64,000 nt of DNA from Bifidobacterium psychraerophilum (GTDB lineage Bacteria > Actinomycetota > Actinomycetes > Actinomycetales > Bifidobacteriaceae): NCBI RefSeq assembly GCF_000741705.1, contig NZ_JGZI01000010.1, positions 496,001 to 560,000 of the forward strand. Direction: 5' to 3'. Shown here piece after piece: positions 1 to 64,000 of the stretch. Numbering within the stretch: the first letter of the stretch is position 1; every line of letters begins with the position of its first letter. Under the pieces are notes generated by a model. It did not search any database and was not told the origin of the DNA. It saw only the letters and a program-made list of their open reading frames with translations. The translations under genes and the position numbers were made by a program.

Positions 1-90
1 TAGGGCGTAAATCAGGTCAATAACGGTCAAACATCCCTAGGTGTTGGATAATGGATGCCGGATTACCGCAACACAGGAGAGCACAACCGC

Positions 91-2703
91 ATGGCATCGC
101 GTCACAAAAGCAATACACCGGCATTCGACCCGAGGACGGTCAAAGAGCATATCGTTGAGACGCCGCTTAACGATGAGATGAGCAAATCCTTCCTCGAATA
201 TGCCTATTCGGTGATCTATGCACGCGCGCTTCCTGACGCGAGGGACGGGCTGAAGCCGGTCCAGCGCAGAATCATCTACCAAATGGGGCAGATGAACCTG
301 ACGCCTGATCGTTCCTACATGAAGTCGGCCCGTGTGGTCGGCGAGGTCATGGGCAAGCTGCATCCTCATGGGGATTCCGCCATATACGAGGCGATGGTTC
401 GATTGGCGCAGCCTTTTGCGATGAGGCTTCCGCTGGTCGACGGCCATGGAAACTTCGGCTCACTCGACGATGGTCCGGCCGCCTCCCGCTACACCGAGGC
501 GCGTCTCGCCCCCGGATCCTTGGGAATGAACGCAAACATCTCCGAGGAAACCGTTGATTTCGCGCCCAATTACGACAACAAACTGCAGGAGCCGCAGGTA
601 CTCCCGGCCTCAATACCCAATCTTCTCGTCAATGGTGCCTCCGGCATCGCCGTGGGCATGGCGACGAATATGATCACCCATAATCTCGGCGAGGTCGTCG
701 AAGCCGCGAAATACGTGATGGATCATCCCGCGGCGGACCTTGATGATCTGATGCGCTTCGTTCCAGGCCCCGACCTGCCCAACGGCGGCATCATCATCGG
801 GCGTGAGGGCATCCGCAAAGCCTATGAGAGCGGTCGCGGGGCATTCGTCACACGCTCGGCCACCCACATCGAGAACGTCACGGCGCGAAAGAAAGCGATT
901 GTGGTCACCGAACTGCCATTCATGGTAGGCCCCGAACGCGTGCTCGAACGCATCTCCGAAGGTGTGAAGAACAGGAAGCTCGAAGGTATCTCCGGTGCCA
1001 TTGACCTCACCGATCGGCATAACGGCACCAGACTCGTCATCGAGATCAAAACGGGCTTCGATCCGAATGCGGTGCTGGCGCATCTCTTCAAGCACACACC
1101 GCTCGAGGAGTCCTTCACCATCAACAATGTCGCCCTGGTCAATGGACGCCCGCGCACGATGGGTCTGCGTGAACTGCTGGATGTCTGGATCGCGCACCGC
1201 CGGTCGGTGGTCAAACGCCGCAGCCAGTATCGCAAACGTAAGGCGCTTGAACGGCTGCACCTGGTCGAGGGCCTGCTGATGGCGCTGATCGACATCGATG
1301 AGGTCATCGAAGTCATCAGAAGTTCGGATGATGCCGATGCCGCCAAACAACGTCTGATGGCGGTATTCGATCTGGACGAGATCCAATCACAATACATCCT
1401 TGATCTGCGGCTGCGGCGGCTGACTCGGATGAGCCGTATCGAGCTGGAGAGCGAACGGGACGATCTTGCCAGGACCATCGCCGAACTGGAACGCATCCTG
1501 TCCTCATCGACGGAACTGGACCGTGTGGTGGTCGGTGAGATGGATGAGGCCGTCGCACAGTGGAACACCCCGCGACGTACCGTACTGCTCGATGAGGATC
1601 CCTCGGGGGCCTTCTCCCCCGTGGACGGTGCTTCACAGGGCGATGCCTCCTCGAAACTGAGCGCCGTCAAAGCCTCCCTGCCGGGCATAGGCTCGCAGGC
1701 CGCCGGAAAGGGCGGATCGGCGTTGCAGATCGAGGATGAGCCCTGTGCGATCATGATGAGCGCCTCCGGTCTGATCGCGCGGACCTCCCCGAGTGCGGTC
1801 GACGCCTGGGAGAGCCGTTCATCCGTTGAGCGCAGGATGCAGGATGATCAGATCATCTCCATCTTCCCGACGACCACGCGTTCCACCTATGGCCTCGTCA
1901 CCTCGGCAGGACGTTTGGTCCAGGCGCATACCGCGGATCTCCCGGCCCTTCCTTCCACAGCCTCCCTCAGCGTTTCGGGTGGGGTGAACGCCGATGAGCT
2001 GCTGGCACTCACGGAAAGCACCGAGTCCACACCCGGCGAACGCGCCGTGACCGCCATCCCGCTCGACGACACACGATCGCTCGCGATCGGCACATCCGCC
2101 GGCATCGTCAAACGATGGAACCGTGAATCACCGTCGACAATGGACTCCTGGACGATTATCGATCTCAAGCCAAAGGATGCCGTGGTCTTTGCCGCAGCGG
2201 CCAATGACGATGATCGGCTGGTCTTCATTTCATCCGATTCGAGTCTGCTGACCTTCGATGCTGCGAATGTTCGTCCGCAAGGCCGCAATGCGGGTGGCAT
2301 GACGGGTATGCGTCTGTCTGACGGAAGCCATGTCGCATGCTTCGCCGTGATCCCCTCCGGCAAGATCGCCTGGACCTATGAGGAGGGCGACAACGGCCTG
2401 AGCTCGCAGTCGGGTGCGGTTGTACTGACCGTCGCCGGTGATTCGGAGGCGCTGCCGGGGACGGAGAACGGCTCCGCGAAGCTCACGCCCCTGGAAATGT
2501 ATCCGGTCAAGGGCCGCGGTACAGGCGGCGTCCGCTCACAACGCTTCCTCAAAGGTCAGGATGTGCTGCTGACGGCATGGGTGGGTACCTGGCCTCTGCA
2601 CGCCTCCACCGCTTCCGGCAGCGCTGTGGAACTTCCCCAGATCGATATGCGCAGGGATGCCTCCGGACAGGATCTTGCAGCCCCCATCGCCTTCGTCGCC
2701 TGA
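91..2703 (+). CDS. parC: DNA topoisomerase IV subunit A (ParC-type)
   Basis: This is the breakage-reunion subunit of a type IIA topoisomerase; it cuts and reseals both DNA strands and works with the ParE ATPase subunit encoded at 11689-14094. The GyrA/ParC core is clear: the [11 protein letters not shown] segment, [12 protein letters not shown], and SRYTEARLA with the catalytic tyrosine near residue 134. The C-terminal beta-pinwheel region is present, but I see no canonical GyrA box, which fits topo IV better than gyrase. It is about 870 residues, normal for actinobacterial ParC. I chose ATG 91 because AGGAGA at 75-80 lies 10 bases upstream; an in-frame ATG at 55 has no comparable site. The gene converges on the helicase gene with a 44-bp gap. 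Distinguishing topo IV from gyrase rests on family knowledge and the missing GyrA box. Confidence 0.93.
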
Positions 2704-2747
2704 TCGGGGGCCCCGGCGCCGCTATGCGGGATGCGGCCAACGCCCTC

Positions 2748-5700
2748 TCAGCGGTACAGGCGCATGCCTTGCGGCACCGGGACGAAGGCCGCATCCTGCA
2801 TCATGGCCCGCATCGCGGGGTCGGACAGCAGGGCTTTCCCGTTGATCTGCGAAAAGGTTATCGAAGCCTTCGCGTGCCGCTGGAAGTATGCGGCCAACGC
2901 CGCGAATGCCTGGCGCTGATCGGACTCGTCAGCGCCGGCGAAGAGCAGCAGGCGGTGGCCTCTGGGATTCGCATACAGCACCGCTCGTCCATCGACGATG
3001 ACCACCGCACTGCCGAAACGTCTGCTCGCCTTGAAGCTGCCGCTTGATTCCACCTGCCCCGCTGCATCCTCGGAGGCCGCATGCCGCGATGGCACGGCTT
3101 CGGATGACACCGTCTCGGATGGCACAGTCGCCCCGCCCATCACCGCACTTGCAGGCCAATCCAGTGCCGAGCCATAGAGATTGGCGGGATCGCTGGTATC
3201 CAGCACTACGCAATCCTGCCCGATCCCTTGTCGGGCGTCCGGGGAATCGGCATGCGGCTTCCCGCTGCCTCTGCCAGGGCCTTCAGCGAGCGCGGCCTGC
3301 GATCGATCATCACCATTCGCGACGCCGTTGCTCCTCAGCAGATTGACCGTATCCGCATTGGCGAATTGCGCCGCTCCAAACCCTTGGATGTACATACCCC
3401 TGACGACGGATCCATGCTCCTCCATCCGTCTGAGTACCGGATAGAGCGCGGAGAATCCACCCTCTATGGATTCCCCGTTGACCACGGCGGGGGAAATCAC
3501 ACCGTATCGGTCCAGCAGGCTTTCGACGAGAACGATGAGGTAAGCGGCCGTCGCCTGCTCATGCAATCGTTCAGTCGCCCCTTCGGTCGCCTCGGTGGAC
3601 ATCCGCCCGGATGAAAGGGAGGCATCGGCTAAGGAATCCTGCATCTGCTCCGTCGTGAAGGGTGCGCGCCACAGACCGGAGAGTTCCGCATGGCCGCTCA
3701 TCATGGCTCGCAGCCCGCTGCGCAATCCCGGCCGAGCGCGCATCGCCCGTGCGGTGCCGCGGCGCCGTCCACGATGCATGGGGGCGTTCTCTTCGAGATG
3801 CGCACGGACCGGGGCGAATGTCCCGTTCGTCAACCGCCCCTCCCATACCAGCGACCACAGCTCGTGCGAGACCAAGGAATCGTCACTGCCCACAGGCGCA
3901 AGCTGATTCGAGAGGAAGGCTCCACCGGATGAGAGCAGACGGAGCACATGCTCCCGTAATGACGGGTCGTGTGATTGCCGCTCGGCTCCCCCGCCTTCTC
4001 CGCTCGGGGCTTGGGCATCGCGGTCATTCATGGCGATCCGCCGTAATGTCATATGCAAGCGCCCCTGCAGAAGCGGCGAATCGGCAAGGTAGAAGGCGAT
4101 CCGTTGCATCAGGGCCTGTCCCTGGGACCGCCCCTGGGCTTGCCGTTGGGTCTGCCCTTGTTCCGATGAGCCAAGCCATATCACCTCGCCTGAGGCCAGC
4201 AAGGCATCGAGCATGCCGGGAGAATAATCCCTGACCCGGCTCACGAAGACATCCGACTCCCACACCGCCGCAGGCAACGCCAGTCCCTCAAGCTGTTCGA
4301 TCACACGGAGCAGACCGCTTTCGCCTTGGTAGACCCCTTGGCCGGGGGCACCGACACCCTGCCGTCGGAGCAGAAAATCCTGGTACACATCCGCGCCCAC
4401 GGCCGCGATCGAGCGGCGGATCCTTCGCAATGAGCGTGAGCGCAGTATGCGGAACACGGATGAATGCAGCCAACGTCGCCTGTCCAGGTCAGGGCCATCA
4501 TCCGCATCCTCTCCCCCGTCAAGATCAAGCAGGCTCTCGTGCAACTGCAAGTCACCAAGTATCCTCATGCTCTCGCCATGATCAAGGGCGAAACGGTCGG
4601 CAATCGTCCGGGTGGAGAATGGGGCATGCGTTTTGGCATAACGCAGCACGATATCCCTGAGCGCCGCATCACGATGCCCGCCGTCCAGGGCCTGCGCATC
4701 CTGTGCGTTCACCCAGTATTCGTGCCCACCGAAGGCGAGTTCGACGATTCTGTGCCGGTGCTTCAGCCACCCCAGGTCATCCTCCAAAGCCGCCGCTCGA
4801 TCCTCCTGCCGCACTGCCGGCATATCGCCGTGGGCTATCTGCGGATCCCAACGTTCGGCCACCTCCTCGGAGCTCAGAGGACCCAGAACCCGGAGAAGAT
4901 CGGCGATTCCTTCGGCGCCGTGACCATGCCGACCATCGGCGGTGCGCTGCAATTCCGCTTCGCTTTCGGCCATCACCCGGTCATCGAGCAGTTCGGTCAC
5001 ATCGATATCCCCCAGCAGACCTTCAAGCACCTCCGGATCGACGGAGAGTGTTGAAGCGTTGCGCTCCGCCTGCGGGGCATCGCCTGCGTAGAGGAATGCG
5101 CCGGTGTACCCGAACAGCAAGGAGGCCGCAAAAGGCGATGGCGTTGCGGTCTGCCTGTCCAGAAGCCGTACAGCACCACCGTTGATGCTGTCCATCAGTG
5201 CCTTGAGCCCAGGTATGTCGTACACATCCTGCAGGCATTCGCGTGTGCTTTCCAGCACCAGGGGGAAATTCTTCACGCTGCGTGCCGCGCCCAGAAGCTG
5301 TGATGCCCGCAGCCGTTGCTGCCATAATGGCATGCGTCTGCCGGGGTCCTGTCTGGGCATGAACAGTGCGCGTGCCGCACATTCGCGGAAGCGGGCGGCG
5401 AAGAGGGCTGATTGACCGATCTGGGAACGAAGCAGCTTTTCCAGCGCCTCAGTGTCGAAAGCCAGCAATTCACGGGCGGCAAGAGTGCTTTCCGAGTCCG
5501 GCATCCGCAGCACGATACCGTTATCCGCCGCGTACACGGCCCCGTCGTGCCCATAGGACTCCCTGATTCGGGCGGAGATGGCCATAGCCCACGGTTCGTG
5601 CACACGTCGTCCGTACGGTGAGTGCACGATGATGCGCCAGTCCCCCTCCTCATCACGGCAACGCTCCACGACGATATTCCGGTCATCCGGCACGATTCCG

Positions 5701-7865
5701 GTACTGAGATGCTGCTCGCGCAACAGCGATGCGAGGTTGCCACGGGCAAAACGATCAAGCCCGTCCTCGATCAACCTTGCTTCGGTGGCCTGATCGAAGT
5801 CCGATTCCGATTCTTCCGGGTCTTTCCGCCGCAGGGCGACGTCATCATCCGTGGACAGGAGACCTTGGCTCACCTCGCGCAGGAATGCGCCCAGGGACGC
5901 GCCATATTCGGCGTCTCTGCCGACGCCTTCGCCATGCCAGAACGGGAGTCGTGCGGAACGCCCGGGCGCTGGAAGCACTATGACCCTGTCGCGTGTGATC
6001 TCGCGGATCTGCCAGGTCGATGTTCCCAGGGTGATGACATCGCCGACGCGTGATTCGTACACCATCTCCTCGTCCAGCTCCCCCACCCTCCGGGAAGGGG
6101 AGGCGGAATCGGTCTCGGGAAGGAGAACGCTGAAACTGCCTCTATCCGGGATGGTGCCGCCTGAGGTAACCGCCAGGCGTTGGGCACCCGGTCTTGCGGT
6201 TATGGAGGCGCTCTCCCTGTCCCAGTTCAATATCGGCCGGAATGCAGAGAAATCAGCACTCGTGTACCGCCCCGAAAGCATGCCCAGCACCGCCTCGTAC
6301 ATATTCCGGCTCAACCGGGCGAAGGGTGCGGCACGCCTGACCCTTGCGTACCATTGCTCCGCGTCCAGTTCCCCCATCGCCGCTTCGGCAACCGTCTGCT
6401 GCGCGAGTATGTCCAAAGGATTGAAGGGAAGACGTATGGCCTCTATGGCACCCGAACGCATACTCTCGATGATGGCCGCCGTACCGGCGATCTGTCCGCG
6501 CGTCAGCGGGAAGAAGACCGCATGCGACACCCCTCCGACACGATGATCGGCACGTCCCACGCGCTGCACCGCGCTGGAAACCGACAAGGGCTCGGCGATC
6601 TGCACCACCATGTCGACGGAACCCATATCAATGCCCAGCTCCAGGCTCGATGTGGCGACCACACAACGCAGACGGCCCGCTTTGAGATCCTCCTCGACGC
6701 GTTTGCGCCGTTCCTTGGACACCGAACCATGATGCGCCATCGCGATCGCGTCCTGATCCTCACCGGCCACGACCATCTGGCTGCTCGGCCCGATCGTCGA
6801 CGGGAAATGCCGGGGATCGCCGGATCCGGAACGGGCGGCGGCCGCAGGCCCTGTGCTGCCGAGCGATTGGGCGTGAAGGTCGTTCAGCCGCGCCGTCAGC
6901 CTTTCGGCCAGACCTCGGGAATTCACGAAGACAAGGGTCGTGCGGTGCCGCAGTACGATATCGAGCACCTGCCGCTCGATATCGGGCCAGATGGAAGCTC
7001 CTGAACGCTCGTCGTCGCTCGCACTGGTGGTGAGATCACGCATATTCGCCAAGGGTTCGACCACGCTGAGATCCATACGGGCATCCCCCGGTGCCGAAAC
7101 GATACGGACCGGCTGGGTCCCGCCGAGGAATCGTGCCACCTCGTCCAGCGGGCGCACCGTCGCGGAAAGACCGATGCGTTGAATGGGTTGTTGTGCCAGG
7201 GAATCCAATCGTTCCAGGCTCAGCGCGAGGTGCGCACCGCGTTTGTTGCCCGCGAGCGCATGGATCTCATCAACGATCACCGTATCCACGGTTTCCAGGA
7301 TGCCGCGGGTTTTGGAGGTCAGCATCAGGTACAGGGACTCAGGTGTCGTCACCAGTATCTCCGGCGGGTGGGAGGCAATCGCCCGGCGTTGCTTCGGCGT
7401 CGAATCGCCGCTGCGCACCGCGACACTGATCTCCCTGACGTCACCGCTGTCAAGAGAGGACTGCGACTTCTCCGCCAGTTCCATAATGCCCTGCAAGGGA
7501 TGGGAGAGGTTCCTCGCCACATCGGCTCCGAGCGCCTTCAACGGGGAGATGTACAGCACCCGCACGCCTGCGGGCCGCCGCTTCGATGAAGGCGCCGAGG
7601 CCTGGTGCTCGACGAAGAGTCGATCTATCGCGTACAGAAAGGCCGCCAGGGTTTTGCCCGATCCCGTGGGAGCGCTGACCAAAGCGTTGCCGCCGCTCGC
7701 GATGACCGGCCAGGCCTCGCGTTGGACTTCTGTCGGTGTGCCGAGGCTGCGCCTGAACCAGCTTGCGGTGAGTGCCGAGAAGGTCGAAAGAGCGGAATCC
7801 ATATCTCCATGCTCGCCCTGTGCCACGACCGTGTTCACTGCACGCACCTGCAACGATCCATCCAT
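2748..7865 (-). CDS. lhr: Lhr-like ATP-dependent superfamily 2 helicase
   Basis: This encodes a very large (about 1705 aa) SF2 DEAD/DEAH-type helicase of the Lhr family, which unwinds DNA or RNA-DNA hybrids and is linked to DNA repair. Near the N-terminus are the Q-motif-like TEVQREAWP, Walker A APTGSGKT, VDEIHALAGNKRG (DEIH box), SATVRPLDEVARFLGG and the motif VI region QRVGRADHR. The long C-terminal part corresponds to the winged-helix and Lhr-specific domains of the full-length (about 1500-1700 aa) form. The start ATG overlaps the stop of the upstream MFS gene by one base (TGATG), suggesting translational coupling. An in-frame ATG at 7802, preceded by GGCGAG and GGAGAT, is an alternative start. 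Low-complexity linkers rich in Gln and Gly (for example EQGQTQRQAQGRSQGQ) interrupt the C-terminal half. Confidence 0.92.
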   Translation of the reverse strand: MDGSLQVRAVNTVVAQGEHGDMDSALSTFSALTASWFRRSLGTPTEVQREAWPVIASGGNALVSAPTGSGKTLAAFLYAIDRLFVEHQASAPSSKRRPAGVRVLYISPLKALGADVARNLSHPLQGIMELAEKSQSSLDSGDVREISVAVRSGDSTPKQRRAIASHPPEILVTTPESLYLMLTSKTRGILETVDTVIVDEIHALAGNKRGAHLALSLERLDSLAQQPIQRIGLSATVRPLDEVARFLGGTQPVRIVSAPGDARMDLSVVEPLANMRDLTTSASDDERSGASIWPDIERQVLDIVLRHRTTLVFVNSRGLAERLTARLNDLHAQSLGSTGPAAAARSGSGDPRHFPSTIGPSSQMVVAGEDQDAIAMAHHGSVSKERRKRVEEDLKAGRLRCVVATSSLELGIDMGSVDMVVQIAEPLSVSSAVQRVGRADHRVGGVSHAVFFPLTRGQIAGTAAIIESMRSGAIEAIRLPFNPLDILAQQTVAEAAMGELDAEQWYARVRRAAPFARLSRNMYEAVLGMLSGRYTSADFSAFRPILNWDRESASITARPGAQRLAVTSGGTIPDRGSFSVLLPETDSASPSRRVGELDEEMVYESRVGDVITLGTSTWQIREITRDRVIVLPAPGRSARLPFWHGEGVGRDAEYGASLGAFLREVSQGLLSTDDDVALRRKDPEESESDFDQATEARLIEDGLDRFARGNLASLLREQHLSTGIVPDDRNIVVERCRDEEGDWRIIVHSPYGRRVHEPWAMAISARIRESYGHDGAVYAADNGIVLRMPDSESTLAARELLAFDTEALEKLLRSQIGQSALFAARFRECAARALFMPRQDPGRRMPLWQQRLRASQLLGAARSVKNFPLVLESTRECLQDVYDIPGLKALMDSINGGAVRLLDRQTATPSPFAASLLFGYTGAFLYAGDAPQAERNASTLSVDPEVLEGLLGDIDVTELLDDRVMAESEAELQRTADGRHGHGAEGIADLLRVLGPLSSEEVAERWDPQIAHGDMPAVRQEDRAAALEDDLGWLKHRHRIVELAFGGHEYWVNAQDAQALDGGHRDAALRDIVLRYAKTHAPFSTRTIADRFALDHGESMRILGDLQLHESLLDLDGGEDADDGPDLDRRRWLHSSVFRILRSRSLRRIRRSIAAVGADVYQDFLLRRQGVGAPGQGVYQGESGLLRVIEQLEGLALPAAVWESDVFVSRVRDYSPGMLDALLASGEVIWLGSSEQGQTQRQAQGRSQGQALMQRIAFYLADSPLLQGRLHMTLRRIAMNDRDAQAPSGEGGGAERQSHDPSLREHVLRLLSSGGAFLSNQLAPVGSDDSLVSHELWSLVWEGRLTNGTFAPVRAHLEENAPMHRGRRRGTARAMRARPGLRSGLRAMMSGHAELSGLWRAPFTTEQMQDSLADASLSSGRMSTEATEGATERLHEQATAAYLIVLVESLLDRYGVISPAVVNGESIEGGFSALYPVLRRMEEHGSVVRGMYIQGFGAAQFANADTVNLLRSNGVANGDDRSQAALAEGPGRGSGKPHADSPDARQGIGQDCVVLDTSDPANLYGSALDWPASAVMGGATVPSETVSSEAVPSRHAASEDAAGQVESSGSFKASRRFGSAVVIVDGRAVLYANPRGHRLLLFAGADESDQRQAFAALAAYFQRHAKASITFSQINGKALLSDPAMRAMMQDAAFVPVPQGMRLYR

Positions 7866-9124
7866 CAGACCGGCGAGGTCTCGTGCGTGTGGACGACCTT
7901 CCCTATGTCATGCCTGAGTTTCACGCCTTGCAGGCCTTCATGCATGACGATCATCAGCGCCAGCAATCCAAGGAGATACCAAGGGAAGAGACCGATATCA
8001 ATACCGTTGGCGATCATCCCGAACACAGGTGGCATCAGCAGAGAACCGGTGTATGCGCTGGCCATCTGCACGCCGACGATGGCCTGCGAGCGGCTTGCAC
8101 CAAACAATTCGGGTGTCGAATGGATCACGCATGGGTAAACGGGCGCGCAGCCCAATCCCAGAACCACAAGTCCGGACAGCACCACGACGTGCGCATCGAT
8201 CGGCAGCAGCACCACCACCAAGCCGATCGCCATCACACAGCAGCCGATGCGGATCATCGTCGTATCGTTGAAGCGCATCGTCAGGAATCCGCTGAGCGCC
8301 CTGCCAACGGTGATGCCGATGTAGAACATGCTCGCCCACGTCGCGGCCTGCTCCACCGATATTCCCCGGTGCATCACCATGTAGCTGCTGGCCCACAGGC
8401 CTGCCGTGGTCTCTATGGCGCAATAGCAGAACATCATCACAAAGACCTGGCTCGCACCCGGGATCCCGATGATCTCCCGAAGGCTGAGACTCGTTCGGCG
8501 TTCAGCACCCGCGCCGTCAGCGGCAGGATTGCCTGACTCCCCACTTCCGTCGGGATGTGTTTCCTCGGCAGTCACCCTTCGCTGCTTCCACAGCGGAAGA
8601 CTGAGCAGCAGCACGGCCGTAAGAGCCATCTGCAGCAGCGCGATGATCCGGTATCCCCCAGCCCATCCCTGACCGCCCGTCAATGCGAAGCCCATGATGT
8701 ACGGTCCCACCGAGGCACCGACGCCCCACATGCAGTGCAGCCAGCTCATATGTCTGCTGGTGTAGTGCAACGCGACGTAGTTGTTCAGCGCGGCATCGAC
8801 GCCACCGGCACCCAGACCATAGGGTATGGCGGCAAGACACAACTGCCAGTAACCGGTGGAGAAGGAGAAGCCGAGCAGAGCCAGGGCCGTGAGGCAGACC
8901 GAGCACACGGTGACCTTACCCGCACCGAAACGCAGCGTGATTCGATCACTGAGCAGAGCGGAGATGATCGTACCGAGGGCGATGATAACCGCGACTCCGC
9001 CCGCGTAGGAAACAGGGACCCCGAAGCTTTTCACCATCGAAGGCCAGGCCGAGCCCAGCAGCGAATCGGGCAGACCAAGACTGATGAAGGCAAGGTAGAT
9101 AACGGCAAGCAGGAGATTGACCAT
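7865..9124 (-). CDS. MFS transporter
   Basis: This is a roughly 419-residue integral membrane protein with about twelve hydrophobic segments, the size and pattern of a major facilitator superfamily permease. Helix-rich stretches start right at the N-terminus (VNLLLAVIYLAFISLGLPDS), followed by the loop SDRITLRFGAGKV, which resembles MFS motif A between helices 2 and 3. A hydrophilic central loop rich in Gly, Glu and Ala (HPDGSGESGNPAADGAGAE) separates the two six-helix halves. I chose the ATG at 9124 (MVNLLLA) because AAAGGGAA lies about 12 bases upstream; a longer form from 9148 would put that ribosome site inside the gene. The overlap with the helicase gene suggests co-transcription, but I see no functional link. 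The substrate cannot be told from sequence; the LGLPDSLLGSAWP opening resembles sugar-type (FucP/BSC-like) members only loosely. Confidence 0.85.
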   Translation of the reverse strand: MVNLLLAVIYLAFISLGLPDSLLGSAWPSMVKSFGVPVSYAGGVAVIIALGTIISALLSDRITLRFGAGKVTVCSVCLTALALLGFSFSTGYWQLCLAAIPYGLGAGGVDAALNNYVALHYTSRHMSWLHCMWGVGASVGPYIMGFALTGGQGWAGGYRIIALLQMALTAVLLLSLPLWKQRRVTAEETHPDGSGESGNPAADGAGAERRTSLSLREIIGIPGASQVFVMMFCYCAIETTAGLWASSYMVMHRGISVEQAATWASMFYIGITVGRALSGFLTMRFNDTTMIRIGCCVMAIGLVVVLLPIDAHVVVLSGLVVLGLGCAPVYPCVIHSTPELFGASRSQAIVGVQMASAYTGSLLMPPVFGMIANGIDIGLFPWYLLGLLALMIVMHEGLQGVKLRHDIGKVVHTHETSPV

Positions 9125-9216
9125 CGAGTGCTGATTCCCTTTCAACATTGCAAACGAACCCCATTGTCACAGCGCCCACCATCCTACCGAAGGCTGTCGA
9201 AGAGGCCCATGGGATC

Positions 9217-9435
9217 TCAGTCCTCATCCTCATCACTGGTGTATTCAAGAATGTCCGCGGGCTGGCATCGCAGGACCCGGCACATCTCATCCAGCGTGGA
9301 GAAACGGATCGCCTTCGCCCTGCCGTTCTTGAGCACGGAGACATTGGCCGGCGTGATGCCGATGGCCCGTGCGAAGTCATTGACCGACATCCTCCGACGG
9401 GCAAGCATCACATCGAGATTCACCCGGATAGCCAA
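9217..9435 (-). CDS. Cro/C1-type HTH regulator (YozG-like)
   Basis: This is a 72-residue protein that is almost entirely one XRE-type helix-turn-helix domain. The recognition region is VNDFARAIGITPANVSVLKNG followed by IRFSTLDEMCRVLRCQPADIL, the usual pattern of YozG-like stand-alone regulators that sit beside DUF2975 membrane proteins. It starts with TTG directly after the TGA of the DUF2975 gene (no bases between them), so the two are almost certainly translated from one message; the published-style reading M-A-I-R assumes TTG initiation. The acidic tail (TSDEDED) is unusual for such a small DNA-binding protein. I infer that it controls this locus through the repeat array at 10055-10175. 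Confidence 0.87.
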   Translation of the reverse strand: MAIRVNLDVMLARRRMSVNDFARAIGITPANVSVLKNGRAKAIRFSTLDEMCRVLRCQPADILEYTSDEDED

Positions 9436-9987
9436 TCAGATCACCGCCTCAAGCTCGACATGCTGCTTCGTGGCGGTTACCAGCAGGCCGCGCATCACCA
9501 CCACCAGAAGGATGAAAGCCACTTCGATCACCACAGCGACCAGCAGGGCCAACAGCAACGGTAAGGGCCCGACATCGGCGATGAAGGCGGCATGGATCAG
9601 CAGACCGAAGGTCAGCACGGCGGATGCCATCGCAACCCATATGATCGCATCCACCCACAGGAAGGAACGATCACTGAACACACTCCCCTGTCCGACCATT
9701 GACAGCAGGCGCCACAGCGCGAGCAGACCAGCCTCGAAACATGCGATGATCAGCAGCGCGGTAATCAGATACGGCATGCGCAGATATGCATAACCAGGCT
9801 CGCGTTGTGCGACATCGCCCGAAAGGGTGGGAAGCAACCAGCACTGCGAGATGAGCCCCAAAGCAAGCATCACCACGATGAAGGCCTTGAGCACCCCGAT
9901 GACCCAACCTTGGAGTGACGGCCTGGTCCGTTGCCGCCCCGCTGGCGCTTCGTATGCATCCCTTGTGTACGATTCCTCAGACCTCAT
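9436..9987 (-). CDS. DUF2975-family membrane protein
   Basis: This is a 183-residue protein with four predicted membrane segments (around residues 28-48, 73-93, 111-132 and 142-166). The layout, and the motif GSVFSDRSFLWVDAIIW between helices 2 and 3, match DUF2975 proteins, which are typically paired with a small Cro-like regulator as here. The family function is unknown; the pairing suggests a membrane sensor or modulator of its HTH partner. The start is supported by AAAGGCGAG seven bases upstream. The gene faces away from the DUF4173-type membrane protein gene at 10237, with a repeat-rich spacer in between. Confidence 0.85.
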   Translation of the reverse strand: MRSEESYTRDAYEAPAGRQRTRPSLQGWVIGVLKAFIVVMLALGLISQCWLLPTLSGDVAQREPGYAYLRMPYLITALLIIACFEAGLLALWRLLSMVGQGSVFSDRSFLWVDAIIWVAMASAVLTFGLLIHAAFIADVGPLPLLLALLVAVVIEVAFILLVVVMRGLLVTATKQHVELEAVI

Positions 9988-10054
9988 GATGAAGCTCGCC
10001 TTTCATGCCGCATCGCCCGACATTGCCATGTATCCGGTATCTGATCACACACTC

Positions 10055-10175
10055 TATCGCATTTCAATGTCTATATATCGAATATCAATTCTTTCATATT
10101 GAATATCAATGTTATCAGGAATTCTGTAGGAATTGTGGAAAATCGACTTTCAATCGTTATCTATCGAAATTCGAT
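10055..10175. promoter_or_regulatory. Phased 21-bp repeat array (putative operator)
   Basis: The AT-rich spacer between the divergent DUF2975/HTH and DUF4173 genes contains related 14-mers starting at 10055 (TATCGCATTTCAAT), 10076 (TATCGAATATCAAT), 10097 (TATTGAATATCAAT), 10141 (AATCGACTTTCAAT) and 10162 (TATCGAAATTCGAT). The steps are 21, 21, 44 and 21 bp, about two (or four) helical turns, so all copies would lie on one face of the DNA. The last copy also contains the inverted repeat ATCGAAATTCGAT. The positions are read directly; the role as an operator bound by the HTH protein is inference. Confidence 0.7.
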
Positions 10176-10236
10176 ATATTCTCGAATGAACGGACCCACC
10201 TGGCGCACAGGGGGCACACCCACGAAGGAGCATGTG

Positions 10237-11682
10237 ATGGCACACAGCACGCAGCCGCCGGAAGCGGCGGAGCGAACCCCGGATCCACAGGAACCACGGC
10301 TGGAGGGAGACGAGCGAAGGGCACAACCCTCCTGGGCCGCACCGGAGGCACCCGACCCGAAACAGCCCGCGACGGCGGACGCCACCGTCCCAGGCGAGCC
10401 CACCCTGCAACGCGCGTACATCCTTCTGGCAGCCGCCCTTGCGGCCGCGATAGGCGCCGACCGCCTGGTCTTCGCCTCCTTCGAGTCACGGTATGCGCTG
10501 AGCGCATACGCGCTGTTCTGGATCGCCTGGACCGTGCTGCAGACAGGGATCTTCTGGTCCGCCGGCGCGAGACGTCCGCTTTCCTGGCTTGCCGCGTCAT
10601 CGACCATCCTGCTGGGTGCCTGGCTGATCCTCGCGGATACAGGCCGGGCGTATGCCGGCAATCCCGAGTACATGGCACTATCCGTTCTGGCCATACCCGC
10701 TCTTGCCATGATGCATATCCAGATCTCGACACATGACTTCGATCCCAGGCAACCGGGACGCGCTGCTGTGCGCTGGATCTCCGGCTGGGTCGTTCAGCCG
10801 TTCACCGCCCTGCCAAGACTCGGCACGCCCCTATCCGCACTGTGGAACTCCTCAAGCCCGGATAGGAAGAAATCGGCACTGCGCACCGTGCTGCTCTCCA
10901 TGCTGTTCGGCATTCCGGTGATCGCCCTGCTCATCGCGTTGCTGGCTTCCGCGGATGTCGTTATCGACTACGCCGTCAATACCATCATCGGCGGCATCGA
11001 TCTGATGCCCCTGGTGACGCATACGGCGATCATCATCGCCCTCACCGCCTGCTGCTATTCCTTGCTATGGAATCTCAACGCGCGCAACATCGATCGCAGC
11101 ACGCAGACCCAGGATGCGGACAGGGACCACGCGCCGCGCACACGGCCATTCGACCCGACGGTCTGCATCATCATCCTCGCCGCCGTGCTCGGCCTGTATC
11201 TTGCATTCAGCGCCGTCCAGTTCACCTTCCTCTTCGCGCAGCAGGGATTACCGGACGGCTTCAGCTACGCCGAATATGCGAGACAGGGCTTCTGGCAGCT
11301 GTTGGCCGTCGCCGCGCTCAACTTCCTCGGCTTCGGATTGGTGCTCAATTACGCACCACGCAAGCCCATGCTCAATGTGATGCTTGCGGGACTGGTCGTC
11401 GCCACAGGGGTGGTGCTGAGCTCTTCCGCACTGCGACTCAAGCTGTATATCGACGCATACGGCCTGACCTGGCTGCGACTGTCCTCCATGCTCTTCATCA
11501 TGCTGCTGGCCGTGGCGCTCATACTCTGCGTCGCGCGCATCCGCTTCGAGGCGACACCCCTGATCGCCGTCTGCTGCGCACTCTTCGTCGTCTGGTTCCT
11601 GATCCTGGGGTACATCGACCCTGGCCGTCTCATCGAGGAATACAACCTGGCGCACGGCTTCTTCTCGGTCACACCGGACTGA
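10237..11682 (+). CDS. DUF4173/DUF4153-type polytopic membrane protein
   Basis: This is a 481-residue protein with a polar, Pro/Glu-rich N-terminal tail of about 60 residues followed by roughly a dozen membrane helices. The segments LLASADVVIDYAV, FSYAEYARQGFWQLLAVA and KLYIDAYGLTWLRLSSM match my knowledge of the DUF4173 (DUF4153 superfamily) signature, including the conserved YAEYARQGFWQL and YGLTxLR stretches. Function is unknown; in other bacteria such proteins accompany DUF2975/YozG-like pairs, as here. ATG 10237 is preceded by GAAGGAG six bases upstream, so longer in-frame extensions into the repeat array are unlikely. It converges on parE with only six bases between the stops. Confidence 0.82.
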   Translation: MAHSTQPPEAAERTPDPQEPRLEGDERRAQPSWAAPEAPDPKQPATADATVPGEPTLQRAYILLAAALAAAIGADRLVFASFESRYALSAYALFWIAWTVLQTGIFWSAGARRPLSWLAASSTILLGAWLILADTGRAYAGNPEYMALSVLAIPALAMMHIQISTHDFDPRQPGRAAVRWISGWVVQPFTALPRLGTPLSALWNSSSPDRKKSALRTVLLSMLFGIPVIALLIALLASADVVIDYAVNTIIGGIDLMPLVTHTAIIIALTACCYSLLWNLNARNIDRSTQTQDADRDHAPRTRPFDPTVCIIILAAVLGLYLAFSAVQFTFLFAQQGLPDGFSYAEYARQGFWQLLAVAALNFLGFGLVLNYAPRKPMLNVMLAGLVVATGVVLSSSALRLKLYIDAYGLTWLRLSSMLFIMLLAVALILCVARIRFEATPLIAVCCALFVVWFLILGYIDPGRLIEEYNLAHGFFSVTPD

Positions 11683-11688
11683 GCGAAC

Positions 11689-14094
11689 TCAGGTATCGAT
11701 TTTGCTGCGATCGAAATCGTCGGCATTCTCCACGATGAACTGCTTGCGTGGAGGCACATCATCCCCCATGAGCAGTGAGAACACATCGGAGGCATGCTCG
11801 GCATCCTCCATGCGGATCCTTCTGAGCATACGGGAACGCGGATCCATCGTCGTATCCGCAAGCTGATCGGCATCCATCTCGCCAAGACCCTTGTAACGCT
11901 GGATATCCTCATGGAAATCGATGCGCTGCTTCTTCAACTCGGCCAGTTTGCCGGCCAGCTCGTCATCCGAATAGGTATAGATGTATTCGCCTTTGCGTTT
12001 GCCCGCCAAGGCGATGCGGTGCAGGGGCGGCACGGCCGCATACACATGACCGGCCTCGACCAGGGGCCGCATATAGCGGTAGAACAGCGTGAGCAGCAGA
12101 ATGCGGATATGCGCACCATCCACATCCGCATCGGTCATCATGATGACCTTGTTGTAGCGCGACTGAGTGATATCGAAGCTGGCACCCGAACCTGCGCCGA
12201 TCACCTGGATGATGGCCGCGCATTCCTTGTTCGAGAGCATCTGGGAGACCGAGGCCTTCTGCACGTTGAGAATCTTGCCTCTGATCGGCAGGAGTGCCTG
12301 GAACATCGAGTTACGGGCAGCCTTGGCGGTACCGAGTGCCGAATCACCCTCCACGATGAACAATTCCGCGATGTCGTCATTGCCGGGCTGCGAGTCGGAG
12401 AGTTTGGCCGGCATCGAGGCGGATTCCAGCGCGTTCTTGCGACGCGTCACCTCTTTGGTTTTCCTGGCCTGCACACGGGCGTGCATCTCGCCGACGATCT
12501 TCTCAAGCACACGCGAGGACTGCTCTTTGAAGCCACGCTTTGAACCGGAGATCATCTCGGAGAACTGCTTATCCGTCATCCGCGTGACAATCGGCTTGAC
12601 CTGTGCCGTACCGAGCACATCCTTGGTCTGCCCCTGGAATTGCGGCTCCGCGATGCGTGCCGTGACCACGGCCACAAGCCCGGCCAGTACGTCGTCACGC
12701 TCGATCTTCGAGTGCGAATCCCTGAGATTGACCTTGAGCTTACGCGCATTGCTTTCGACGGTTTTGCGCACCTGACGGGTCAGGGCGTTGAGGAAGCCGT
12801 CGACGTGCATGCCGCCGCCTGGCGTCTCCACGACGTTGACGAAACTCAGCAGGGTGGTGTCGTATCCGTTGACCCAGCGCAGGGCGATATCCACACCGCA
12901 GGTGCGTCGCACCTTCTCCGCGTGCAGCTGCCCGCCTTCGACGACCTTCTGCGTCTCCTCCTCATACTCAGCCTCACCCGAGATGTGCCAGATATCGTTG
13001 ATCGCCTCGCCTTTCGACAGGAAATCAACGAAGTCCACAACACCTCCCGAATGCAGGAATTCCTGCACACGTGGATGATGGAGCCCGGATTCCCTGTGAA
13101 GGCCGGTGCTCACCGCGTCTGACTCCGCTGCATCATCCTCTGCGTCGTCATCGGACCGTGCTTCGTCCGAGGCCATGGCATCCGATTCGGCGTCGCCTGA
13201 TAAGTCGCCGTCCATCTCGTCGGGTGCGGCCTGATCGGCGCTTTCCGCGACGGATGTGCCGCTCTCCGGCCCATCCGAGGGGCCCGCTTCGCGTACTGCG
13301 ACATCCGACATGGCATCGGCGTCGATGACGTCCTGCGCCGCGATGTTCTCGTTGAGGTTCTCAGCGGTGTTCTCACCAGTGTTCTCAGCAATGTTCTCGT
13401 CGATGACGGTTATCTTGAGGCCGGGAACCAGGAAGCTGGTCTGACGCACCCGCTCGATGAGCTGTTCATAGCTGAAAGTGGCCGTGCTGTTGAAGATCTC
13501 CGGATCCGCCCAATACCGGATACGGGTACCTGTCCGTTTCGCTGGTACCTTGGCGACGACCCTGAGCTCAGTGGGTTTGTTGCGTCGTGTGCGCTTGAAT
13601 GGGGCATCCGGTGAGGGATTCCCGTCCGCGGTGTCTTCGTAGACACCGGGGTGACCTTGCTTGAACTCCATACGGTAGGTTTTGCCGTCACGGTCCACCT
13701 CGACGTCGAAGCGTGCACTCAGGGCATTAACCACCGAAGACCCGACTCCGTGCAAACCGCCGACGGCGTTATACGAGGAATTGCCGAATTTCGCACCCGC
13801 GTGAAGCTTCGTAAGCACCACTTCGACGCCGGTAAGCCCGGTTTTCGGCTCCACATCCACCGGGATGCCACGCCCGTTGTCGGCCACGGTGATGGAAGCA
13901 TCCTGATGCAGCGTCACCTCGATGTTCGTGCAGGCACCGGCCAAGGCCTCGTCGACGGAATTGTCGATGATCTCCCAGAGACAGTGCATCAGACCCTGGC
14001 TATCGGTCGTCCCGATATACATGCCAGGCCGTTTGCGCACGGCATCAAGCCCTTCCAGTATGGTCAGACTCTCCGCACCGTAGGATTTCGCCAT
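11689..14094 (-). CDS. parE: DNA topoisomerase IV subunit B (ParE-type)
   Basis: This is the ATPase subunit that drives strand passage by topoisomerase IV with ParC. The GHKL ATPase motifs are present: LWEIIDNSVDEALAG, DNGRGIPVD, and GGLHGVGSSVVNALS. The Toprim part is also clear: FIVEGDSALGTAKAARN and TDADVDGAHIR. At 801 aa it is longer than typical ParE (about 700 aa) because of an acidic, disordered insertion at about residues 232-343 between ITVIDEN and FLHSGGVVDFVDFLS; the insertion starts with tandem four-residue ENxx repeats. The start ATG follows GGAGAG closely. It is transcribed divergently from nothing nearby and lies just downstream of the sigma factor gene on the same strand, 105 bp away. 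Confidence 0.95.
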   Translation of the reverse strand: MAKSYGAESLTILEGLDAVRKRPGMYIGTTDSQGLMHCLWEIIDNSVDEALAGACTNIEVTLHQDASITVADNGRGIPVDVEPKTGLTGVEVVLTKLHAGAKFGNSSYNAVGGLHGVGSSVVNALSARFDVEVDRDGKTYRMEFKQGHPGVYEDTADGNPSPDAPFKRTRRNKPTELRVVAKVPAKRTGTRIRYWADPEIFNSTATFSYEQLIERVRQTSFLVPGLKITVIDENIAENTGENTAENLNENIAAQDVIDADAMSDVAVREAGPSDGPESGTSVAESADQAAPDEMDGDLSGDAESDAMASDEARSDDDAEDDAAESDAVSTGLHRESGLHHPRVQEFLHSGGVVDFVDFLSKGEAINDIWHISGEAEYEEETQKVVEGGQLHAEKVRRTCGVDIALRWVNGYDTTLLSFVNVVETPGGGMHVDGFLNALTRQVRKTVESNARKLKVNLRDSHSKIERDDVLAGLVAVVTARIAEPQFQGQTKDVLGTAQVKPIVTRMTDKQFSEMISGSKRGFKEQSSRVLEKIVGEMHARVQARKTKEVTRRKNALESASMPAKLSDSQPGNDDIAELFIVEGDSALGTAKAARNSMFQALLPIRGKILNVQKASVSQMLSNKECAAIIQVIGAGSGASFDITQSRYNKVIMMTDADVDGAHIRILLLTLFYRYMRPLVEAGHVYAAVPPLHRIALAGKRKGEYIYTYSDDELAGKLAELKKQRIDFHEDIQRYKGLGEMDADQLADTTMDPRSRMLRRIRMEDAEHASDVFSLLMGDDVPPRKQFIVENADDFDRSKIDT
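13345..13398 (-). repeat. 12-bp tandem repeat inside parE
   Basis: Five copies of GTTCTC spaced exactly 12 bases apart on the plus strand (13345, 13357, 13369, 13381, 13393) encode successive Glu-Asn-x-x tetrapeptides (ENIA, ENTG, ENTA, ENLN, ENIA) at the start of the acidic ParE insertion. The repeat keeps frame, so copy-number changes would lengthen or shorten the linker without breaking the enzyme. Confidence 0.85.
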
Positions 14095-14199
14095 ATTCTC
14101 TCCGCTTACCGTCTTCCTGTTCTATGAGCCGCCACGCCCGTCTTGAAAACGCGGCCCGTGCCATCGCACAGACCGCGTCCTTCGAATTCCCGCCCGATC

Positions 14200-15741
14200 C
14201 TACTGGTCGAGGAAATCACGCAAGGTCTGCGAACGCGATGGGTGGCGCAGTTTGGACATCGTCTTCGACTCGATCTGTCGAATACGCTCACGTGTGACGC
14301 CGTAGACCCGGCCGATATCGTCCAGGGTCTTGGGCTGTCCGTCTTCCAGGCCGTAACGCATTTTGATCACGCCGGCTTCACGCGGGCTGAGGGTCTCAAG
14401 CACCTGCTTGAACTGCTCCTGCAGCAGGGAGAAGGCAACGGCATCCGATGGTGCGATGGCATCGGTGTCTTCGATGAGATCGCCGAATTCAGAATCGCCA
14501 TCCTCGCCGAGCGGCGTATGCAGGGAAATCGGTTCACGCCCGTATTTCTGGACTTCCTGAACCTTCTCCACCGGCATATCCAATTCACGGGCCAGCTCGT
14601 CCGGCGTGGGCTCACGACCCAGATCCTGCAGCATCTGACGCTGCACACGCGAAAGCTTGTTGATGACCTCGACCATGTGGACAGGAACGCGGATCGTCCT
14701 CGCCTGGTCAGCCATGGCGCGGGTGATGGCCTGCCGGATCCACCATGTGGCGTAGGTGGAGAACTTGAAGCCCTTCTTCCAATCGAATTTCTCGACTGCG
14801 CGAATCAAACCGAGATTGCCCTCCTGGATCAGATCCAGGAACAGCATGCCTCGTCCGGTGTAGCGTTTGGCCAGGGAGACCACGAGCCTCAGGTTGGCCT
14901 CCAGAAGATGATCCTTGGCTTTCTTGCCGTCCGAAGACGCCCACTTCAACTCACGGCGGCGTTTGAACTCCAGGGATTCCCCATCGGTGTCCAGGATATG
15001 CTGCGCGAACAGACCGGCCTCGATGCGTTCGGAGAGATCGACCTCCTGTTCGGCATTGAGCAGACTGACCCGGCCTATTTGCTTCAGATAATCCTTCACC
15101 GGATCGGCGGTGGCCCCTGAAGCCACCACACGACGCTTCGGATTGCCCGAAGGAACGGTGTTCTCATCGTCCTCGCTGTCATTGACGACGAAAGCGCCTT
15201 TGGCTTTGGCTACTTGCTCCGCCTGCTGCTTGCGGGAGTCGTCGTCACTGTCATCATCGTCATCGCTGTCATCATCATTCGACTCGTCATCCGTGTCTTC
15301 GTCACCGTCTTCAACGGTGTCATCGTCATTGTCGTCAGCATCATCATCGTTATCAAGCGTGTCGTCGATATCGTCAATGTCCTCTTCGTCGATTGACTCT
15401 TTTGACGTCTGCGCCGCTTTGCTCTTCTTGGCGCCACGCTTGGCGCCCGCGGCCTTCCTCTTCTTTGCAGGGGCCTTGGGAGTCTTCCGTTCGTCGGAGG
15501 ATTCCTCAGAGGTGGTGGCGGAGACCTCGGCCGACGTCTGCTGTGATGTTGCCTCCGCAGCTGATGAAGCGGTCTTTGCGGACCGTGCCGGACTCTTCTT
15601 CGTGGAAGTGCTCTTGGTACGCCTGGCCCCAGTCCCCGATTTGGATGTTGTGGCTCGAGAGGCGGCTGCCTTCTTGCTTGTGGTCGACGTCACCGCGTTG
15701 TCGCCTGTGTTCTTCTCAGCCGTCGTATCCTTTGTGGCCAA
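14200..15741 (-). CDS. rpoD: Principal RNA polymerase sigma factor (RpoD/HrdB-type)
   Basis: This is the group 1 sigma-70 factor that directs RNA polymerase to housekeeping promoters. Region 1.2 ([22 protein letters not shown]), region 2 ([19 protein letters not shown], then [18 protein letters not shown]), region 3 and region 4 ([18 protein letters not shown]) are all present near the C-terminus. The N-terminal 200 or so residues are lineage-specific low-complexity sequence: Lys/Ala/Ser/Thr-rich, then a long Asp/Glu run. I place the start at TTG 15741 because AGGAGG lies five bases before it; this gives 513 residues beginning M-A-T-K-D-T-T. An ATG 16 codons upstream has no such site. The neighbouring DUF4192-like gene is an arrangement common in actinobacteria. 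Confidence 0.95.
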
Positions 15742-15856
15742 CTTATCCTCCTGGATGATCCTGCCCATGCGCCTAGCATCAAGGCGCACTTATGACAAGG
15801 GCAAATTGTCAACTAATAGAGTGAACCACCTTGCAAGGACGATTATTCCCGATTAG

Positions 15857-16612
15857 TCAAGATCGGAAGCCATTTGGATGGATATTCTGCTCCAGGGCGC
15901 AAATCACAATCGCGGCAAGGGTGCACCGCTCATCCAGTTCCAAGGCCTTCAAGGCATGGGCACGCGCGCCTGCCTCGCCAAGCCACCAGGAGATATATGC
16001 GATCATCGCCAGCGCCTGGACCCTGCATTCCTCCGGCACAGATGCGCAGATCGCCTTCAGCAGGACCAACCCGCGTCTGCAGCGGGACTGTGCCTGCGGG
16101 CTTTGCGGAGTATGGAAGACACGGTTCAGTGTGTCCGACATCACCCTGGCGTGTTCACTGCTGTGTGGCTGCGCTGCGATGTCCACGAGCATCCGTCTGG
16201 TCATCACCTGGCCTTCGGCCTTTCCCTCCCCCGTGCCGTATCCGGTCAACAGCGTGAGAATCAGCGCATCACGAATGGAGAGGACCTCATTGATGCCCAC
16301 AATCAGATGCGCGACCCAGGAGGCATCGTCCAGGCTCGGTCTTTCCCTTCCCTCTTCGTATGCAATCCACGACAGCCATCCATCGAGCAGTGTGCCGCTC
16401 CAATGTTCCACCGCCTCGCGCCCACCGCATTGCCGACGCATATCCCTGAACTGCTGGCGGTAATCATCCATCTGATCCAGGCCTAAGGCGACCGGCAGGG
16501 GATCCACCGCCTCTTCCGGCACGGAGGGTCCTGTGCATGATCGGGCGCACGGCTCCTGACATGGCGCCGTATGCGCCCGGTGCACCCGCTGTTCATCTCG
16601 CTTCATGGTCAT
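15857..16612 (-). CDS. DUF4192-like protein
   Basis: This encodes a 251-residue soluble protein without an obvious signal peptide or membrane segment. The C-terminal part (ECRVQALAMIAYISWWLGEA followed by ALKALELDERCTLA) resembles the tail of DUF4192 proteins, which are frequently encoded beside the principal sigma factor in actinobacteria; that context is why I favour the call. The N-terminal half is weakly recognisable. Function is unknown. It is upstream of rpoD on the same strand, with a 115-bp gap, and divergent from the polyprenyl synthase gene. The start at 16612 has a GAGGCGAG site just upstream; a second ATG lies two codons later. It could also simply be an orphan family, since I cannot run a profile search. 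Confidence 0.6.
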   Translation of the reverse strand: MTMKRDEQRVHRAHTAPCQEPCARSCTGPSVPEEAVDPLPVALGLDQMDDYRQQFRDMRRQCGGREAVEHWSGTLLDGWLSWIAYEEGRERPSLDDASWVAHLIVGINEVLSIRDALILTLLTGYGTGEGKAEGQVMTRRMLVDIAAQPHSSEHARVMSDTLNRVFHTPQSPQAQSRCRRGLVLLKAICASVPEECRVQALAMIAYISWWLGEAGARAHALKALELDERCTLAAIVICALEQNIHPNGFRS

Positions 16613-16821
16613 CTCGCCTCACTCGTGACATTCGCTGTTGTGTGTGCTTTCCCTGGCGGACTGCGTCCTCATCTTCAGGAAGATGCCTTGAACTATCCCA
16701 GCCGGACGGCATGCCATGCAGGTCGTCGGAGCCATGTGGTCGAATGTGCGTCTTCGCACAGTGCAATCAACCGGATCGCTGGTATATGCATTTGCACATG
16801 CTTGTGGATATTCTCATAGGT

Positions 16822-18015
16822 ATGGACCCATCTGCAGATATCTCTGTCATCGAGTCTCGCATCGACCGTTTGGTGAAGCAATATACCGGTGCCATAGATG
16901 GAATGACGATTCCCCACCCCTGCGCGGCCGTGCTGAATTCAATCACCGAGCAGGCACGCATCTCCAGTCAGGGAGGCAAAAGGCTCAGAGCCCTGCTCAC
17001 GCTCACGGCCTATGATGCCGCCTGCAGCTCCTATGGCGCGTCCATTCCAAAGGATTCCCAACGCCTGTGCGCCACCGATCTCGCATGCGCCATCGAAGTC
17101 TTCCAGACCGGCGCGCTGGTGCATGACGACATCATCGATGACTCCGATCTGAGGCGCGGCAAACCCTCCGCACACATCAATCTCGCATCGACCTTCGCGC
17201 ATTGGACGAATCCTCTCCACCAGGTCCTTCAGGATGCATCGGGATCCGAAACCGTGGACACGTCGGCATTCGATTCGAGTGACAGCTCATACGGCAAAGG
17301 CCTCGGCATCATGTTGGGCGACATCCTGGCGACAGCAAGCATCGAAATCGCCAGGAATGCCTCCCAGACGCTGCCGAAGGCGCAGGAGATCATCGAGGCC
17401 TTCCTGACGATGCACCGTGAGGTTGAAATAGGTCAGGTTCTTGATCTCGGCGTTGAGCATGTTCCGCTGAACAACCCGACCCAGCTCGTCACCGCTTCGC
17501 TGGGGGTGTTCCGCTGGAAAACGGCCAGCTACACCACGATCGCCCCCATCGAGCTCGGCTTGCTGGCTGCTGGCGTGAAACAGGTCAAAGCCCATGCGGC
17601 GGCGCAGGGAATCGGCATGAGTCTGGGCCTGGCCTTCCAACTGGCCGATGATCTGCTTGACGTTGTCTCGGACAGCGAGCACACCGGCAAACCAGTGGGC
17701 GGCGATATCCGGGAGGGCAAGAGGACGGTGCTGCTCGCCGACGCACTGTCCAATGCCTCGGATGCAGACAGGGCATACCTGATCGCGGCCTATGAAAGCC
17801 GGAATCGTTCACCTGAGCAGGTCTCCCGGATCATCGGGCTATTCGATTCCACCGGTGCGATCGAGCGCTCACGCGAGCGTATAGGAAAATTGTGGCGATC
17901 CTCCCAGGTATCGCTCGCTGCGGCGGTGCAGACACTCAACCTGACCCCGGAGGCCGCCGACCGGCTCTACAATGCCTGTGCACGCTTCATCCCACCAGAG
18001 CTGCTGGAATCATGA
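16822..18015 (+). CDS. Polyprenyl (geranylgeranyl-type) diphosphate synthase
   Basis: This is a trans-isoprenyl diphosphate synthase that adds isopentenyl diphosphate units to an allylic primer. It has GGKRLRALL, the first aspartate-rich motif inside VHDDIIDDSDLRRG, GEVEIGQ-like REVEIGQVLDL, and the second aspartate-rich motif ADDLLDV followed by KPVGGDIREGKRT. That set defines the family; chain length cannot be read securely. About 397 residues from ATG 16822. The start is uncertain: ATG 16798 is another option and neither has a strong ribosome site, so a leaderless or weakly translated start is possible. It lies 84 bp before the Ser/Thr kinase gene on the same strand and probably shares its transcript. 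Products would feed prenyl carriers or membrane isoprenoids. Confidence 0.88.
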   Translation: MDPSADISVIESRIDRLVKQYTGAIDGMTIPHPCAAVLNSITEQARISSQGGKRLRALLTLTAYDAACSSYGASIPKDSQRLCATDLACAIEVFQTGALVHDDIIDDSDLRRGKPSAHINLASTFAHWTNPLHQVLQDASGSETVDTSAFDSSDSSYGKGLGIMLGDILATASIEIARNASQTLPKAQEIIEAFLTMHREVEIGQVLDLGVEHVPLNNPTQLVTASLGVFRWKTASYTTIAPIELGLLAAGVKQVKAHAAAQGIGMSLGLAFQLADDLLDVVSDSEHTGKPVGGDIREGKRTVLLADALSNASDADRAYLIAAYESRNRSPEQVSRIIGLFDSTGAIERSRERIGKLWRSSQVSLAAAVQTLNLTPEAADRLYNACARFIPPELLES

Positions 18016-18099
18016 CCGAAGCAGTCACGACGTGGAATTTTCGACAAGACCAAAGGGACATCCGCCGCCTTTCGGCATGACCGACCGTAGGATACAAAC

Positions 18100-20232
18100 A
18101 TGAGCGAAGAGGGACTGCAGCCGCAAGGACTGGTTCTGGACGGCAGATACCGCATTATCAGGCGTATAGCCGAGGGCGGTATGGCGACCGTGTATGAGGC
18201 CTTGGATGAGCGCCTGTCCCGGCAGGTCGCGGTGAAGATCATGCATCTGCAGCTCGCCCAGGGACCGCATCGCGCCCAGTTCGTCGAACGCTTCTACCGT
18301 GAGGTGCGTTCGGCCGCGTCAATAGCAAGCCCCCACATCGTGCAGGTCTATGACAGTGGCGAGTATCAGGGCAGGAACTACCTCGTCATGGAATATGTGC
18401 GGGGTGTCAATCTGAGATACGAGATGAACATGCAAGGGACGTTCAGCGTTCACGAGACGCTGCGCATCATCTCGGAGACCCTGGAAGGATTGTCGGCAGC
18501 CCACGAAACAGGTGTGGTGCATCGCGACATCAAACCCGAGAACATCCTGCTCAACACCCGCGGGCACGTGCAGATCACCGATTTCGGATTGGCCAAGGCT
18601 GCCTCCCAGGCGACGCTTTCGACAACGGGAATGCTGCTGGGCACCGCCGCCTATCTGGCTCCCGAGATGATCGAGCTCAACCAGGCCACCAAACAGGGCG
18701 ACCTGTATGCACTGGGCATCATCGCCTACGAGATGCTCAGCGGATCGGTTCCCTTCGCCAGCGACAATCCGGTGACATTGGCATTCAGGCACGTCCATGA
18801 TGACGTCCCCCGCTTGGATACGGTCTGCGATGGGATCGATCCGAGCGTATCCGCAGTGATCGGGCATCTGTGCGAACGTGCGATGGAATCACGTCCGAAG
18901 GACGCGTATGAGGCTCTTCAGGAGATCAATGCGTGCAATGCCCGGCTCAGCCCCGATGCAGGATTGTTCAGGGTGCCGCCCTCTGACCGTCCCCAGTCCG
19001 AGAACACCGAAGCTACGGCTTTGCAGGCACGCCACCAGGAGACTGCGAGTATGGCCGTTCCGGTGCCCCCTGCCGCCGGCCAGGCGGAACATACGCAGCA
19101 GACGTCGACTTCCGGCCAGACAGTGGATTCCGGCCAAGGAATGGATTCCGACCAAACGGTCAATCTCGGTGCATGGGGAACGCATGACGGCGAAGGCGAT
19201 ACGCAGATCCGTCATGAATCCGCGATGGGCGCTCCCACCACACAGACCCCACGGAAACGGCGTCGCCCAGCACTCATCGCGGCGATTTCGGTATTCGCCG
19301 TACTGCTGCTATCAGGCGGAATCTTCTCCTGGTGGTATTTCCTTGGTCCCGGAAGCTATTGGACCGTCCCACAGCCGAATGACATCACCTGCACCAATGA
19401 GAGTGTGTGCAATCTTGCCGGTGCGGACTTCTCCAAGTACGAGAGCACACTCAAAGTCAGCGGCATCGCGTATTCGGTCAGCAAGGAATACAGCGATGCC
19501 GTCGCCAATGGCAGAATCATCTCCGCCAGTCCCGAAGCCGTCGGCTCCCATGTGAGCAAACGCGGAGGATCCCTGAAGATCGTCGTGTCCCAAGGGGTGA
19601 AGCAATCGACCATTCCGGAGGATATTCTCGATGCCACGAGCGAAGCGGGCAAAAAACCTCTGGAGGCGCTGAAGAACGCGGGATTCAGTGCCGTCTCCCA
19701 CGATGAGGACAAGGACGAATACTCCCTGACCGTTCCGGAGGGCGCTGCCATCAGCGTCTCACCCGAACCCGGCACAACACTCGATCACAACGCCTCGGTG
19801 AGCATCGTGCTTTCCAAAGGTCCCAAACCCGTCAGCATGCCAGACATCACCGGCAGGTCAAAGGCCGCTGCCGAACAGCAGCTTGCGGAAGCCCAACTGA
19901 AGGTCACGTACACCGAGGATTGGTCGGACAGCGTGGAGAGCGGCAAAGTCGTGTCTGCCACACAGCAGGCCGGAGCCCAACTCCATTGGGGCGATGCGGT
20001 CACCGTGGTCATCTCCAAGGGCCCGCAGATGGTGACGATGCCCGACGTCCGGGGACAAAGCTCCGATGATGCCAGCAAGACGCTGAAGGCACTCGGATTC
20101 GAAGTGAAGATATCCGCGCCTCTGGGCGATCTCACCCACACCGTGCGTCTGCAGAGCCCTGATCCGGGGGCCTCCGTGCGCCTTCGAGACAGCAATGGAA
20201 AGGCCACGGTCGTAACGCTCACCGTGGTCTGA
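18100..20232 (+). CDS. pknB: PASTA-domain Ser/Thr protein kinase (PknB-like)
   Basis: This is a membrane-bound Hanks-type kinase sensing the cell wall. The kinase domain (about residues 10-275) has the glycine loop IAEGGMATVYEA, lysine in VAVKIM, HRDIKPEN with the catalytic aspartate near 143, DFGLAK, and APEMI. A Gln/Thr/Ser-rich juxtamembrane linker leads to one transmembrane helix at about 390-412 (LIAAISVFAVLLLSGGIFSW). About four PASTA repeats follow outside the cell, each marked by a P-D/E-(I/V) start and a GxxVxxxxxPGxx-like core (for example SMPDITGRSKAAAEQQLAEA and TMPDVRGQSSDDASKTLKAL). At 710 aa it is of typical length. ATG 18100 has a weak AGGAT-type site. It sits after the prenyl synthase gene. 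Confidence 0.94.
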   Translation: MSEEGLQPQGLVLDGRYRIIRRIAEGGMATVYEALDERLSRQVAVKIMHLQLAQGPHRAQFVERFYREVRSAASIASPHIVQVYDSGEYQGRNYLVMEYVRGVNLRYEMNMQGTFSVHETLRIISETLEGLSAAHETGVVHRDIKPENILLNTRGHVQITDFGLAKAASQATLSTTGMLLGTAAYLAPEMIELNQATKQGDLYALGIIAYEMLSGSVPFASDNPVTLAFRHVHDDVPRLDTVCDGIDPSVSAVIGHLCERAMESRPKDAYEALQEINACNARLSPDAGLFRVPPSDRPQSENTEATALQARHQETASMAVPVPPAAGQAEHTQQTSTSGQTVDSGQGMDSDQTVNLGAWGTHDGEGDTQIRHESAMGAPTTQTPRKRRRPALIAAISVFAVLLLSGGIFSWWYFLGPGSYWTVPQPNDITCTNESVCNLAGADFSKYESTLKVSGIAYSVSKEYSDAVANGRIISASPEAVGSHVSKRGGSLKIVVSQGVKQSTIPEDILDATSEAGKKPLEALKNAGFSAVSHDEDKDEYSLTVPEGAAISVSPEPGTTLDHNASVSIVLSKGPKPVSMPDITGRSKAAAEQQLAEAQLKVTYTEDWSDSVESGKVVSATQQAGAQLHWGDAVTVVISKGPQMVTMPDVRGQSSDDASKTLKALGFEVKISAPLGDLTHTVRLQSPDPGASVRLRDSNGKATVVTLTVV

Positions 20233-20272
20233 ACTTCAATGGCATGGCCCATGCACAGGGCCATGCCGCCCC

Positions 20273-20983
20273 TTACTGCTGGTCGACCTTATCGGTCGCC
20301 TCTTCCAGCTGCTTCTTCTTGTTTTTCAGGACCTGTGCGTACATATCGACATATTCCTGTCCACTGAGCTTCTGGATGTCCTGCATCATGCGATCCGTCA
20401 GCTGCCTGAGCTGTTCACGGGTGACCTCATTGGCGGGTGTCTTGGGCACCGCTATCGCTTTGCCGAAAATAACCGAGGTACTGCCTTTGCCCGGAATCAC
20501 CTTGCCGGGTCGTTGCAGCTCGCGTGAACCGATTATCGCCGTTGGAATAATCGGCGATCCGGTTTCGAATGCCAGACGGGCGACACCCGTATGCCCACGG
20601 AACAGGCGTCCATCGGGGCTTCTCGTCCCCTCAGGATGAATTCCGAAGAGATCCCCCGCATCAAGGATGTGCCGTGCCGTTTCCAGTGCGCCGAGGGCCT
20701 TCGATCCGCCCGAGCGGTCGACCGGGAACACACCGACCGACGTGAACCACCACTTTTTCAGGCGTCCTTTGATGCCTTTGCCGTTGAAATATTCGGCTTT
20801 GCCCATGAAACGAATCATGCGGGGACTGGAGATGGGCAGCAGGGCATCATCGATCACAGCCAGATGGTTGGATGCGATGATCGCGCCCCCATGCTCCGGA
20901 ATGTTGTCCGTTCCCTCGACAGTGGGATGAAAACGCCTTCGTGCTACAGGACCCAGCAATTTCACGAAAAACCAATACAGCAC
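20273..20983 (-). CDS. 1-acyl-sn-glycerol-3-phosphate acyltransferase family (PlsC-like)
   Basis: This is a phospholipid-biosynthesis acyltransferase that moves an acyl chain to lysophosphatidic acid, or a related LPLAT. The family blocks are readable: NHLAVIDDALLP (the HxxxxD catalytic motif), GIHPEGTRSPDG (substrate-binding FPEGTRS-like block), and SPIIPTAIIGS. The N-terminus is hydrophobic (VLYWFFVKLLGPVARR), typical of a membrane-attached enzyme. I choose the GTG at 20983 because AGGAGG lies just upstream; this gives 236 residues, the family norm, and removes 61 extra codons of a longer reading. The C-terminal tail is Lys/Glu/Gln-rich (KNKKKQLEEATDKVDQQ), probably a cytoplasmic coil. It is divergent from the small membrane protein gene at 21032 with a 48-bp shared promoter region. 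Confidence 0.9.
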   Translation of the reverse strand: MLYWFFVKLLGPVARRRFHPTVEGTDNIPEHGGAIIASNHLAVIDDALLPISSPRMIRFMGKAEYFNGKGIKGRLKKWWFTSVGVFPVDRSGGSKALGALETARHILDAGDLFGIHPEGTRSPDGRLFRGHTGVARLAFETGSPIIPTAIIGSRELQRPGKVIPGKGSTSVIFGKAIAVPKTPANEVTREQLRQLTDRMMQDIQKLSGQEYVDMYAQVLKNKKKQLEEATDKVDQQ

Positions 20984-21031
20984 GGTGCCTCCTGGCCAGC
21001 GATTGCCAACCGCTGCGGTTAGAGTAGGGAT

Positions 21032-21607
21032 ATGACCGACCACAAGAATAGCAATCCTTCGGACGAGCAGCCAAACCCGCAGCCGCATGATGGCGCTTCC
21101 AACAGCGGCCCGACCTCGAATCACGCATCCGATGCCGATGATTGGTCCGCATTCCTCGATGCGCACGCGGATGATATCTCCTCGGTGGAACGGTCACGCG
21201 ATGCCAGACGATTCGAGAAGAAAGCCCAGAAGGCTCAGAAGAAGGCCGCACTGAGCGTCAATGATCTTAAATCCTCGGCCTTCACCGGACCGGCCCGGGG
21301 CTCGGGCCCCCGCGATTTCGAAGGGCGAAGCTGGCTGGATACCGACGACGTGATGGATCAGGGCAGTTCCTTCACTCCCCCCAACCCGGAGCTCGGTCCC
21401 ATGCGTTTCGGGGTACTGGCATTTTCGATCATGTGCATCCTGGCTCTCGTCGCCTTCGCGGTGGCGATACTCGTGCCGCAGTGGTCCGGAACCGTAGGCA
21501 CCGTGGGCGGGATCCTGATGCTGATCGGCGGGGTCGGTCTCTTCACGCAGCTGCGCGGTCACCGGCAGACCAGAAGCGATGCCTTCGACGATGGTGCCAG
21601 GGTATAG
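21032..21607 (+). CDS. Small actinobacterial membrane protein with acidic N-terminal region
   Basis: I do not recognise a named family. The 191-residue protein has a polar N-terminal region (Asn/Pro/Gln/Ser-rich, then WSAFLDAHADDISSVERSRD and a Lys/Ala stretch EKKAQKAQKKAAL) and two hydrophobic helices near the C-terminus (about residues 131-150 and 157-177), followed by a short Arg-rich end. The topology suggests a cytoplasmic N-terminus anchored by a helical hairpin. Similar small two-helix proteins are common in bifidobacterial genomes, but that is general knowledge and gives no function. The ATG at 21032 has GTAGGGAT immediately before it, and the position 48 bp from the divergent acyltransferase start supports the gene. 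Confidence 0.7.
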   Translation: MTDHKNSNPSDEQPNPQPHDGASNSGPTSNHASDADDWSAFLDAHADDISSVERSRDARRFEKKAQKAQKKAALSVNDLKSSAFTGPARGSGPRDFEGRSWLDTDDVMDQGSSFTPPNPELGPMRFGVLAFSIMCILALVAFAVAILVPQWSGTVGTVGGILMLIGGVGLFTQLRGHRQTRSDAFDDGARV

Positions 21608-21676
21608 GCAGTCGCGGTCACAACATCAAGGTGATGCGGGGCCAACCACCACGCATCACCTCACTGCAATACGCTT

Positions 21677-22738
21677 CTATGCCTGCACCTTGGACTGCGC
21701 CGTGGCAATCCACCGTTGCAGCAGCTCTTGTGCCGCCCCATCGGCGATGGCCTGCCCCGCCAAGGCATAGGCCTCGGTGAAGCGTTCCGTCAACGATGCG
21801 GAGGCGTCACTGAGCAGATGGGCGTCCGCCACGATGGCCGAAGCCGCATTGAGCAGGGCTGTGGTCCTGGAGGGTACGTCCTTGCCGGCAACGAAGTCCC
21901 TCATCACCTGGGCATTGAACTCCGGCTCTCCCCCGCGCAGATCCGCAACGGTGATGCGTTCGAGTCCCAACTCCTTCGTGGGATCGAATTCGCTGGTCGA
22001 GACCTTGCCGTCACTGACTTCCCAGAGTGAGACCGGCCCCGTCGGAGCCATCTCGTCCAGGCCCTCGGATGATGTGTACACGAGGCCGCTTTGCCCGCGT
22101 CTGGCGAATACATCGGCCATCATCGGACTCAGCCTTCGATCTGCGCACCCGATCGCCACATGGCTTGGATGCGCCGGATTCGTCAGCGGACCCAGGACGT
22201 TGAAGACGGTGGGAATGCCCAGCGCCGAACGCACCGGTCCCACAAAGCGCATGGACGGGTGGAAGGTCTTCGCGAAGGCGAAGGTGATACCCACCTCATC
22301 CCCGACCTCGGCGACGGCCTCCGGATCGAGGTCAAGAGGCAGGCCGAGGGATTCCAGGCAATCCGCGGTACCGCTTTTGCTGCTGGCCGCGCGGTTGCCG
22401 TGCTTCACGATCTTGACGCCTGCCGCCGCGGCGACGATGGCTCCCATCGTGGAAAGGTTGACGGTCGACGCACCATCGCCACCCGTGCCGACGATGTCCG
22501 TGGTCTCGCCACTCACCGGCAGGGCTTTGGCATGCGACACCATGGCTTTCGCCGCTCCCGCCACCTCTTCGCTGTCAAGCCCCAAGGTCTGCATGGCGGC
22601 CAGGGTCGCGCCGACAGCCACGGGATCGGCGTTGCCGCTCATCAGCTCATCCACGAACCAGTACGATTGCTCCGCACTCAGTCGTGTGCCTGTGACCAAG
22701 GTCGTCAGAATCGCCTTCCAGGTGAAGGGCTCAACCAT
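21677..22738 (-). CDS. trpD: Anthranilate phosphoribosyltransferase
   Basis: This catalyses transfer of the phosphoribosyl group of PRPP to anthranilate, the second step of tryptophan synthesis, in the cytoplasm. The 353-residue sequence has the glycine-rich GTGGDGASTVNLST, the KHGNRAASSKSGTADCLESLG segment and the SMRFVGPVRSALGIPTVFNVLGPLTNPA stretch that mark TrpD. The start is fixed by AGGAGG four bases upstream of ATG 22738. There are no other tryptophan genes in the window, so this is an orphan trpD between a small membrane-protein gene and secA. A second possibility is another nucleoside phosphorylase-like family member, but the anthranilate-site residues (KHGNRAAS) argue for TrpD. Confidence 0.95.
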   Translation of the reverse strand: MVEPFTWKAILTTLVTGTRLSAEQSYWFVDELMSGNADPVAVGATLAAMQTLGLDSEEVAGAAKAMVSHAKALPVSGETTDIVGTGGDGASTVNLSTMGAIVAAAAGVKIVKHGNRAASSKSGTADCLESLGLPLDLDPEAVAEVGDEVGITFAFAKTFHPSMRFVGPVRSALGIPTVFNVLGPLTNPAHPSHVAIGCADRRLSPMMADVFARRGQSGLVYTSSEGLDEMAPTGPVSLWEVSDGKVSTSEFDPTKELGLERITVADLRGGEPEFNAQVMRDFVAGKDVPSRTTALLNAASAIVADAHLLSDASASLTERFTEAYALAGQAIADGAAQELLQRWIATAQSKVQA

Positions 22739-22849
22739 TATTCCTCCTAGATGCTGCCGGATACCTCATGCCTACTCATGACGAGCATTCGCTGCCATTC
22801 TAATGCCACTTCATTACTGCGAGTCCGCATATGGACATCATGCGGGAAT

Positions 22850-22897
22850 AAAAAAACCGGCTGGCAGCAACGCGAATATCGCATCGTTACCAGCCGG
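22850..22897 (-). terminator. Rho-independent terminator of secA
   Basis: On the minus strand, just after the secA stop, CCGGCTGG and CCAGCCGG form an eight-base-pair stem around a 25-base loop region and are followed by a run of seven T residues, a classical intrinsic terminator. The spacing from secA is about 12 bases. Confidence 0.85.
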
Positions 22898-22908
22898 CAG
22901 TCAACGGG

Positions 22909-25830
22909 CTACTCGTTCTGTCCGTGGCACATCTTGTACTTGCGACCCGAACCGCAGGGGCAAGGCGCGTTGCGCGAGGTACCGGGGAAGGTGCGTCCAT
23001 CGGACCACGGTGTGCGCAGTTCCTCTTCCTTCGGACGCTTGTTCGCAGGGACCTTCTGCTCCGCGTGGCTCAGGGGCTTGGGGCCGACGACGGATCCCTC
23101 CTGAGCTTCTTCATCGGCGGATGCGTCATCCTTCGGCTCGGCGAGCTCGGATGCCGCTGATTGCTCATCCGCATCCTCATCGCTGCCGTCAGGATCCTCG
23201 GGGGCGTTGAAGGTCAAGGTTTCGGCCGCATCATCACCCTCGGTGGCGCCACCTTCACCCAGGCTCTCACGTGCCTGGTCAACCGCGGCATCCTCATCGC
23301 TCTCCGAATTCAGATCCTCGGTTTTGGCGATCTGATCGATGTCGACGTTGAAGAGCAGCTGGATGCTTTCCTCTTTGATCGCTTCGATCATCGAGTTGTA
23401 CATCTGGTATCCCTCACGCTGGTATTCCACCAGAGGATCGCGCTGGCCCATGCCGCGCAGCCCTATGCCGTCCTTGAGGTAATCCATCTCGTACAGATGC
23501 TCGCGCCATTTGCGGTCGAGCACGGCCAGCACCACACGGCGTTCGAGCTGGCGTGTGCCTTCCGATCCGAGCGCTTCCTCGCGGTTCGCGTACTGTTCCT
23601 TGGCATCGTCGACGATGGCCTGATGCAATTGCTCCGCTGCCTTGTCACCCTTCAGCGAGGCGATCGAATCCTTGGTCTCCTCCTCGTCGATGCCGATCGG
23701 GTAGATGGAGGAAAGCGCCTTCCACAGTCCTTCATAATCCCAGGTCGCGGGCTTGTCCGAGCCCTTCCTGGCGCCACGGATATACGAAGTGGCGATATCC
23801 GATATGAAGCGCTCGATATCATCATGGATGTCTTCGCCCTTGAGCACCGCCTGGCGCTCTTCGTAGATCACCGTGCGCTGCTTGTTCATCACATCGTCAT
23901 ACTTGAGGACGTTCTTGCGGATTTCGAAGTTGCGTGACTCGACGGCCTTCTGCGCATTGCGCACACCCTTCGAAACGCTCTTCGACTCGATGGGCTCGCC
24001 TTCGGGCAGTCCCTTGGACATCACTCTGGCGACAAGCTGCGTGTTGAACAGACGCATCAGGTCATCCTCAAGGCTGAGGTAGAAGCGGGATTCACCGGGA
24101 TCACCCTGGCGGCCCGAACGGCCTCTCAGCTGGTTGTCGATACGACGCGACTCATGGCGTTCGGTACCGAGCACATACATGCCACCGAGCTTGACGACCT
24201 CTTCATGCTCGTCCTTGACCTGCTCCTTGACGGCCTCAAGGGTCTCGGGCCAGAGCCTCTCATAATCCTCGGGGGTGTCCTCGGCGGAGTATCCATCGGC
24301 ACGCAGCTTCTGATCGGCGAGGAACTCGGTGTTGCCACCGAGCATGATATCCGTTCCTCGTCCGGCCATATTCGTCGCGACGGTCACGGCACCCTTGCGT
24401 CCGGCCACAGCCACGACAGAAGCCTCCTTGGCATGCTGCTTGGCGTTGAGCACCTGATGGGGGATCTCAGCGACATCAAGCAGTGTGGAGACGACCTCGG
24501 AGGATTCGACGGAGGCCGTGCCGAGCAGCACCGGCTGCCCTGTGGCATGGCGTTTCGCCACATCCTTGACGATCGCGGAAAGCTTTTCCTTCTTGGTGCG
24601 GAAGATCAGATCATCCTGATCCTTGCGGACCATCGGACGGTTCGTGGGGATCGGCAGCACACCGAGCTTGTATGTGCCCATGAACTCGGCGGCCTCGGTC
24701 TCTGCGGTACCGGTCATGCCTGCGAGTTTGTCGTACATACGGAAGTAGTTCTGCAGCGTGATGGTCGCGAAGGTCTGGTTCTCGGCCTTGACCTCAACGC
24801 TTTCCTTCGCTTCGATGGCCTGGTGAAGACCCTCGTTGTAGCGACGGCCGGACAGGATACGACCGGTGTGCTCATCGACGATCAGCACCTCCCCACCCTG
24901 GACGACGTAGTCGCGGTCACGCAGGAAGAGCTCCTTGGCCTTGATCGCGTTGTTCAGATATCCGATGAGGGCGGTGTTGCTGGGCTCATAGAGGTTGTCG
25001 ATACCGAGGTAATCCTCGATCTTGCCGATTCCCGAATCCAGGATGCCGACGACCTTCTTCTTCTCGTCGACCTCATAATCCTCGTCGCGCATCAGCTTGG
25101 GAACCAGGCGGGCGAACTGGCGGTACCAGCGGGTCACATCGCCCTCAGCCGGGCCTGAGATGATCAGAGGCGTACGCGCCTCATCGATCAGGATGGAATC
25201 GACCTCGTCGACTATGGCGAAGTTATGGCCGCGCTGGACCAGATCGGCTTTCTCCCAGGCCATATTGTCGCGGAGATAATCGAATCCGAATTCGTTGTTC
25301 GTGCCGTAGGTGATGTCGGCCTCATACTGCTTGCGACGTTCCTGGGGTTTCTGATCGGTTACGATGCAGCCGACCGTCATACCGAGGAAACGGAAGATTC
25401 GGCCCATGAGCTCCGACTGGTAGCTGGCAAGGTAGTCGTTGACCGTGACCACGTGAACGCCCTTGCCGCTCAAGGCATTGAGATAACTCGGCAGCGTGGC
25501 GACCAGGGTCTTGCCTTCACCGGTTTTCATCTCGGCGATGTTGCCCCAGTGCAGGGCGGCTCCACCCATGAGCTGCACATCGAAATGACGTTGGCCGAGG
25601 GTCCTCCTGGATACCTCACGAACCGTGGCGAAGGCCTCGGGCATGATCGAATCGAGAGATTCACCCTTCTCGATGCGTTTCCTGAATTTAGGAGTCTGAG
25701 CCTTCAACTCTTCATCGCTCATTGCTTTGATGTCATCTTCCAAAGCATTGACCGCGGTGGCCACGCCTTGGAGCTTACGAAGCTGGTGCCCTTCGCCGAT
25801 ACGGAGGACTTTATCCAGGATTGCTACCAC
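22909..25830 (-). CDS. secA: Protein translocase ATPase SecA
   Basis: This is the cytoplasmic motor that pushes unfolded preproteins through SecYEG. The NBD1 Walker A-type [17 protein letters not shown], the DEVDSIL Walker B-type segment, the [13 protein letters not shown] motif and [20 protein letters not shown] are all present. The C-terminal 30 residues carry the SEC-C zinc motif [14 protein letters not shown]. The linker before it is acidic and disordered (residues about 840-940). It is 973 aa long and starts with GTG 25830, six bases after AGGGAG. The gene is monocistronic as judged by the terminator at 22850-22897 and the 285-bp upstream gap. SecA would export the GH43 preproteins next door. 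Confidence 0.97.
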
Positions 25831-26043
25831 GTTTCGCTCCCTAATATGCTACCTATTGCACAGGCATTGCCCAACGCTAGAGCGCCGGGCACAAACTTCG
25901 TCCATGATACTCGAATGCTGCGATTTACACTACTTGCACACGCCAGTCGTGCATGGCATCCAGGCACGCGCAGAGCACGGCTTTGGCGTGTGGCGACCCA
26001 CGGTGCCGAGAACGCCACCCTACGACGGATCCCCACACATGAT

Positions 26044-26093
26044 GCGGCCGCGTCCATTCGCACAATGAATACGATGCGCGTGGACGCGGCCGC
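26044..26093. terminator. Hairpin after GH43 gene (terminator-like)
   Basis: GCGGCCGCGTCCA and TGGACGCGGCCGC form a perfect 13-bp stem with a 24-base loop, starting 22 bases past the stop of the GH43 gene read on the minus strand. There is no T run, so it is a terminator or 3' processing structure rather than a textbook intrinsic terminator. It lies in the 285-bp gap (25831-26115) between the secA start and this gene; the rest of the gap shows no coding sequence. Confidence 0.55.
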
Positions 26094-26115
26094 GATGTCC
26101 GACAGCGGGGTCGGG

Positions 26116-29046
26116 TTAGTGCCTTTCGGCCCCCTCACGCCTGCGGTGTCTGATGATCATGACCAGAGCCGCCATGCAGGCCAGACCTGTCGCAAGCACC
26201 GCCGCGACAAGGGCATTGGCACCGGTTCTGGGGAGTGCACCGGAGAGCACCTTCCCGGAGACGTCCTGCGCATCGGCTGCAGCCGCCTGCCCGGCCGAGT
26301 CCCCGCCCTTCCCGGATGTTCCCGGTTCCTTGCCATTGCTGCTCCCACCGACCGTGACAAGCCCGCCGAGGGCCTTCTGCAAGCCCGTGAGGGCGGCATC
26401 GACCTGCTCCTGCGTTGAGGAGGCATCGGATAGGACCGCCTGCGCACGCTGCAGGGCGGCAGTGAGAACACGCCATGAATCGGCCGTATAGGCTGTGCTC
26501 TGCAAGGCGGATGCCTTGTCCACCGCATCCTTGAGCGCGGAGGTATCCACCGTGCCCTTGCCCGCGTCGATTCTTACGCTTCGCGTCTGGGACACCGAGG
26601 GTTGCAGCTCTTCGAATCCGAGGTACTCGGCACGGATCGTGTGCTTCCCATCCTGCAGATCGGCGGGGATCGGCATCGTCGCCTGGTAGCTTCCCGACAC
26701 CCCTTTGAGCTCCTGTTTCCCTATGCTGGCGCCATCGACGAAGAATTCAACGGAACCCGCCAATTCACCGTTGTCCGCTGCGGATACAGTCGCATGCACC
26801 TGCTGACCGGCTGTCACCAGCTGGTCTTCCTCAACACCAGGATCCGTCGTGGTGGCAACGTCAGGGACCGCCGTGCCTGTGAAGGAGGCGTATTCCGAGG
26901 CCGTCAGACCAAGCGCGGAACCGTGGCGTATCTTCGCCCCGCCATTGAGATTCATCGCCCCCGCATAGGTCCATTCCTGATTCGCATCACCTTCGGTGAC
27001 GATGTCATCGGTCACCAGCGGCATATATCCGGGGCCACCGTAGTCATCCACGAAGAGCATGTATTGTGAGCCGGCGACACCCGGAACCGAGGATGACGAG
27101 ATGCCGCTGTCCCCATCGTTGATCTCCATGATCGAAGGACCTTCGACGTATCTGGCGGCATCCTTGTTGGATGTCGTATTCCACAGCTGCTCCTGGATCA
27201 TGCACCAGCTCTGAGGATCCGTCAGCACGGTGCAATACCGGGGAGAGGAGTCCGAGTAGTCGAGAACGGCCTGAAGGTTTTTGGACTTCTCCACGAAGAT
27301 GTCCTTCTGCGCTCCGAATTGGGTGTCCTCCGCCTTGGTGAAGCGGTAGTAGTAGCCGTCCTCCCCCTTGGCGACGGTGGAGTCGATCCGGGCTTTTCCT
27401 GAATCCTGCCAGACCTTCGCCTGGGTGAAATTCACGAAATCCTTGGTGGTGGCCATCATCACACGCGAACCGCACCAGGCGGATTCTCCTGAATACCGGG
27501 AAGGCTGGCACACGGTATGGGCGGCATCCGCATACAAGCGCGAAGACCAATACACCACATACTCCCCCGCTTCATCATCCCAATACGCCTCCGGGGCCCA
27601 AGTCATGCCGGCGAGATCCGAGGACACCTTGACATGCCGCTGCTCGCCCCAGTTCACCAGATCCGTCGATTCCCATATCTCCAGATACAGGGAGCCCTTC
27701 GACTGGGCATCCCCCCAACTCGTGCGGCCTATCTGCAGATCGGTGGCGAGCATATAGAACTTGCCGCCGTCCTGGGAACGCATGATGAAGGGGTCTCGTA
27801 GCCCCTCATCACCGTATGTGGAGCTCAGCACCGCCTGGCCATTGTTCACAGGCGACCAGTCAAGAATGTTGTTCCCGTTGGATTTCGAGAAAAAGATCTT
27901 CTGACCGGCGGCGTTGTCACCGGTGAAGTACGCGAACATGTATCCCGTTTTCGGTGCGATTCTCGACTTGGCCTTCACCGTCGAGGGGATGTCGCGGGAC
28001 GCCGAAACCCCATCCACCGTCGCCGAGAGTCTCAGCACTGCGGGTATGTCCTGTGCGCCGTAGGCCGGCTGATCGACCTTCAGGGCATCCAAGGTATCGG
28101 AATCCCCTGAATCCACGACGCGCATGCCCGTTCCGCCGGCCGTGACCTCCCAATCCACCGGCGTGCCATCCGCCAGCGTCTTCGGCAGGGAGGCATCAGC
28201 GGTCAGCTCACTGAGATAGTTGGCATCGAAGGCATCCAGCCGCTGTTGCAGCGACACCTTGGGCGTCGTTATCTCCACGTTGTCCAACACGCCGGAAAAG
28301 TACTCACCGGACACCCAGTTGGCCTTGCCGAGTTGCACGATCCCGCCGGATGAACCAAGTATCGAGGTCAGGGCTTGACTCGCGGTGGGTGTCTTCTGAG
28401 CAAGCAATTCACCGTTGACGTAGAGCTCGGTGATGTCATTCGTTATTCGCAGTTCGATATGACGCCATCCGGCGGTGATGCCGCTTACGGAGGGACTACC
28501 CGAGTTGTCGCGTGAACCGCTGTTGTTCCAGCGCTGGACCCCTGTCTGGGTGGCACGTTCATTCACGGCCAGATAATGCTCATTCGGATAGCTGGGGGCC
28601 GTGGCATCCCTCGACGCGTAAAAGGCCCAGCCTTGGCTTTCCGCGCTTGCCGCCGTATACACGTCATAGGAGATGGTCACATCATCAAGCCCCGCCAGCA
28701 GCGGCGTACCATCGCTTTTCACCACATTGAGCCATTGCCCGTCCGCGAAGCTCAGAGCCTGCGACCCATCTCCTTCGTAGCCGTTGCTCACGGAGACATC
28801 CGCGGCCTTGGCCAGGGTCGCCTTCGCCGAACCCGTCGAATCCTCGATCGCACCGGTCTGGCCGGATGAGAGCTCGTTGAAGTCGAAACTCGCCAAAACG
28901 CTGTGCTCCGTCTCGTCGGCCGCATATGCGGTGCCGGAAACCGCCACACCGGAAATCATGACGGCGACCGCCATGCCACCGCTCGCCACCAGTCGGAACG
29001 CCTGTCTGAGGGGACGATGCCTCGCCCCGCCTACTTGAACAACCAT
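26116..29046 (-). CDS. Cell-wall-anchored GH43 family arabinosidase
   Basis: This is a secreted 976-residue, surface-anchored glycoside hydrolase, likely an alpha-L-arabinofuranosidase or arabinan-acting enzyme. Order of parts: signal peptide ending near GTAYAADE, a LamG/concanavalin-like module (about residues 52-265), a GH43 catalytic domain (about 367-712) with GLRDPFIMRS (general base Asp), TWAPEAYWD and ARYVEGPSIM (likely acid Glu), an Ig-like module (about 738-823), a FIVAR helical repeat (about 834-898), and an LPRTG sorting motif with a hydrophobic helix and Arg-rich tail. I chose ATG 29046 because AAAGGAG lies nine bases upstream; a longer reading would put this site inside the gene. 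No sortase gene is in the window. Substrate specificity is inferred from family and neighbour. Confidence 0.9.
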   Translation of the reverse strand: MVVQVGGARHRPLRQAFRLVASGGMAVAVMISGVAVSGTAYAADETEHSVLASFDFNELSSGQTGAIEDSTGSAKATLAKAADVSVSNGYEGDGSQALSFADGQWLNVVKSDGTPLLAGLDDVTISYDVYTAASAESQGWAFYASRDATAPSYPNEHYLAVNERATQTGVQRWNNSGSRDNSGSPSVSGITAGWRHIELRITNDITELYVNGELLAQKTPTASQALTSILGSSGGIVQLGKANWVSGEYFSGVLDNVEITTPKVSLQQRLDAFDANYLSELTADASLPKTLADGTPVDWEVTAGGTGMRVVDSGDSDTLDALKVDQPAYGAQDIPAVLRLSATVDGVSASRDIPSTVKAKSRIAPKTGYMFAYFTGDNAAGQKIFFSKSNGNNILDWSPVNNGQAVLSSTYGDEGLRDPFIMRSQDGGKFYMLATDLQIGRTSWGDAQSKGSLYLEIWESTDLVNWGEQRHVKVSSDLAGMTWAPEAYWDDEAGEYVVYWSSRLYADAAHTVCQPSRYSGESAWCGSRVMMATTKDFVNFTQAKVWQDSGKARIDSTVAKGEDGYYYRFTKAEDTQFGAQKDIFVEKSKNLQAVLDYSDSSPRYCTVLTDPQSWCMIQEQLWNTTSNKDAARYVEGPSIMEINDGDSGISSSSVPGVAGSQYMLFVDDYGGPGYMPLVTDDIVTEGDANQEWTYAGAMNLNGGAKIRHGSALGLTASEYASFTGTAVPDVATTTDPGVEEDQLVTAGQQVHATVSAADNGELAGSVEFFVDGASIGKQELKGVSGSYQATMPIPADLQDGKHTIRAEYLGFEELQPSVSQTRSVRIDAGKGTVDTSALKDAVDKASALQSTAYTADSWRVLTAALQRAQAVLSDASSTQEQVDAALTGLQKALGGLVTVGGSSNGKEPGTSGKGGDSAGQAAAADAQDVSGKVLSGALPRTGANALVAAVLATGLACMAALVMIIRHRRREGAERH

Positions 29047-29213
29047 GAATGCCCTCTCCTTTGCTGATAAGCCCCATTGCTTCTGCAAGCTGCCTTCGGG
29101 AATACGATGATCTCGGTTTTTTCCTTGCATATGACGGATTCACCCATGAAGTCCGCATCAACTCGCATCCCTTACCATGAAAGCTGCTGGCACCAATACG
29201 GTCAACAACCCAC

Positions 29214-29233
29214 GGTAACGATTCCATAACAGT
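29214..29233. promoter_or_regulatory. GH43 upstream motif, copy 1
   Basis: GGTAACGATTCCATAACAGT lies in the 266-bp spacer upstream of the shorter GH43 gene, about 170 bases before its start. It matches 18 of 20 bases with the motif at 35610-35629 upstream of the larger GH43 gene. The half-sites (TAAC and ATAAC) repeat at about 11-bp spacing, one helical turn. It is probably a transcription-factor site controlling both enzymes. Confidence 0.6.
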
Positions 29234-29241
29234 ATGCCGAC

Positions 29242-29303
29242 GCACGCCGATCGATCCATCACGGCGTGCAGGTGGTGCACCGGGTACGCGGCGCACCACC
29301 TGC
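29242..29303. terminator. Nested hairpins after larger GH43 gene
   Basis: GCACGCCG pairs with CGGCGTGC (29242-29269) and GCAGGTGGTGC pairs with GCACCACCTGC (29268-29303), with the 3' side of the first stem touching the second. They sit 10-70 bases past the stop of the larger GH43 gene and are likely to end or attenuate its transcript before the smaller GH43 gene. No long T run follows. Confidence 0.5.
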
Positions 29304-29312
29304 GATCTCGGC

Positions 29313-32300
29313 TCAACGGCGGCGATGTCTACGCACCGTCAATATGGCGAGCGCCCCCAATCCAAGCAGGACAACGACACCATATGAGATGACGAGTGTG
29401 CTCGCGCCGCTTTTCGCCAGCGGACCGAGAACACGGCCGGAGACTGCAGGGTCCGCACCAGAGGATGCACCATCCCGCGACCCGTCAGGCGAAGGCGAAG
29501 CGGGCTCCGTGACCTTGGGGTCATCGCTGACCTTCACCAGATCCTTGATCGCGGCGAGCAGCGAGGCGGTGGCGGCATCAAGCCGCTCCTGCGTCGCCTC
29601 CTCATCGGCGAGCGCCGTGCGGGCATCATCCAACGCGGCGAGCAGCGCCGACCATGAACCGGCCGTGTAATCGCTCTGCTGCAATCCTGTGGCCTGGTTG
29701 ATCGCGGTGCGCAAGCCTTCCCTGTCGGCATCCTCCGGGGGCAGCAGACCGTCCACGGTGACGACGAAGGAGGTCGACACCGGCGGAAGCGAGGCCTTCA
29801 GCGTGACGGTGACGGTTTTGTTTCCGGCGGTGAGCGCTTCGAAACCGGAGAGCTCATACTCGTCGGGATCCAACGGGGATACCGATCCATCGCTGTAGGT
29901 GGCGCTCACCACGAGTCCGGTCGTGTCGATCGCCACCGCGCCCACCGTATAGTTCGTTTTGACAGGCATGCTGGTGACCGCAATGGATGTGACCACCACA
30001 GGCGCAGGGGTGTCGTCGTCCTGGAGCATCACCGTGTACCTTCTGCTGCTCAGATCGTCAGCGGTGACGATGACCGTCACCACACCGTTCTGGACCGTCA
30101 CGTCGGAATCCGCCGTGCTGTCACTCGTCGATACGGCCACATCATCGCTCGTGATCCGACTGACATCGTCGACCGTGAGGGTCTGCGTCTCCTTGGAGAC
30201 ATCAAGATCCACACCGCCCACACTCAGGGATCTGAGCGTGGCATCGTTCTCCTTCACCGTGCTTGCCCCCACCCCGAGCAATGTCGGCGTCACGGGCTTG
30301 AACAGGCCTTCGTCATCCAGTTCGAGTTTGTCTATCGCCGTTTCCCGGTGATACCCCAGGCCTGAAGTGTAGAAGCCGAGAGGTGTGTAGAAGCGGTGGT
30401 ACACGATGTAGAGATCATCGCCGTTCTCCATGATCGAATGATGGGCCGTTCCCTTGAGATCATTGGCATTGTCCTTCTGCAGCAGAACGTATTTGTAGGT
30501 GATGGCACCGTTGAGGGTGTCCGATACACCGTAATTGACCCGATAGTTCTCGCTGCCGGTATCATCCACGGACCATGTCCAATGGTATTTGCCGGCGATC
30601 CTGTTCACGGTCACCGCTTCCCGGAAATCAGTCAGACCGGAGAGCTTGCGAACGCTGCCGGGGACGATGCTTGTCATGTCATCCCCGAGCTGAGCTATGG
30701 CGGCTGAGCCGTTACCGTAGAGGATGTAGGAGACCCCGTCATCATCGGTGAAGATCGAGGGGTCGATGGCTTGCCCCACGCTGACGCCCTCCATGCTTGC
30801 GGTGATCAGAGGCTGTTCGGATGGCAGGAACGGCCCGGCCGGGTTGTCGGCGACGGCGACGCCGATCGCCGAAGTGCCGCTGGGCAGTTTCGCGCAGTAG
30901 TAGTAATAGTATTTGCCGTTCTTCTTCTCGATTGTCGGGGCCCATGCCGAACCCACCGACCACGGTGATTTGACGTAATCGTTATCGGCGTCCCTGTTGA
31001 CATCGAGAATCACACCCTCATCCGTCCAATTGACCATATCCGTGGAGGACCAGGCGTGGAATTGCGTGCCGCTCCAGGAACTGAAACCATCGGTTGTCGG
31101 GTATATCCAGAATTTGCCATCGAAGACATCGGCATCGGGATCCGCATATTGGCCCGGAAGGACCGGGTTGTTCGCCACCGTCACGCCGAGGGTCCAGCTT
31201 TCGCTCCTGTTCCCCCTGTTCACGACGATCGTGGCATCGCCATCATTGACGTCAACGGCGCCGCCATTGGTGAAGCCCTCACCATTGACGCTCGCTATTG
31301 TGGCGGCGGCCCCATTCAGACTGAGCGTGACCGGCACCGCGGACAGATCCGTGCCTTTGCGCACGTACGCACTGATCGTCTTCGTCTTGGCGTCGATTGT
31401 GCTGGTGATCGCGGTATGGCTGTCAGTACCGGTCACACTCGTGCTTTCGGGGACGGAACCGACCTGCGCCCCGATCAGGATCTCGGCATCGTCATCGATG
31501 AGCTCCTCGTCACTCAGCGCCCGGTCGTGGATAACAAGATTGTCGATCTTTCCATTGAAGTACTCCCCGGCTGTCGTCCAGTTCGCCTTGCCCACCTGAA
31601 GCACGCCTCCGCTCTGGCCGAGGATCGCACTCAGGGCGTGCGCCGAGTCGATGGCATCGTTGCTTGCCTTGAGTACCCCATCCACATACAGCTTCGTCGT
31701 GCTGTTGCTGACCACCAGATCGACATGCTTCCATACGCTGCTGCCTGTTGTGGACACATTCCCGTTGTTGGCGCGCCCTGATGCGAAGCGTTCGACGCTG
31801 ATGGAGGAGGACTCGTCCATCACACCCAGATAGTTCTCCGCGTTGTATACCGCGGCATCGCTGTTTGGAGCTGCGAACAACGCCCACTTGCCCGACCCGA
31901 CCAGGGAATCATAGGAGAAGGTCACCTCATCATGACCGGCCAACAGTGCCGTCCCATCGGCTGCGGTGACGTTCAACCACACCTTGTTGTTCAGATCGGC
32001 TGCCGTGGTGCCGTCCAAGGTGTTTTGGGCCGTGGATACCGTGCCGTTCACGGTGGCTTTCGCCCCGCCGGTGGCGTCATTGATGGATGCCGCTCCTGCG
32101 GTGAGGTCGTTGAAATCGAAATCGGCGAGTACGCCTTCCTCGGATCCATCGTCGGACGCCAGTTCCTCGCTGCTCAAAGCCCTGTTCCAGACCTTCACAT
32201 CGTCAATCGATCCTTTGAAATATCCATCCGCGGCGTAGAAGGATTTGCCCAGATACGCCATGAGATCCGTACCCAACCAGTTAACGGGATTCGAGCTGAT

Positions 32301-35126
32301 ATTGCTGCCGATCAGTGCGCCATCGGAGTAGACCTGTTGTGTACGCTCGTTGAAGACGACCGTGATCGTATGCCATCCGCTTCCGATATTCGCGGTGACG
32401 GCATCCTCATAGCCACTCGACCCCTTGGTGATCGCGCTCCTGACATCCCCACCCGAACGATTGCGCAGCATGTAATACTGTTGGGAGTTCTTGCCGAAGG
32501 CGAAGGTGAAGAAATTACCCGTCTGAGCGCTGTTGACCTTCATCTGCACGGTGAGCTGGGATTTGCCATCGAAGAGGCCTGTGGGGAATTCGGCATAGCC
32601 GCCCGTACTGCCGTCAAGGGACAGCACATCGGATTGCAGATCCTGATCCCCTTGCGTGGTAGTGGCACCATGCATCGTCAGTGCGTTGTCACCACAGGAA
32701 TCCGCCCCTACGTCCGATTCGTCGTCGAAGGTGTAGCACGCTTGCGGACCCGATCCGGCTGCGGCGGGTTCGGCGGCTTCGGTGTATTGGGTGACGAAGG
32801 CGGATTCCAAGGCCTTGCGCTCGGCGGCGGTGACGGAGATGATGCCACCGTGGCGTTTTTTGATGGCGTCCCAGTTGAAGTCGGTGAAGTCGACATCCCA
32901 TGTGCTGGGATCTTCGATATCCGTGAATCGGAATGGACGGTATCCTGCGTTTTTGCCATATTGATCCGCGATCAGCGCGTACACCGGCTTGCCATCCTCG
33001 GTGGTGCGATCGTCAGGATTGTATGTCACCCACTCGAAGCCTTCCACACCACCGATCGCGCTGAGCTGACTCGCCCCGACGAAATCGGACAGTTTGCCGA
33101 CGGACACCCATTGGTCATCCGAAGTCCGTTCGGTGACCAGGCCTGTTGTCGGTACGTCGATGCGTTTGGATTTCTCGATGTTCAGATCACCGTCGCCCGA
33201 GATGCGGTAGTACCAATCGCCGATCTTGATGATGCTCACATCGATGACCGAATTGCTCCTGTCGATCCACAGCTCCGGTTTCGAGAAGCTTCTGAAATCG
33301 CGGGTTGTGGAGATGTACATATTCAGGCTGTCGCCGAGGTTGTCAGCGGGGCAGGAATTCCAGCAGTTCGTCGCCCAATAGATGAAGTATTGGCCCGTCG
33401 CCTCATCCCACCACGCCTCGGGTGCCCACATCTTCTCGACATCACCCAGGGGTGCGGCGAGCTCACTGAGGAAAGGCCCCTCCCAATGCTTGAGATCGGT
33501 TGATTCCCAGGTCTGGATCTTGGTCGACATCGGCCCGCCCCAGCCCTGGGTGGCGACTTCCAGATCCGTCGCGATGATGTAGAACTTGTCCCCTTCAGGT
33601 GATCGGATCAAGAAGGGATCGCGCACCCCCTGCTTGCCCACATCCGTGGTCAGTGAAGGACTGGTGTCGTCGTTGCTCAGGTCAAGCCAGTAATCGCCGT
33701 CCTCGGAAGTGGCGAAATAGATATTCTCCTTCTCACCGGTGTTATCGGCGAAGTAGGCGAACATGTAGTCGCTGAGGTCGCTCTGGGACGGTTTGTCATA
33801 AGCGGCTTTGACGGTCAGTGCGAATTCGCGCTTCGCGGCCGTGCCGGGAATCGAAGCGGACAAGGTGACCTGCTGATCACTCGCACCACGCGTCACCACC
33901 CCTGCGGCCTTGCCGCCCTGGGCCATGTCCGTGATCACCGTCTCGTTGTCCGAAGACCAGGTTATCGAGAATCCGTGGCTGGTCACATCAGGCAGGGTCA
34001 GATTAGTACGAACATCGTCGGGATTCAGCAGCTCGACCGCCTCCAGATCGGATTGCGCCAGATCGTCATTGCTGGGAATCGTGACCGATATCCTTTGCGT
34101 GGCCGTGACACCGAAGATATTGACGGTCGCCGTCAACTCGGCCGAAGCCGCCTGCTGCGATGGGTACTGTTGCAGCACGGCTGTCGAGCCCTCCTTGATG
34201 ACCAGCACATCCTCGTTCGAGGAGGTGTAGCTGACCAAGCCGCCGTACGTATCCAAAGCGGTCTCTTCGGCGGTGAGCGTCAGACTTGTGGAAATCCGGG
34301 CGGCCACTGCCGCCGCTCGCAGCGCCAGGTGATCGTTGGGCACTGTGACCTTGAAGTTGTCGATGCTGCCGTTGAAGTACTCTCCGTTCACCCAATTGGC
34401 ACGTCCCAGCTGCAGCACGCCACCTGTGGAGCCGAGAATGGACGAGAGCGCCTGGGCCTCGGTCGGCGTCTTCTGATCGACCAGCTCGCCGTTGATATAC
34501 AACGCCGTGCTGTCATTGGAAACCTTCAGATCGATATGACGCCAGCCAGCGGCGACGCCGCTTGCCGACGGGCTTCCGGTGTTGTCACGTGAACCGCTGT
34601 TATTCCAACGTTGCACCGTCACCCGATCACTACGGTCGATGACCGACAGATAATGCTCGTTCGGATACGACTGGGCGTTGGCGTCCCTTGCGGCGAACAG
34701 ACTCCAAGCTTGGCTGTCGGATGTGGCTGCCGACAGCACATCATAGGAGAAGGTCACCTCATCAAGCCCTGCCAGCAGAGCGCTCCCATCACTCTTGGTG
34801 ATGTTCAGCCACTGGCTGTTGCCGAACGCCAGGGCCTGCGAACCATCACCCTGATACTCATTCACCGTAGGGGCGTTGGCGGATTTCGCGAGCGTCGCCT
34901 TCGCGATGCCCGTCGAATCCTCCAAGGTGCCGCTCTGCCCCTGCACGACGTCGTCGAAGTTGAAGTCCGCGATGGTCACATCGGCCGTGTCCTCCTCCTG
35001 CGCGGAGGCCACCTGGGGTGCAACGGCCATCGAAAGCAAGGTGGCGGCTCCCAGAACCGCTCCAAGCGCCCGTTTGCCCCATCGCCGTATATCCGCTGCG
35101 AGCGCGTTGCTGTTTTCAGTCATCAT
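29313..35126 (-). CDS. Multidomain tandem-GH43 surface arabinosidase
   Basis: This is a very large (about 1937 aa) secreted enzyme with two GH43 domains, a plan I know from bifidobacterial arabinofuranosidases acting on arabinogalactan or arabinan. Order: signal peptide (ending near PQVASAQ), LamG 1, Ig-like modules, GH43 domain A (about 455-772; GVRDPFLIRS, MWAPEAWWD, GGVEGFEWVTYN), LamG 2 (about 802-987), LamG 3 (about 1000-1205), GH43 domain B (about 1325-1612; QYADPDADVFDGKFWIYP, SAWAPTIEKKNGKYY, DFREAVTV), a Big_3-type Ig module, a FIVAR repeat (about 1799-1865), then GPLAKSG, a membrane helix and an Arg-rich tail. The sorting motif is LAKSG, not LPxTG. LamG 1 is close to that of the neighbouring gene. 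Start chosen at ATG 35126, after AAGGAAAGG; ATG 35123 is equally possible. Confidence 0.9.
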   Translation of the reverse strand: MMTENSNALAADIRRWGKRALGAVLGAATLLSMAVAPQVASAQEEDTADVTIADFNFDDVVQGQSGTLEDSTGIAKATLAKSANAPTVNEYQGDGSQALAFGNSQWLNITKSDGSALLAGLDEVTFSYDVLSAATSDSQAWSLFAARDANAQSYPNEHYLSVIDRSDRVTVQRWNNSGSRDNTGSPSASGVAAGWRHIDLKVSNDSTALYINGELVDQKTPTEAQALSSILGSTGGVLQLGRANWVNGEYFNGSIDNFKVTVPNDHLALRAAAVAARISTSLTLTAEETALDTYGGLVSYTSSNEDVLVIKEGSTAVLQQYPSQQAASAELTATVNIFGVTATQRISVTIPSNDDLAQSDLEAVELLNPDDVRTNLTLPDVTSHGFSITWSSDNETVITDMAQGGKAAGVVTRGASDQQVTLSASIPGTAAKREFALTVKAAYDKPSQSDLSDYMFAYFADNTGEKENIYFATSEDGDYWLDLSNDDTSPSLTTDVGKQGVRDPFLIRSPEGDKFYIIATDLEVATQGWGGPMSTKIQTWESTDLKHWEGPFLSELAAPLGDVEKMWAPEAWWDEATGQYFIYWATNCWNSCPADNLGDSLNMYISTTRDFRSFSKPELWIDRSNSVIDVSIIKIGDWYYRISGDGDLNIEKSKRIDVPTTGLVTERTSDDQWVSVGKLSDFVGASQLSAIGGVEGFEWVTYNPDDRTTEDGKPVYALIADQYGKNAGYRPFRFTDIEDPSTWDVDFTDFNWDAIKKRHGGIISVTAAERKALESAFVTQYTEAAEPAAAGSGPQACYTFDDESDVGADSCGDNALTMHGATTTQGDQDLQSDVLSLDGSTGGYAEFPTGLFDGKSQLTVQMKVNSAQTGNFFTFAFGKNSQQYYMLRNRSGGDVRSAITKGSSGYEDAVTANIGSGWHTITVVFNERTQQVYSDGALIGSNISSNPVNWLGTDLMAYLGKSFYAADGYFKGSIDDVKVWNRALSSEELASDDGSEEGVLADFDFNDLTAGAASINDATGGAKATVNGTVSTAQNTLDGTTAADLNNKVWLNVTAADGTALLAGHDEVTFSYDSLVGSGKWALFAAPNSDAAVYNAENYLGVMDESSSISVERFASGRANNGNVSTTGSSVWKHVDLVVSNSTTKLYVDGVLKASNDAIDSAHALSAILGQSGGVLQVGKANWTTAGEYFNGKIDNLVIHDRALSDEELIDDDAEILIGAQVGSVPESTSVTGTDSHTAITSTIDAKTKTISAYVRKGTDLSAVPVTLSLNGAAATIASVNGEGFTNGGAVDVNDGDATIVVNRGNRSESWTLGVTVANNPVLPGQYADPDADVFDGKFWIYPTTDGFSSWSGTQFHAWSSTDMVNWTDEGVILDVNRDADNDYVKSPWSVGSAWAPTIEKKNGKYYYYYCAKLPSGTSAIGVAVADNPAGPFLPSEQPLITASMEGVSVGQAIDPSIFTDDDGVSYILYGNGSAAIAQLGDDMTSIVPGSVRKLSGLTDFREAVTVNRIAGKYHWTWSVDDTGSENYRVNYGVSDTLNGAITYKYVLLQKDNANDLKGTAHHSIMENGDDLYIVYHRFYTPLGFYTSGLGYHRETAIDKLELDDEGLFKPVTPTLLGVGASTVKENDATLRSLSVGGVDLDVSKETQTLTVDDVSRITSDDVAVSTSDSTADSDVTVQNGVVTVIVTADDLSSRRYTVMLQDDDTPAPVVVTSIAVTSMPVKTNYTVGAVAIDTTGLVVSATYSDGSVSPLDPDEYELSGFEALTAGNKTVTVTLKASLPPVSTSFVVTVDGLLPPEDADREGLRTAINQATGLQQSDYTAGSWSALLAALDDARTALADEEATQERLDAATASLLAAIKDLVKVSDDPKVTEPASPSPDGSRDGASSGADPAVSGRVLGPLAKSGASTLVISYGVVVLLGLGALAILTVRRHRRR

Positions 35127-35290
35127 TGACCTTTCCTTCATCGTGATTGATCCTTCGGATCTTGCTTCACCACTCTTGATTCCCTTTGGCGGTATACAGT
35201 CGGCGCATCAGGATTCATGGCTTCGTCATCGCAGCCCTGAATTCGCCGGTGCGTGGGTTTCGAGCAGACCTCCCCGAAGCGTCTGCGCAC

Positions 35291-35371
35291 CTGGTATTCA
35301 CTCCTGTTTATGTACCCCTGGTATCAACGCCTGTGTATCGACGTCTGCATATCCATGTCTGTGTGAACCCG
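35291..35371. repeat. Degenerate 27-bp tandem repeat (3 units)
   Basis: Three successive 27-base units start at 35291, 35318 and 35345, each beginning CTG and sharing the pattern CTGGTAT....CCTGT.TAT. Units 1 and 2 share about 19 of 27 bases; unit 3 is more diverged. They lie in the leader of the tandem-GH43 gene. Confidence 0.45.
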
Positions 35372-35609
35372 GCATCTCCGTCCTTGCCCTGCCGCCTCCC
35401 TCATCAATGCTGCCGCCTTCGATATCAACGCCGGAGCTTCATGTGCACCGAGGCGCTGAGATGGAGTTAATCTATCACGCTGAATGTTCTCTCCTTGGGC
35501 GCGGATTTCAACGAATCTTCGCCTTGCTCACTGACGGATCATGCTTGATTCCTTGGAATTCCGGCATTCTGGGATGCGTGGAGATTCTTGTGTGCCCTTT
35601 GGTTATGCA

Positions 35610-35629
35610 GATAACGATTCGATAACAGT
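35610..35629. promoter_or_regulatory. GH43 upstream motif, copy 2
   Basis: GATAACGATTCGATAACAGT shares 18 of 20 bases with the motif at 29214-29233. GATAAC is directly repeated with an 11-bp period, one helical turn, which fits a regulator binding direct half-sites or a distorted inverted site. It lies about 484 bases upstream of the tandem-GH43 start, so the transcript start may be far from the gene. Confidence 0.6.
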
Positions 35630-35803
35630 TTGATCCGACACCGAAACGCACACCGCGAATGCAGGGTATGGGCTGTTGCGGCCTTTGATTCCATCGTCCA
35701 CACTGTGGAACAATGCCGACCGAAAGCGTGCCTGCGGAGATGCCCTGGCCCCGGAGGGCCAAGCCATCCGGCTTGGACCATACGATCGTTCGGAGCAAAG
35801 CAA

Positions 35804-35835
35804 GAACCCCCGCACATCACCATGTGCGGGGGTTC
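35804..35835. terminator. Hairpin terminator after hpf
   Basis: A perfect 14-bp stem (GAACCCCCGCACAT with ATGTGCGGGGGTTC) around a four-base loop starts 69 bases after the hpf stop on the minus strand. Short T-rich tracts follow on each side (TTCTTGC on minus, TTCTTCA on plus), so it may work in both directions. Confidence 0.7.
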
Positions 35836-35903
35836 TTCACGATTCTTGTCGATCAGGGTCCAATCGGCGGACCTTGACGACAACAATCCAGGTATTCGAG
35901 GTT

Positions 35904-36566
35904 TCAGGCCTCAGCGTTCTCCGGGGTGTCGATTTCGAAGACGCCGTAGCTCCAACCGTGACGGTGGTACACCACCGAGGGACGTCCGGTCTCCTTGTTC
36001 ACGAAGAGGAAGAAGTCGTGACCGATCAGTTCCATCTCATACAGGGCCTCATCAATGCTCATCGGTTCGGCGATGTGGAGCTTGCGACGGATGACGATAG
36101 GCGTATCCCCGACCTGGACCTCGACAGACTCGCCTGGGGCCAGCTCGCTGGCAACGGCCGCTTCCGGGCTGTTATTCGGCTCGTCCTCCTGGGCTGTCTC
36201 CTCCGGGGTGGTCGGCAGGACCGCGCCCATATCGACCGGCACCGGGTTGAGGTAGCCACGCCTGTGGTCCTTGCGGCGGTCACGGGCCCGGCGAAGACGC
36301 AGGGTCAGCTTGTCGAGTGCCATATCCAAAGCGCTGAATTCATCGGTGCTTGACGCTTCGGCACGAACCACCGTGCGGCCTGCGATCACGGTTATTTCCA
36401 CACGTTTCGCTGTATCAGCCTGGCGTGGGTTGCCTTCATGGGTCAATACGATCTGAGCACGCTGGGCATCGGGAGCGATGGCGGTCACACGATTCAATTT
36501 GGTGTCCACCACGTCACGGAACCTCTGCTTAATTTGCGTGTGGCGACCTGTTACGACGTTCTCCAT
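35904..36566 (-). CDS. hpf: Ribosome hibernation promoting factor (long HPF)
   Basis: This 220-residue protein binds the decoding site of stalled ribosomes and, through its C-terminal domain, joins them into 100S dimers during stress or stationary phase. The N-terminal HPF/YfiA fold starts MENVVTGRHTQIKQRFRDVV and includes VEITVIAGRTVVRAEA; the C-terminal half has the dimerisation region LHIAEPMSIDEALYEMELIG and the strand FFLFVNKETGRPSVVYHRHG. The length, with a Pro/Glu-rich linker, marks the long actinobacterial form. AAGGAGG six bases upstream fixes the ATG at 36566. The TACAAT hexamer on the minus strand at 36640-36645 is a likely -10 element. The gene is followed by a strong hairpin (35804-35835). 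Confidence 0.94.
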   Translation of the reverse strand: MENVVTGRHTQIKQRFRDVVDTKLNRVTAIAPDAQRAQIVLTHEGNPRQADTAKRVEITVIAGRTVVRAEASSTDEFSALDMALDKLTLRLRRARDRRKDHRRGYLNPVPVDMGAVLPTTPEETAQEDEPNNSPEAAVASELAPGESVEVQVGDTPIVIRRKLHIAEPMSIDEALYEMELIGHDFFLFVNKETGRPSVVYHRHGWSYGVFEIDTPENAEA

Positions 36567-36639
36567 GTGAACCTCCTTGGATCAAGCGGCAGAGCCGCTG
36601 TGTGTGGTGAGCGGCGCCTTCACCGCTCGGGTAACTCAT

Positions 36640-36645
36640 ATTGTA
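36640..36645 (-). promoter_or_regulatory. Probable -10 element of hpf
   Basis: Minus-strand TACAAT matches the sigma-70 -10 consensus and lies about 75 bases before the hpf start, with no clear -35 at 17 bases. This is a weak call made because the element is isolated in the promoter gap between hpf and rnpB. Confidence 0.4.
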
Positions 36646-36772
36646 ACCGACTGAGATTCAACATCCGCGGAGCGCAAAGCCCAAATGCCCGGAAATTTCA
36701 ACAAGTCAGACGGTACGCTTCGATTCCTGCCGCAGCTTGCCTCCGTACCGTGAGCCTTGTTCCACTCACTGG

Positions 36773-36778
36773 TAATAT
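36773..36778 (+). promoter_or_regulatory. Extended -10 promoter of rnpB
   Basis: TAATAT is preceded by TGG, giving the extended -10 form, and lies about six bases before the predicted 5' end of RNase P RNA at 36784. No good -35 hexamer is spaced correctly, which suits an extended -10 promoter. Confidence 0.5.
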
Positions 36779-36783
36779 ATGAT

Positions 36784-37178
36784 GGTTGAGACCTCTTGAT
36801 GGCCGCGGCGTGAACCTGGAACAAGCGATTGGGAAGGGTTGGCGCTGAGGAACTTCCGGGCTCCATAGAGCACGATGGCGGATAACGTCCGCCCAGGGTG
36901 ACCTGAGAGATAGCGCAGCAGAGAACAGACCGCCCGGGCCTGAAGGTGACTTCAGCCCAGGTAAGGGTGAAACGGCGGTGTAAGAGACCACCGGGCCGCT
37001 GGTAACAGCAGGCCGCATGGCAAGCCTCATCGGGAGCAAGGCCAAGCAGAAGGCGTTAAGGGCTGCTCGCCCGTGCCTTCGGGTAGGCTGCTAGAGCTTG
37101 ATGGCAACATCAAGTCGAGATGGATGGCCATCCATCCTGCAAAGGATGACAGAACCCGGGGTAGAAGAGGTCTCAACC
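36784..37178 (+). ncRNA. rnpB: RNase P RNA (bacterial type A)
   Basis: This is the catalytic RNA that trims 5' leaders from precursor tRNAs. The conserved landmarks are present in order: the 5' P1 strand GGTTGAGACCTCTT (36784-36797) and its partner AAGAGGTCTCAACC (37165-37178); GAGGAACTTCCGGGCTCCATAG in conserved region I; AGAGAACAGACCGCC; GGTAAGGGTGAAACGG; a GCATGGCAAGC loop; GGGCTGCTCGCCCG; GGGTAGGCTGCT; and ACAGAACCCGG near the 3' end. Length is about 395 bases. In helix P4 the base pairs next to the bulged U differ from the usual ones but stay paired (C67-G and U68-G by E. coli numbering). The gene fills most of the hpf-recX gap. Confidence 0.93.
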
Positions 37179-37307
37179 ACACTTCTTGGTGATTCTTCGA
37201 TCATGCCGCCGCATATGTGCAGCCATTGGGCTTCCGGGCATGGATATCCCTGGATTCACGGTGCCGCACTAACATCACATATGCAGGGCAGCGGGCCATA
37301 TCCCGCT

Positions 37308-37865
37308 TCATACGAAGAGATCGTCGAAGACCTTGCGCAGCGTGTCAGGGCTATGACCTTTTCGCCCTCCCGCACTCCACAATCTACGCATCCGGACCTT
37401 GCGCTCCAGACCGTGGGTTCTCCGCTCGACGCTACGGCCGAGCTCATAAGCAGCATCGACGAAGTCCCCACGCTGCGCCGCCTCTTCGATGAGCCGCGCG
37501 GCGAGGGTCGCCTCCACACCCTTGCGTGACATCTCCATGCGGACGCCACGCTCCCCCATGTCACGTTGCAGGCAATAGCGCATCAGATCCTCAGCGTAGG
37601 CCTCGTCGTCGAGCAGACCCAACTGTTGCAGGCGACATATGACCGCGTCGACGGTCTCCTCTTCGTAGCCTTTGCCGATCAGACGTTTCGCCAGATCCGA
37701 GGATGAACGCTGTGCGGCGTCCAGGGAACGCAACGCCGACTCCTTGCATGCGTCAAAACGCTCATCATCCGACCGATCCATCGCATCGCTCCCGCTGGAT
37801 CCCGAGGCTGTGGACAGCTCCGTATCCATACCCACCTGGCCAAGAAACTCATCAGCGGAAATCAT
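37308..37865 (-). CDS. recX: RecA-modulating regulatory protein RecX
   Basis: RecX binds RecA filaments and restrains recombination and SOS induction. The 185-residue protein has the three-helix repeats typical of the family, seen in SALRSLDAAQRSSSDLAKRL and VICRLQQLGLLDDEAYAEDL, and later ARLIEEAAQRGDF; the last repeat ends in the SPDTLRKVFDDL tail. The N-terminal 35 residues are Ser/Asp-rich and disordered. It follows recA on the same strand with 53 bp between them, the classic recA-recX order, so the two are likely co-transcribed. The start ATG has GAGG about five bases upstream. Confidence 0.9.
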   Translation of the reverse strand: MISADEFLGQVGMDTELSTASGSSGSDAMDRSDDERFDACKESALRSLDAAQRSSSDLAKRLIGKGYEEETVDAVICRLQQLGLLDDEAYAEDLMRYCLQRDMGERGVRMEMSRKGVEATLAARLIEEAAQRGDFVDAAYELGRSVERRTHGLERKVRMRRLWSAGGRKGHSPDTLRKVFDDLFV

Positions 37866-37918
37866 GAAACCTCATTTCAGGAACAGCTGTGACCTTCACG
37901 CATGCATCGTGTCTTCGA

Positions 37919-39082
37919 TCACTTGGACTCGTTGCCCTCATCGGCCGTGGCGTCCGACCCGGCGTGTTGCTGAGCGTTCTCCTGTCCATCGCCCGAGGCA
38001 TCGCTTTGGGCGTCACCTTCCGCCGCCTCGTCCTCCGGCTTCGGAATCAGACCGAACTCCATCTTGACGCGATCCTCTATCTCATTGGTCAGCTCAACAT
38101 TGTCCTTGAGGAAGTGACGCACATTCTCACGTCCCTGTCCGAGCTGGTCGCCGTCATAGGTGAACCATGAACCCGACTTCTTCACGATATTGGTCTGCAG
38201 GGCCATATCCAGCACAGAGCCCTCACGAGAGATGCCCTCGCCATAGAGCATGTCGAATTCAGCGGATTTGAAAGGCGGTGCCATCTTGTTCTTCACGACC
38301 TTCACCCTGGTGCGGTTGCCGACCGCCTCATCGCCATTCTTCAGGGTCTGGATTCTTCTGATGTCAAGACGGACCGAGGAATAGAATTTCAGGGCCTTGC
38401 CACCGGTTGTGGTTTCAGGGCTTCCGAAGAACACACCGATCTTCTCCCTCAACTGGTTGATGAAGATCGCCGTGGTGTTCGCCTGCGCCAGGGCTCCTGT
38501 GATCTTGCGCAGCGCCTGACTCATCAGACGCGCCTGCAATCCGACATGGCTGTCTCCCATGTCACCCTCGATTTCGGCTTTCGGCACCAGTGCCGCGACC
38601 GAATCGATAACGATGATGTCCAAAGCACCTGAGCGGATCAGCATGTCGGCGATCTCCAGGGCCTGCTCGCCGTTATCAGGCTGCGAGATGATCAGGGAAT
38701 CGGTATCGACACCCAGTTTCCGCGCATACTCAGGATCCAAGGCGTGCTCGGCATCGATGAACGCCGCCACGCCGCCGTTACGTTGGGCGTTGGCCACCGC
38801 GTGAAGCGTCAACGTCGTCTTGCCGGAGGATTCCGGACCGTAGATCTCAACGACCCTCCCCCTGGGAAGGCCTCCGATGCCCAGGGCCATATCCAAAGCC
38901 AGGGAGCCTGTTGGAATCACTTCGACGTTTTGCACCGGGCGATCGCCAAGACGCATGGCTGAACCCTTGCCGAAGTTCTTTTCCACTTGCGCAAGCGCCG
39001 TATCAAGCGCAGCCTGGCGTCGAGATTGAATATCGCTTTCGGCGTCTTTCTTCGATGCGCGGGCGCTTGTATGTTGTGCCAT
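37919..39082 (-). CDS. recA: Recombinase RecA
   Basis: This is the DNA strand-exchange ATPase that coats single-stranded DNA, pairs it with a homologous duplex and triggers LexA self-cleavage. Diagnostic parts are the Walker [23 protein letters not shown], the Walker B-type [12 protein letters not shown] (read as [12 protein letters not shown]), [26 protein letters not shown] and the loop L2 region [15 protein letters not shown]. The C-terminal tail is Asp/Glu/Gln-rich. It is 387 aa, slightly longer than E. coli RecA. AAGGAGAGG precedes the ATG. A LexA box lies in its promoter (39221-39249), so it is part of the SOS regulon. Confidence 0.98.
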
Positions 39083-39220
39083 CTGGCCTCTCCTTGCTCA
39101 TCCAACTGATCTGACAGTACACACCATAGAGCCGAATCGGAGCACAACAGTTATGCCACACACCTTGTGGTCGAACATGCTTCATACTGCCGGACGGTGA
39201 TTAACTGAACTCAGGGCATG

Positions 39221-39249
39221 ACTATACCCGAACATTTGTTCGAATACAA
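39221..39249 (-). promoter_or_regulatory. recA promoter with LexA box in the spacer
   Basis: On the minus strand TTGTAT (39249-39244) and TATAGT (39226-39221) form a sigma-70 promoter with an exact 17-bp spacer. The palindrome CGAACATTTGTTCG (39229-39242), which matches the actinobacterial SOS consensus CGAAC-N4-GTTCG, fills almost the whole spacer. LexA bound there would block RNA polymerase directly. The recA start lies about 140 bp downstream. Confidence 0.9.
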
Positions 39250-39289
39250 ATACCCGTGGCCATTTCTGACGATACGGCCACGGCTGCCT

Positions 39290-39523
39290 TCACCGTGCAG
39301 GCATAGGCGGGGCATTATGATCCTTGCCCCAACGTGTTGAATCCGGTATATCCATCTGGTCGCACAATACGTTCCAGACCGTCCGAGGCTCGACGCCCGC
39401 ATCCAAGGCCTCAACCACCGTGAGGGAATCCAACTCATTCAGCCGTTGGTCCCTCGATAGGCTCCGTCCATATCCACGCCCGAAAACCTCTTCGAGCAAC
39501 TCCCAGAACTCCCGTTCTCTCAC
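39290..39523 (-). CDS. DUF3046 family protein
   Basis: A 77-residue protein recognisable as DUF3046 by REREFWELLEEVFGRGYGRS, RLNELDSLTVVEALDAG and CDQMDIPDSTRWGKD. This family is found only in actinobacteria and usually sits beside recA, as here. The function is unknown. The start is GTG at 39523, with GGGAGGG about eight bases upstream. The recA promoter lies downstream, so it is not part of the recA transcript from that promoter, though it may read through into it. Confidence 0.88.
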   Translation of the reverse strand: MREREFWELLEEVFGRGYGRSLSRDQRLNELDSLTVVEALDAGVEPRTVWNVLCDQMDIPDSTRWGKDHNAPPMPAR

Positions 39524-39578
39524 CGACGGAACCCTCCCATGTTGATGGCAGCCGCCTCGGCAGCCACCGTATTATTCA

Positions 39579-40100
39579 TCAGTCCTGCAATGATTCAATG
39601 TAGTCCGCGACCATACGCAGCATCTGGGACACACTCACGCCGAGCGCCTCAGCGATCGAGCTCAGCAGCTCGGAGCTGGCCTCCTTCTGGCCTCGCTCGA
39701 CCTCGGAGAGGTAACCGAGCGAAACGCCGGCGTTCTCACTGACCTCACGCAGGGTCTTGTGATCCTTGGTCCTCAAGTCGCGCAACACATGACCGATGGC
39801 CTCGCGCAACGACACCTGATGCGTACCCGCATAGGCCTCCTCGCTGCTTCCGGCAGCAGCGGGCATCGAGCGCGCGTCGCCGCCCTCCTCCTGCATCCAC
39901 ATGCGTGCGAGGGCCGCCTGACGCTCATCTTTGGCCTTCTTGGCCGCCCTGGCCCTGATTACCTGCTGTTGCGCAAACAGCACCGCCCGACGCTGTGCCG
40001 GCGTCAGATCCCTGACGCGTGCCGCGCCTTCATGCACATTGTTCGTCTGTAGTTCGAAAGAATCCTCGGTGTGTCGCAACACTGTCTGATTATTAGCCAT
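39579..40100 (-). CDS. clgR: Clp protease regulator ClgR
   Basis: This is an XRE-type transcription factor known in actinobacteria to activate clp protease genes and other stress genes, and itself degraded by Clp. The HTH domain occupies about residues 100-160: [59 protein letters not shown]. The N-terminal part is Arg/Ala/Gln-rich, suited to regulated proteolysis. I choose the ATG at 40100 (MANNQTV) with AAAGGGG about six bases before it, giving 173 residues, rather than an ATG 16 codons upstream. It belongs to the typical order clgR-cinA-pgsA-ftsK but is separated by 156 bp from cinA. I could not confirm a binding site upstream. Confidence 0.88.
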
Positions 40101-40256
40101 CACGTGCCCCTTTCGTACCGCTTCGTTCCTGTGGTCTTCACTCTGCACAACAATGCCCAGCGCGTAATATTCCTGAAAGCGAACCGGAACTAACTTAATG
40201 TGAGCGACGTCACAACAGCGGAGGGCCGATCAGGGCATCGCTGCGTATCGGCAAGC

Positions 40257-40805
40257 TCAGGCATCCAGCAGCTTGGAAAGGGTGCCAAGCACCTCAAGCA
40301 CGGTGGACTCGCGTACATCCTCGCGTGAACCCTCCAGGTGCAGCTCGCGGACATACACGCCATCCTTCCGCTCACCCCCATGCCGCAAGGCCGAGGCGTC
40401 GGGGAATGCCAGGGCTATATAGACCAGGCCTGCGGCTTTGTCCCCATCGGGTCCCGGACCGGCCACACCGGTGGTGGAGAGTCCGATCACACGATCCACG
40501 GTGTCGTCGTTGCCGTAGAGTCTGGCCGTCGAAGAGGCCATGTGACGGGCCACCTCCGGGTCGACGGCTCCCCTGGTGCGCAGTAGTTCAGCATCCACGC
40601 CGAGGATGGACTGCTTGGCTCGGATGTCATAGGTGACGGCCGAACCGAGGAAGACCGCGGATGCACCAGGCACCCGTACGAAGGCGTCCGCGAGCAGACC
40701 GCCCGTCAGGGATTCCGCAGCGGCTATGAAGCAGTGTTCACGAAGGCATGCGGCAAGAATCCGCGATGCAATCCCATCCGAGGGTCGCCGCGCGGAACGG
40801 CTCAT
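40257..40805 (-). CDS. CinA C-terminal domain / NMN amidohydrolase (PncC-type)
   Basis: A 182-residue enzyme of the CinA C-terminal domain family, which deamidates nicotinamide mononucleotide to nicotinate mononucleotide in the pyridine nucleotide recycling pathway. The signature is AAESLTGGLLADAFVRVPGA, then GSAVTYDIRAKQSILGVD and VIGLSTTGVAGPGPDGDKAAG. It is a stand-alone version of the domain, without the N-terminal molybdopterin-type half of full CinA. Its ATG overlaps the pgsA stop by four bases (ATGA), showing translational coupling. The order pgsA-cinA is conserved in actinobacteria. Confidence 0.92.
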   Translation of the reverse strand: MSRSARRPSDGIASRILAACLREHCFIAAAESLTGGLLADAFVRVPGASAVFLGSAVTYDIRAKQSILGVDAELLRTRGAVDPEVARHMASSTARLYGNDDTVDRVIGLSTTGVAGPGPDGDKAAGLVYIALAFPDASALRHGGERKDGVYVRELHLEGSREDVRESTVLEVLGTLSKLLDA

Positions 40806-41494
40806 TTCGCCACCCCGTCCTTATCTTTTCGCTCCACATCCGCGACATCGCCGTTCCGCCCTCTGCGTCCCGCAAAGGTGTTCACCAGATACTCCGCGCC
40901 TGAATAGAGGCAGAGGAACAAGGCGACAAGCATCACGACCAATGTCAGGGTCTGATACCCGGACACCACCTGTGTGGACAGCGAAGTCAAGGACCATACC
41001 GGCGCAAGCAGCATGGCGATGCCTACGCATTGCGCAAGCGTCTTGAACTTGCCGGCCTGCGAAGCCGCTATGACCTTGCCGCCCGTGTCGATGACCACGA
41101 AACGCATGACGGTGATACCCAGCTCTCGGATGAGGAACAGCGCGGTGATCCACCAGGACAGCTCGTCCAGCACCGATGCCACGACGAGGGCCGAGCATAT
41201 CAGCAGTTTGTCCGCAATCGGATCCATCAGCTTGCCCAATTCGGTCACCTGATCGAACCTGCGGGCCATCCAGCCGTCCAGCTTGTCTGTGGAGGCGGCG
41301 AAAACGAACAGACCGAAGGCCCACCAACGCATCGTCGTATCGGCTATGCCCATCGTGCCCGCACGAACATCGAGAATGATGAATACGACGACCAGAACGA
41401 TCCTCGCGTAGGTCACCAAATTCGGAGGGCTGTTCCACCCTGCAAACAAATGCCCCTTCGTCTGCCTTGACTCGGACTCAGAGTGCTGCTCCAT
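40802..41494 (-). CDS. pgsA: CDP-diacylglycerol-glycerol-3-phosphate 3-phosphatidyltransferase
   Basis: This membrane enzyme makes phosphatidylglycerol phosphate from CDP-diacylglycerol and glycerol-3-phosphate, the first committed step to phosphatidylglycerol and cardiolipin. The CDP-alcohol phosphotransferase motif is complete, from DKLDGWMARRFD through TELGKLMDPIAD, with the metal-binding aspartates. About six hydrophobic helices follow the polar N-terminus. I choose ATG 41494 (MEQHSES) because AAGGAGAGGGT precedes it; a start 12 codons upstream would place this site inside the gene. About 230 residues. Overlaps cinA by four bases. Confidence 0.93.
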   Translation of the reverse strand: MEQHSESESRQTKGHLFAGWNSPPNLVTYARIVLVVVFIILDVRAGTMGIADTTMRWWAFGLFVFAASTDKLDGWMARRFDQVTELGKLMDPIADKLLICSALVVASVLDELSWWITALFLIRELGITVMRFVVIDTGGKVIAASQAGKFKTLAQCVGIAMLLAPVWSLTSLSTQVVSGYQTLTLVVMLVALFLCLYSGAEYLVNTFAGRRGRNGDVADVERKDKDGVAK

Positions 41495-41666
41495 ACCCTC
41501 TCCTTGACCAACGGAACTCATGATTCCCACTCCAATGGCATAGATACCAACGAATTCACCTCATGTTCATGTTTCCAGTTTCAACTACGTTACTCTATCG
41601 GGCGGTCCTTGGAGGCAGGAGACGCCGCTCGGCGAATCGACGCATGCCGTGAGGTCATGGCGGCGG

Positions 41667-44522
41667 CTACAGCGTGGGCTGTTGCGCGACCTCGGCAGAC
41701 CCCGACGACGCCTCGAGACTGCCGGTCTCCCCTCGAATGAATGCCAGCACCTCCTGCAGATCCTGTGGCTGCACCAAGACCTCCCTCGCCTTCGAACCCT
41801 CGGAGGGACCCACTATGCCCCTTGACTCCAGAAGGTCCATCAGACGTCCCGCCTTCGCGAAGCCCACGCGCAGCTTGCGCTGGAGCATGGAGGTCGAACC
41901 GAATTGCGAGGTGACCACCAACTCCGCAGCCTGCAGCAGGACATCCATATCATCACCGATATCCTCATCCGGTTCCGGCTTGTTCTCGGCGCGCTCGGTC
42001 ATCTGCTCAATATCCTCGCGATAATGAGGCTTGCGTTGGGTCCGTACCGAATCCACCGCCTTGCGGATCTCCGATTCACCGACCCAGGCTCCTTGGACGC
42101 GCAGAGGTTTTGCGGACCCCATCGGCAGGAAGAGGGCATCTCCCTGACCGATCAGGGTTTCGGCACCCGTGGTGTCGAGGATGACCCTTGAATCGGTGGC
42201 CGACGATGTGGCGAAGGCCAGACGTGAAGGGATGTTGGCCTTGATGAGGCCGGTGACCACATCCACCGAAGGACGCTGCGTCGCGAGCACCAGATGCACG
42301 CCTGCGGCGCGGGCCAACTGGGTGATGCGTTGAATGGAGCTTTCCACATCGTTCTTCGCCACCATCATCAGGTCGGCCATCTCGTCCACCACAACGAGCA
42401 GATACGGGTAGGGGGCCACCTTGCGTTTGGACCCTTCGGGCACATGGACCTTGCCCGCGTGGACCGCCTCGTTGAAATCCTTCACATGCCGGAAGCCGAA
42501 GTACTGCAGGTCGTCATACCTGGCATCCATCTCCTTGACGACCCATTCCAAAGCCTGGGCCGCTTTCTTCGGATCGGTGATGATGGGCGTGAGCAGGTGC
42601 GGAATACCGGCATAGGCACTCAGCTCAACACGTTTCGGATCCACCATGATGAGTCTGACCTGCTCCGGCGTGGATCGCATGATCACCGATGTCAGCATGG
42701 AATTGATGAAACTCGACTTACCTGAACCGGTGGCTCCCGCGACCAGGAGATGCGGCATCTTGGTCAGATCAGCGGTGACGAAATGACCCTCCACATCCTT
42801 GCCGACTGCGGTCAGCATCGGATTATCGTCCGATTGGGCCTTATCCGAACGCAACACATCGCCCAGATGCACGATCTCGCGATCCACATTCGGAATCTCG
42901 ATACCGATTGCGGACTTTCCCGGAATCGGAGAGAGGATGCGCACATCCGAACTCGCCACGGCATAGGCGATATTGCGCTGCAGATTGGTGACTTTCTCGA
43001 CCTTCACACCCGGACCCAGCTCAACCTCATACTGCGTTACCGAAGGGCCCCTGAGGAATCCGATCACTTTGGCATCCACGGAGAACTGTTGGAACGTGGA
43101 TTGCAATGCCTGGATCACGTGATCATTCGCGGGTGTTCGCGCCGCATGGGGCTTGCCACGTGCCAGCAGTTCCAATGAGGGCAGCTGATAGGCCTGGAGA
43201 CTCTCATCCCCTCCCTCGCCGTTCATCCCGCTCTGGTTCAGGACGCTATCCCTCTCCTCTTCACCGGAGCCTGATGCCTGACCATCCGCTTGACCCGCGG
43301 CGTCGCCCTCAATGCCGGAAGCCCCCATGCCGGATATCACCTGGGTCTGGTTGTCGGGATTCCATGGGTCATCCCATACACCGGTATGCCGCTCGCCCGG
43401 AATGGCCGAGGGAACTCCCGCCGTCCCGGCGCCAGCAGGCATCCCCGCCTGAAGGACACTGGTCGTCTCAGCCGTTGCGGGCAGCCCGGCCCTTCCCAAT
43501 ATCGCGGTCTCGTCGTCACCGTGCCCCTCACCGAGTATGGTCTGGGCTATATCACCGTGCTGGCTCGCCGCTTTCTCAAAGGCGTCATCACCCTCATACC
43601 TGTCAAGTTTGCGGTCATCCTCGCCTCCACGCCCCCGCCGGAACAGCCTGGACAGCCAGGAGCCTTTGCCGGTATCCTTTTCGGCCACGTCATCCGTGCC
43701 GTCTTCATGCGTCGGCACCCCCTGAGCGAATGAGATCGTGTCATCCCCCACGCGGACCTCATTCGGGAATTCCTCGTCATCACCGTTCTCGGATGCCGTC
43801 TTAGCTGTGAAACGGGCGGCGACGGCGCTGCCCAGATGAGGGATGTCGGAGACATGCAGATGCGAGATCATCAGCACGGCGAACATCGCGGCGATCACGA
43901 AGAGCACGATCGCGAAGGCTTTGGACAGACCCCAGGCCAGGGGGGAACCAAGCATGAATCCCAGAAGACCACCCGACTCCTGGAGAATCGCGATGTCGAA
44001 CACCCGATGGTCAGAGGCAACAGCCACGTCGATAATCGAGCACACGGACCACAGCAAGAGGAACCATCCGCTGACCACACGCGGATTCTCCGAGCTTGTC
44101 CCCGAATTCCGGATCAAGCGGGCCGCGACGATGACCAGAAGGACCGGCAGCACCACGCTCATCACGCCGAAGGCACCCGACGCGAGGGCGTGCAGCACAC
44201 GACCAAGCGCACCATCGACACGGAACCATTCGCTGGCGCAGAACAGCACCGCGAACACAATCAGCATGAAGCACAATCCGTCACTGCGATACGCGGGATC
44301 GTACTGGCCCACACCGGTGATCGAACGGATCAACGATCCGAATCCACGCGGTATGCTCAGAATCGCCTTCTTCCACCAGGCTTCCGGCTCAGACCGCACG
44401 TCTGACTCGCCCTTCTTGCCTTTCGGGGCGTTTTTGGATGTGGAGGAACCTCGCGCCGACGATGATCGACGCTGCTTGCCTGATGGTGAGTCGGTATTAT
44501 CCGTGGATGTGCTTCGTGTCAT
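41667..44522 (-). CDS. ftsK: DNA translocase FtsK/SpoIIIE family
   Basis: This is the septal DNA pump that clears and resolves chromosome termini during division. The 951-residue protein has four N-terminal membrane helices (about residues 70-230; for example [34 protein letters not shown]), a Gly/Asp/Gln-rich linker, and the motor: [14 protein letters not shown] (Walker A), [20 protein letters not shown] (Walker B) and [20 protein letters not shown]. The C-terminal gamma domain (about 850-925, [19 protein letters not shown]) binds orienting sequences on DNA. It lies 172 bp upstream of pgsA on the same strand. GGAGG five bases before ATG 44522 fixes the start. Confidence 0.96.
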
Positions 44523-44668
44523 AACGCCTCCAGATTACCCAGAAAGATGCGGTGGAGCTCGTATTCGGGCATGTTTCGCACAATATTTTCGCCGGATCCG
44601 AGCGAATGCAATCGCCGCACACGGGCATCCGCATGTGCCTCCCACTTTTTGCGGCTACCATCGGGACT

Positions 44669-45394
44669 ATGACGACACCTGCGGAACGTGCGAGCGCAGT
44701 CGCATTTGCCCAACAAAGCTGCGCATTGGAATCCTTGACGCCGAGCAGCGCGGTGATCGCCGCCGCCGGCCGCTATGAACGTGGTGATCTCAGTACGGAT
44801 CGCCTCCTGTCCGAAGGATCAGCCGAGAGCGTGGCGGACAAGATCCTGGTGCGGACCATTCTGCTCATCGAACGCGGATGGCCATTCAGCGGGGACCTGC
44901 AGGAGCTGCGCGCCATACATCAGGGACTCTTCACGGGCGTCTACGATGATGCCGGAACACTGCGCACAGGCGATACCACAAAAGGAAAGAATGCCCGCTC
45001 GTCGAACCCCGAAGCGTTCTTCCCGGCCGGGTTGATCGAAACCGGGGCGGCCAACATCTCAAGGGAGCTCGCCGAGAAACGCAATCTGAAGTGTCTGGAC
45101 CGCGCGGACTTCGTCAACGCCCTGGCACACATCTACGATGAGCTCGGTTATCTGCATCCCTTCGTGGGAGGCAACGCGATGGTCCTGCGCATATTCGCCT
45201 CGCGTCTCTCCCATGATGCCGGATGGGATCTGGATTGGGGCACAGTCGATGCAGCCTCATACAAAAACGCCAAGCACAGCGCATACAACGGGGATACCTC
45301 GGCATTCGAGCGCCTCTTCGGCACCATCATCCGACCGGCCAATCCGACCCGCAGCTTCCTGATAGCCGGATGGGATCAAGGCCCCGCCCACTGA
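44669..45394 (+). CDS. Fic-domain protein fused to a VbhA-like antitoxin segment
   Basis: This 241-residue protein has a Fido/Fic fold of the type that AMPylates or otherwise nucleotidylates target proteins. The active-site stretch is HPFVGGNAMVLR at residues 163-174, versus the usual HPFxxGNGRxxR: the catalytic His and the last Arg are kept, but Gly-Arg is Ala-Met. At the N-terminus, residues 7-44 (ERASAVAFAQQSCALESLTP, then AAAGRYERGDLSTDRLL) resemble the VbhA-type antitoxin helix normally encoded as a separate small protein, with the inhibitory SxxxE at Ser17-Glu21 (usual SxxxEG, here ES). I choose ATG 44669 (MTTPAER) over a start 39 codons upstream. It is divergent from ftsK. No separate antitoxin gene is seen. 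Confidence 0.8.
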   Translation: MTTPAERASAVAFAQQSCALESLTPSSAVIAAAGRYERGDLSTDRLLSEGSAESVADKILVRTILLIERGWPFSGDLQELRAIHQGLFTGVYDDAGTLRTGDTTKGKNARSSNPEAFFPAGLIETGAANISRELAEKRNLKCLDRADFVNALAHIYDELGYLHPFVGGNAMVLRIFASRLSHDAGWDLDWGTVDAASYKNAKHSAYNGDTSAFERLFGTIIRPANPTRSFLIAGWDQGPAH

Positions 45395-45420
45395 GTCACA
45401 GCAGCTGCCGACTGCCCTCA

Positions 45421-45462
45421 CGCGGCGGATGTCCGGATGGTTGACACCGGACATCCGCCGCG
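45421..45462. terminator. Long hairpin between convergent genes
   Basis: CGCGGCGGATGTCCGG pairs perfectly with CCGGACATCCGCCGCG (16 bp, loop 10) between the Fic gene and the convergent 45511-46254 gene. It would be a terminator for both strands, although no T run follows it on either side. Confidence 0.6.
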
Positions 45463-45510
45463 TATTGGTATGCGGAGCTTATGCCATACAGCGTAGCGGT
45501 GAGCGGACGA

Positions 45511-46254
45511 TCACCGCTCCTCCAGCAGACGCAAGGCCTTCCGTACCCTCGGGAAACCGATATACGGCAGGCATTGCAGCACGGCATCGGCCAGCACGTC
45601 CCTGTCATTGCCCACCGCGATATTCGCGGCCAGATGCCGCCTCAGATCCTCATCGCAGTCGCCCATCGCGGTCAGCAGGCAGAAAGCCGCCATTTCGCGA
45701 GTTGGAAGATCCAGACCCGGGCGGGTGAAATAATCCCCAAACGCATAATCAGTGGCCAGCCCTTCCAGCACCTCCATGGGTGAGGGCCGCCCCGGCTCCG
45801 AAGCCGCATCGTCCCCAACCTGCAGCTTCAAGCGCTCACGGATCTCCACACCGCTGTGATGCGTGGTCGACAGCTCCGGCACAGGAGCTTCATCCAAAGG
45901 CAGGGCGACACCCTTCGATTCAAAAAGATCATTCGCCACCCTGAGAAAGGGGAACACCCTCCCCATACCGAGAAATGCAAGGGACTGATAGATGGTTTCC
46001 TTGACCGCCCGGGGTTCCACGCCAACATTCAACGCGACCTGAGCCATCACTTCAAACTCATCCAGAGCGTCGCAACCCAACAAGGAGGAGAGAACCACCA
46101 GGGAGCGCTGCCCGTCATGCAAGGCACCGCGATGGGCCACATCCCCATAGGCGAAGCGGTTGAACATCTCGACGAATCCCGGGTCGCTCTCCCCCAAAGG
46201 CTTCTCATCCTGGAACATTCGTTCAAGACGTTTCCTGGTATTTCGATGTGCCAT
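45511..46254 (-). CDS. Carboxymuconolactone decarboxylase (CMD)-like protein
   Basis: A 247-residue soluble protein made of two CMD-fold halves. Half one includes RSLVVLSSLLGCDALDEFEV, AQVALNVGVEPRAVKETIYQ and SLAFLGMGRVFP; half two includes REMAAFCLLTAMGDCDEDLR and HLAANIAVGNDRDVLADAVL then LPYIGFPRVRKALRLL. The pattern of LxxH/xNAL-like segments matches CMD/AhpD-type oligomer subunits, but I see no CxxC redox motif, so peroxidase activity is doubtful. Double-domain CMD proteins act on gamma-carboxymuconolactone or other cyclic substrates; which substrate applies is not visible. AGGAAGGGTAT precedes the ATG. Convergent with the Fic gene. Confidence 0.8.
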   Translation of the reverse strand: MAHRNTRKRLERMFQDEKPLGESDPGFVEMFNRFAYGDVAHRGALHDGQRSLVVLSSLLGCDALDEFEVMAQVALNVGVEPRAVKETIYQSLAFLGMGRVFPFLRVANDLFESKGVALPLDEAPVPELSTTHHSGVEIRERLKLQVGDDAASEPGRPSPMEVLEGLATDYAFGDYFTRPGLDLPTREMAAFCLLTAMGDCDEDLRRHLAANIAVGNDRDVLADAVLQCLPYIGFPRVRKALRLLEER

Positions 46255-46395
46255 ATACCCTTCCTCTCAGCTCAGCGGGATCCTTCACCCACGTGCGGGC
46301 CTGCACACACCCGAGCATACGGCAGCACCACAAGGCGTGCATCCGGGACACCGCCACGCATCATGCGCGGCTCGGCCACATGAGTCCCATGAGCA

Positions 46396-47439
46396 TCATG
46401 AGTCGATCATGCCCAGATGATGCTTGGTGTATTCCTCCGCAAGGGCATCCGTGGAATCATAGTCACCGGCATCGGCGTGGGATACGATTGCCACGGCATT
46501 GTCCAACAGATCCGGGTTGAGGGCCTGCAACCAGTGGATCCTCGGATCCCTGCCGAACCAGCCCATCTGCTTGCGGGCAAGACGTTTCGTCTTCTGCGCG
46601 ATATCCGCGAAAGCCTCATCCTCATCGATCAGACCGTCAAGCACATCGATCATCTGCTGGTATCCGAGAGCCCTGGCAGCCGTGGCACCCAAGCGGGGCC
46701 TGATGCGACGCACCTCCTCCATGAAGTCATGGGCGCGCATATGCTCGGTACGCAACTCGATGCGCTCATCCAACGCTGCGCGCGGAAGATCCAAACCGAT
46801 CTGGACGCTGGGGATGATGTAACGGTATTTGGGCAGATTCGCCGAATAGGGCCTGCCGGTGATGGCTATGACTTCCAAGGCGCGAATGGTGCGCCTGACG
46901 TTGTGGGCATCCATATGCGAAGCGGCTTCGGGATCACGAGAACGCAGCTCGTCGAACAAGGCTCCGGGACCCTCCGTATCCGCACGTTCCTCCAATCGGG
47001 TCCTGATCGCACGATCGGTTCCGGGAAAGCGTATGTCATCCAGAGCCGCACGCGCATAGAGGCCCGAACCACCAACCAGAATCGGCCTGATGCCACGCTT
47101 CTGCAGATCGTGGATACAGGCCCTCACCAAGGTCTGGAACCGCGCGACGCTCATAGCCTCCTCGGGTTCGATGACATCCAGCAGATGATGCACCACGGCG
47201 GCGCGTTCCTCCTCGGAAGCCTTGGCGGTGCCCACATCCATGCCCTTGTACATCTGATAGGCATCCGCATTGATGATCTCACAGTGCTCACCACGTCGGG
47301 CCAAAGCCCCGGCCAGCGCTATCCCAAGACCTGTTTTCCCCGATGCGGTAGGCCCGACGATGGACACCACACGATGTGTCGCGGCGAAATCCCGGACATC
47401 CGAATCAGGCACCATCCGCGCCTCATCTTCCACATTCAT
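46396..47439 (-). CDS. miaA: tRNA dimethylallyltransferase MiaA
   Basis: Adds a dimethylallyl group to A37 of tRNAs reading codons that begin with U, the step before MiaB. Contains the P-loop [11 protein letters not shown], the [18 protein letters not shown] segment, [12 protein letters not shown] and the [13 protein letters not shown] helix. About 347 residues. I choose ATG 47439 (MNVEDEA), about seven bases after GGAAG, over an ATG two codons earlier. It lies 33 bp after miaB on the same strand, so the two tRNA modification genes form one operon, as in other bacteria. Confidence 0.95.
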
Positions 47440-47472
47440 AGTCATCTTCCGTGATCAGCCGATCCTTTGTGT

Positions 47473-48924
47473 CTACCGTCTCACCGTATACCTGTGATCG
47501 ATCAGGCGCGGGTCGGGATCGGCGATCAGATAGTGCTTGCCCGCATGCGTGACCGTGCAGGTCACCACATCCCCCACCTGCGGCCTCGGGCAGCCCTCAG
47601 GGGTGCCGATATGAACCAGTGTTCCGCTGCGTTCACGTCCGGTCACCCGCTTGGTGTCGGCGTCCTTGCGGCCCTTGGCATCCGTGACCAGCACCTCCAC
47701 ATCATGACCCACAAAGGCCTGCATCTGTTCAGCCGTAATCGCTTCCTGCAGATGGTTGAGTCGTTCGAAACGCTCCTGCACCACGTCGTGCGGTACCTGT
47801 TGCATCGACGCGGCCGGAGTGCCCGGTCGCGGCGAATACTGGAAGGTGAATGCGGAGGAGAAGCGCGACTCCTCGACCATCCGCATCGTCTGCTCGAAAT
47901 CCTCGTCGCTCTCGCCAGGGAAACCGACAATGATGTCGGTGCTGATCTGCGCATCCGGCATCGCGTCACGAACCTTGCCGAGGATCGTCGTGAAACGCTC
48001 ACTGCGATAGGAGCGCCGCATGGCCCTGAGGATCCTGTCGGAACCCGACTGCAGGGGCATATGCAGCTGATGCATGATATTCGGAGTCTCCGCCATCGCC
48101 GTAATCACATCATCCGTGAATGCGGCAGGATGAGGCGAAGTGAACCGCACCCGTTCCAGACCCTCGATATCCCCGCAGGCACGCAACAGTTTCGAGAAGG
48201 CGAAACGATCGCCTGTGGAATAGCCATAGGAATTGACATTCTGCCCGAGCAGGGTCACCTCCTTCGCCCCGCCATCCACACAGCGCTGTATCTCATCAAG
48301 CACATCGCCGGCACGCCTGTCACGCTCCTTGCCGCGCACAGCCGGCACGATGCAGAAGGTGCAGGTGTTGTTGCACCCCACCGAAATCGACACCCAGGAC
48401 GACACCGCGGAAGCCCTGGAGACCGGCAGCTGACTGGGGAAATACTCAAGATCCTGCAGCACCTCCACCTGCGAATGGTGGCTGTCCCGCGCTTCATGCA
48501 GCAGATTCGGCAGGGAGGCGATGTTCTTCGTACCGAACACGGCATCGACCCAAGGGGCGCGCTGGGCGATGCGATCACGATCCTTCTGCGCCATGCAGCC
48601 ACCAACGGCAATCTGCATATCAGGACGCTCGCGCTTCAATTCGGCCCACATGCCCAAAGTCCCGTACATCTTATCGGAGGCGTTCTCACGCACCGCACAG
48701 GTATTCAGCACGATCAGATCAAGATCCTTGCCCTCGACCTGATCGGCATTCGCTTGCACATAGCCCGTCGATTCCAACACACCGGAGATCCGCTCCGAAT
48801 CATGGACATTCATCTGGCAGCCCAGAGTATGCACGTAATACACGCCGAGACCCCGTCCGGCTGCGGAATCCGACTCCCCCACGCGCGGCATGCGCTCCTG
48901 CTCAGTCATCATGGCTTCATCCAT
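47473..48924 (-). CDS. miaB: tRNA methylthiotransferase MiaB
   Basis: A radical SAM enzyme that converts i6A37 to ms2i6A37 in tRNA using two iron-sulfur clusters. The N-terminal UPF0004 cluster cysteines sit in [19 protein letters not shown] and GGCMAQKD. The radical SAM cluster is in [14 protein letters not shown] (CxxxCxxC), preceded by [13 protein letters not shown] domain ends the protein (about residues 395-470). The 483-residue length is normal. Operon with miaA immediately downstream. Confidence 0.96.
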
Positions 48925-49155
48925 AATCCTAGATTCTAACGAAAGTCACGCCGGAGAACGATCCGCCGCCACGCCGTCGCATCCCATCGCCGCACACCGC
49001 CAAACAGCCCGAAGAAACGGCCGGACACCCTCATCACGACCACAAGCGCGTGATTGAGTGGTGCACATCGAAGCAAACCCACAGCCAATATTGATTCACC
49101 TGAGTACAGTTAGAGACTCAACAGGGGCATCAATGATCCCGCCGAGGAGGCGACT

Positions 49156-49902
49156 GTGATATTAGATCGCAAAAACATGACGAACACGGCAGAGCTGGCT
49201 ACCCGAATCAAAACAATGGACGATGGTTCATTCAATAAATTCGACAGCTCAAGCGTAACCGAATTCGTCGATCTGATGCAGATATACGAGGGTGCCATGT
49301 ACGAAATCGGCACCAAGCTCGAAATCCTCGACAACGAGTTCCAGGTCCGATTCAGCCACAACCCGATACATCACATGGAACGCCGCCTGAAAAGCTCGAA
49401 TTCCATCATCGAGAAACTGCACCGAAAAGACCTGCCGATCAGCGTCGAATCGATTAAGGACAACCTCTTCGACGTTGCAGGCATCCGCGTCATATGCAAC
49501 TATCGGGACGATGTGTACGCCGTTTCGCGTTACCTCTCGGAGCAATCGGACATCCAGGTGCTACGGGTCAAAGACTACATTCGCAATCCGAAACAGAACG
49601 GATACCGCAGCCTGCATGTCATCTACGCCGTACCGGTGTTCCTGACATCCGGCCCCCACTACACACCTGTCGAAGTCCAATTCAGAACCATCGCGATGGA
49701 TTACTGGGCAAGCCTCGAACACCAGCTCAGATACAAATCAGACCTCCCCGACTCCCAGCTGGCCCAGCACTCGCAGACGCTGCTCGACTGCGCGCGCTCA
49801 CTGCAGAACGTGGAAGTCCAGATGCAGTCGATTCATCGAGATATCAGCGGGGCGCCGCAGGAAGAGGAGGATGGTGCACCACAAGCACCATCCGAACAAT
49901 AA
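49156..49902 (+). CDS. Small alarmone (p)ppGpp synthetase
   Basis: A 248-residue single-domain RelA/SpoT-type synthetase (RelQ/YjbM/YwaC group), which makes (p)ppGpp from GTP or GDP and ATP without a hydrolase domain. The synthetase motifs FDVAGIRVICNYRDDVY, PKQNGYRSLHVIYAV and VEVQFRTIAMDYWASLEHQL are present. The C-terminal tail is Gln/Glu/Ala-rich. The start is GTG 49156 with GAGGAGG five bases upstream. It is divergent from miaB with a 231-bp gap that shows no other gene. It likely provides a second alarmone source beside a bifunctional Rel elsewhere. Confidence 0.9.
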   Translation: MILDRKNMTNTAELATRIKTMDDGSFNKFDSSSVTEFVDLMQIYEGAMYEIGTKLEILDNEFQVRFSHNPIHHMERRLKSSNSIIEKLHRKDLPISVESIKDNLFDVAGIRVICNYRDDVYAVSRYLSEQSDIQVLRVKDYIRNPKQNGYRSLHVIYAVPVFLTSGPHYTPVEVQFRTIAMDYWASLEHQLRYKSDLPDSQLAQHSQTLLDCARSLQNVEVQMQSIHRDISGAPQEEEDGAPQAPSEQ

Positions 49903-49940
49903 CCCACACCAACCCGCGGCCCTCGCGGCCAACACCACCG

Positions 49941-49990
49941 CTCACCTCGCCTACACGAAGCCCACAGGGCTCCGCGCCTCACGGCTCAGC
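49941..49990. repeat. 50-bp dispersed element, copy A
   Basis: This 50-base segment is 82% identical (41/50) to 52186-52235. It contains an AGCCC...GGGCT mini-hairpin and lies in the 93-bp gap at the 3' ends of the alarmone synthetase and aldo/keto reductase genes, starting just past the stop of the latter. A GCGGCC-rich hairpin-forming stretch lies beside it. Confidence 0.7.
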
Positions 49991-49995
49991 AGCAA

Positions 49996-50874
49996 TCAGA
50001 ATGAGAAATTATCAGGATCGGCACCATTGCGCTTGCCGGTGTTCAACGCATAGATGGCCGCCATCTCGTTCTCATCAAGGGTGAAGTCGAAAACATCGAA
50101 GTTCTGCTTGATGCGCTCCTGATGCGTGGACTTCGGAATCACGATCACACCACGCTGCAGATGCCAGCGAATAACAATCTGGGCAGGCGATTTGCCATGC
50201 TCATCAGCGATCCGCTGCAATACGGGATCCTTCAACAGATCCCCGCCGGTACCACCCAGAGGACTCCACACCTCCACATGGATGCGTTTGCCGTGGCAGT
50301 AATCGACCAAATCCTGATTGGTGAACTGAGGAGAGGATTCGATCTGATCGACCGCAGGACGCACGGCGCTGATCATACGCAGCTCCTCAAGATGATGCTG
50401 ATGGAAGTTGCTCACCCCGATCGCACGGATCCTGTGCTGGTGATACAGGTCCACCATCACCTCCCAGGCACGCTGCCAACCATCGACAGGCCAATGGATC
50501 AGATAAAGATCCACATAGCTCGTGCCAAGCCGATCAAGGCTCTGATAAAAAGCCTCCTCGGTCTTCCCCGCCCGAATATCGTCATTCCAAAGCTTCGTGG
50601 TCACAAAGACCTCACGGCGACGCACACCCGACTCGCGAAGAGCCTGGCCGACGGACTCCTCGTTGCCATACACAGCCGCCGTGTCGATATGGCGGTAACC
50701 CGCCTCCAAAGCCCAACGAACGGAATCCACCGTCTCCTTGCCTTCGGGTGTCTGGAACACGCCCAAGCCGAGCTGCGGTATGCCGATTCCCGTGGTGCCG
50801 ACAGCGCCCCCCACGCTCGAAGCATCCCCCGAGTACTCGTTGAGTGTAAGAATTTCCGGTCCCTCGTGCTGCAT
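49996..50874 (-). CDS. Aldo/keto reductase
   Basis: A 292-residue NADPH-dependent carbonyl reductase of the AKR superfamily. The family residues are visible: GYRHIDTAAVYGNE (Asp, Tyr), VTTKLWND (Lys) and LYLIHWPVDG (His), with IPKSTHQERIKQNFDVFDF as the cofactor-binding end. A 2,5-diketo-D-gluconate reductase-like group is suggested by GLGVFQTPEG at the start. I choose ATG 50874 (MQHEGPE) with AGGAG just upstream; longer readings add about 116 residues that are not part of the fold. Ends beside dispersed element copy A. Substrate unknown. Confidence 0.92.
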   Translation of the reverse strand: MQHEGPEILTLNEYSGDASSVGGAVGTTGIGIPQLGLGVFQTPEGKETVDSVRWALEAGYRHIDTAAVYGNEESVGQALRESGVRRREVFVTTKLWNDDIRAGKTEEAFYQSLDRLGTSYVDLYLIHWPVDGWQRAWEVMVDLYHQHRIRAIGVSNFHQHHLEELRMISAVRPAVDQIESSPQFTNQDLVDYCHGKRIHVEVWSPLGGTGGDLLKDPVLQRIADEHGKSPAQIVIRWHLQRGVIVIPKSTHQERIKQNFDVFDFTLDENEMAAIYALNTGKRNGADPDNFSF

Positions 50875-51078
50875 ACATCTCCTCTCCGGGCAGTCGGCAG
50901 TGGCCGACACCCACACCCTCCGCACCAGTCTGCGGGGCTTTTCGCGTGTACTCATCGTATCGTCGCCTCCGTGCGCGACCAAGACTGCGCCACCGGAGTA
51001 ATTCATATAACAGTAAGGTTCCTCCCATATTATGTGATGTACATAACGATTGGAAAGCTCTACGCAGAAGGAGCGGGA

Positions 51079-51894
51079 ATGACATACGGCAGAGAGCCCC
51101 AAGGGAATCAAAGCAATCCGAACCAGTACCAGCAGCAGTACGGTCAGCAATACACCCAGCAGTCCTATGCGCAACAGCCCATCATGAACGCCCAAACCGT
51201 CTATTCCTACGACACCGTTCAACAGGCATCGCGCACCTCCATCACCCGGGCATACGGCGAGATGGCACTCGGCCTGCTGGTGACCGCCGTCGTGGCCCTG
51301 ATCTCACAGGCCACCGGCGCATTGGAAGCCTACATGTCCGCCACCGGCACCATCGGTTGGATCATCATGGCGGTCGTCCAGGTCGGTTTGGCCGTATCCC
51401 TCGGCGCACGCATCATGAAGATGAAACCATCCACCGCACGCCTGATGTTCTACGCATACGCGGCCCTGATGGGATTCACCCTCAGCTCATTGTTCTGGGC
51501 ATACAACGCCAGCACCATCATCATCACGCTGGGCTTCTGCGCGGCATTCTATTTCGCACTGACGATGTTCGCCCTCACCACCAAGGTCAACATGCTCAAA
51601 GCAGGGCCGATACTGATGGTCGGACTCGTCGTTCTGATCATCTCCCAGATCGTGCTCATGTTCATCGCCCCCAGCGCCACCACCCTGCGCGTCGTCGCAG
51701 GAATAGGCGTAGTGCTGTTCGCGCTGATGACCGTATACGACGCGCAGCGCACCAAGGCACTCTTCGCCCAGTTCGCCTCACAAGGTCCGGAAATGATAAA
51801 GCGCATATCCATACTCTGCGCACTCAGCCTGTACCTCGACTTCGTGAACCTCTTCCTCTACCTGCTCCAACTCTTCGGAGTCAGCGACAACTAG
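51079..51894 (+). CDS. Bax inhibitor-1 (BI-1/YccA) family membrane protein
   Basis: A 271-residue polytopic protein with a Gln/Tyr/Ser-rich N-terminal tail of about 65 residues, then roughly seven membrane helices. The BI-1 marks include RTSITRAYGEMALGLLVTAV, then SSLFWAYNASTIIITLGFCA and the AspxxYxDxxxx-like segment VYDAQRTKALFAQF. BI-1 proteins modulate calcium leak and membrane protein quality in other organisms; its role in actinobacteria is not established. GAAGGAG lies five bases upstream of ATG 51079, and a longer reading from 50122 is not supported. Confidence 0.88.
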   Translation: MTYGREPQGNQSNPNQYQQQYGQQYTQQSYAQQPIMNAQTVYSYDTVQQASRTSITRAYGEMALGLLVTAVVALISQATGALEAYMSATGTIGWIIMAVVQVGLAVSLGARIMKMKPSTARLMFYAYAALMGFTLSSLFWAYNASTIIITLGFCAAFYFALTMFALTTKVNMLKAGPILMVGLVVLIISQIVLMFIAPSATTLRVVAGIGVVLFALMTVYDAQRTKALFAQFASQGPEMIKRISILCALSLYLDFVNLFLYLLQLFGVSDN

Positions 51895-51913
51895 TCCCCG
51901 GCGGCACGCGAAA

Positions 51914-51957
51914 GGCCCCTGGAAGTTCTCAGACAGTGGTGAGAACTTCCAGGGGCC
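51914..51957. terminator. Bidirectional hairpin after BI-1 gene
   Basis: GGCCCCTGGAAGTTCTCA pairs with TGAGAACTTCCAGGGGCC (18 bp, loop 8), 20 bases past the BI-1 stop. It sits between the BI-1 gene and the convergent aconitase gene and would terminate the plus-strand transcript; short A and T tracts flank it. Together with the tandem repeat it fills a 328-bp gap (51895-52222) that has no coding sequence. Confidence 0.65.
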
Positions 51958-52018
51958 ATTTCATATATCGGTGCGTGTAGGGCGCTTGCCGCCCTGGGTG
52001 GGGCGGTTAGCTTGGATT

Positions 52019-52197
52019 GCATTGGCTGCACAGTTGGTTTTTTGGATTTCCCCGTGTGGCGATCGCTGCGCGATCCTTCGCGCCCTTGGCGGGCGCTCAC
52101 TTCGCCTTGCATTGGCCGGACAGTTGGTTTTGGGTTTTGCCTCGTGTGGCGATCGCTGCGCGATCCTTTGCGCCCTTGGCGGGCGCTCACTTCGCCT
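52019..52197. repeat. 90-bp tandem duplication
   Basis: Two head-to-tail units, 52019-52108 and 52109-52197, share long identical runs including GGCGATCGCTGCGCGATCC and TTGGCGGGCGCTCAC. Inside each are inverted repeats that can form hairpins. The second unit runs into the dispersed element copy B at 52186-52235, so the duplication probably grew from that element. Confidence 0.85.
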
Positions 52198-52235
52198 ACA
52201 CACAGCCCACTGGGCTGTGTGCTTAACGGCTCAGC
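52186..52235. repeat. 50-bp dispersed element, copy B
   Basis: Matches 41 of 50 bases with copy A at 49941-49990. The CACACAGCCCA and TGGGCTGTGTG arms form a stem. The element overlaps the last codons and stop of aconitase (Leu-Ser-Arg-stop, ending at 52223), so the aconitase 3' end is built from repeat sequence. Confidence 0.7.
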
Positions 52236-54934
52236 ATTAGGTTTCGGAGGACGTATTGGAGGATGCCGCCGTTGCGGTAGTAATCGGCCTCACCGGGGGT
52301 GTCGATGCGAACCACCGCATGGAAGCTCACCGAGGTACCGTCCGCACGAGTGGCGGTGACCTCAAGCGTCTTCGGGGTAATGCCTTCGTTGAGTGCGGTG
52401 ACGCCCTTGATGTCGTAGCTTTCGGTGCCGTCAAGACCCAGGCTCTTCGCGGACTCGCCCTCCGGGAACTGCAAAGGCAGCACACCCATGCCGATCAGAT
52501 TGCTGCGATGTATGCGTTCGAAGCTCTCCGCGATCACGGCGCGGACGCCGAGCATAACCGTCCCCTTGGCCGCCCAATCGCGCGAGGAGCCCGTACCGTA
52601 TTCCTTGCCCGCAAGGATCACAAGCGGAACCTGATGCTCCTTGTAATCCAGGGAGGCCTCGAAGATGGTGGTCGGCTGCTTCGTCAGGAAGTCGTAGGTG
52701 AATCCGCCGGGCGTCACATCATGTCCGGCTGAGGCGAGCAGAAGATTACGCAAACGGATGTTGCCGAAGGTCCCGCGGACCATGACCTCATGGTTGCCTC
52801 GTCGTGAACCGTAGGAATTGAAATTCTTCGGGCCGATGCCATGCTCCTGCAGGTACACGCCCGCAGGACTGCTGGACTTGATGGCCCCCGCCGGCGAGAT
52901 ATGGTCCGTGGTGACCGAATCGCCGAGCAATGCGAGCACCTTTGCGTTCTCGATATCACCCACCGGCTCCGGATCCTGGCTCATGCCGTCGAAGAAGGTC
53001 TGCTTGCGCACGTAGGTCGAGTCCGCATCCCAGGTGAACAACTCGCCATCCGGCACGTTCAGGCCCTTCCAGCGCTGGTCGCCATCGAACACCGATGCGT
53101 AGTCGTTGACGAACATATCCCTGCTCACCGTGGATTCGACCACATGCTCGATATCCTCGTTGCTCGGCCAGATGTCGCTGAGGAACACATCCTTGCCCGA
53201 GCCATCCTGTCCAAGCGGCTGAGAGGCGAAGTCGAAGTCCATCGTTCCGGCCAGGGCGTAGGCGATCACCAGAGGAGGCGAGGCCAGATAGTTCATCTTG
53301 ACGTCAGGGCTGATGCGCCCTTCGAAGTTGCGGTTGCCGGACAACACTGCCGTCACCGTCAGATCGTTGTCATTGATGGCTTTGGAGATGGCGGGATCCA
53401 GAGGACCTGAATTGCCGATGCAGGTGGCGCAGCCATAGCCGACCAGTTCATACCCCAAAGCGTTGAGATCAGAGGTGAGACCGGCCTTGTCCAGATAGTC
53501 GGTAACGACCTGTGAACCGGGTGCCAGCGAGGTTTTGACCCACGGCTTCGGCTTGAGGCCCTGCTGATGGGCATTGCGGGCCAGCAGACCCGCGGCGATC
53601 ATCACCGAAGGATTCGAGGTGTTGGTGCAACTGGTAATCGAGGCTATCGCCACATCGCCATTGCTGATATCGAACTCACCGTGGGTGTCGGTTTTCACCG
53701 GCACCTTCTCCGCAGTCGTTTCAGGCGTGATGTACGAAGGCACCGTCTGCTCGAAGCTGCTCTTCGATTCACTCAGCCGGATGCGGTCCTGTGGACGCTT
53801 CGGGCCGGCTATGGACGGAACGACCGTGCTGAGATCAAGCTGCATGTACTCCGAGTACTCGGGTTCTACGTAGTCGGGCGAATCGGTGTCATGCCAGAGC
53901 TTGTTGGCTTTGGCATAGGCCTCGACCAGGGCCACCTGCTCATCGGACCTGCCTGTGAGACGCAGATAATCAAGTGTGATGTCGTCGATCGGGAAGATGC
54001 CACAGGTCGAACCGAATTCAGGACTCATATTGCCCAGGGTCGCGCGGTTGGCGAGAGGGACATTGCTGACGCCTTCGCCGTAGAACTCGACGAATTTACC
54101 GACCACTCCGTGTTGGCGCAGCATATCGGTGATGGTGAGCACCACATCGGTCGCCGTGACGCCTTCGCTGATGCTTCCGGTCAGTTTGAATCCGACCACA
54201 CGGGGAACGAGCATGGAAATCGGCTGCCCGAGCATCGCGGCCTCGGCTTCGATGCCGCCGACACCCCATCCGAGCACTCCGAGACCGTTGACCATCGTCG
54301 TGTGCGAATCGGTGCCCACGCACGAATCCATGTATGCGAGGCGTCGGCCCTGAGCATCGTCGGAATCCTTGGTCATCACGACCTTGGCGAGGTACTCGAT
54401 ATTGACCTGATGGATGATGCCGGTCCCCGGAGGTACGACGCGGAAGTTTCTGAAGGCCTGCTGTCCCCACCTCAGGAACTGGTAACGTTCACGGTTGCGC
54501 TGGTATTCGATGTCCATATTGCGCTCGATCGCCCCGGGGACGCCGGCCACATCTATCTGCACCGAATGGTCAATGACCATCTGTGCGGGCACCTGGGGAT
54601 TGATGACCTCGGGGTCGCCGCCCAGATCCTTCACCGCATCACGCATGGTGGCAAGATCCACGATGCATGGAACGCCGGTGAAATCCTGCATGACCACACG
54701 GCTCGGCGAGAACTGGATCTCATGGCTGGGTTCCGCATTGGGATCCCAGTCCAGCAGGGACTGGACGTGTTCATCCGTGATGTTCGCACCATCGGTGTTG
54801 CGCACCAGATTCTCCACGAGCACTTTAAGGGAATACGGGAGGTGATCTATCCCCGGAAGCTCGGCGATGGAGAAGTAGTCGAAGGACTCCTTCCCTACCT
54901 GCAATGTTGAGAGCTGATCATCGTGCACAGACAT
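52223..54934 (-). CDS. acnA: Aconitate hydratase
   Basis: An iron-sulfur enzyme that converts citrate to isocitrate via cis-aconitate; bifidobacteria use it to make glutamate precursors rather than a full TCA cycle. The 903-residue AcnA/IRP-type protein has the cluster cysteines in [15 protein letters not shown] and [16 protein letters not shown], the swivel domain residues [13 protein letters not shown], and the mRNA-type opening [28 protein letters not shown] precedes ATG 54934. The stop and last three codons overlap repeat copy B. Citrate synthase is not in the window, so the gene stands alone. Confidence 0.95.
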
Positions 54935-55071
54935 GCTTCCTCCGTGATTCTAGACGGGTATCGCCACCAGATCCGTACGATCATTCGGACGGCACACTTG
55001 AAGGACCGAAACCGGTCCTCTGCCAACATATTGATTATCTGTCATAAATAATACATTTCCTGTTACCAGTT

Positions 55072-57615
55072 CTAGCGTGTCATCTTTCTCCGTGAGAAAA
55101 TCCTCAGCGCCCAGGGCACCAGCCACACGCAGAACAAGAATACGCAGGCCGATACCGCAAGGGCGGAAAGCGTCGCTAATAGCGTTGTGCCCGAAGGCAT
55201 GGAGAGCTCGAAGAATTTGGCGATGAAGGGGATGAACAAGCCGGTGATTCCGGCAGCGGCGAATACCAGCAGCAGAATTCCACGCCAAGAGCGCAATGGG
55301 CGAGCCACCCGGGCCAGTACGAAAATGCCCATGGCGAACAACACGATGGAGCAGACCACGCGCAGCTCTGCCAGATCAGCCCGATTGGAAAGATCCCAAC
55401 CCATTTCGAAGGGAATGATCCACGCGGTGAGCAAGACGGACAGGCCTGTGGCGATACCGCACGGCAGCGCGAAGGCGACCACCCGCTTGAGGAATCCGGG
55501 CTTGTAACGGCTCACATTCGGGGCCAGAGCCAGCAGGAACGCCGGAATGCCGATGGTCAGAGAACCTATGTAGGTGATATGTCGCGGCAGGTAGGGGTAC
55601 GGGATGGCGCTGAGCACGACCCCGATGGAGATCAGTGCCGAATACACCGTTTTGACGACGAACAGTCCTGCGACCCGTTCCATATTCGCCATCACCTGGC
55701 GCCCGCGGGCCACCACATCGGGCAGATGCGAGAACTTGGAATCGACCAGAACCACCTGGGCCACCGATTTGGTGGCGGGTGCGGCGTTGCCCATAGCAAC
55801 GCCGAGATCGGCCTCCTTCAAGGCGAGGGAATCGTTCACACCATCGCCCGTCATCGCCACAACGTGCTGCCGTGCATGCAATGCCTGCACGATCGCCTTC
55901 TTCTGCTCAGGAAGCACACGCCCCAGCACGTCAACATGCTCAAGGACTTCCGCCAGCTCCTCGATGTCGTCCGGCAGCTGTCTCGCGTCCATCGCCCGCG
56001 GCTCACGGTTTCCGGTCAACTCCACTTTGGAAGCAATGGCCCGAACGGTTCCCGGGTTGTCGCCGGAGATGATACGGCAACGAACACCCTGATCCCTGAA
56101 CCATGCCAAGGTGCTTTTGGCATCCTCACGGATCCTCTCGGTGCAGACCACCAGGGCTTCAGGATGCAAGGACCCCGGCAGTTCATGCGTATCGGCGAAG
56201 TGGCTGTCGGAAGATGGGGATGCCGTGTCCTGGTCCATGTTGCGTGCCAGCAGGAGCACACGTGAACCCTCATCGGTCAGCTGCCCGATCAGGGTATCGA
56301 TGCGCTCGCGTGCGGACTGCGATTGGGGGCTTTGCCCATCCTCGATCCGATCCAGCAGAAGCTCGGGGGCGCCCATATACCATTGGCTTCCATCCGTGAA
56401 GGCCGCAGCGCTCCATTTGCGAGCCGATGAGAAGGGTATCCGCTGGGATACCTGTGAGGAGGGATGAATCTGAGGCAGTCCTTCGGCAACGGCTTTTCCG
56501 GTGGCATTCGGCTGTTCCTCGGCGCAGACGTCCACCAGACGCTGCTCAAGATCCTCACGCCGCTCATCCTCGTTCAGAACCCGCAGTTCGCTGAACATGA
56601 TGCCGCCATCGGTTATCGTGCCCGTTTTATCGAGGTTCAGGGCATCCACACGCGCCAGGGTTTCAACCGATTCCAGTTCCTGGACCAGGGTCTGCTGCCT
56701 GGCCAGCCGGATTGCCGCGATCGCGAAATTCAGCGAGGTCAGCAGCACAAGGCCTTCCGGGATCATGCTGACGACCCCGGCCACCGCTGCGACGACGGCC
56801 TGACGCCACAGACCTGTCTGAATCGCCGATTGCAGACCGCCAACGGTTCCGAGTTGCGTCCAGATCAGCAGCACGCATAGCGGCACCACCACGAAGGTCA
56901 TCACACGCAGAATCGTGTTGATGCCCTCATTCAGATCCGAACGGGTTTTTTTGAATACCTTCGCTTTGGCGGTGAGCTTGGCCGCATAGCCGTCGTCCCC
57001 CACGGCCACCACGCGGGCCAGCGCCAAGCCTGAAACGGCCACCGAACCGGAATAGACCTCTTCGCCCTCGCTGTGGCTCACCGTCCGCGATTCACCGGTC
57101 AGCATGGATTCATCAAGCTCAAGCCCGTAGTCCTTGACTATCGCCGCATCCGCCGGAACCTGCTCACCTGCACGTATCCAGAGAAGATCATCAAGGACGA
57201 TCTGGTCATGGCTGATCAGCTCATCCCGCCCATCACGATGAACGAGGAAATCCGATTCAACCAGGATCGAGAGTTTGTCCAGCGTGCGTTTCGCCTTCAG
57301 CTCGGTGATGATGCCGATGCCGGTGTTCACGATGATGATGCATCCGAAGACCGCATCCTTCCACTGACCGGTCAGCAGCACGACGATCATCGCGATGAAG
57401 ATGATGGCGTTGAAGAGCGTGAATACATTGGCCCTGATGATCTGACCGAGCGATCGTGAGCTCTCGGACTTCACGACATTGATCTGCCCTGCATTCACCC
57501 GCACGCCCACGGCCTGGGCGTTGAGTCCGGGCTCATCCACATGGGGCATCGCAGTCTGCGAGGACTTCGTCTTCTCGTGTTGTTCCAAGGCATCTCCGTC
57601 ACTCGCCATAGGCAT
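55072..57615 (-). CDS. P-type cation-transporting ATPase (CtpE-like)
   Basis: An 847-residue P-type ATPase. The phosphorylation motif DKTGTITDG, the actuator TGES (LDESMLTGESRTVS), the hinge TGDGVNDSLALKEADLG and the membrane helices before and after it are all present. Its opening (GQINVVKSESSRSLGQIIRA) and gate region (VSMIPEGLVLLTSL, PEGL) resemble actinobacterial CtpE-type calcium transporters; that assignment is inference. I choose ATG 57615 (MPMASDG) because AGGAG lies about five bases before it, rather than the ATG 16 codons upstream. No obvious partner genes. Confidence 0.9.
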   Translation of the reverse strand: MPMASDGDALEQHEKTKSSQTAMPHVDEPGLNAQAVGVRVNAGQINVVKSESSRSLGQIIRANVFTLFNAIIFIAMIVVLLTGQWKDAVFGCIIIVNTGIGIITELKAKRTLDKLSILVESDFLVHRDGRDELISHDQIVLDDLLWIRAGEQVPADAAIVKDYGLELDESMLTGESRTVSHSEGEEVYSGSVAVSGLALARVVAVGDDGYAAKLTAKAKVFKKTRSDLNEGINTILRVMTFVVVPLCVLLIWTQLGTVGGLQSAIQTGLWRQAVVAAVAGVVSMIPEGLVLLTSLNFAIAAIRLARQQTLVQELESVETLARVDALNLDKTGTITDGGIMFSELRVLNEDERREDLEQRLVDVCAEEQPNATGKAVAEGLPQIHPSSQVSQRIPFSSARKWSAAAFTDGSQWYMGAPELLLDRIEDGQSPQSQSARERIDTLIGQLTDEGSRVLLLARNMDQDTASPSSDSHFADTHELPGSLHPEALVVCTERIREDAKSTLAWFRDQGVRCRIISGDNPGTVRAIASKVELTGNREPRAMDARQLPDDIEELAEVLEHVDVLGRVLPEQKKAIVQALHARQHVVAMTGDGVNDSLALKEADLGVAMGNAAPATKSVAQVVLVDSKFSHLPDVVARGRQVMANMERVAGLFVVKTVYSALISIGVVLSAIPYPYLPRHITYIGSLTIGIPAFLLALAPNVSRYKPGFLKRVVAFALPCGIATGLSVLLTAWIIPFEMGWDLSNRADLAELRVVCSIVLFAMGIFVLARVARPLRSWRGILLLVFAAAGITGLFIPFIAKFFELSMPSGTTLLATLSALAVSACVFLFCVWLVPWALRIFSRRKMTR

Positions 57616-57732
57616 ATCCACTCCTGAATCATCTCGTATGAATCCCAAACAAGCTATTCCCAACCACTTAACGCCATCGATGCGCGTCCGTCATGCACAC
57701 CTGCACCTCTACGTTTACACGCACCCACACAC

Positions 57733-58353
57733 CTACACGTTCACACATATACGTTTCTCATGAGGTCTGTCGTCGATCACCATGCTCAGCACCTGAGCCA
57801 CCGAATCCTCCTGAGCATTCGCCGCAGGGCAGCCCCGGGAACCACTGGGCAGCAATTGCGCCGCGTACAGCTCCCCGTTCAGAGTGATGGCAGCGTCCCC
57901 GACCAGCACAACGGGGATTCCCGCCCGTCTCGCCTGCTCCAGAGACTGCGACAGTGCGGAATCATCCTTCCCTGAAACCCCGTCGCCAACAAGCACGATC
58001 GCCGAAACCCGGCTGTCAACGGCACCCTGGATGGCCAGCGCCTGCCCGTTCCGCACCTCCTGGGCCGAGGCATACACCGTATGGATGTTTTCCTCATCCA
58101 ACGCCGCCAACAACCGCGCGCCGCGCTGGTCGTCCGCAGCACTTGCACCCACGAGCGCAAGACGAATGTCATTGCGGTCGATGCCGTCGTGCTCCACGGT
58201 GTTCTCAAGCGATTGCGTATCCCCCACCGCAGCACCTTCAGGAGAGCATGCGGACAACACCGATCCCATGGAGACCATCATGAGCAGTGCGCAGCAGAGG
58301 CGACGCAGATAGCGTGCCTTCCAGCCGGTGCATCCGCATGTGGTAATCATCAT
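57733..58353 (-). CDS. Lipoprotein with a single periplasmic-binding-protein-like lobe
   Basis: A 206-residue exported lipoprotein: positive N-terminus, hydrophobic core and the lipobox LSAC with Cys at about residue 36. The rest resembles the N-terminal lobe of type 1 sugar-binding proteins, with IRLALVGASAADDQRGARLL and SQSLEQARRAGIPVVLVGDA, but it ends before a second lobe would start. No permease or ATPase genes accompany it. It may be a truncated solute-binding protein or a stand-alone sensor. The start has only a weak ribosome site; ATG choices within the first codons are unresolved. Confidence 0.72.
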   Translation of the reverse strand: MMITTCGCTGWKARYLRRLCCALLMMVSMGSVLSACSPEGAAVGDTQSLENTVEHDGIDRNDIRLALVGASAADDQRGARLLAALDEENIHTVYASAQEVRNGQALAIQGAVDSRVSAIVLVGDGVSGKDDSALSQSLEQARRAGIPVVLVGDAAITLNGELYAAQLLPSGSRGCPAANAQEDSVAQVLSMVIDDRPHEKRICVNV

Positions 58354-58472
58354 TGTGATTCTATGCCATGCCGCTCATGCTCGAAGCTGAAGCCCGGCGG
58401 TGCTCACAAGGTGGACACGTGCCGCCGGAACACCACATCATATGCGTCAGGACCCCTCGATGAGGAGGCGGA

Positions 58473-59729
58473 TCACCGTGAGAGCAGGGCGACCGTCTCC
58501 ACATGATGCGTCATCGGATAGATGTCGAAGGCCTGCACGCTGTCCAGGCTGTACCCGAGGTCGCATAGCACGCCGACGTCCCGTGCCAGGCTCGTCGGAT
58601 CGCATGCCACATACACCACGGTCGATGCCTTGGATTGCGCGATCTGCCTGCAGACCTTGCCTCTTGCACCCGCGCGCGGCGGATCGAGGACGATCGCATC
58701 CGGCGAATCCAGATTCGAGGGAAGGTGGGCGATGGTGGCAGCGACATCCCCGCATCGGGCATCCACATGGTTCACATCCATGCTGCGAAGGTTATGACGG
58801 GCATTGCGCACAGCCGTTTTGGATCCCTCGACGCTGAGCATGGTGCAGCGTTCGGAGATCATGGTCGCCAGCGGCAAGGTGAAGAGACCGGAACCTGAAT
58901 ACAGATCCCATATGCATGCACGCCGGGCATCCCCCAGACGGGCACGAAGCAGATTCACGACCTCACCGGCCAAGGCCTGCGGCGCATCCCGGTGCACCTG
59001 CCAGAAACCGGATGCATCAACACGATAGTTGAATGACCTTCCGTTGATCTCGATCTTTTCCTGCAGTTTCTGCGTTCCGGCCTGCAATTCATCATTGCTG
59101 AGGAGCCCGAAATTATCCCCTGGCCCCTTTGCCCCGCGTGGCTCGGGAACGGAGAGGCGGATATGGGTGCCCGGCGTGTATGCGGTATCCCAGAAGCCCT
59201 GCTGCTCGGCCACCGTGAGCAGGGACTTCGTGGCCAGAGGCATGTCGCGGAGCTGCACGCGCTGGTGGGTGCCGCGTCTGCGCATAGAGGGTCGTCCTTC
59301 CTCGTCGGCGATCATCTCGATTCTGGTGCGCCAATGCAGGCCGCCCAGAGCAGCGTCACCTTCGGGTCGGGTGATGGGCACCTCAATATCCTGATGCCCC
59401 AGACGCCGCATCTGCTCCTGGATGATATCGGCCTTCCAGCGCAGCTGGCCGTCGAGCGAGACGTGGCACAGATCCGCGCCACCAAGACCGCCGCCTTGCG
59501 ACAACGGACCGGCAAGCGGCCAGGCGTAGGCTACACGATCAGGGCTCGCTTCCAGAACCTCGTCGACTTCCGCGGTCCAGAATCGATCGTCGCGCTCATG
59601 GGGTTCGTCGATGGTGACCCGGAGCAACTCGCCGGGAAGCGCAAAACGAACGAAGACGACGCGCCCATCCACATGTCCGACGCAACGTCCCTGGTCAGCG
59701 AAACGCTCGATGCGTATTTCGACCTGCAT
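58473..59729 (-). CDS. TrmA/RumA-type RNA uracil-C5 methyltransferase
   Basis: A 418-residue SAM-dependent methyltransferase acting on uracil in rRNA or tRNA. The TRAM-like start EIRIERFADQGRCVGHVDGR leads to the Rossmann motif IWDLYSGSGLFTLPLA, DAIVLDPPRAGARG and the catalytic cysteine in VYVACDPTSLARD. Whether it modifies tRNA or rRNA cannot be told. I choose ATG 59729 (MQVEIR) with AGGGG upstream, over a GTG two codons earlier. It follows the DUF3159 gene with 9 bp between, in the DUF3710-DUF3159-TrmA order that is conserved in actinobacteria (often with trk potassium genes, missing here). Confidence 0.92.
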   Translation of the reverse strand: MQVEIRIERFADQGRCVGHVDGRVVFVRFALPGELLRVTIDEPHERDDRFWTAEVDEVLEASPDRVAYAWPLAGPLSQGGGLGGADLCHVSLDGQLRWKADIIQEQMRRLGHQDIEVPITRPEGDAALGGLHWRTRIEMIADEEGRPSMRRRGTHQRVQLRDMPLATKSLLTVAEQQGFWDTAYTPGTHIRLSVPEPRGAKGPGDNFGLLSNDELQAGTQKLQEKIEINGRSFNYRVDASGFWQVHRDAPQALAGEVVNLLRARLGDARRACIWDLYSGSGLFTLPLATMISERCTMLSVEGSKTAVRNARHNLRSMDVNHVDARCGDVAATIAHLPSNLDSPDAIVLDPPRAGARGKVCRQIAQSKASTVVYVACDPTSLARDVGVLCDLGYSLDSVQAFDIYPMTHHVETVALLSR

Positions 59730-59738
59730 TACCACCCC

Positions 59739-60662
59739 TTATTCCTCGGCTGATGCACCGTTGTCGGTGCTGGCGTCATGGCCCACGACCGCGATGTTGT
59801 CGTCCTGGTGCGCTGCGGCGCTGTCGCTCACCACATTGACGGCATCATCCCGCTTGACCGTATGGGCACTCTCCGCAGCCGCGCCGGAATCGGCTTCGCC
59901 GACCTCCTCGGCGGCGGCCTGCTCCTGCGCAAGGCGGTGAGCGTGCAGGGCGGTGGCGATCATCAGCCATGACAGCCAGATGGCACAGGCGAAAAGGGGA
60001 ACTCCCATGACCAGCCGCGCCGTGCCCAGCAGGGCTATCTGATCACTGAGATACATCGGTACCTGAACGATCAGGCGCAGACCGAAAATCGCGGCCCACA
60101 ACAAGGTGACCTTGGTATAGGCCGCATACAGCGCCTTGTCCGAACGCCAGGAATCAAACCAGGACCGGAAATCGGACAGTGTGGGGTTGCGGACGAATTC
60201 GATCAGCACCCCGATGCCGGGAACGCGCGCCAACACGGTGACGGGCAGCACCAGCAGCCAAAAGGCGTTCGTGATGAAACCAGGAAGGTAATAGTTCCTC
60301 GCATCCTTGCTGAACCAGGCCCAGACCAGGCATATGCCCACTGCCGCGACCCCGCTCAGGGCACCCATCACGGGCTGCCGCTGCAGCATTCTCAGCAGCA
60401 CCTCCAATACGGCCAAAACCGCGGAGATCAGCACCGTCAGCTTGAGATCACGGGTGAGCACGAAGCATGTGACGAATACAAGACCCGGCAACAAGGATTC
60501 GACGATGCCTCTGACGCCGCCGATGGCATCCATAACGGAGAAATCCTCCTGTGCCAGCATCGCCAGGCCCGTGCGAGGCACCGATCCGGCAGGCCCATCC
60601 CCTGTGGTGCTCTCAGGCTTCATCGTATCGTCCTCATGGGTATCGAAGTCTTGCGGATTCAC
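59739..60662 (-). CDS. DUF3159 membrane protein
   Basis: A 307-residue protein with about seven membrane helices after an acidic N-terminus. The stretch FSVMDAIGGVRGIVESLLPG and the repeated helices (GLVFVTCFVLTRDLKLTVLI, AVLAVLEVLLRMLQRQPVMG) are DUF3159 marks, and NPTLSDFRSWFDSWRSDKAL is the loop before the last helix pair. The C-terminal tail is Ala/Asp/Val-rich. Function unknown. GAGG before ATG 60662 and the four-base gap to the DUF3710 gene indicate one operon. Confidence 0.88.
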   Translation of the reverse strand: MNPQDFDTHEDDTMKPESTTGDGPAGSVPRTGLAMLAQEDFSVMDAIGGVRGIVESLLPGLVFVTCFVLTRDLKLTVLISAVLAVLEVLLRMLQRQPVMGALSGVAAVGICLVWAWFSKDARNYYLPGFITNAFWLLVLPVTVLARVPGIGVLIEFVRNPTLSDFRSWFDSWRSDKALYAAYTKVTLLWAAIFGLRLIVQVPMYLSDQIALLGTARLVMGVPLFACAIWLSWLMIATALHAHRLAQEQAAAEEVGEADSGAAAESAHTVKRDDAVNVVSDSAAAHQDDNIAVVGHDASTDNGASAEE

Positions 60663-60666
60663 TGCC

Positions 60667-61563
60667 TCAGCGCATCTCCGAGAACATCGGCCCGCGGGAC
60701 AGCGTGGACTTCACCTCGGTCTGCTGGTCGCTGTTGAAAGGTCCCTTGGGTTTGCCAGGGATCTTGGCGTCCTTGTCATCGGAATCCTGTGCGCCGTCTT
60801 CCTGCTCGTCGTCGGCGTCCTCATCGGGAGCCACAGGAGGATGCATCGGGATCAGATCGTGTGGTGCAAGAGGTTCGTCCCCTCGTTCAACGACGATATC
60901 CGAGAAGTACTGATCCAGGATGTCCTTCTCCTCGCTCGCGGCGGCGGCATTGCCCGAGAAGATGCCTCGCAGCATCCAACGGGGACCGTCCACCCCGACC
61001 ACGCGCGTCATCAGTCGTTTGCCTTTGACGCTTACGGGCAGCAGGATCTCAGTGCCGAAGGCGCCCTGCTCTTCGGTCGATTCCGGATTCGCGTTGATGA
61101 GGTCGGTGCGCACCTCGTCCCACAGTCCCATCGTTTTGGGAGCCGCGAAGGCCTCCAATTCCAGGCTTGACGAGCCGTAGGTGATCGTCGCGCCCAGGAT
61201 CTGACCTGTGCTCCTGTTCGCTTTGAGTCTCAGCTCCACACCTTGCAGATACGGAAGATGGAAGGCGCCGACGTCAAGATGCGAGCCGTAATCGATGACG
61301 TCGTCATCCTCGGCATCCCAGGGGCCCTCATATGTCGTTCCCTGGTAGGCCGACTCGTCGTCATCCTCGTCATCCTCGACGAAGTCCACAACGGGCTTGG
61401 CATCCTCATCATCGGCCGCCTCATCCGCGACCTGCTCATCGAGGTCTTCGGTATCTTCGATCTCGGCAGCGTCAAGGTCCTTGTCCTCGGCTTCTTCAAT
61501 CGGGGCTTCATCATTCGTTTCATCACGCTTCGACCGTTGCTTGCCGAATCCAAACAGACCCAT
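60667..61563 (-). CDS. DUF3710 family protein
   Basis: A 298-residue protein; after a highly acidic N-terminal region (Asp/Glu-rich, up to about residue 90) comes the DUF3710 core with VIDYGSHLDVGAFHLPYLQG, LEAFAAPKTMGLWDEVRTDL and RMTRVVGVDGPRWMLRGIFSG (read as LMTRVVGVDGPRWMLRGIFSG). The function is unknown. I choose ATG 61563 (MGLFGFG), four bases after GAGGA, over an ATG 12 codons upstream. First gene of the DUF3710-DUF3159-methyltransferase group. Confidence 0.88.
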   Translation of the reverse strand: MGLFGFGKQRSKRDETNDEAPIEEAEDKDLDAAEIEDTEDLDEQVADEAADDEDAKPVVDFVEDDEDDDESAYQGTTYEGPWDAEDDDVIDYGSHLDVGAFHLPYLQGVELRLKANRSTGQILGATITYGSSSLELEAFAAPKTMGLWDEVRTDLINANPESTEEQGAFGTEILLPVSVKGKRLMTRVVGVDGPRWMLRGIFSGNAAAASEEKDILDQYFSDIVVERGDEPLAPHDLIPMHPPVAPDEDADDEQEDGAQDSDDKDAKIPGKPKGPFNSDQQTEVKSTLSRGPMFSEMR

Positions 61564-61735
61564 TATTCCTCGTTTCTTGGCTTTTCGCCGCACTTGCATG
61601 CCGTAATACAGACTAGTCGCACTACCGTTCCCTCGCCATAGTGCATGCCCTCAGTATTGAGAACGAGCGTCCCATAAGACACCCGACTGCCGCGCATGGC
61701 ACGGACATGCCGCCGTACCCTGCTTAGCGTAGCGC

Positions 61736-62596
61736 TCAAACCTCATAGCTGACGCTGAGCGGGGCGTGATCGCTCCACCTGGTGTCGTAACTCGGTGCTT
61801 TGTCAATAGTAAATCCTGTTGCGGCCTGTGCCAGTTCAGGTGTGGCGAACTGATAATCGAGCCTCCAACCGACGTTGTTGTCGAAGGCACGGCCACGTTG
61901 GCTCCACCATGTGTATGGCCCCTGTATCTCCCCGGCCAGTTCGCGCATCACATCCACGAATTCGTATTCACCGAGCCATTTGTCGATGTATGCACGCTCG
62001 GAGGGCATGAAGCCTGCATGTTTCAGATTCGCCTTGGCATTCTTGATATCCAAGGGGGTGTGCGCGATGTTGAAGTCACCGCAGAGCAATGCCTGGCGCC
62101 CGCCCTTGGCCGCCTCATCCCTCATGGTGCCGAGCCTGTCGAGCATGCATTCCAGAAAACGGAATTTCTGCTCCATCTTGGTGGGGTCGTCCGCATCGCC
62201 TGAATGCACATAGATGCATGCGACGGTTATCAGATACCCCTGAGGGGTGCGTACATCCGCTTCGATCCAGCGTCCGCTGTCGACGTCCTCTTCCAATCCG
62301 GGCAGACCGTAGCGCATATCGACCACCGGCAGCGATGACAACAGACCGACACCGGCGCGCCCCTTGATCCTGCAGATCTCGTTCATCCGGACAAGATCTT
62401 CCGCTTTCGCGATTTTGCCTGCGGACTCGTAGCGCTCGGCCACCTCGCCGAAGATCGGATCGATCTCTGTTTGGGGTGCCCTCACCTCCTGCATGCACCA
62501 CACATCCGGCACATGATTTCCGATCCAGTCCTCAACACCTTTGCGCTTTGCTGCGCGGATACCGTTTACGTTAGAAGTCGTGACAGTGATGCTCAT
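61736..62596 (-). CDS. xthA: Exodeoxyribonuclease III
   Basis: A 286-residue AP endonuclease and 3'-5' exonuclease of the ExoIII/EEP family. The active-site residues are visible: VTTSNVNGIRAA (Asn), WCMQEV (Glu), LLCGDFNIAHTPLD (Asp, Asn) and WSDHAPLSVSYEV (Asp, His) at the C-terminus. It incises at abasic sites during base excision repair. I choose ATG 62596 (MSITVTT), since an upstream ATG would add 16 residues with no homology expectation. Stands alone between the DUF3710 gene and the ABC transporter gene. Confidence 0.95.
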   Translation of the reverse strand: MSITVTTSNVNGIRAAKRKGVEDWIGNHVPDVWCMQEVRAPQTEIDPIFGEVAERYESAGKIAKAEDLVRMNEICRIKGRAGVGLLSSLPVVDMRYGLPGLEEDVDSGRWIEADVRTPQGYLITVACIYVHSGDADDPTKMEQKFRFLECMLDRLGTMRDEAAKGGRQALLCGDFNIAHTPLDIKNAKANLKHAGFMPSERAYIDKWLGEYEFVDVMRELAGEIQGPYTWWSQRGRAFDNNVGWRLDYQFATPELAQAATGFTIDKAPSYDTRWSDHAPLSVSYEV

Positions 62597-62718
62597 ACTG
62601 CACACCCTAGCACCGGCTGTTGCCGCATCACCGTAGGCCTGCACCGGATTGACAGGAATACGACGCGCCGAGGTCGGGCACCCCGCTCGGCATCCCCGGT
62701 CGCACGCGTGAACATACG

Positions 62719-62764
62719 CGGAAGGCCCGGGAAAACGATCGAATCGTGTTTCCCGGGCCTTCCG
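62719..62764. terminator. Hairpin after ABC transporter gene
   Basis: CGGAAGGCCCGGGAAA pairs with TTTCCCGGGCCTTCCG around a 14-base loop, 21 bases past the stop of the ABC gene on the minus strand. It has no T run but is a strong candidate for a transcript end. Confidence 0.6.
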
Positions 62765-62785
62765 CTCGGCATCAGAACCGGTGCG

Positions 62786-64000
62786 TCACTCCGTGTCGAG
62801 CCCCAGTTCAAGGTTCCCGCCGGGAATGGCCGCGAGCAGGTCCTTGGTGTACTGGCGCTGAGGATGTTCGAACACCTCATCGGTTGTGGCGTGCTCGACG
62901 AGTTTGCCGTGCTGCATCACCACCACTTCATCGGCGATCTGCCTGACCACGGCAAGATCGTGGGTGATGAAGAGATAGCTCAGACCACGCTCGGCCTGCA
63001 GATCATTGAGCAGATGGAGCACCTGATCCTGCACGAGCACATCCAATGCGGAGACGGCCTCGTCGCAGATGATCACATCGGGGTCGAGGGCCATCGCCCT
63101 GGCGATCGCGATGCGCTGGCGCTGTCCACCCGAGAGCTCATTGGGATAGCGTCCCATAACCGACTGGGGCATCTCCACCAGATCAAGCAACTCGGCGACG
63201 CGCTTGCGGCGACTCGAATCGTTGCCGATACGGTGGATGCGCAGGGGCTCCTCGATGGAACGGTATATCGAATACATCGGATCAAGCGAACCATAGGGGT
63301 TCTGGAACACCGGCTGCACATGCCTGCGGAAATTCATCAGTTCCTTGGCATTGAACTTGGCGATGTCCTGACCTTCATAGCTCACCGTCCCGGATGTCGG
63401 GTCGAGCAGGTGCAGCACCATGTTGGCCACCGTCGACTTGCCGGAGCCGGATTCGCCGACGATCGCCAGGGTGGTGCCGCGCTTCACCGAGAATGAGACA
63501 TCGTCAACGGCCTTGAAGAGGTCCTTGGTCCGGGGCAGTTTGAATTCCCTGGTCAGATGGTCGACGGTGATGATGTGCTCGCTGCGGTCCAGACCGCTCT
63601 CGTCGACGAGGTGGTGCTCCATCAGACGTGTCGCATCCTCACCGCGTTCCGTGGCCGAGATGATGCGCTGCGAAGCCAAGGAGGGAGCGGCGTTGACGAG
63701 GCGCTTGGTGTAGGGATGCTGAGGATGCTGCAGCACCTCAAGGCTCGGCCCGGACTCGACGACGCGGCCTTTGTACATCACCACGATGTGCTGAGCGCGC
63801 TCGGCGGCCAGACCAAGGTCGTGGGTGATGAACAGTACGGCCGTACCCAAGGAATCGGTGAGCTGCTTGAGATGGTCCAGGATCTTCTTCTGCACGGTCA
63901 CGTCAAGCGCGCTGGTGGGTTCATCGGCGATGAGCAGATCCGGGCGCGAGGCAAGACCGATGGCGATCAGCGCGCGTTGGCGCATGCCGCCTGAGAATTC
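62786..64000 (-). CDS. ABC transporter with two ATPase domains (partial, runs off the window)
   Basis: This is the 3' part of a dipeptide/oligopeptide importer ATPase (Dpp/Opp class) in which two nucleotide-binding domains are fused. The frame stays open to the window edge, so the real start lies beyond 64000. The first domain begins inside its signature motif (FSGGMRQRALIAIGL) and continues with Walker B LLIADEPTSALDV. The second domain has Walker A VGESGSGKSTVANMV, the signature ELSGGQRQRIAIAR and Walker B VIICDEAVSALDV. A DppD-DppF fusion is common in actinobacteria. It ends in the GGNLELGLDTE tail, before the hairpin at 62719-62764. Permease and binding-protein genes must lie outside the window. 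Confidence 0.93.
   Translation of the reverse strand, partial: EFSGGMRQRALIAIGLASRPDLLIADEPTSALDVTVQKKILDHLKQLTDSLGTAVLFITHDLGLAAERAQHIVVMYKGRVVESGPSLEVLQHPQHPYTKRLVNAAPSLASQRIISATERGEDATRLMEHHLVDESGLDRSEHIITVDHLTREFKLPRTKDLFKAVDDVSFSVKRGTTLAIVGESGSGKSTVANMVLHLLDPTSGTVSYEGQDIAKFNAKELMNFRRHVQPVFQNPYGSLDPMYSIYRSIEEPLRIHRIGNDSSRRKRVAELLDLVEMPQSVMGRYPNELSGGQRQRIAIARAMALDPDVIICDEAVSALDVLVQDQVLHLLNDLQAERGLSYLFITHDLAVVRQIADEVVVMQHGKLVEHATTDEVFEHPQRQYTKDLLAAIPGGNLELGLDTE

What the first reader, a model, noticed from the sequence alone, without database searches (positions are those of the whole stretch)
9217..11682. DUF2975/HTH pair divergent from a DUF4173 membrane protein over a 21-bp-phased repeat array
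Five related 14-mers at 10055, 10076, 10097, 10141 and 10162 are spaced 21, 21, 44 and 21 bp, so every copy faces the same side of the helix. They lie exactly between two divergent membrane-protein genes, one of which is translationally joined to a Cro-type HTH gene that starts with TTG right at the stop of DUF2975. This looks like a compact, self-regulated membrane-sensing module. The regularity goes well beyond a single operator and would allow cooperative binding across both promoters. I know of no named description of this arrangement.
Basis: partly seen in the sequence, partly recalled or inferred. Interest (0 to 1): 0.72.

Follow-up and report, generated by a model that had tools for sequence, protein, structure and literature searches.

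The report
Phased operator array, membrane-linked regulator
A small DNA-binding protein made together with a membrane protein probably controls its own genes and a second membrane gene through a row of evenly spaced binding sites, and the same site recurs in front of the same kind of gene pair in very different bacteria.

Summary
In detail: five copies of a 13-bp palindrome (ATYG-N5-CRAT) at 10056, 10077, 10098, 10142 and 10163 lie in the 249-bp spacer between DUF2975-HTH and a divergent gene that is DUF4153, not DUF4173. In the family, 60 of 62 DUF2975-HTH loci carry exact sites (142; shuffle mean 5.4), mostly 21, 31, 42 or 52 bp apart. Where DUF4153 lies elsewhere (9 genes) or behind the pair in one operon (10 genes), sites go with it, 19 of 19. 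An operator-pair profile hits 64 of 88 genomes with this HTH and 1 of 101 without. The site precedes the HTH operon in 35 of 39 Firmicutes and 23 of 26 other Actinobacteria, with weaker copies 21 bp away. Best reading: the HTH dimer binds the array, represses its own operon and DUF4153, and is governed by DUF2975 through its conserved C-terminal helix. Binding, sign and signal are inferred. It works like CylR1/CylR2; in logic it resembles LytTR regulatory systems. A 2009 survey tabulated such pairs and set them aside; I found no description of operator, array or targets in the papers searched.

The parts
9217..9435 (-). 72-aa Cro/CI-type HTH regulator (HTH_26; 'YozG-like' is a recalled label), TTG start abutting the DUF2975 stop
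   Evidence: PF13443 E 7.2e-23; AF2 model pLDDT 86.1; 60-83% identical in 61 relatives' loci
9436..9987 (-). DUF2975 membrane protein, 183 aa, modelled as four long helices, the last running to residue 182
   Evidence: PF11188 E 5.4e-24; AF2 pLDDT 90.9; residues 157-183 the best conserved stretch
10056..10068 (.). operator 1 ATCGCATTTCAAT
   Evidence: exact ATYGN5CRAT
10077..10089 (.). operator 2 ATCGAATATCAAT
   Evidence: exact ATYGN5CRAT
10098..10110 (.). operator 3 ATTGAATATCAAT
   Evidence: exact ATYGN5CRAT
10142..10154 (.). operator 4 ATCGACTTTCAAT
   Evidence: exact ATYGN5CRAT
10163..10175 (.). operator 5 ATCGAAATTCGAT
   Evidence: exact ATYGN5CRAT
10081..10109 (-). promoter-like site TTGATA-17-GATATT for DUF2975-HTH, inside operators 3 and 2; weak: one found in 9000-12500 where shuffles give 1.4
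10237..11682 (+). DUF4153 membrane protein, 481 aa
   Evidence: PF13687 E 2e-61

Best explanation
This is a regulator-membrane protein pair with its own operator code. The 72-aa HTH protein binds as a dimer to the 13-bp palindrome ATYG-N5-CRAT. Copies stand 21 bp (two helical turns) apart, so neighbouring dimers sit on one DNA face and can bind cooperatively. The array covers the control region of the DUF2975-HTH operon and of the divergent DUF4153 gene, and the HTH most likely represses both. DUF2975, whose gene abuts or overlaps the HTH gene, most likely holds or releases the HTH through its conserved C-terminal helix (cytosolic by inference) in answer to a membrane or envelope state. Shown by comparison: the operator, its phasing, its linkage to the HTH gene and to DUF4153 in three gene arrangements, and the gene overlap. 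Inferred: dimer binding, cooperativity, repression, the DUF2975-HTH contact and the signal.
For: Exact sites in 60 of 62 family loci, 142 against a shuffle mean of 5.4 and maximum of 12 in 200 rounds; 105 of 120 site-pair distances of 13-110 bp lie within 1 bp of a multiple of 10.5, against 23.5% of distances by chance. Sites follow DUF4153 when it lies elsewhere (9 of 9; shuffle expectation 0.74) and precede the DUF2975-HTH-DUF4153 form (10 of 10; 0.70; DUF2975 confirmed by Pfam in 10 of 10), while the one partial DUF4153 without HTH (G064) has none. Operator-pair profile in 64 of 88 genomes with the HTH and 1 of 101 without; 36 genomes gave rows to the profile, and of the other 52 HTH genomes 31 are hit (counted by hand). 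In the own genome the four hits below E 0.2 all lie in this spacer. The same site lies before the ORF that precedes the HTH in 35 of 39 Firmicutes and 23 of 26 non-bifidobacterial Actinobacteria, best secondary offsets -21/-42 and +21/-21. N31, L35 and K36 in the modelled recognition helix are invariant in 38 sequences from several phyla. In Firmicutes the -35 hexamer falls on bases 2-7 of the operator (27 of 35 with at least 8 of 12 consensus bases; 8 of 23 in Actinobacteria), which fits repression. DUF2975 stop and HTH start lie within -1 to +2 nt in 60 of 62.
Against: No binding or expression data. L042 and L060 keep the gene pair without an exact site; 16 of 62 family loci have no 21-bp pair even with one mismatch per site, and only 19 of the 79 wide loci have such a pair, so outside the family the second copy is usually degenerate. 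24 of 88 HTH genomes give no profile hit; nine of these have 22-bp pairs that the ungapped profile misses, others carry a more distant HTH. In G073, G101 and G132 the profile hit is not next to the HTH gene. Six exact matches to a stricter form of the site lie elsewhere in the own genome, unpaired and not examined. Promoter geometry in bifidobacteria is not clear. In Firmicutes further sites lie upstream of -35, so activation is possible. Genomes are related and the profile was built from the same loci, so the counts are not independent (Fisher p 6e-29 ignores both).
Confidence: 0.72

Rival explanations
1. The HTH is an autoactivator, as LytTR regulators are in LytTR regulatory systems: DUF2975 keeps it inactive, and once freed it binds the array and switches on its own operon and DUF4153 in positive feedback.
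For: In Firmicutes secondary sites lie 21 and 42 bp upstream of the site that overlaps -35. LytTR systems pair a membrane inhibitor with direct repeats upstream of -35 (PMC6193735, abstract and passages).
Against: The main Firmicute site contains the -35 hexamer itself. The own weak promoter match lies inside operators 2 and 3. In several bifidobacterial loci TTGACA and TATAAT-like hexamers flank a site.
Confidence: 0.22
2. The pair is a toxin-antitoxin module: DUF2975 is a membrane toxin and the HTH an autorepressing antitoxin; the array is ordinary antitoxin autoregulation.
For: Makarova et al. 2009 tabulated 32 Xre plus YoaS-like membrane protein pairs and, in reply to a reviewer, left open that pairs with a membrane protein might be new systems (PMC2701414, passages).
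Against: The authors discarded such pairs because no type II system with a membrane component was known. The operators also stand before DUF4153, a third gene, in three gene arrangements. In G054 and G083 the DUF2975 frame is broken before its C-terminal motif while the HTH and sites remain; this fits a lost toxin as well as a lost partner.
Confidence: 0.08
3. Another regulator binds the sites; the HTH is only a neighbour.
For: No binding assay; a profile hit in G108, which lacks the HTH at E 1e-12.
Against: Sites track the HTH gene over genomes, gene arrangements and phyla. Other DNA-binding genes were not tested for the same pattern.
Confidence: 0.07
4. The array is an AT-rich structural element or chance repeat family without a specific binder.
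For: The spacer is AT-rich beside GC-rich genes.
Against: Dinucleotide shuffles do not reproduce it, and the half-sites stay fixed while the middle bases vary.
Confidence: 0.02

Closest known systems
CylR1/CylR2 of Enterococcus faecalis
   Same: Small Cro-like repressor plus a membrane protein, one promoter for the pair and an overlapping divergent promoter for the target (PMC3709268, passages); CylR2 is among the best Foldseek matches of the HTH model (2xiu_A, TM 0.77 by query).
   Different: 14% identity in the fold match; CylR1 has three predicted TM helices and was not compared; its target is a toxin operon; a phased array there is not known to me (recall).
LytTR regulatory systems (HdrRM, BrsRM)
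   Same: Two-gene regulator plus membrane inhibitor operons, autoregulated through two 9-bp repeats usually 12 bp apart, that is 21 bp start to start, and widespread (PMC6193735, abstract and passages).
   Different: LytTR domain and direct repeats upstream of -35 giving activation, against Cro-type HTH and palindromes over the promoter here.
SdpR/SdpI of Bacillus subtilis
   Same: Autorepressor controlled by a polytopic membrane protein that sequesters it (PMC1626106, passages).
   Different: Different protein families (recalled: SdpR is ArsR-type); a known ligand.
YozG/YoaS-type Xre plus membrane protein pairs
   Same: The same kind of gene pair: 'YoaS-like, a membrane protein, likely permease' beside Xre, 32 occurrences (PMC2701414 Table 2, passage); a DUF2975 and an HTH gene are listed side by side in a Streptomyces cluster table (PMC7827011, passage).
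   Different: No operator, array, regulon or mechanism in the passages seen.

Membership tests
DUF2975 plus HTH_26 (YoaS/YozG-type) pair | DUF2975 and HTH_26 domains in adjacent genes | tested here: met
   PF11188 5.4e-24 and PF13443 7.2e-23; both found in 62 of 66 loci fetched
DUF2975 plus HTH_26 (YoaS/YozG-type) pair | the ATYGN5CRAT operator upstream, proposed here as a shared feature | tested here: met
CylR1/CylR2 system | CylR2-like small Cro fold | tested here: met
   Foldseek TM 0.77 to 2xiu_A, only 14% identity
CylR1/CylR2 system | homologue of CylR1 | not tested
   CylR1 was not fetched
CylR1/CylR2 system | controls a lantibiotic/cytolysin operon | tested here: not met
   the divergent gene is DUF4153
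LytTR regulatory system | LytTR DNA-binding domain | tested here: not met
   the regulator is HTH_26
LytTR regulatory system | membrane protein inhibits the regulator | not testable with these tools
   needs an experiment
Type II toxin-antitoxin | toxic protein neutralised by the HTH partner | not testable with these tools
   needs an experiment
   the only family reported at E <= 0.001 is DUF4153, PF13687

The most novel reading that the evidence does not exclude
DUF2975-HTH is an undescribed, phylum-spanning class of membrane-coupled switch, a Cro-type counterpart of LytTR regulatory systems, with one ancient operator code (ATYG-N5-CRAT at two-turn phase). In Bifidobacteriaceae it has captured DUF4153 as a fixed partner whose genes keep the operators through three different gene arrangements.
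Probability: 0.5. Interest if true: 0.75.

Novelty: new variant of a known kind. Interest (0 to 1): 0.6.

Why it matters
A defined operator turns an unstudied pair into something that can be assayed, gives a way to list its targets, and names DUF4153 as a likely regulated partner, which links two domains of unknown function.

Tried and rejected
The own-genome hunt for further paired targets gave none: beyond the spacer the best profile match is E 0.4, with 150 of 466 candidates scored; six unpaired exact matches to a stricter pattern were seen and not followed. No Rfam match at 9900-10350. No near plasmid match. DUF2975 model: no solved-structure match at E <= 0.001. A consensus promoter scan did not fix the bifidobacterial promoter. 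The first genome-contig scan, with DUF2975, found no relative. Papers: DUF2975, DUF4153 and DUF4173 each occur in 2 papers of the held library; the two for DUF2975 only name it in a table or legend (passages). YozG or YoaS occurs in 19, seen as a listing; passages were seen in PMC2701414, PMC4326333, PMC12376442 and PMC9239279, the third calling the YozG branch barely characterised. Searches added no functional work. The library lacks most subscription journals. The toxin-antitoxin reading was considered and kept at low weight.

Full report
What is there. The spacer 9988-10236 separates DUF2975-HTH (minus strand, 9217-9987) from a divergent DUF4153 gene (10237-11682). Pfam gives HTH_26 at 7.2e-23, DUF2975 at 5.4e-24 and DUF4153 at 2e-61; NCBIfam names none of the three. 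Five copies of ATYG-N5-CRAT start at 10056, 10077, 10098, 10142 and 10163; the window has 14 exact matches, the other 9 scattered. None of 20000 dinucleotide shuffles of the spacer region has five; with one mismatch allowed, 23 of 20000 reach the observed six.

Relatives. The window's genome is G000. A search with the DUF2975 protein matches 65 of 189 family genomes and 3 of 27 in the genus. I fetched 66 loci, the own included. DUF2975 and the HTH were both found in 62 of 66, from 61 genomes; the other four are weak DUF2975 matches (G117, G149, G035, G186) and were dropped before the counts. The HTH start lies -1 to +2 nt from the DUF2975 stop in 60 of 62, and the own TTG start is the only one that is not ATG. 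The two exceptions, L087 (G083) and L091 (G054), have a broken DUF2975 frame, with the C-terminal motif in another frame.

Array. Exact sites: 142 in 62 loci, 200 shuffles mean 5.4, maximum 12; 60 of 62 loci have at least one, 33 of 62 have an exact pair at 21 bp (shuffle mean 0.01). With one mismatch per site 46 of 62 have a 21-bp pair (shuffle mean 0.14) and 16 do not. L042 and L060 have no exact site. Adjacent distances are 21 (48 times), 31 (11), 52 (9) and single or double cases of others. Of 120 pair distances of 13-110 bp, 105 are within 1 bp of a multiple of 10.5; 23.5% of distances would be. In the own locus the 44-bp step puts the two groups about 70 degrees apart.

Linkage to DUF4153. 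PF13687 is matched in 53 of 189 genomes, 50 over the cut-off. In 30 of the 62 loci DUF4153 lies next door, divergent in 30 of 30, and each of these 30 has at least one exact site. Twenty more DUF4153 genes were fetched. Nine lie away from DUF2975-HTH in genomes that have the pair: 9 of 9 have exact sites upstream (23 sites), at 0, +31 and +52 in six. Ten lie in genomes where the DUF2975 protein search found nothing, but an HTH 49-58% identical to ours lies upstream of all ten, preceded by an ORF that Pfam calls DUF2975 in 10 of 10. This is an operon form, and sites stand before it in 10 of 10, paired at 22 bp in nine. The remaining gene, G064, is a partial DUF4153 (257-aa open frame) without HTH or site. 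Three matches below the cut-off (G162, G171, G174) were not examined.

Genome-wide. A profile of the 34-bp operator pair, built from 40 pairs in 36 of these loci, hits 65 of 189 genomes at E <= 0.01 under strict filters. 64 of these are among the 88 with the HTH at E <= 1e-12; one (G108) is among the 101 without. Of the 52 HTH genomes that gave no row to the profile, 31 are hit (hand count). In G073, G101 and G132 the hit lies away from the HTH gene; in G101 (L200) it precedes a gene with an ABC_tran domain (1.9e-34), and the G073 place (L199) looks alike by eye. In the own genome the four hits below E 0.2 are in this spacer; six unpaired exact matches to a stricter pattern lie elsewhere, so single-site targets are not excluded. 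In the genus, profile hits occur only in the three species with the module; G011 and G018 have a more distant HTH and no hit. In ten genus members without the module none of HTH, DUF2975, DUF4153 or the MFS neighbour was found in about 4 kb after the topoisomerase gene, and in 4 of 10 the Lhr helicase gene follows directly; 5 exact sites are scattered over those 40.9 kb, no more than the window's background.

Across phyla. I sorted these by record title into 40 Firmicutes, 27 other Actinobacteria, 9 bifidobacteria and 3 others. 71 of 79 have an ATG ORF of 140-215 aa ending at the HTH start; 7 of 7 scanned, the three others among them, are DUF2975. An exact site lies 420-750 bp before the HTH start in 35 of 39 Firmicutes (shuffle expectation 1.1), 23 of 26 Actinobacteria (0.7), 2 of 3 others (0.1) and 9 of 9 bifidobacteria (0.7); one Firmicute and one actinobacterial locus were dropped for short upstream DNA. 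The best secondary match lies 21 and 42 bp upstream in Firmicutes (17 and 11 of 35 with at most 2 mismatches) and 21 bp to either side in Actinobacteria (13 and 10 of 23); a pair with at most one mismatch per site is present in only 19 of 79. In Firmicutes the -35 hexamer falls on bases 2-7 of the operator (27 of 35), in Actinobacteria in 8 of 23; in bifidobacteria no offset stands out. An evenly drawn phylum sample has the HTH at E <= 1e-18 in 22 of 198 genomes.

Proteins. Residues of the modelled recognition helix (N31, L35, K36) and after it (A40, K41, A42, R44) are invariant over 38 sequences from several phyla, in keeping with a fixed operator. DUF2975 is modelled as four long helices, the last running 142-182; residues 157-183 are the best conserved stretch in 58 sequences chosen through their HTH. 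That tail as the HTH contact, and its place in the cytosol, are inference. DUF2975 has no close solved fold. For the HTH, SaPI2 Stl, CylR2 and VanUg are among the nearest solved structures.

Known systems. The cytolysin review (PMC3709268, passages) describes a suspected membrane protein and a small repressor at overlapping divergent promoters, the closest in working. LytTR regulatory systems (PMC6193735, abstract and passages) are the closest in concept, with the opposite expected sign. Makarova et al. 2009 (PMC2701414, passages) list Xre plus YoaS-like pairs and set them aside. DUF4153 and DUF4173 were judged unrelated to Cache sensors (PMC4822843, passages). I saw no account of the operator or array (searches; passages).

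Verdict. A real, apparently ancient cis-regulatory code tied to a common, little-studied regulator-membrane pair. What is lacking is any biochemical test, the sign of regulation and the signal.

Noticed in passing
L087 and L091 (G083, G054): The DUF2975 frame is broken before its C-terminal motif while the HTH gene and operators remain.
   Followed up: partly
L200 2173-2206, L199 2238-2271: Operator pair before a gene with an ABC_tran domain (L200, Pfam 1.9e-34; L199 by eye), away from the HTH gene.
   Followed up: partly
L206 1232-2139 and other matches of E about 1e-25: A second, more distant HTH_26 subfamily in the same genomes; in L206 it follows an ORF with a sub-threshold DUF2975 match (4.7e-5).
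   Followed up: partly
L202 2291-2316: Two exact sites 13 bp apart at a 199-aa ORF with a sub-threshold VUPS match, in a genome without the HTH.
   Followed up: no
window 7865-9148: The MFS gene beside the module has a 65% identical relative beside the unlinked DUF4153 in G094 (L178) and was not found after the topoisomerase gene in ten genus members that lack the module.
   Followed up: partly
L128 1690-2409, L132 4720-5418 (Clostridiales MAG, Blautia): A DUF4153 relative (tblastn E about 1e-16 and 1e-15) also follows DUF2975-HTH in Clostridia, so the partnership may not be confined to bifidobacteria.
   Followed up: no
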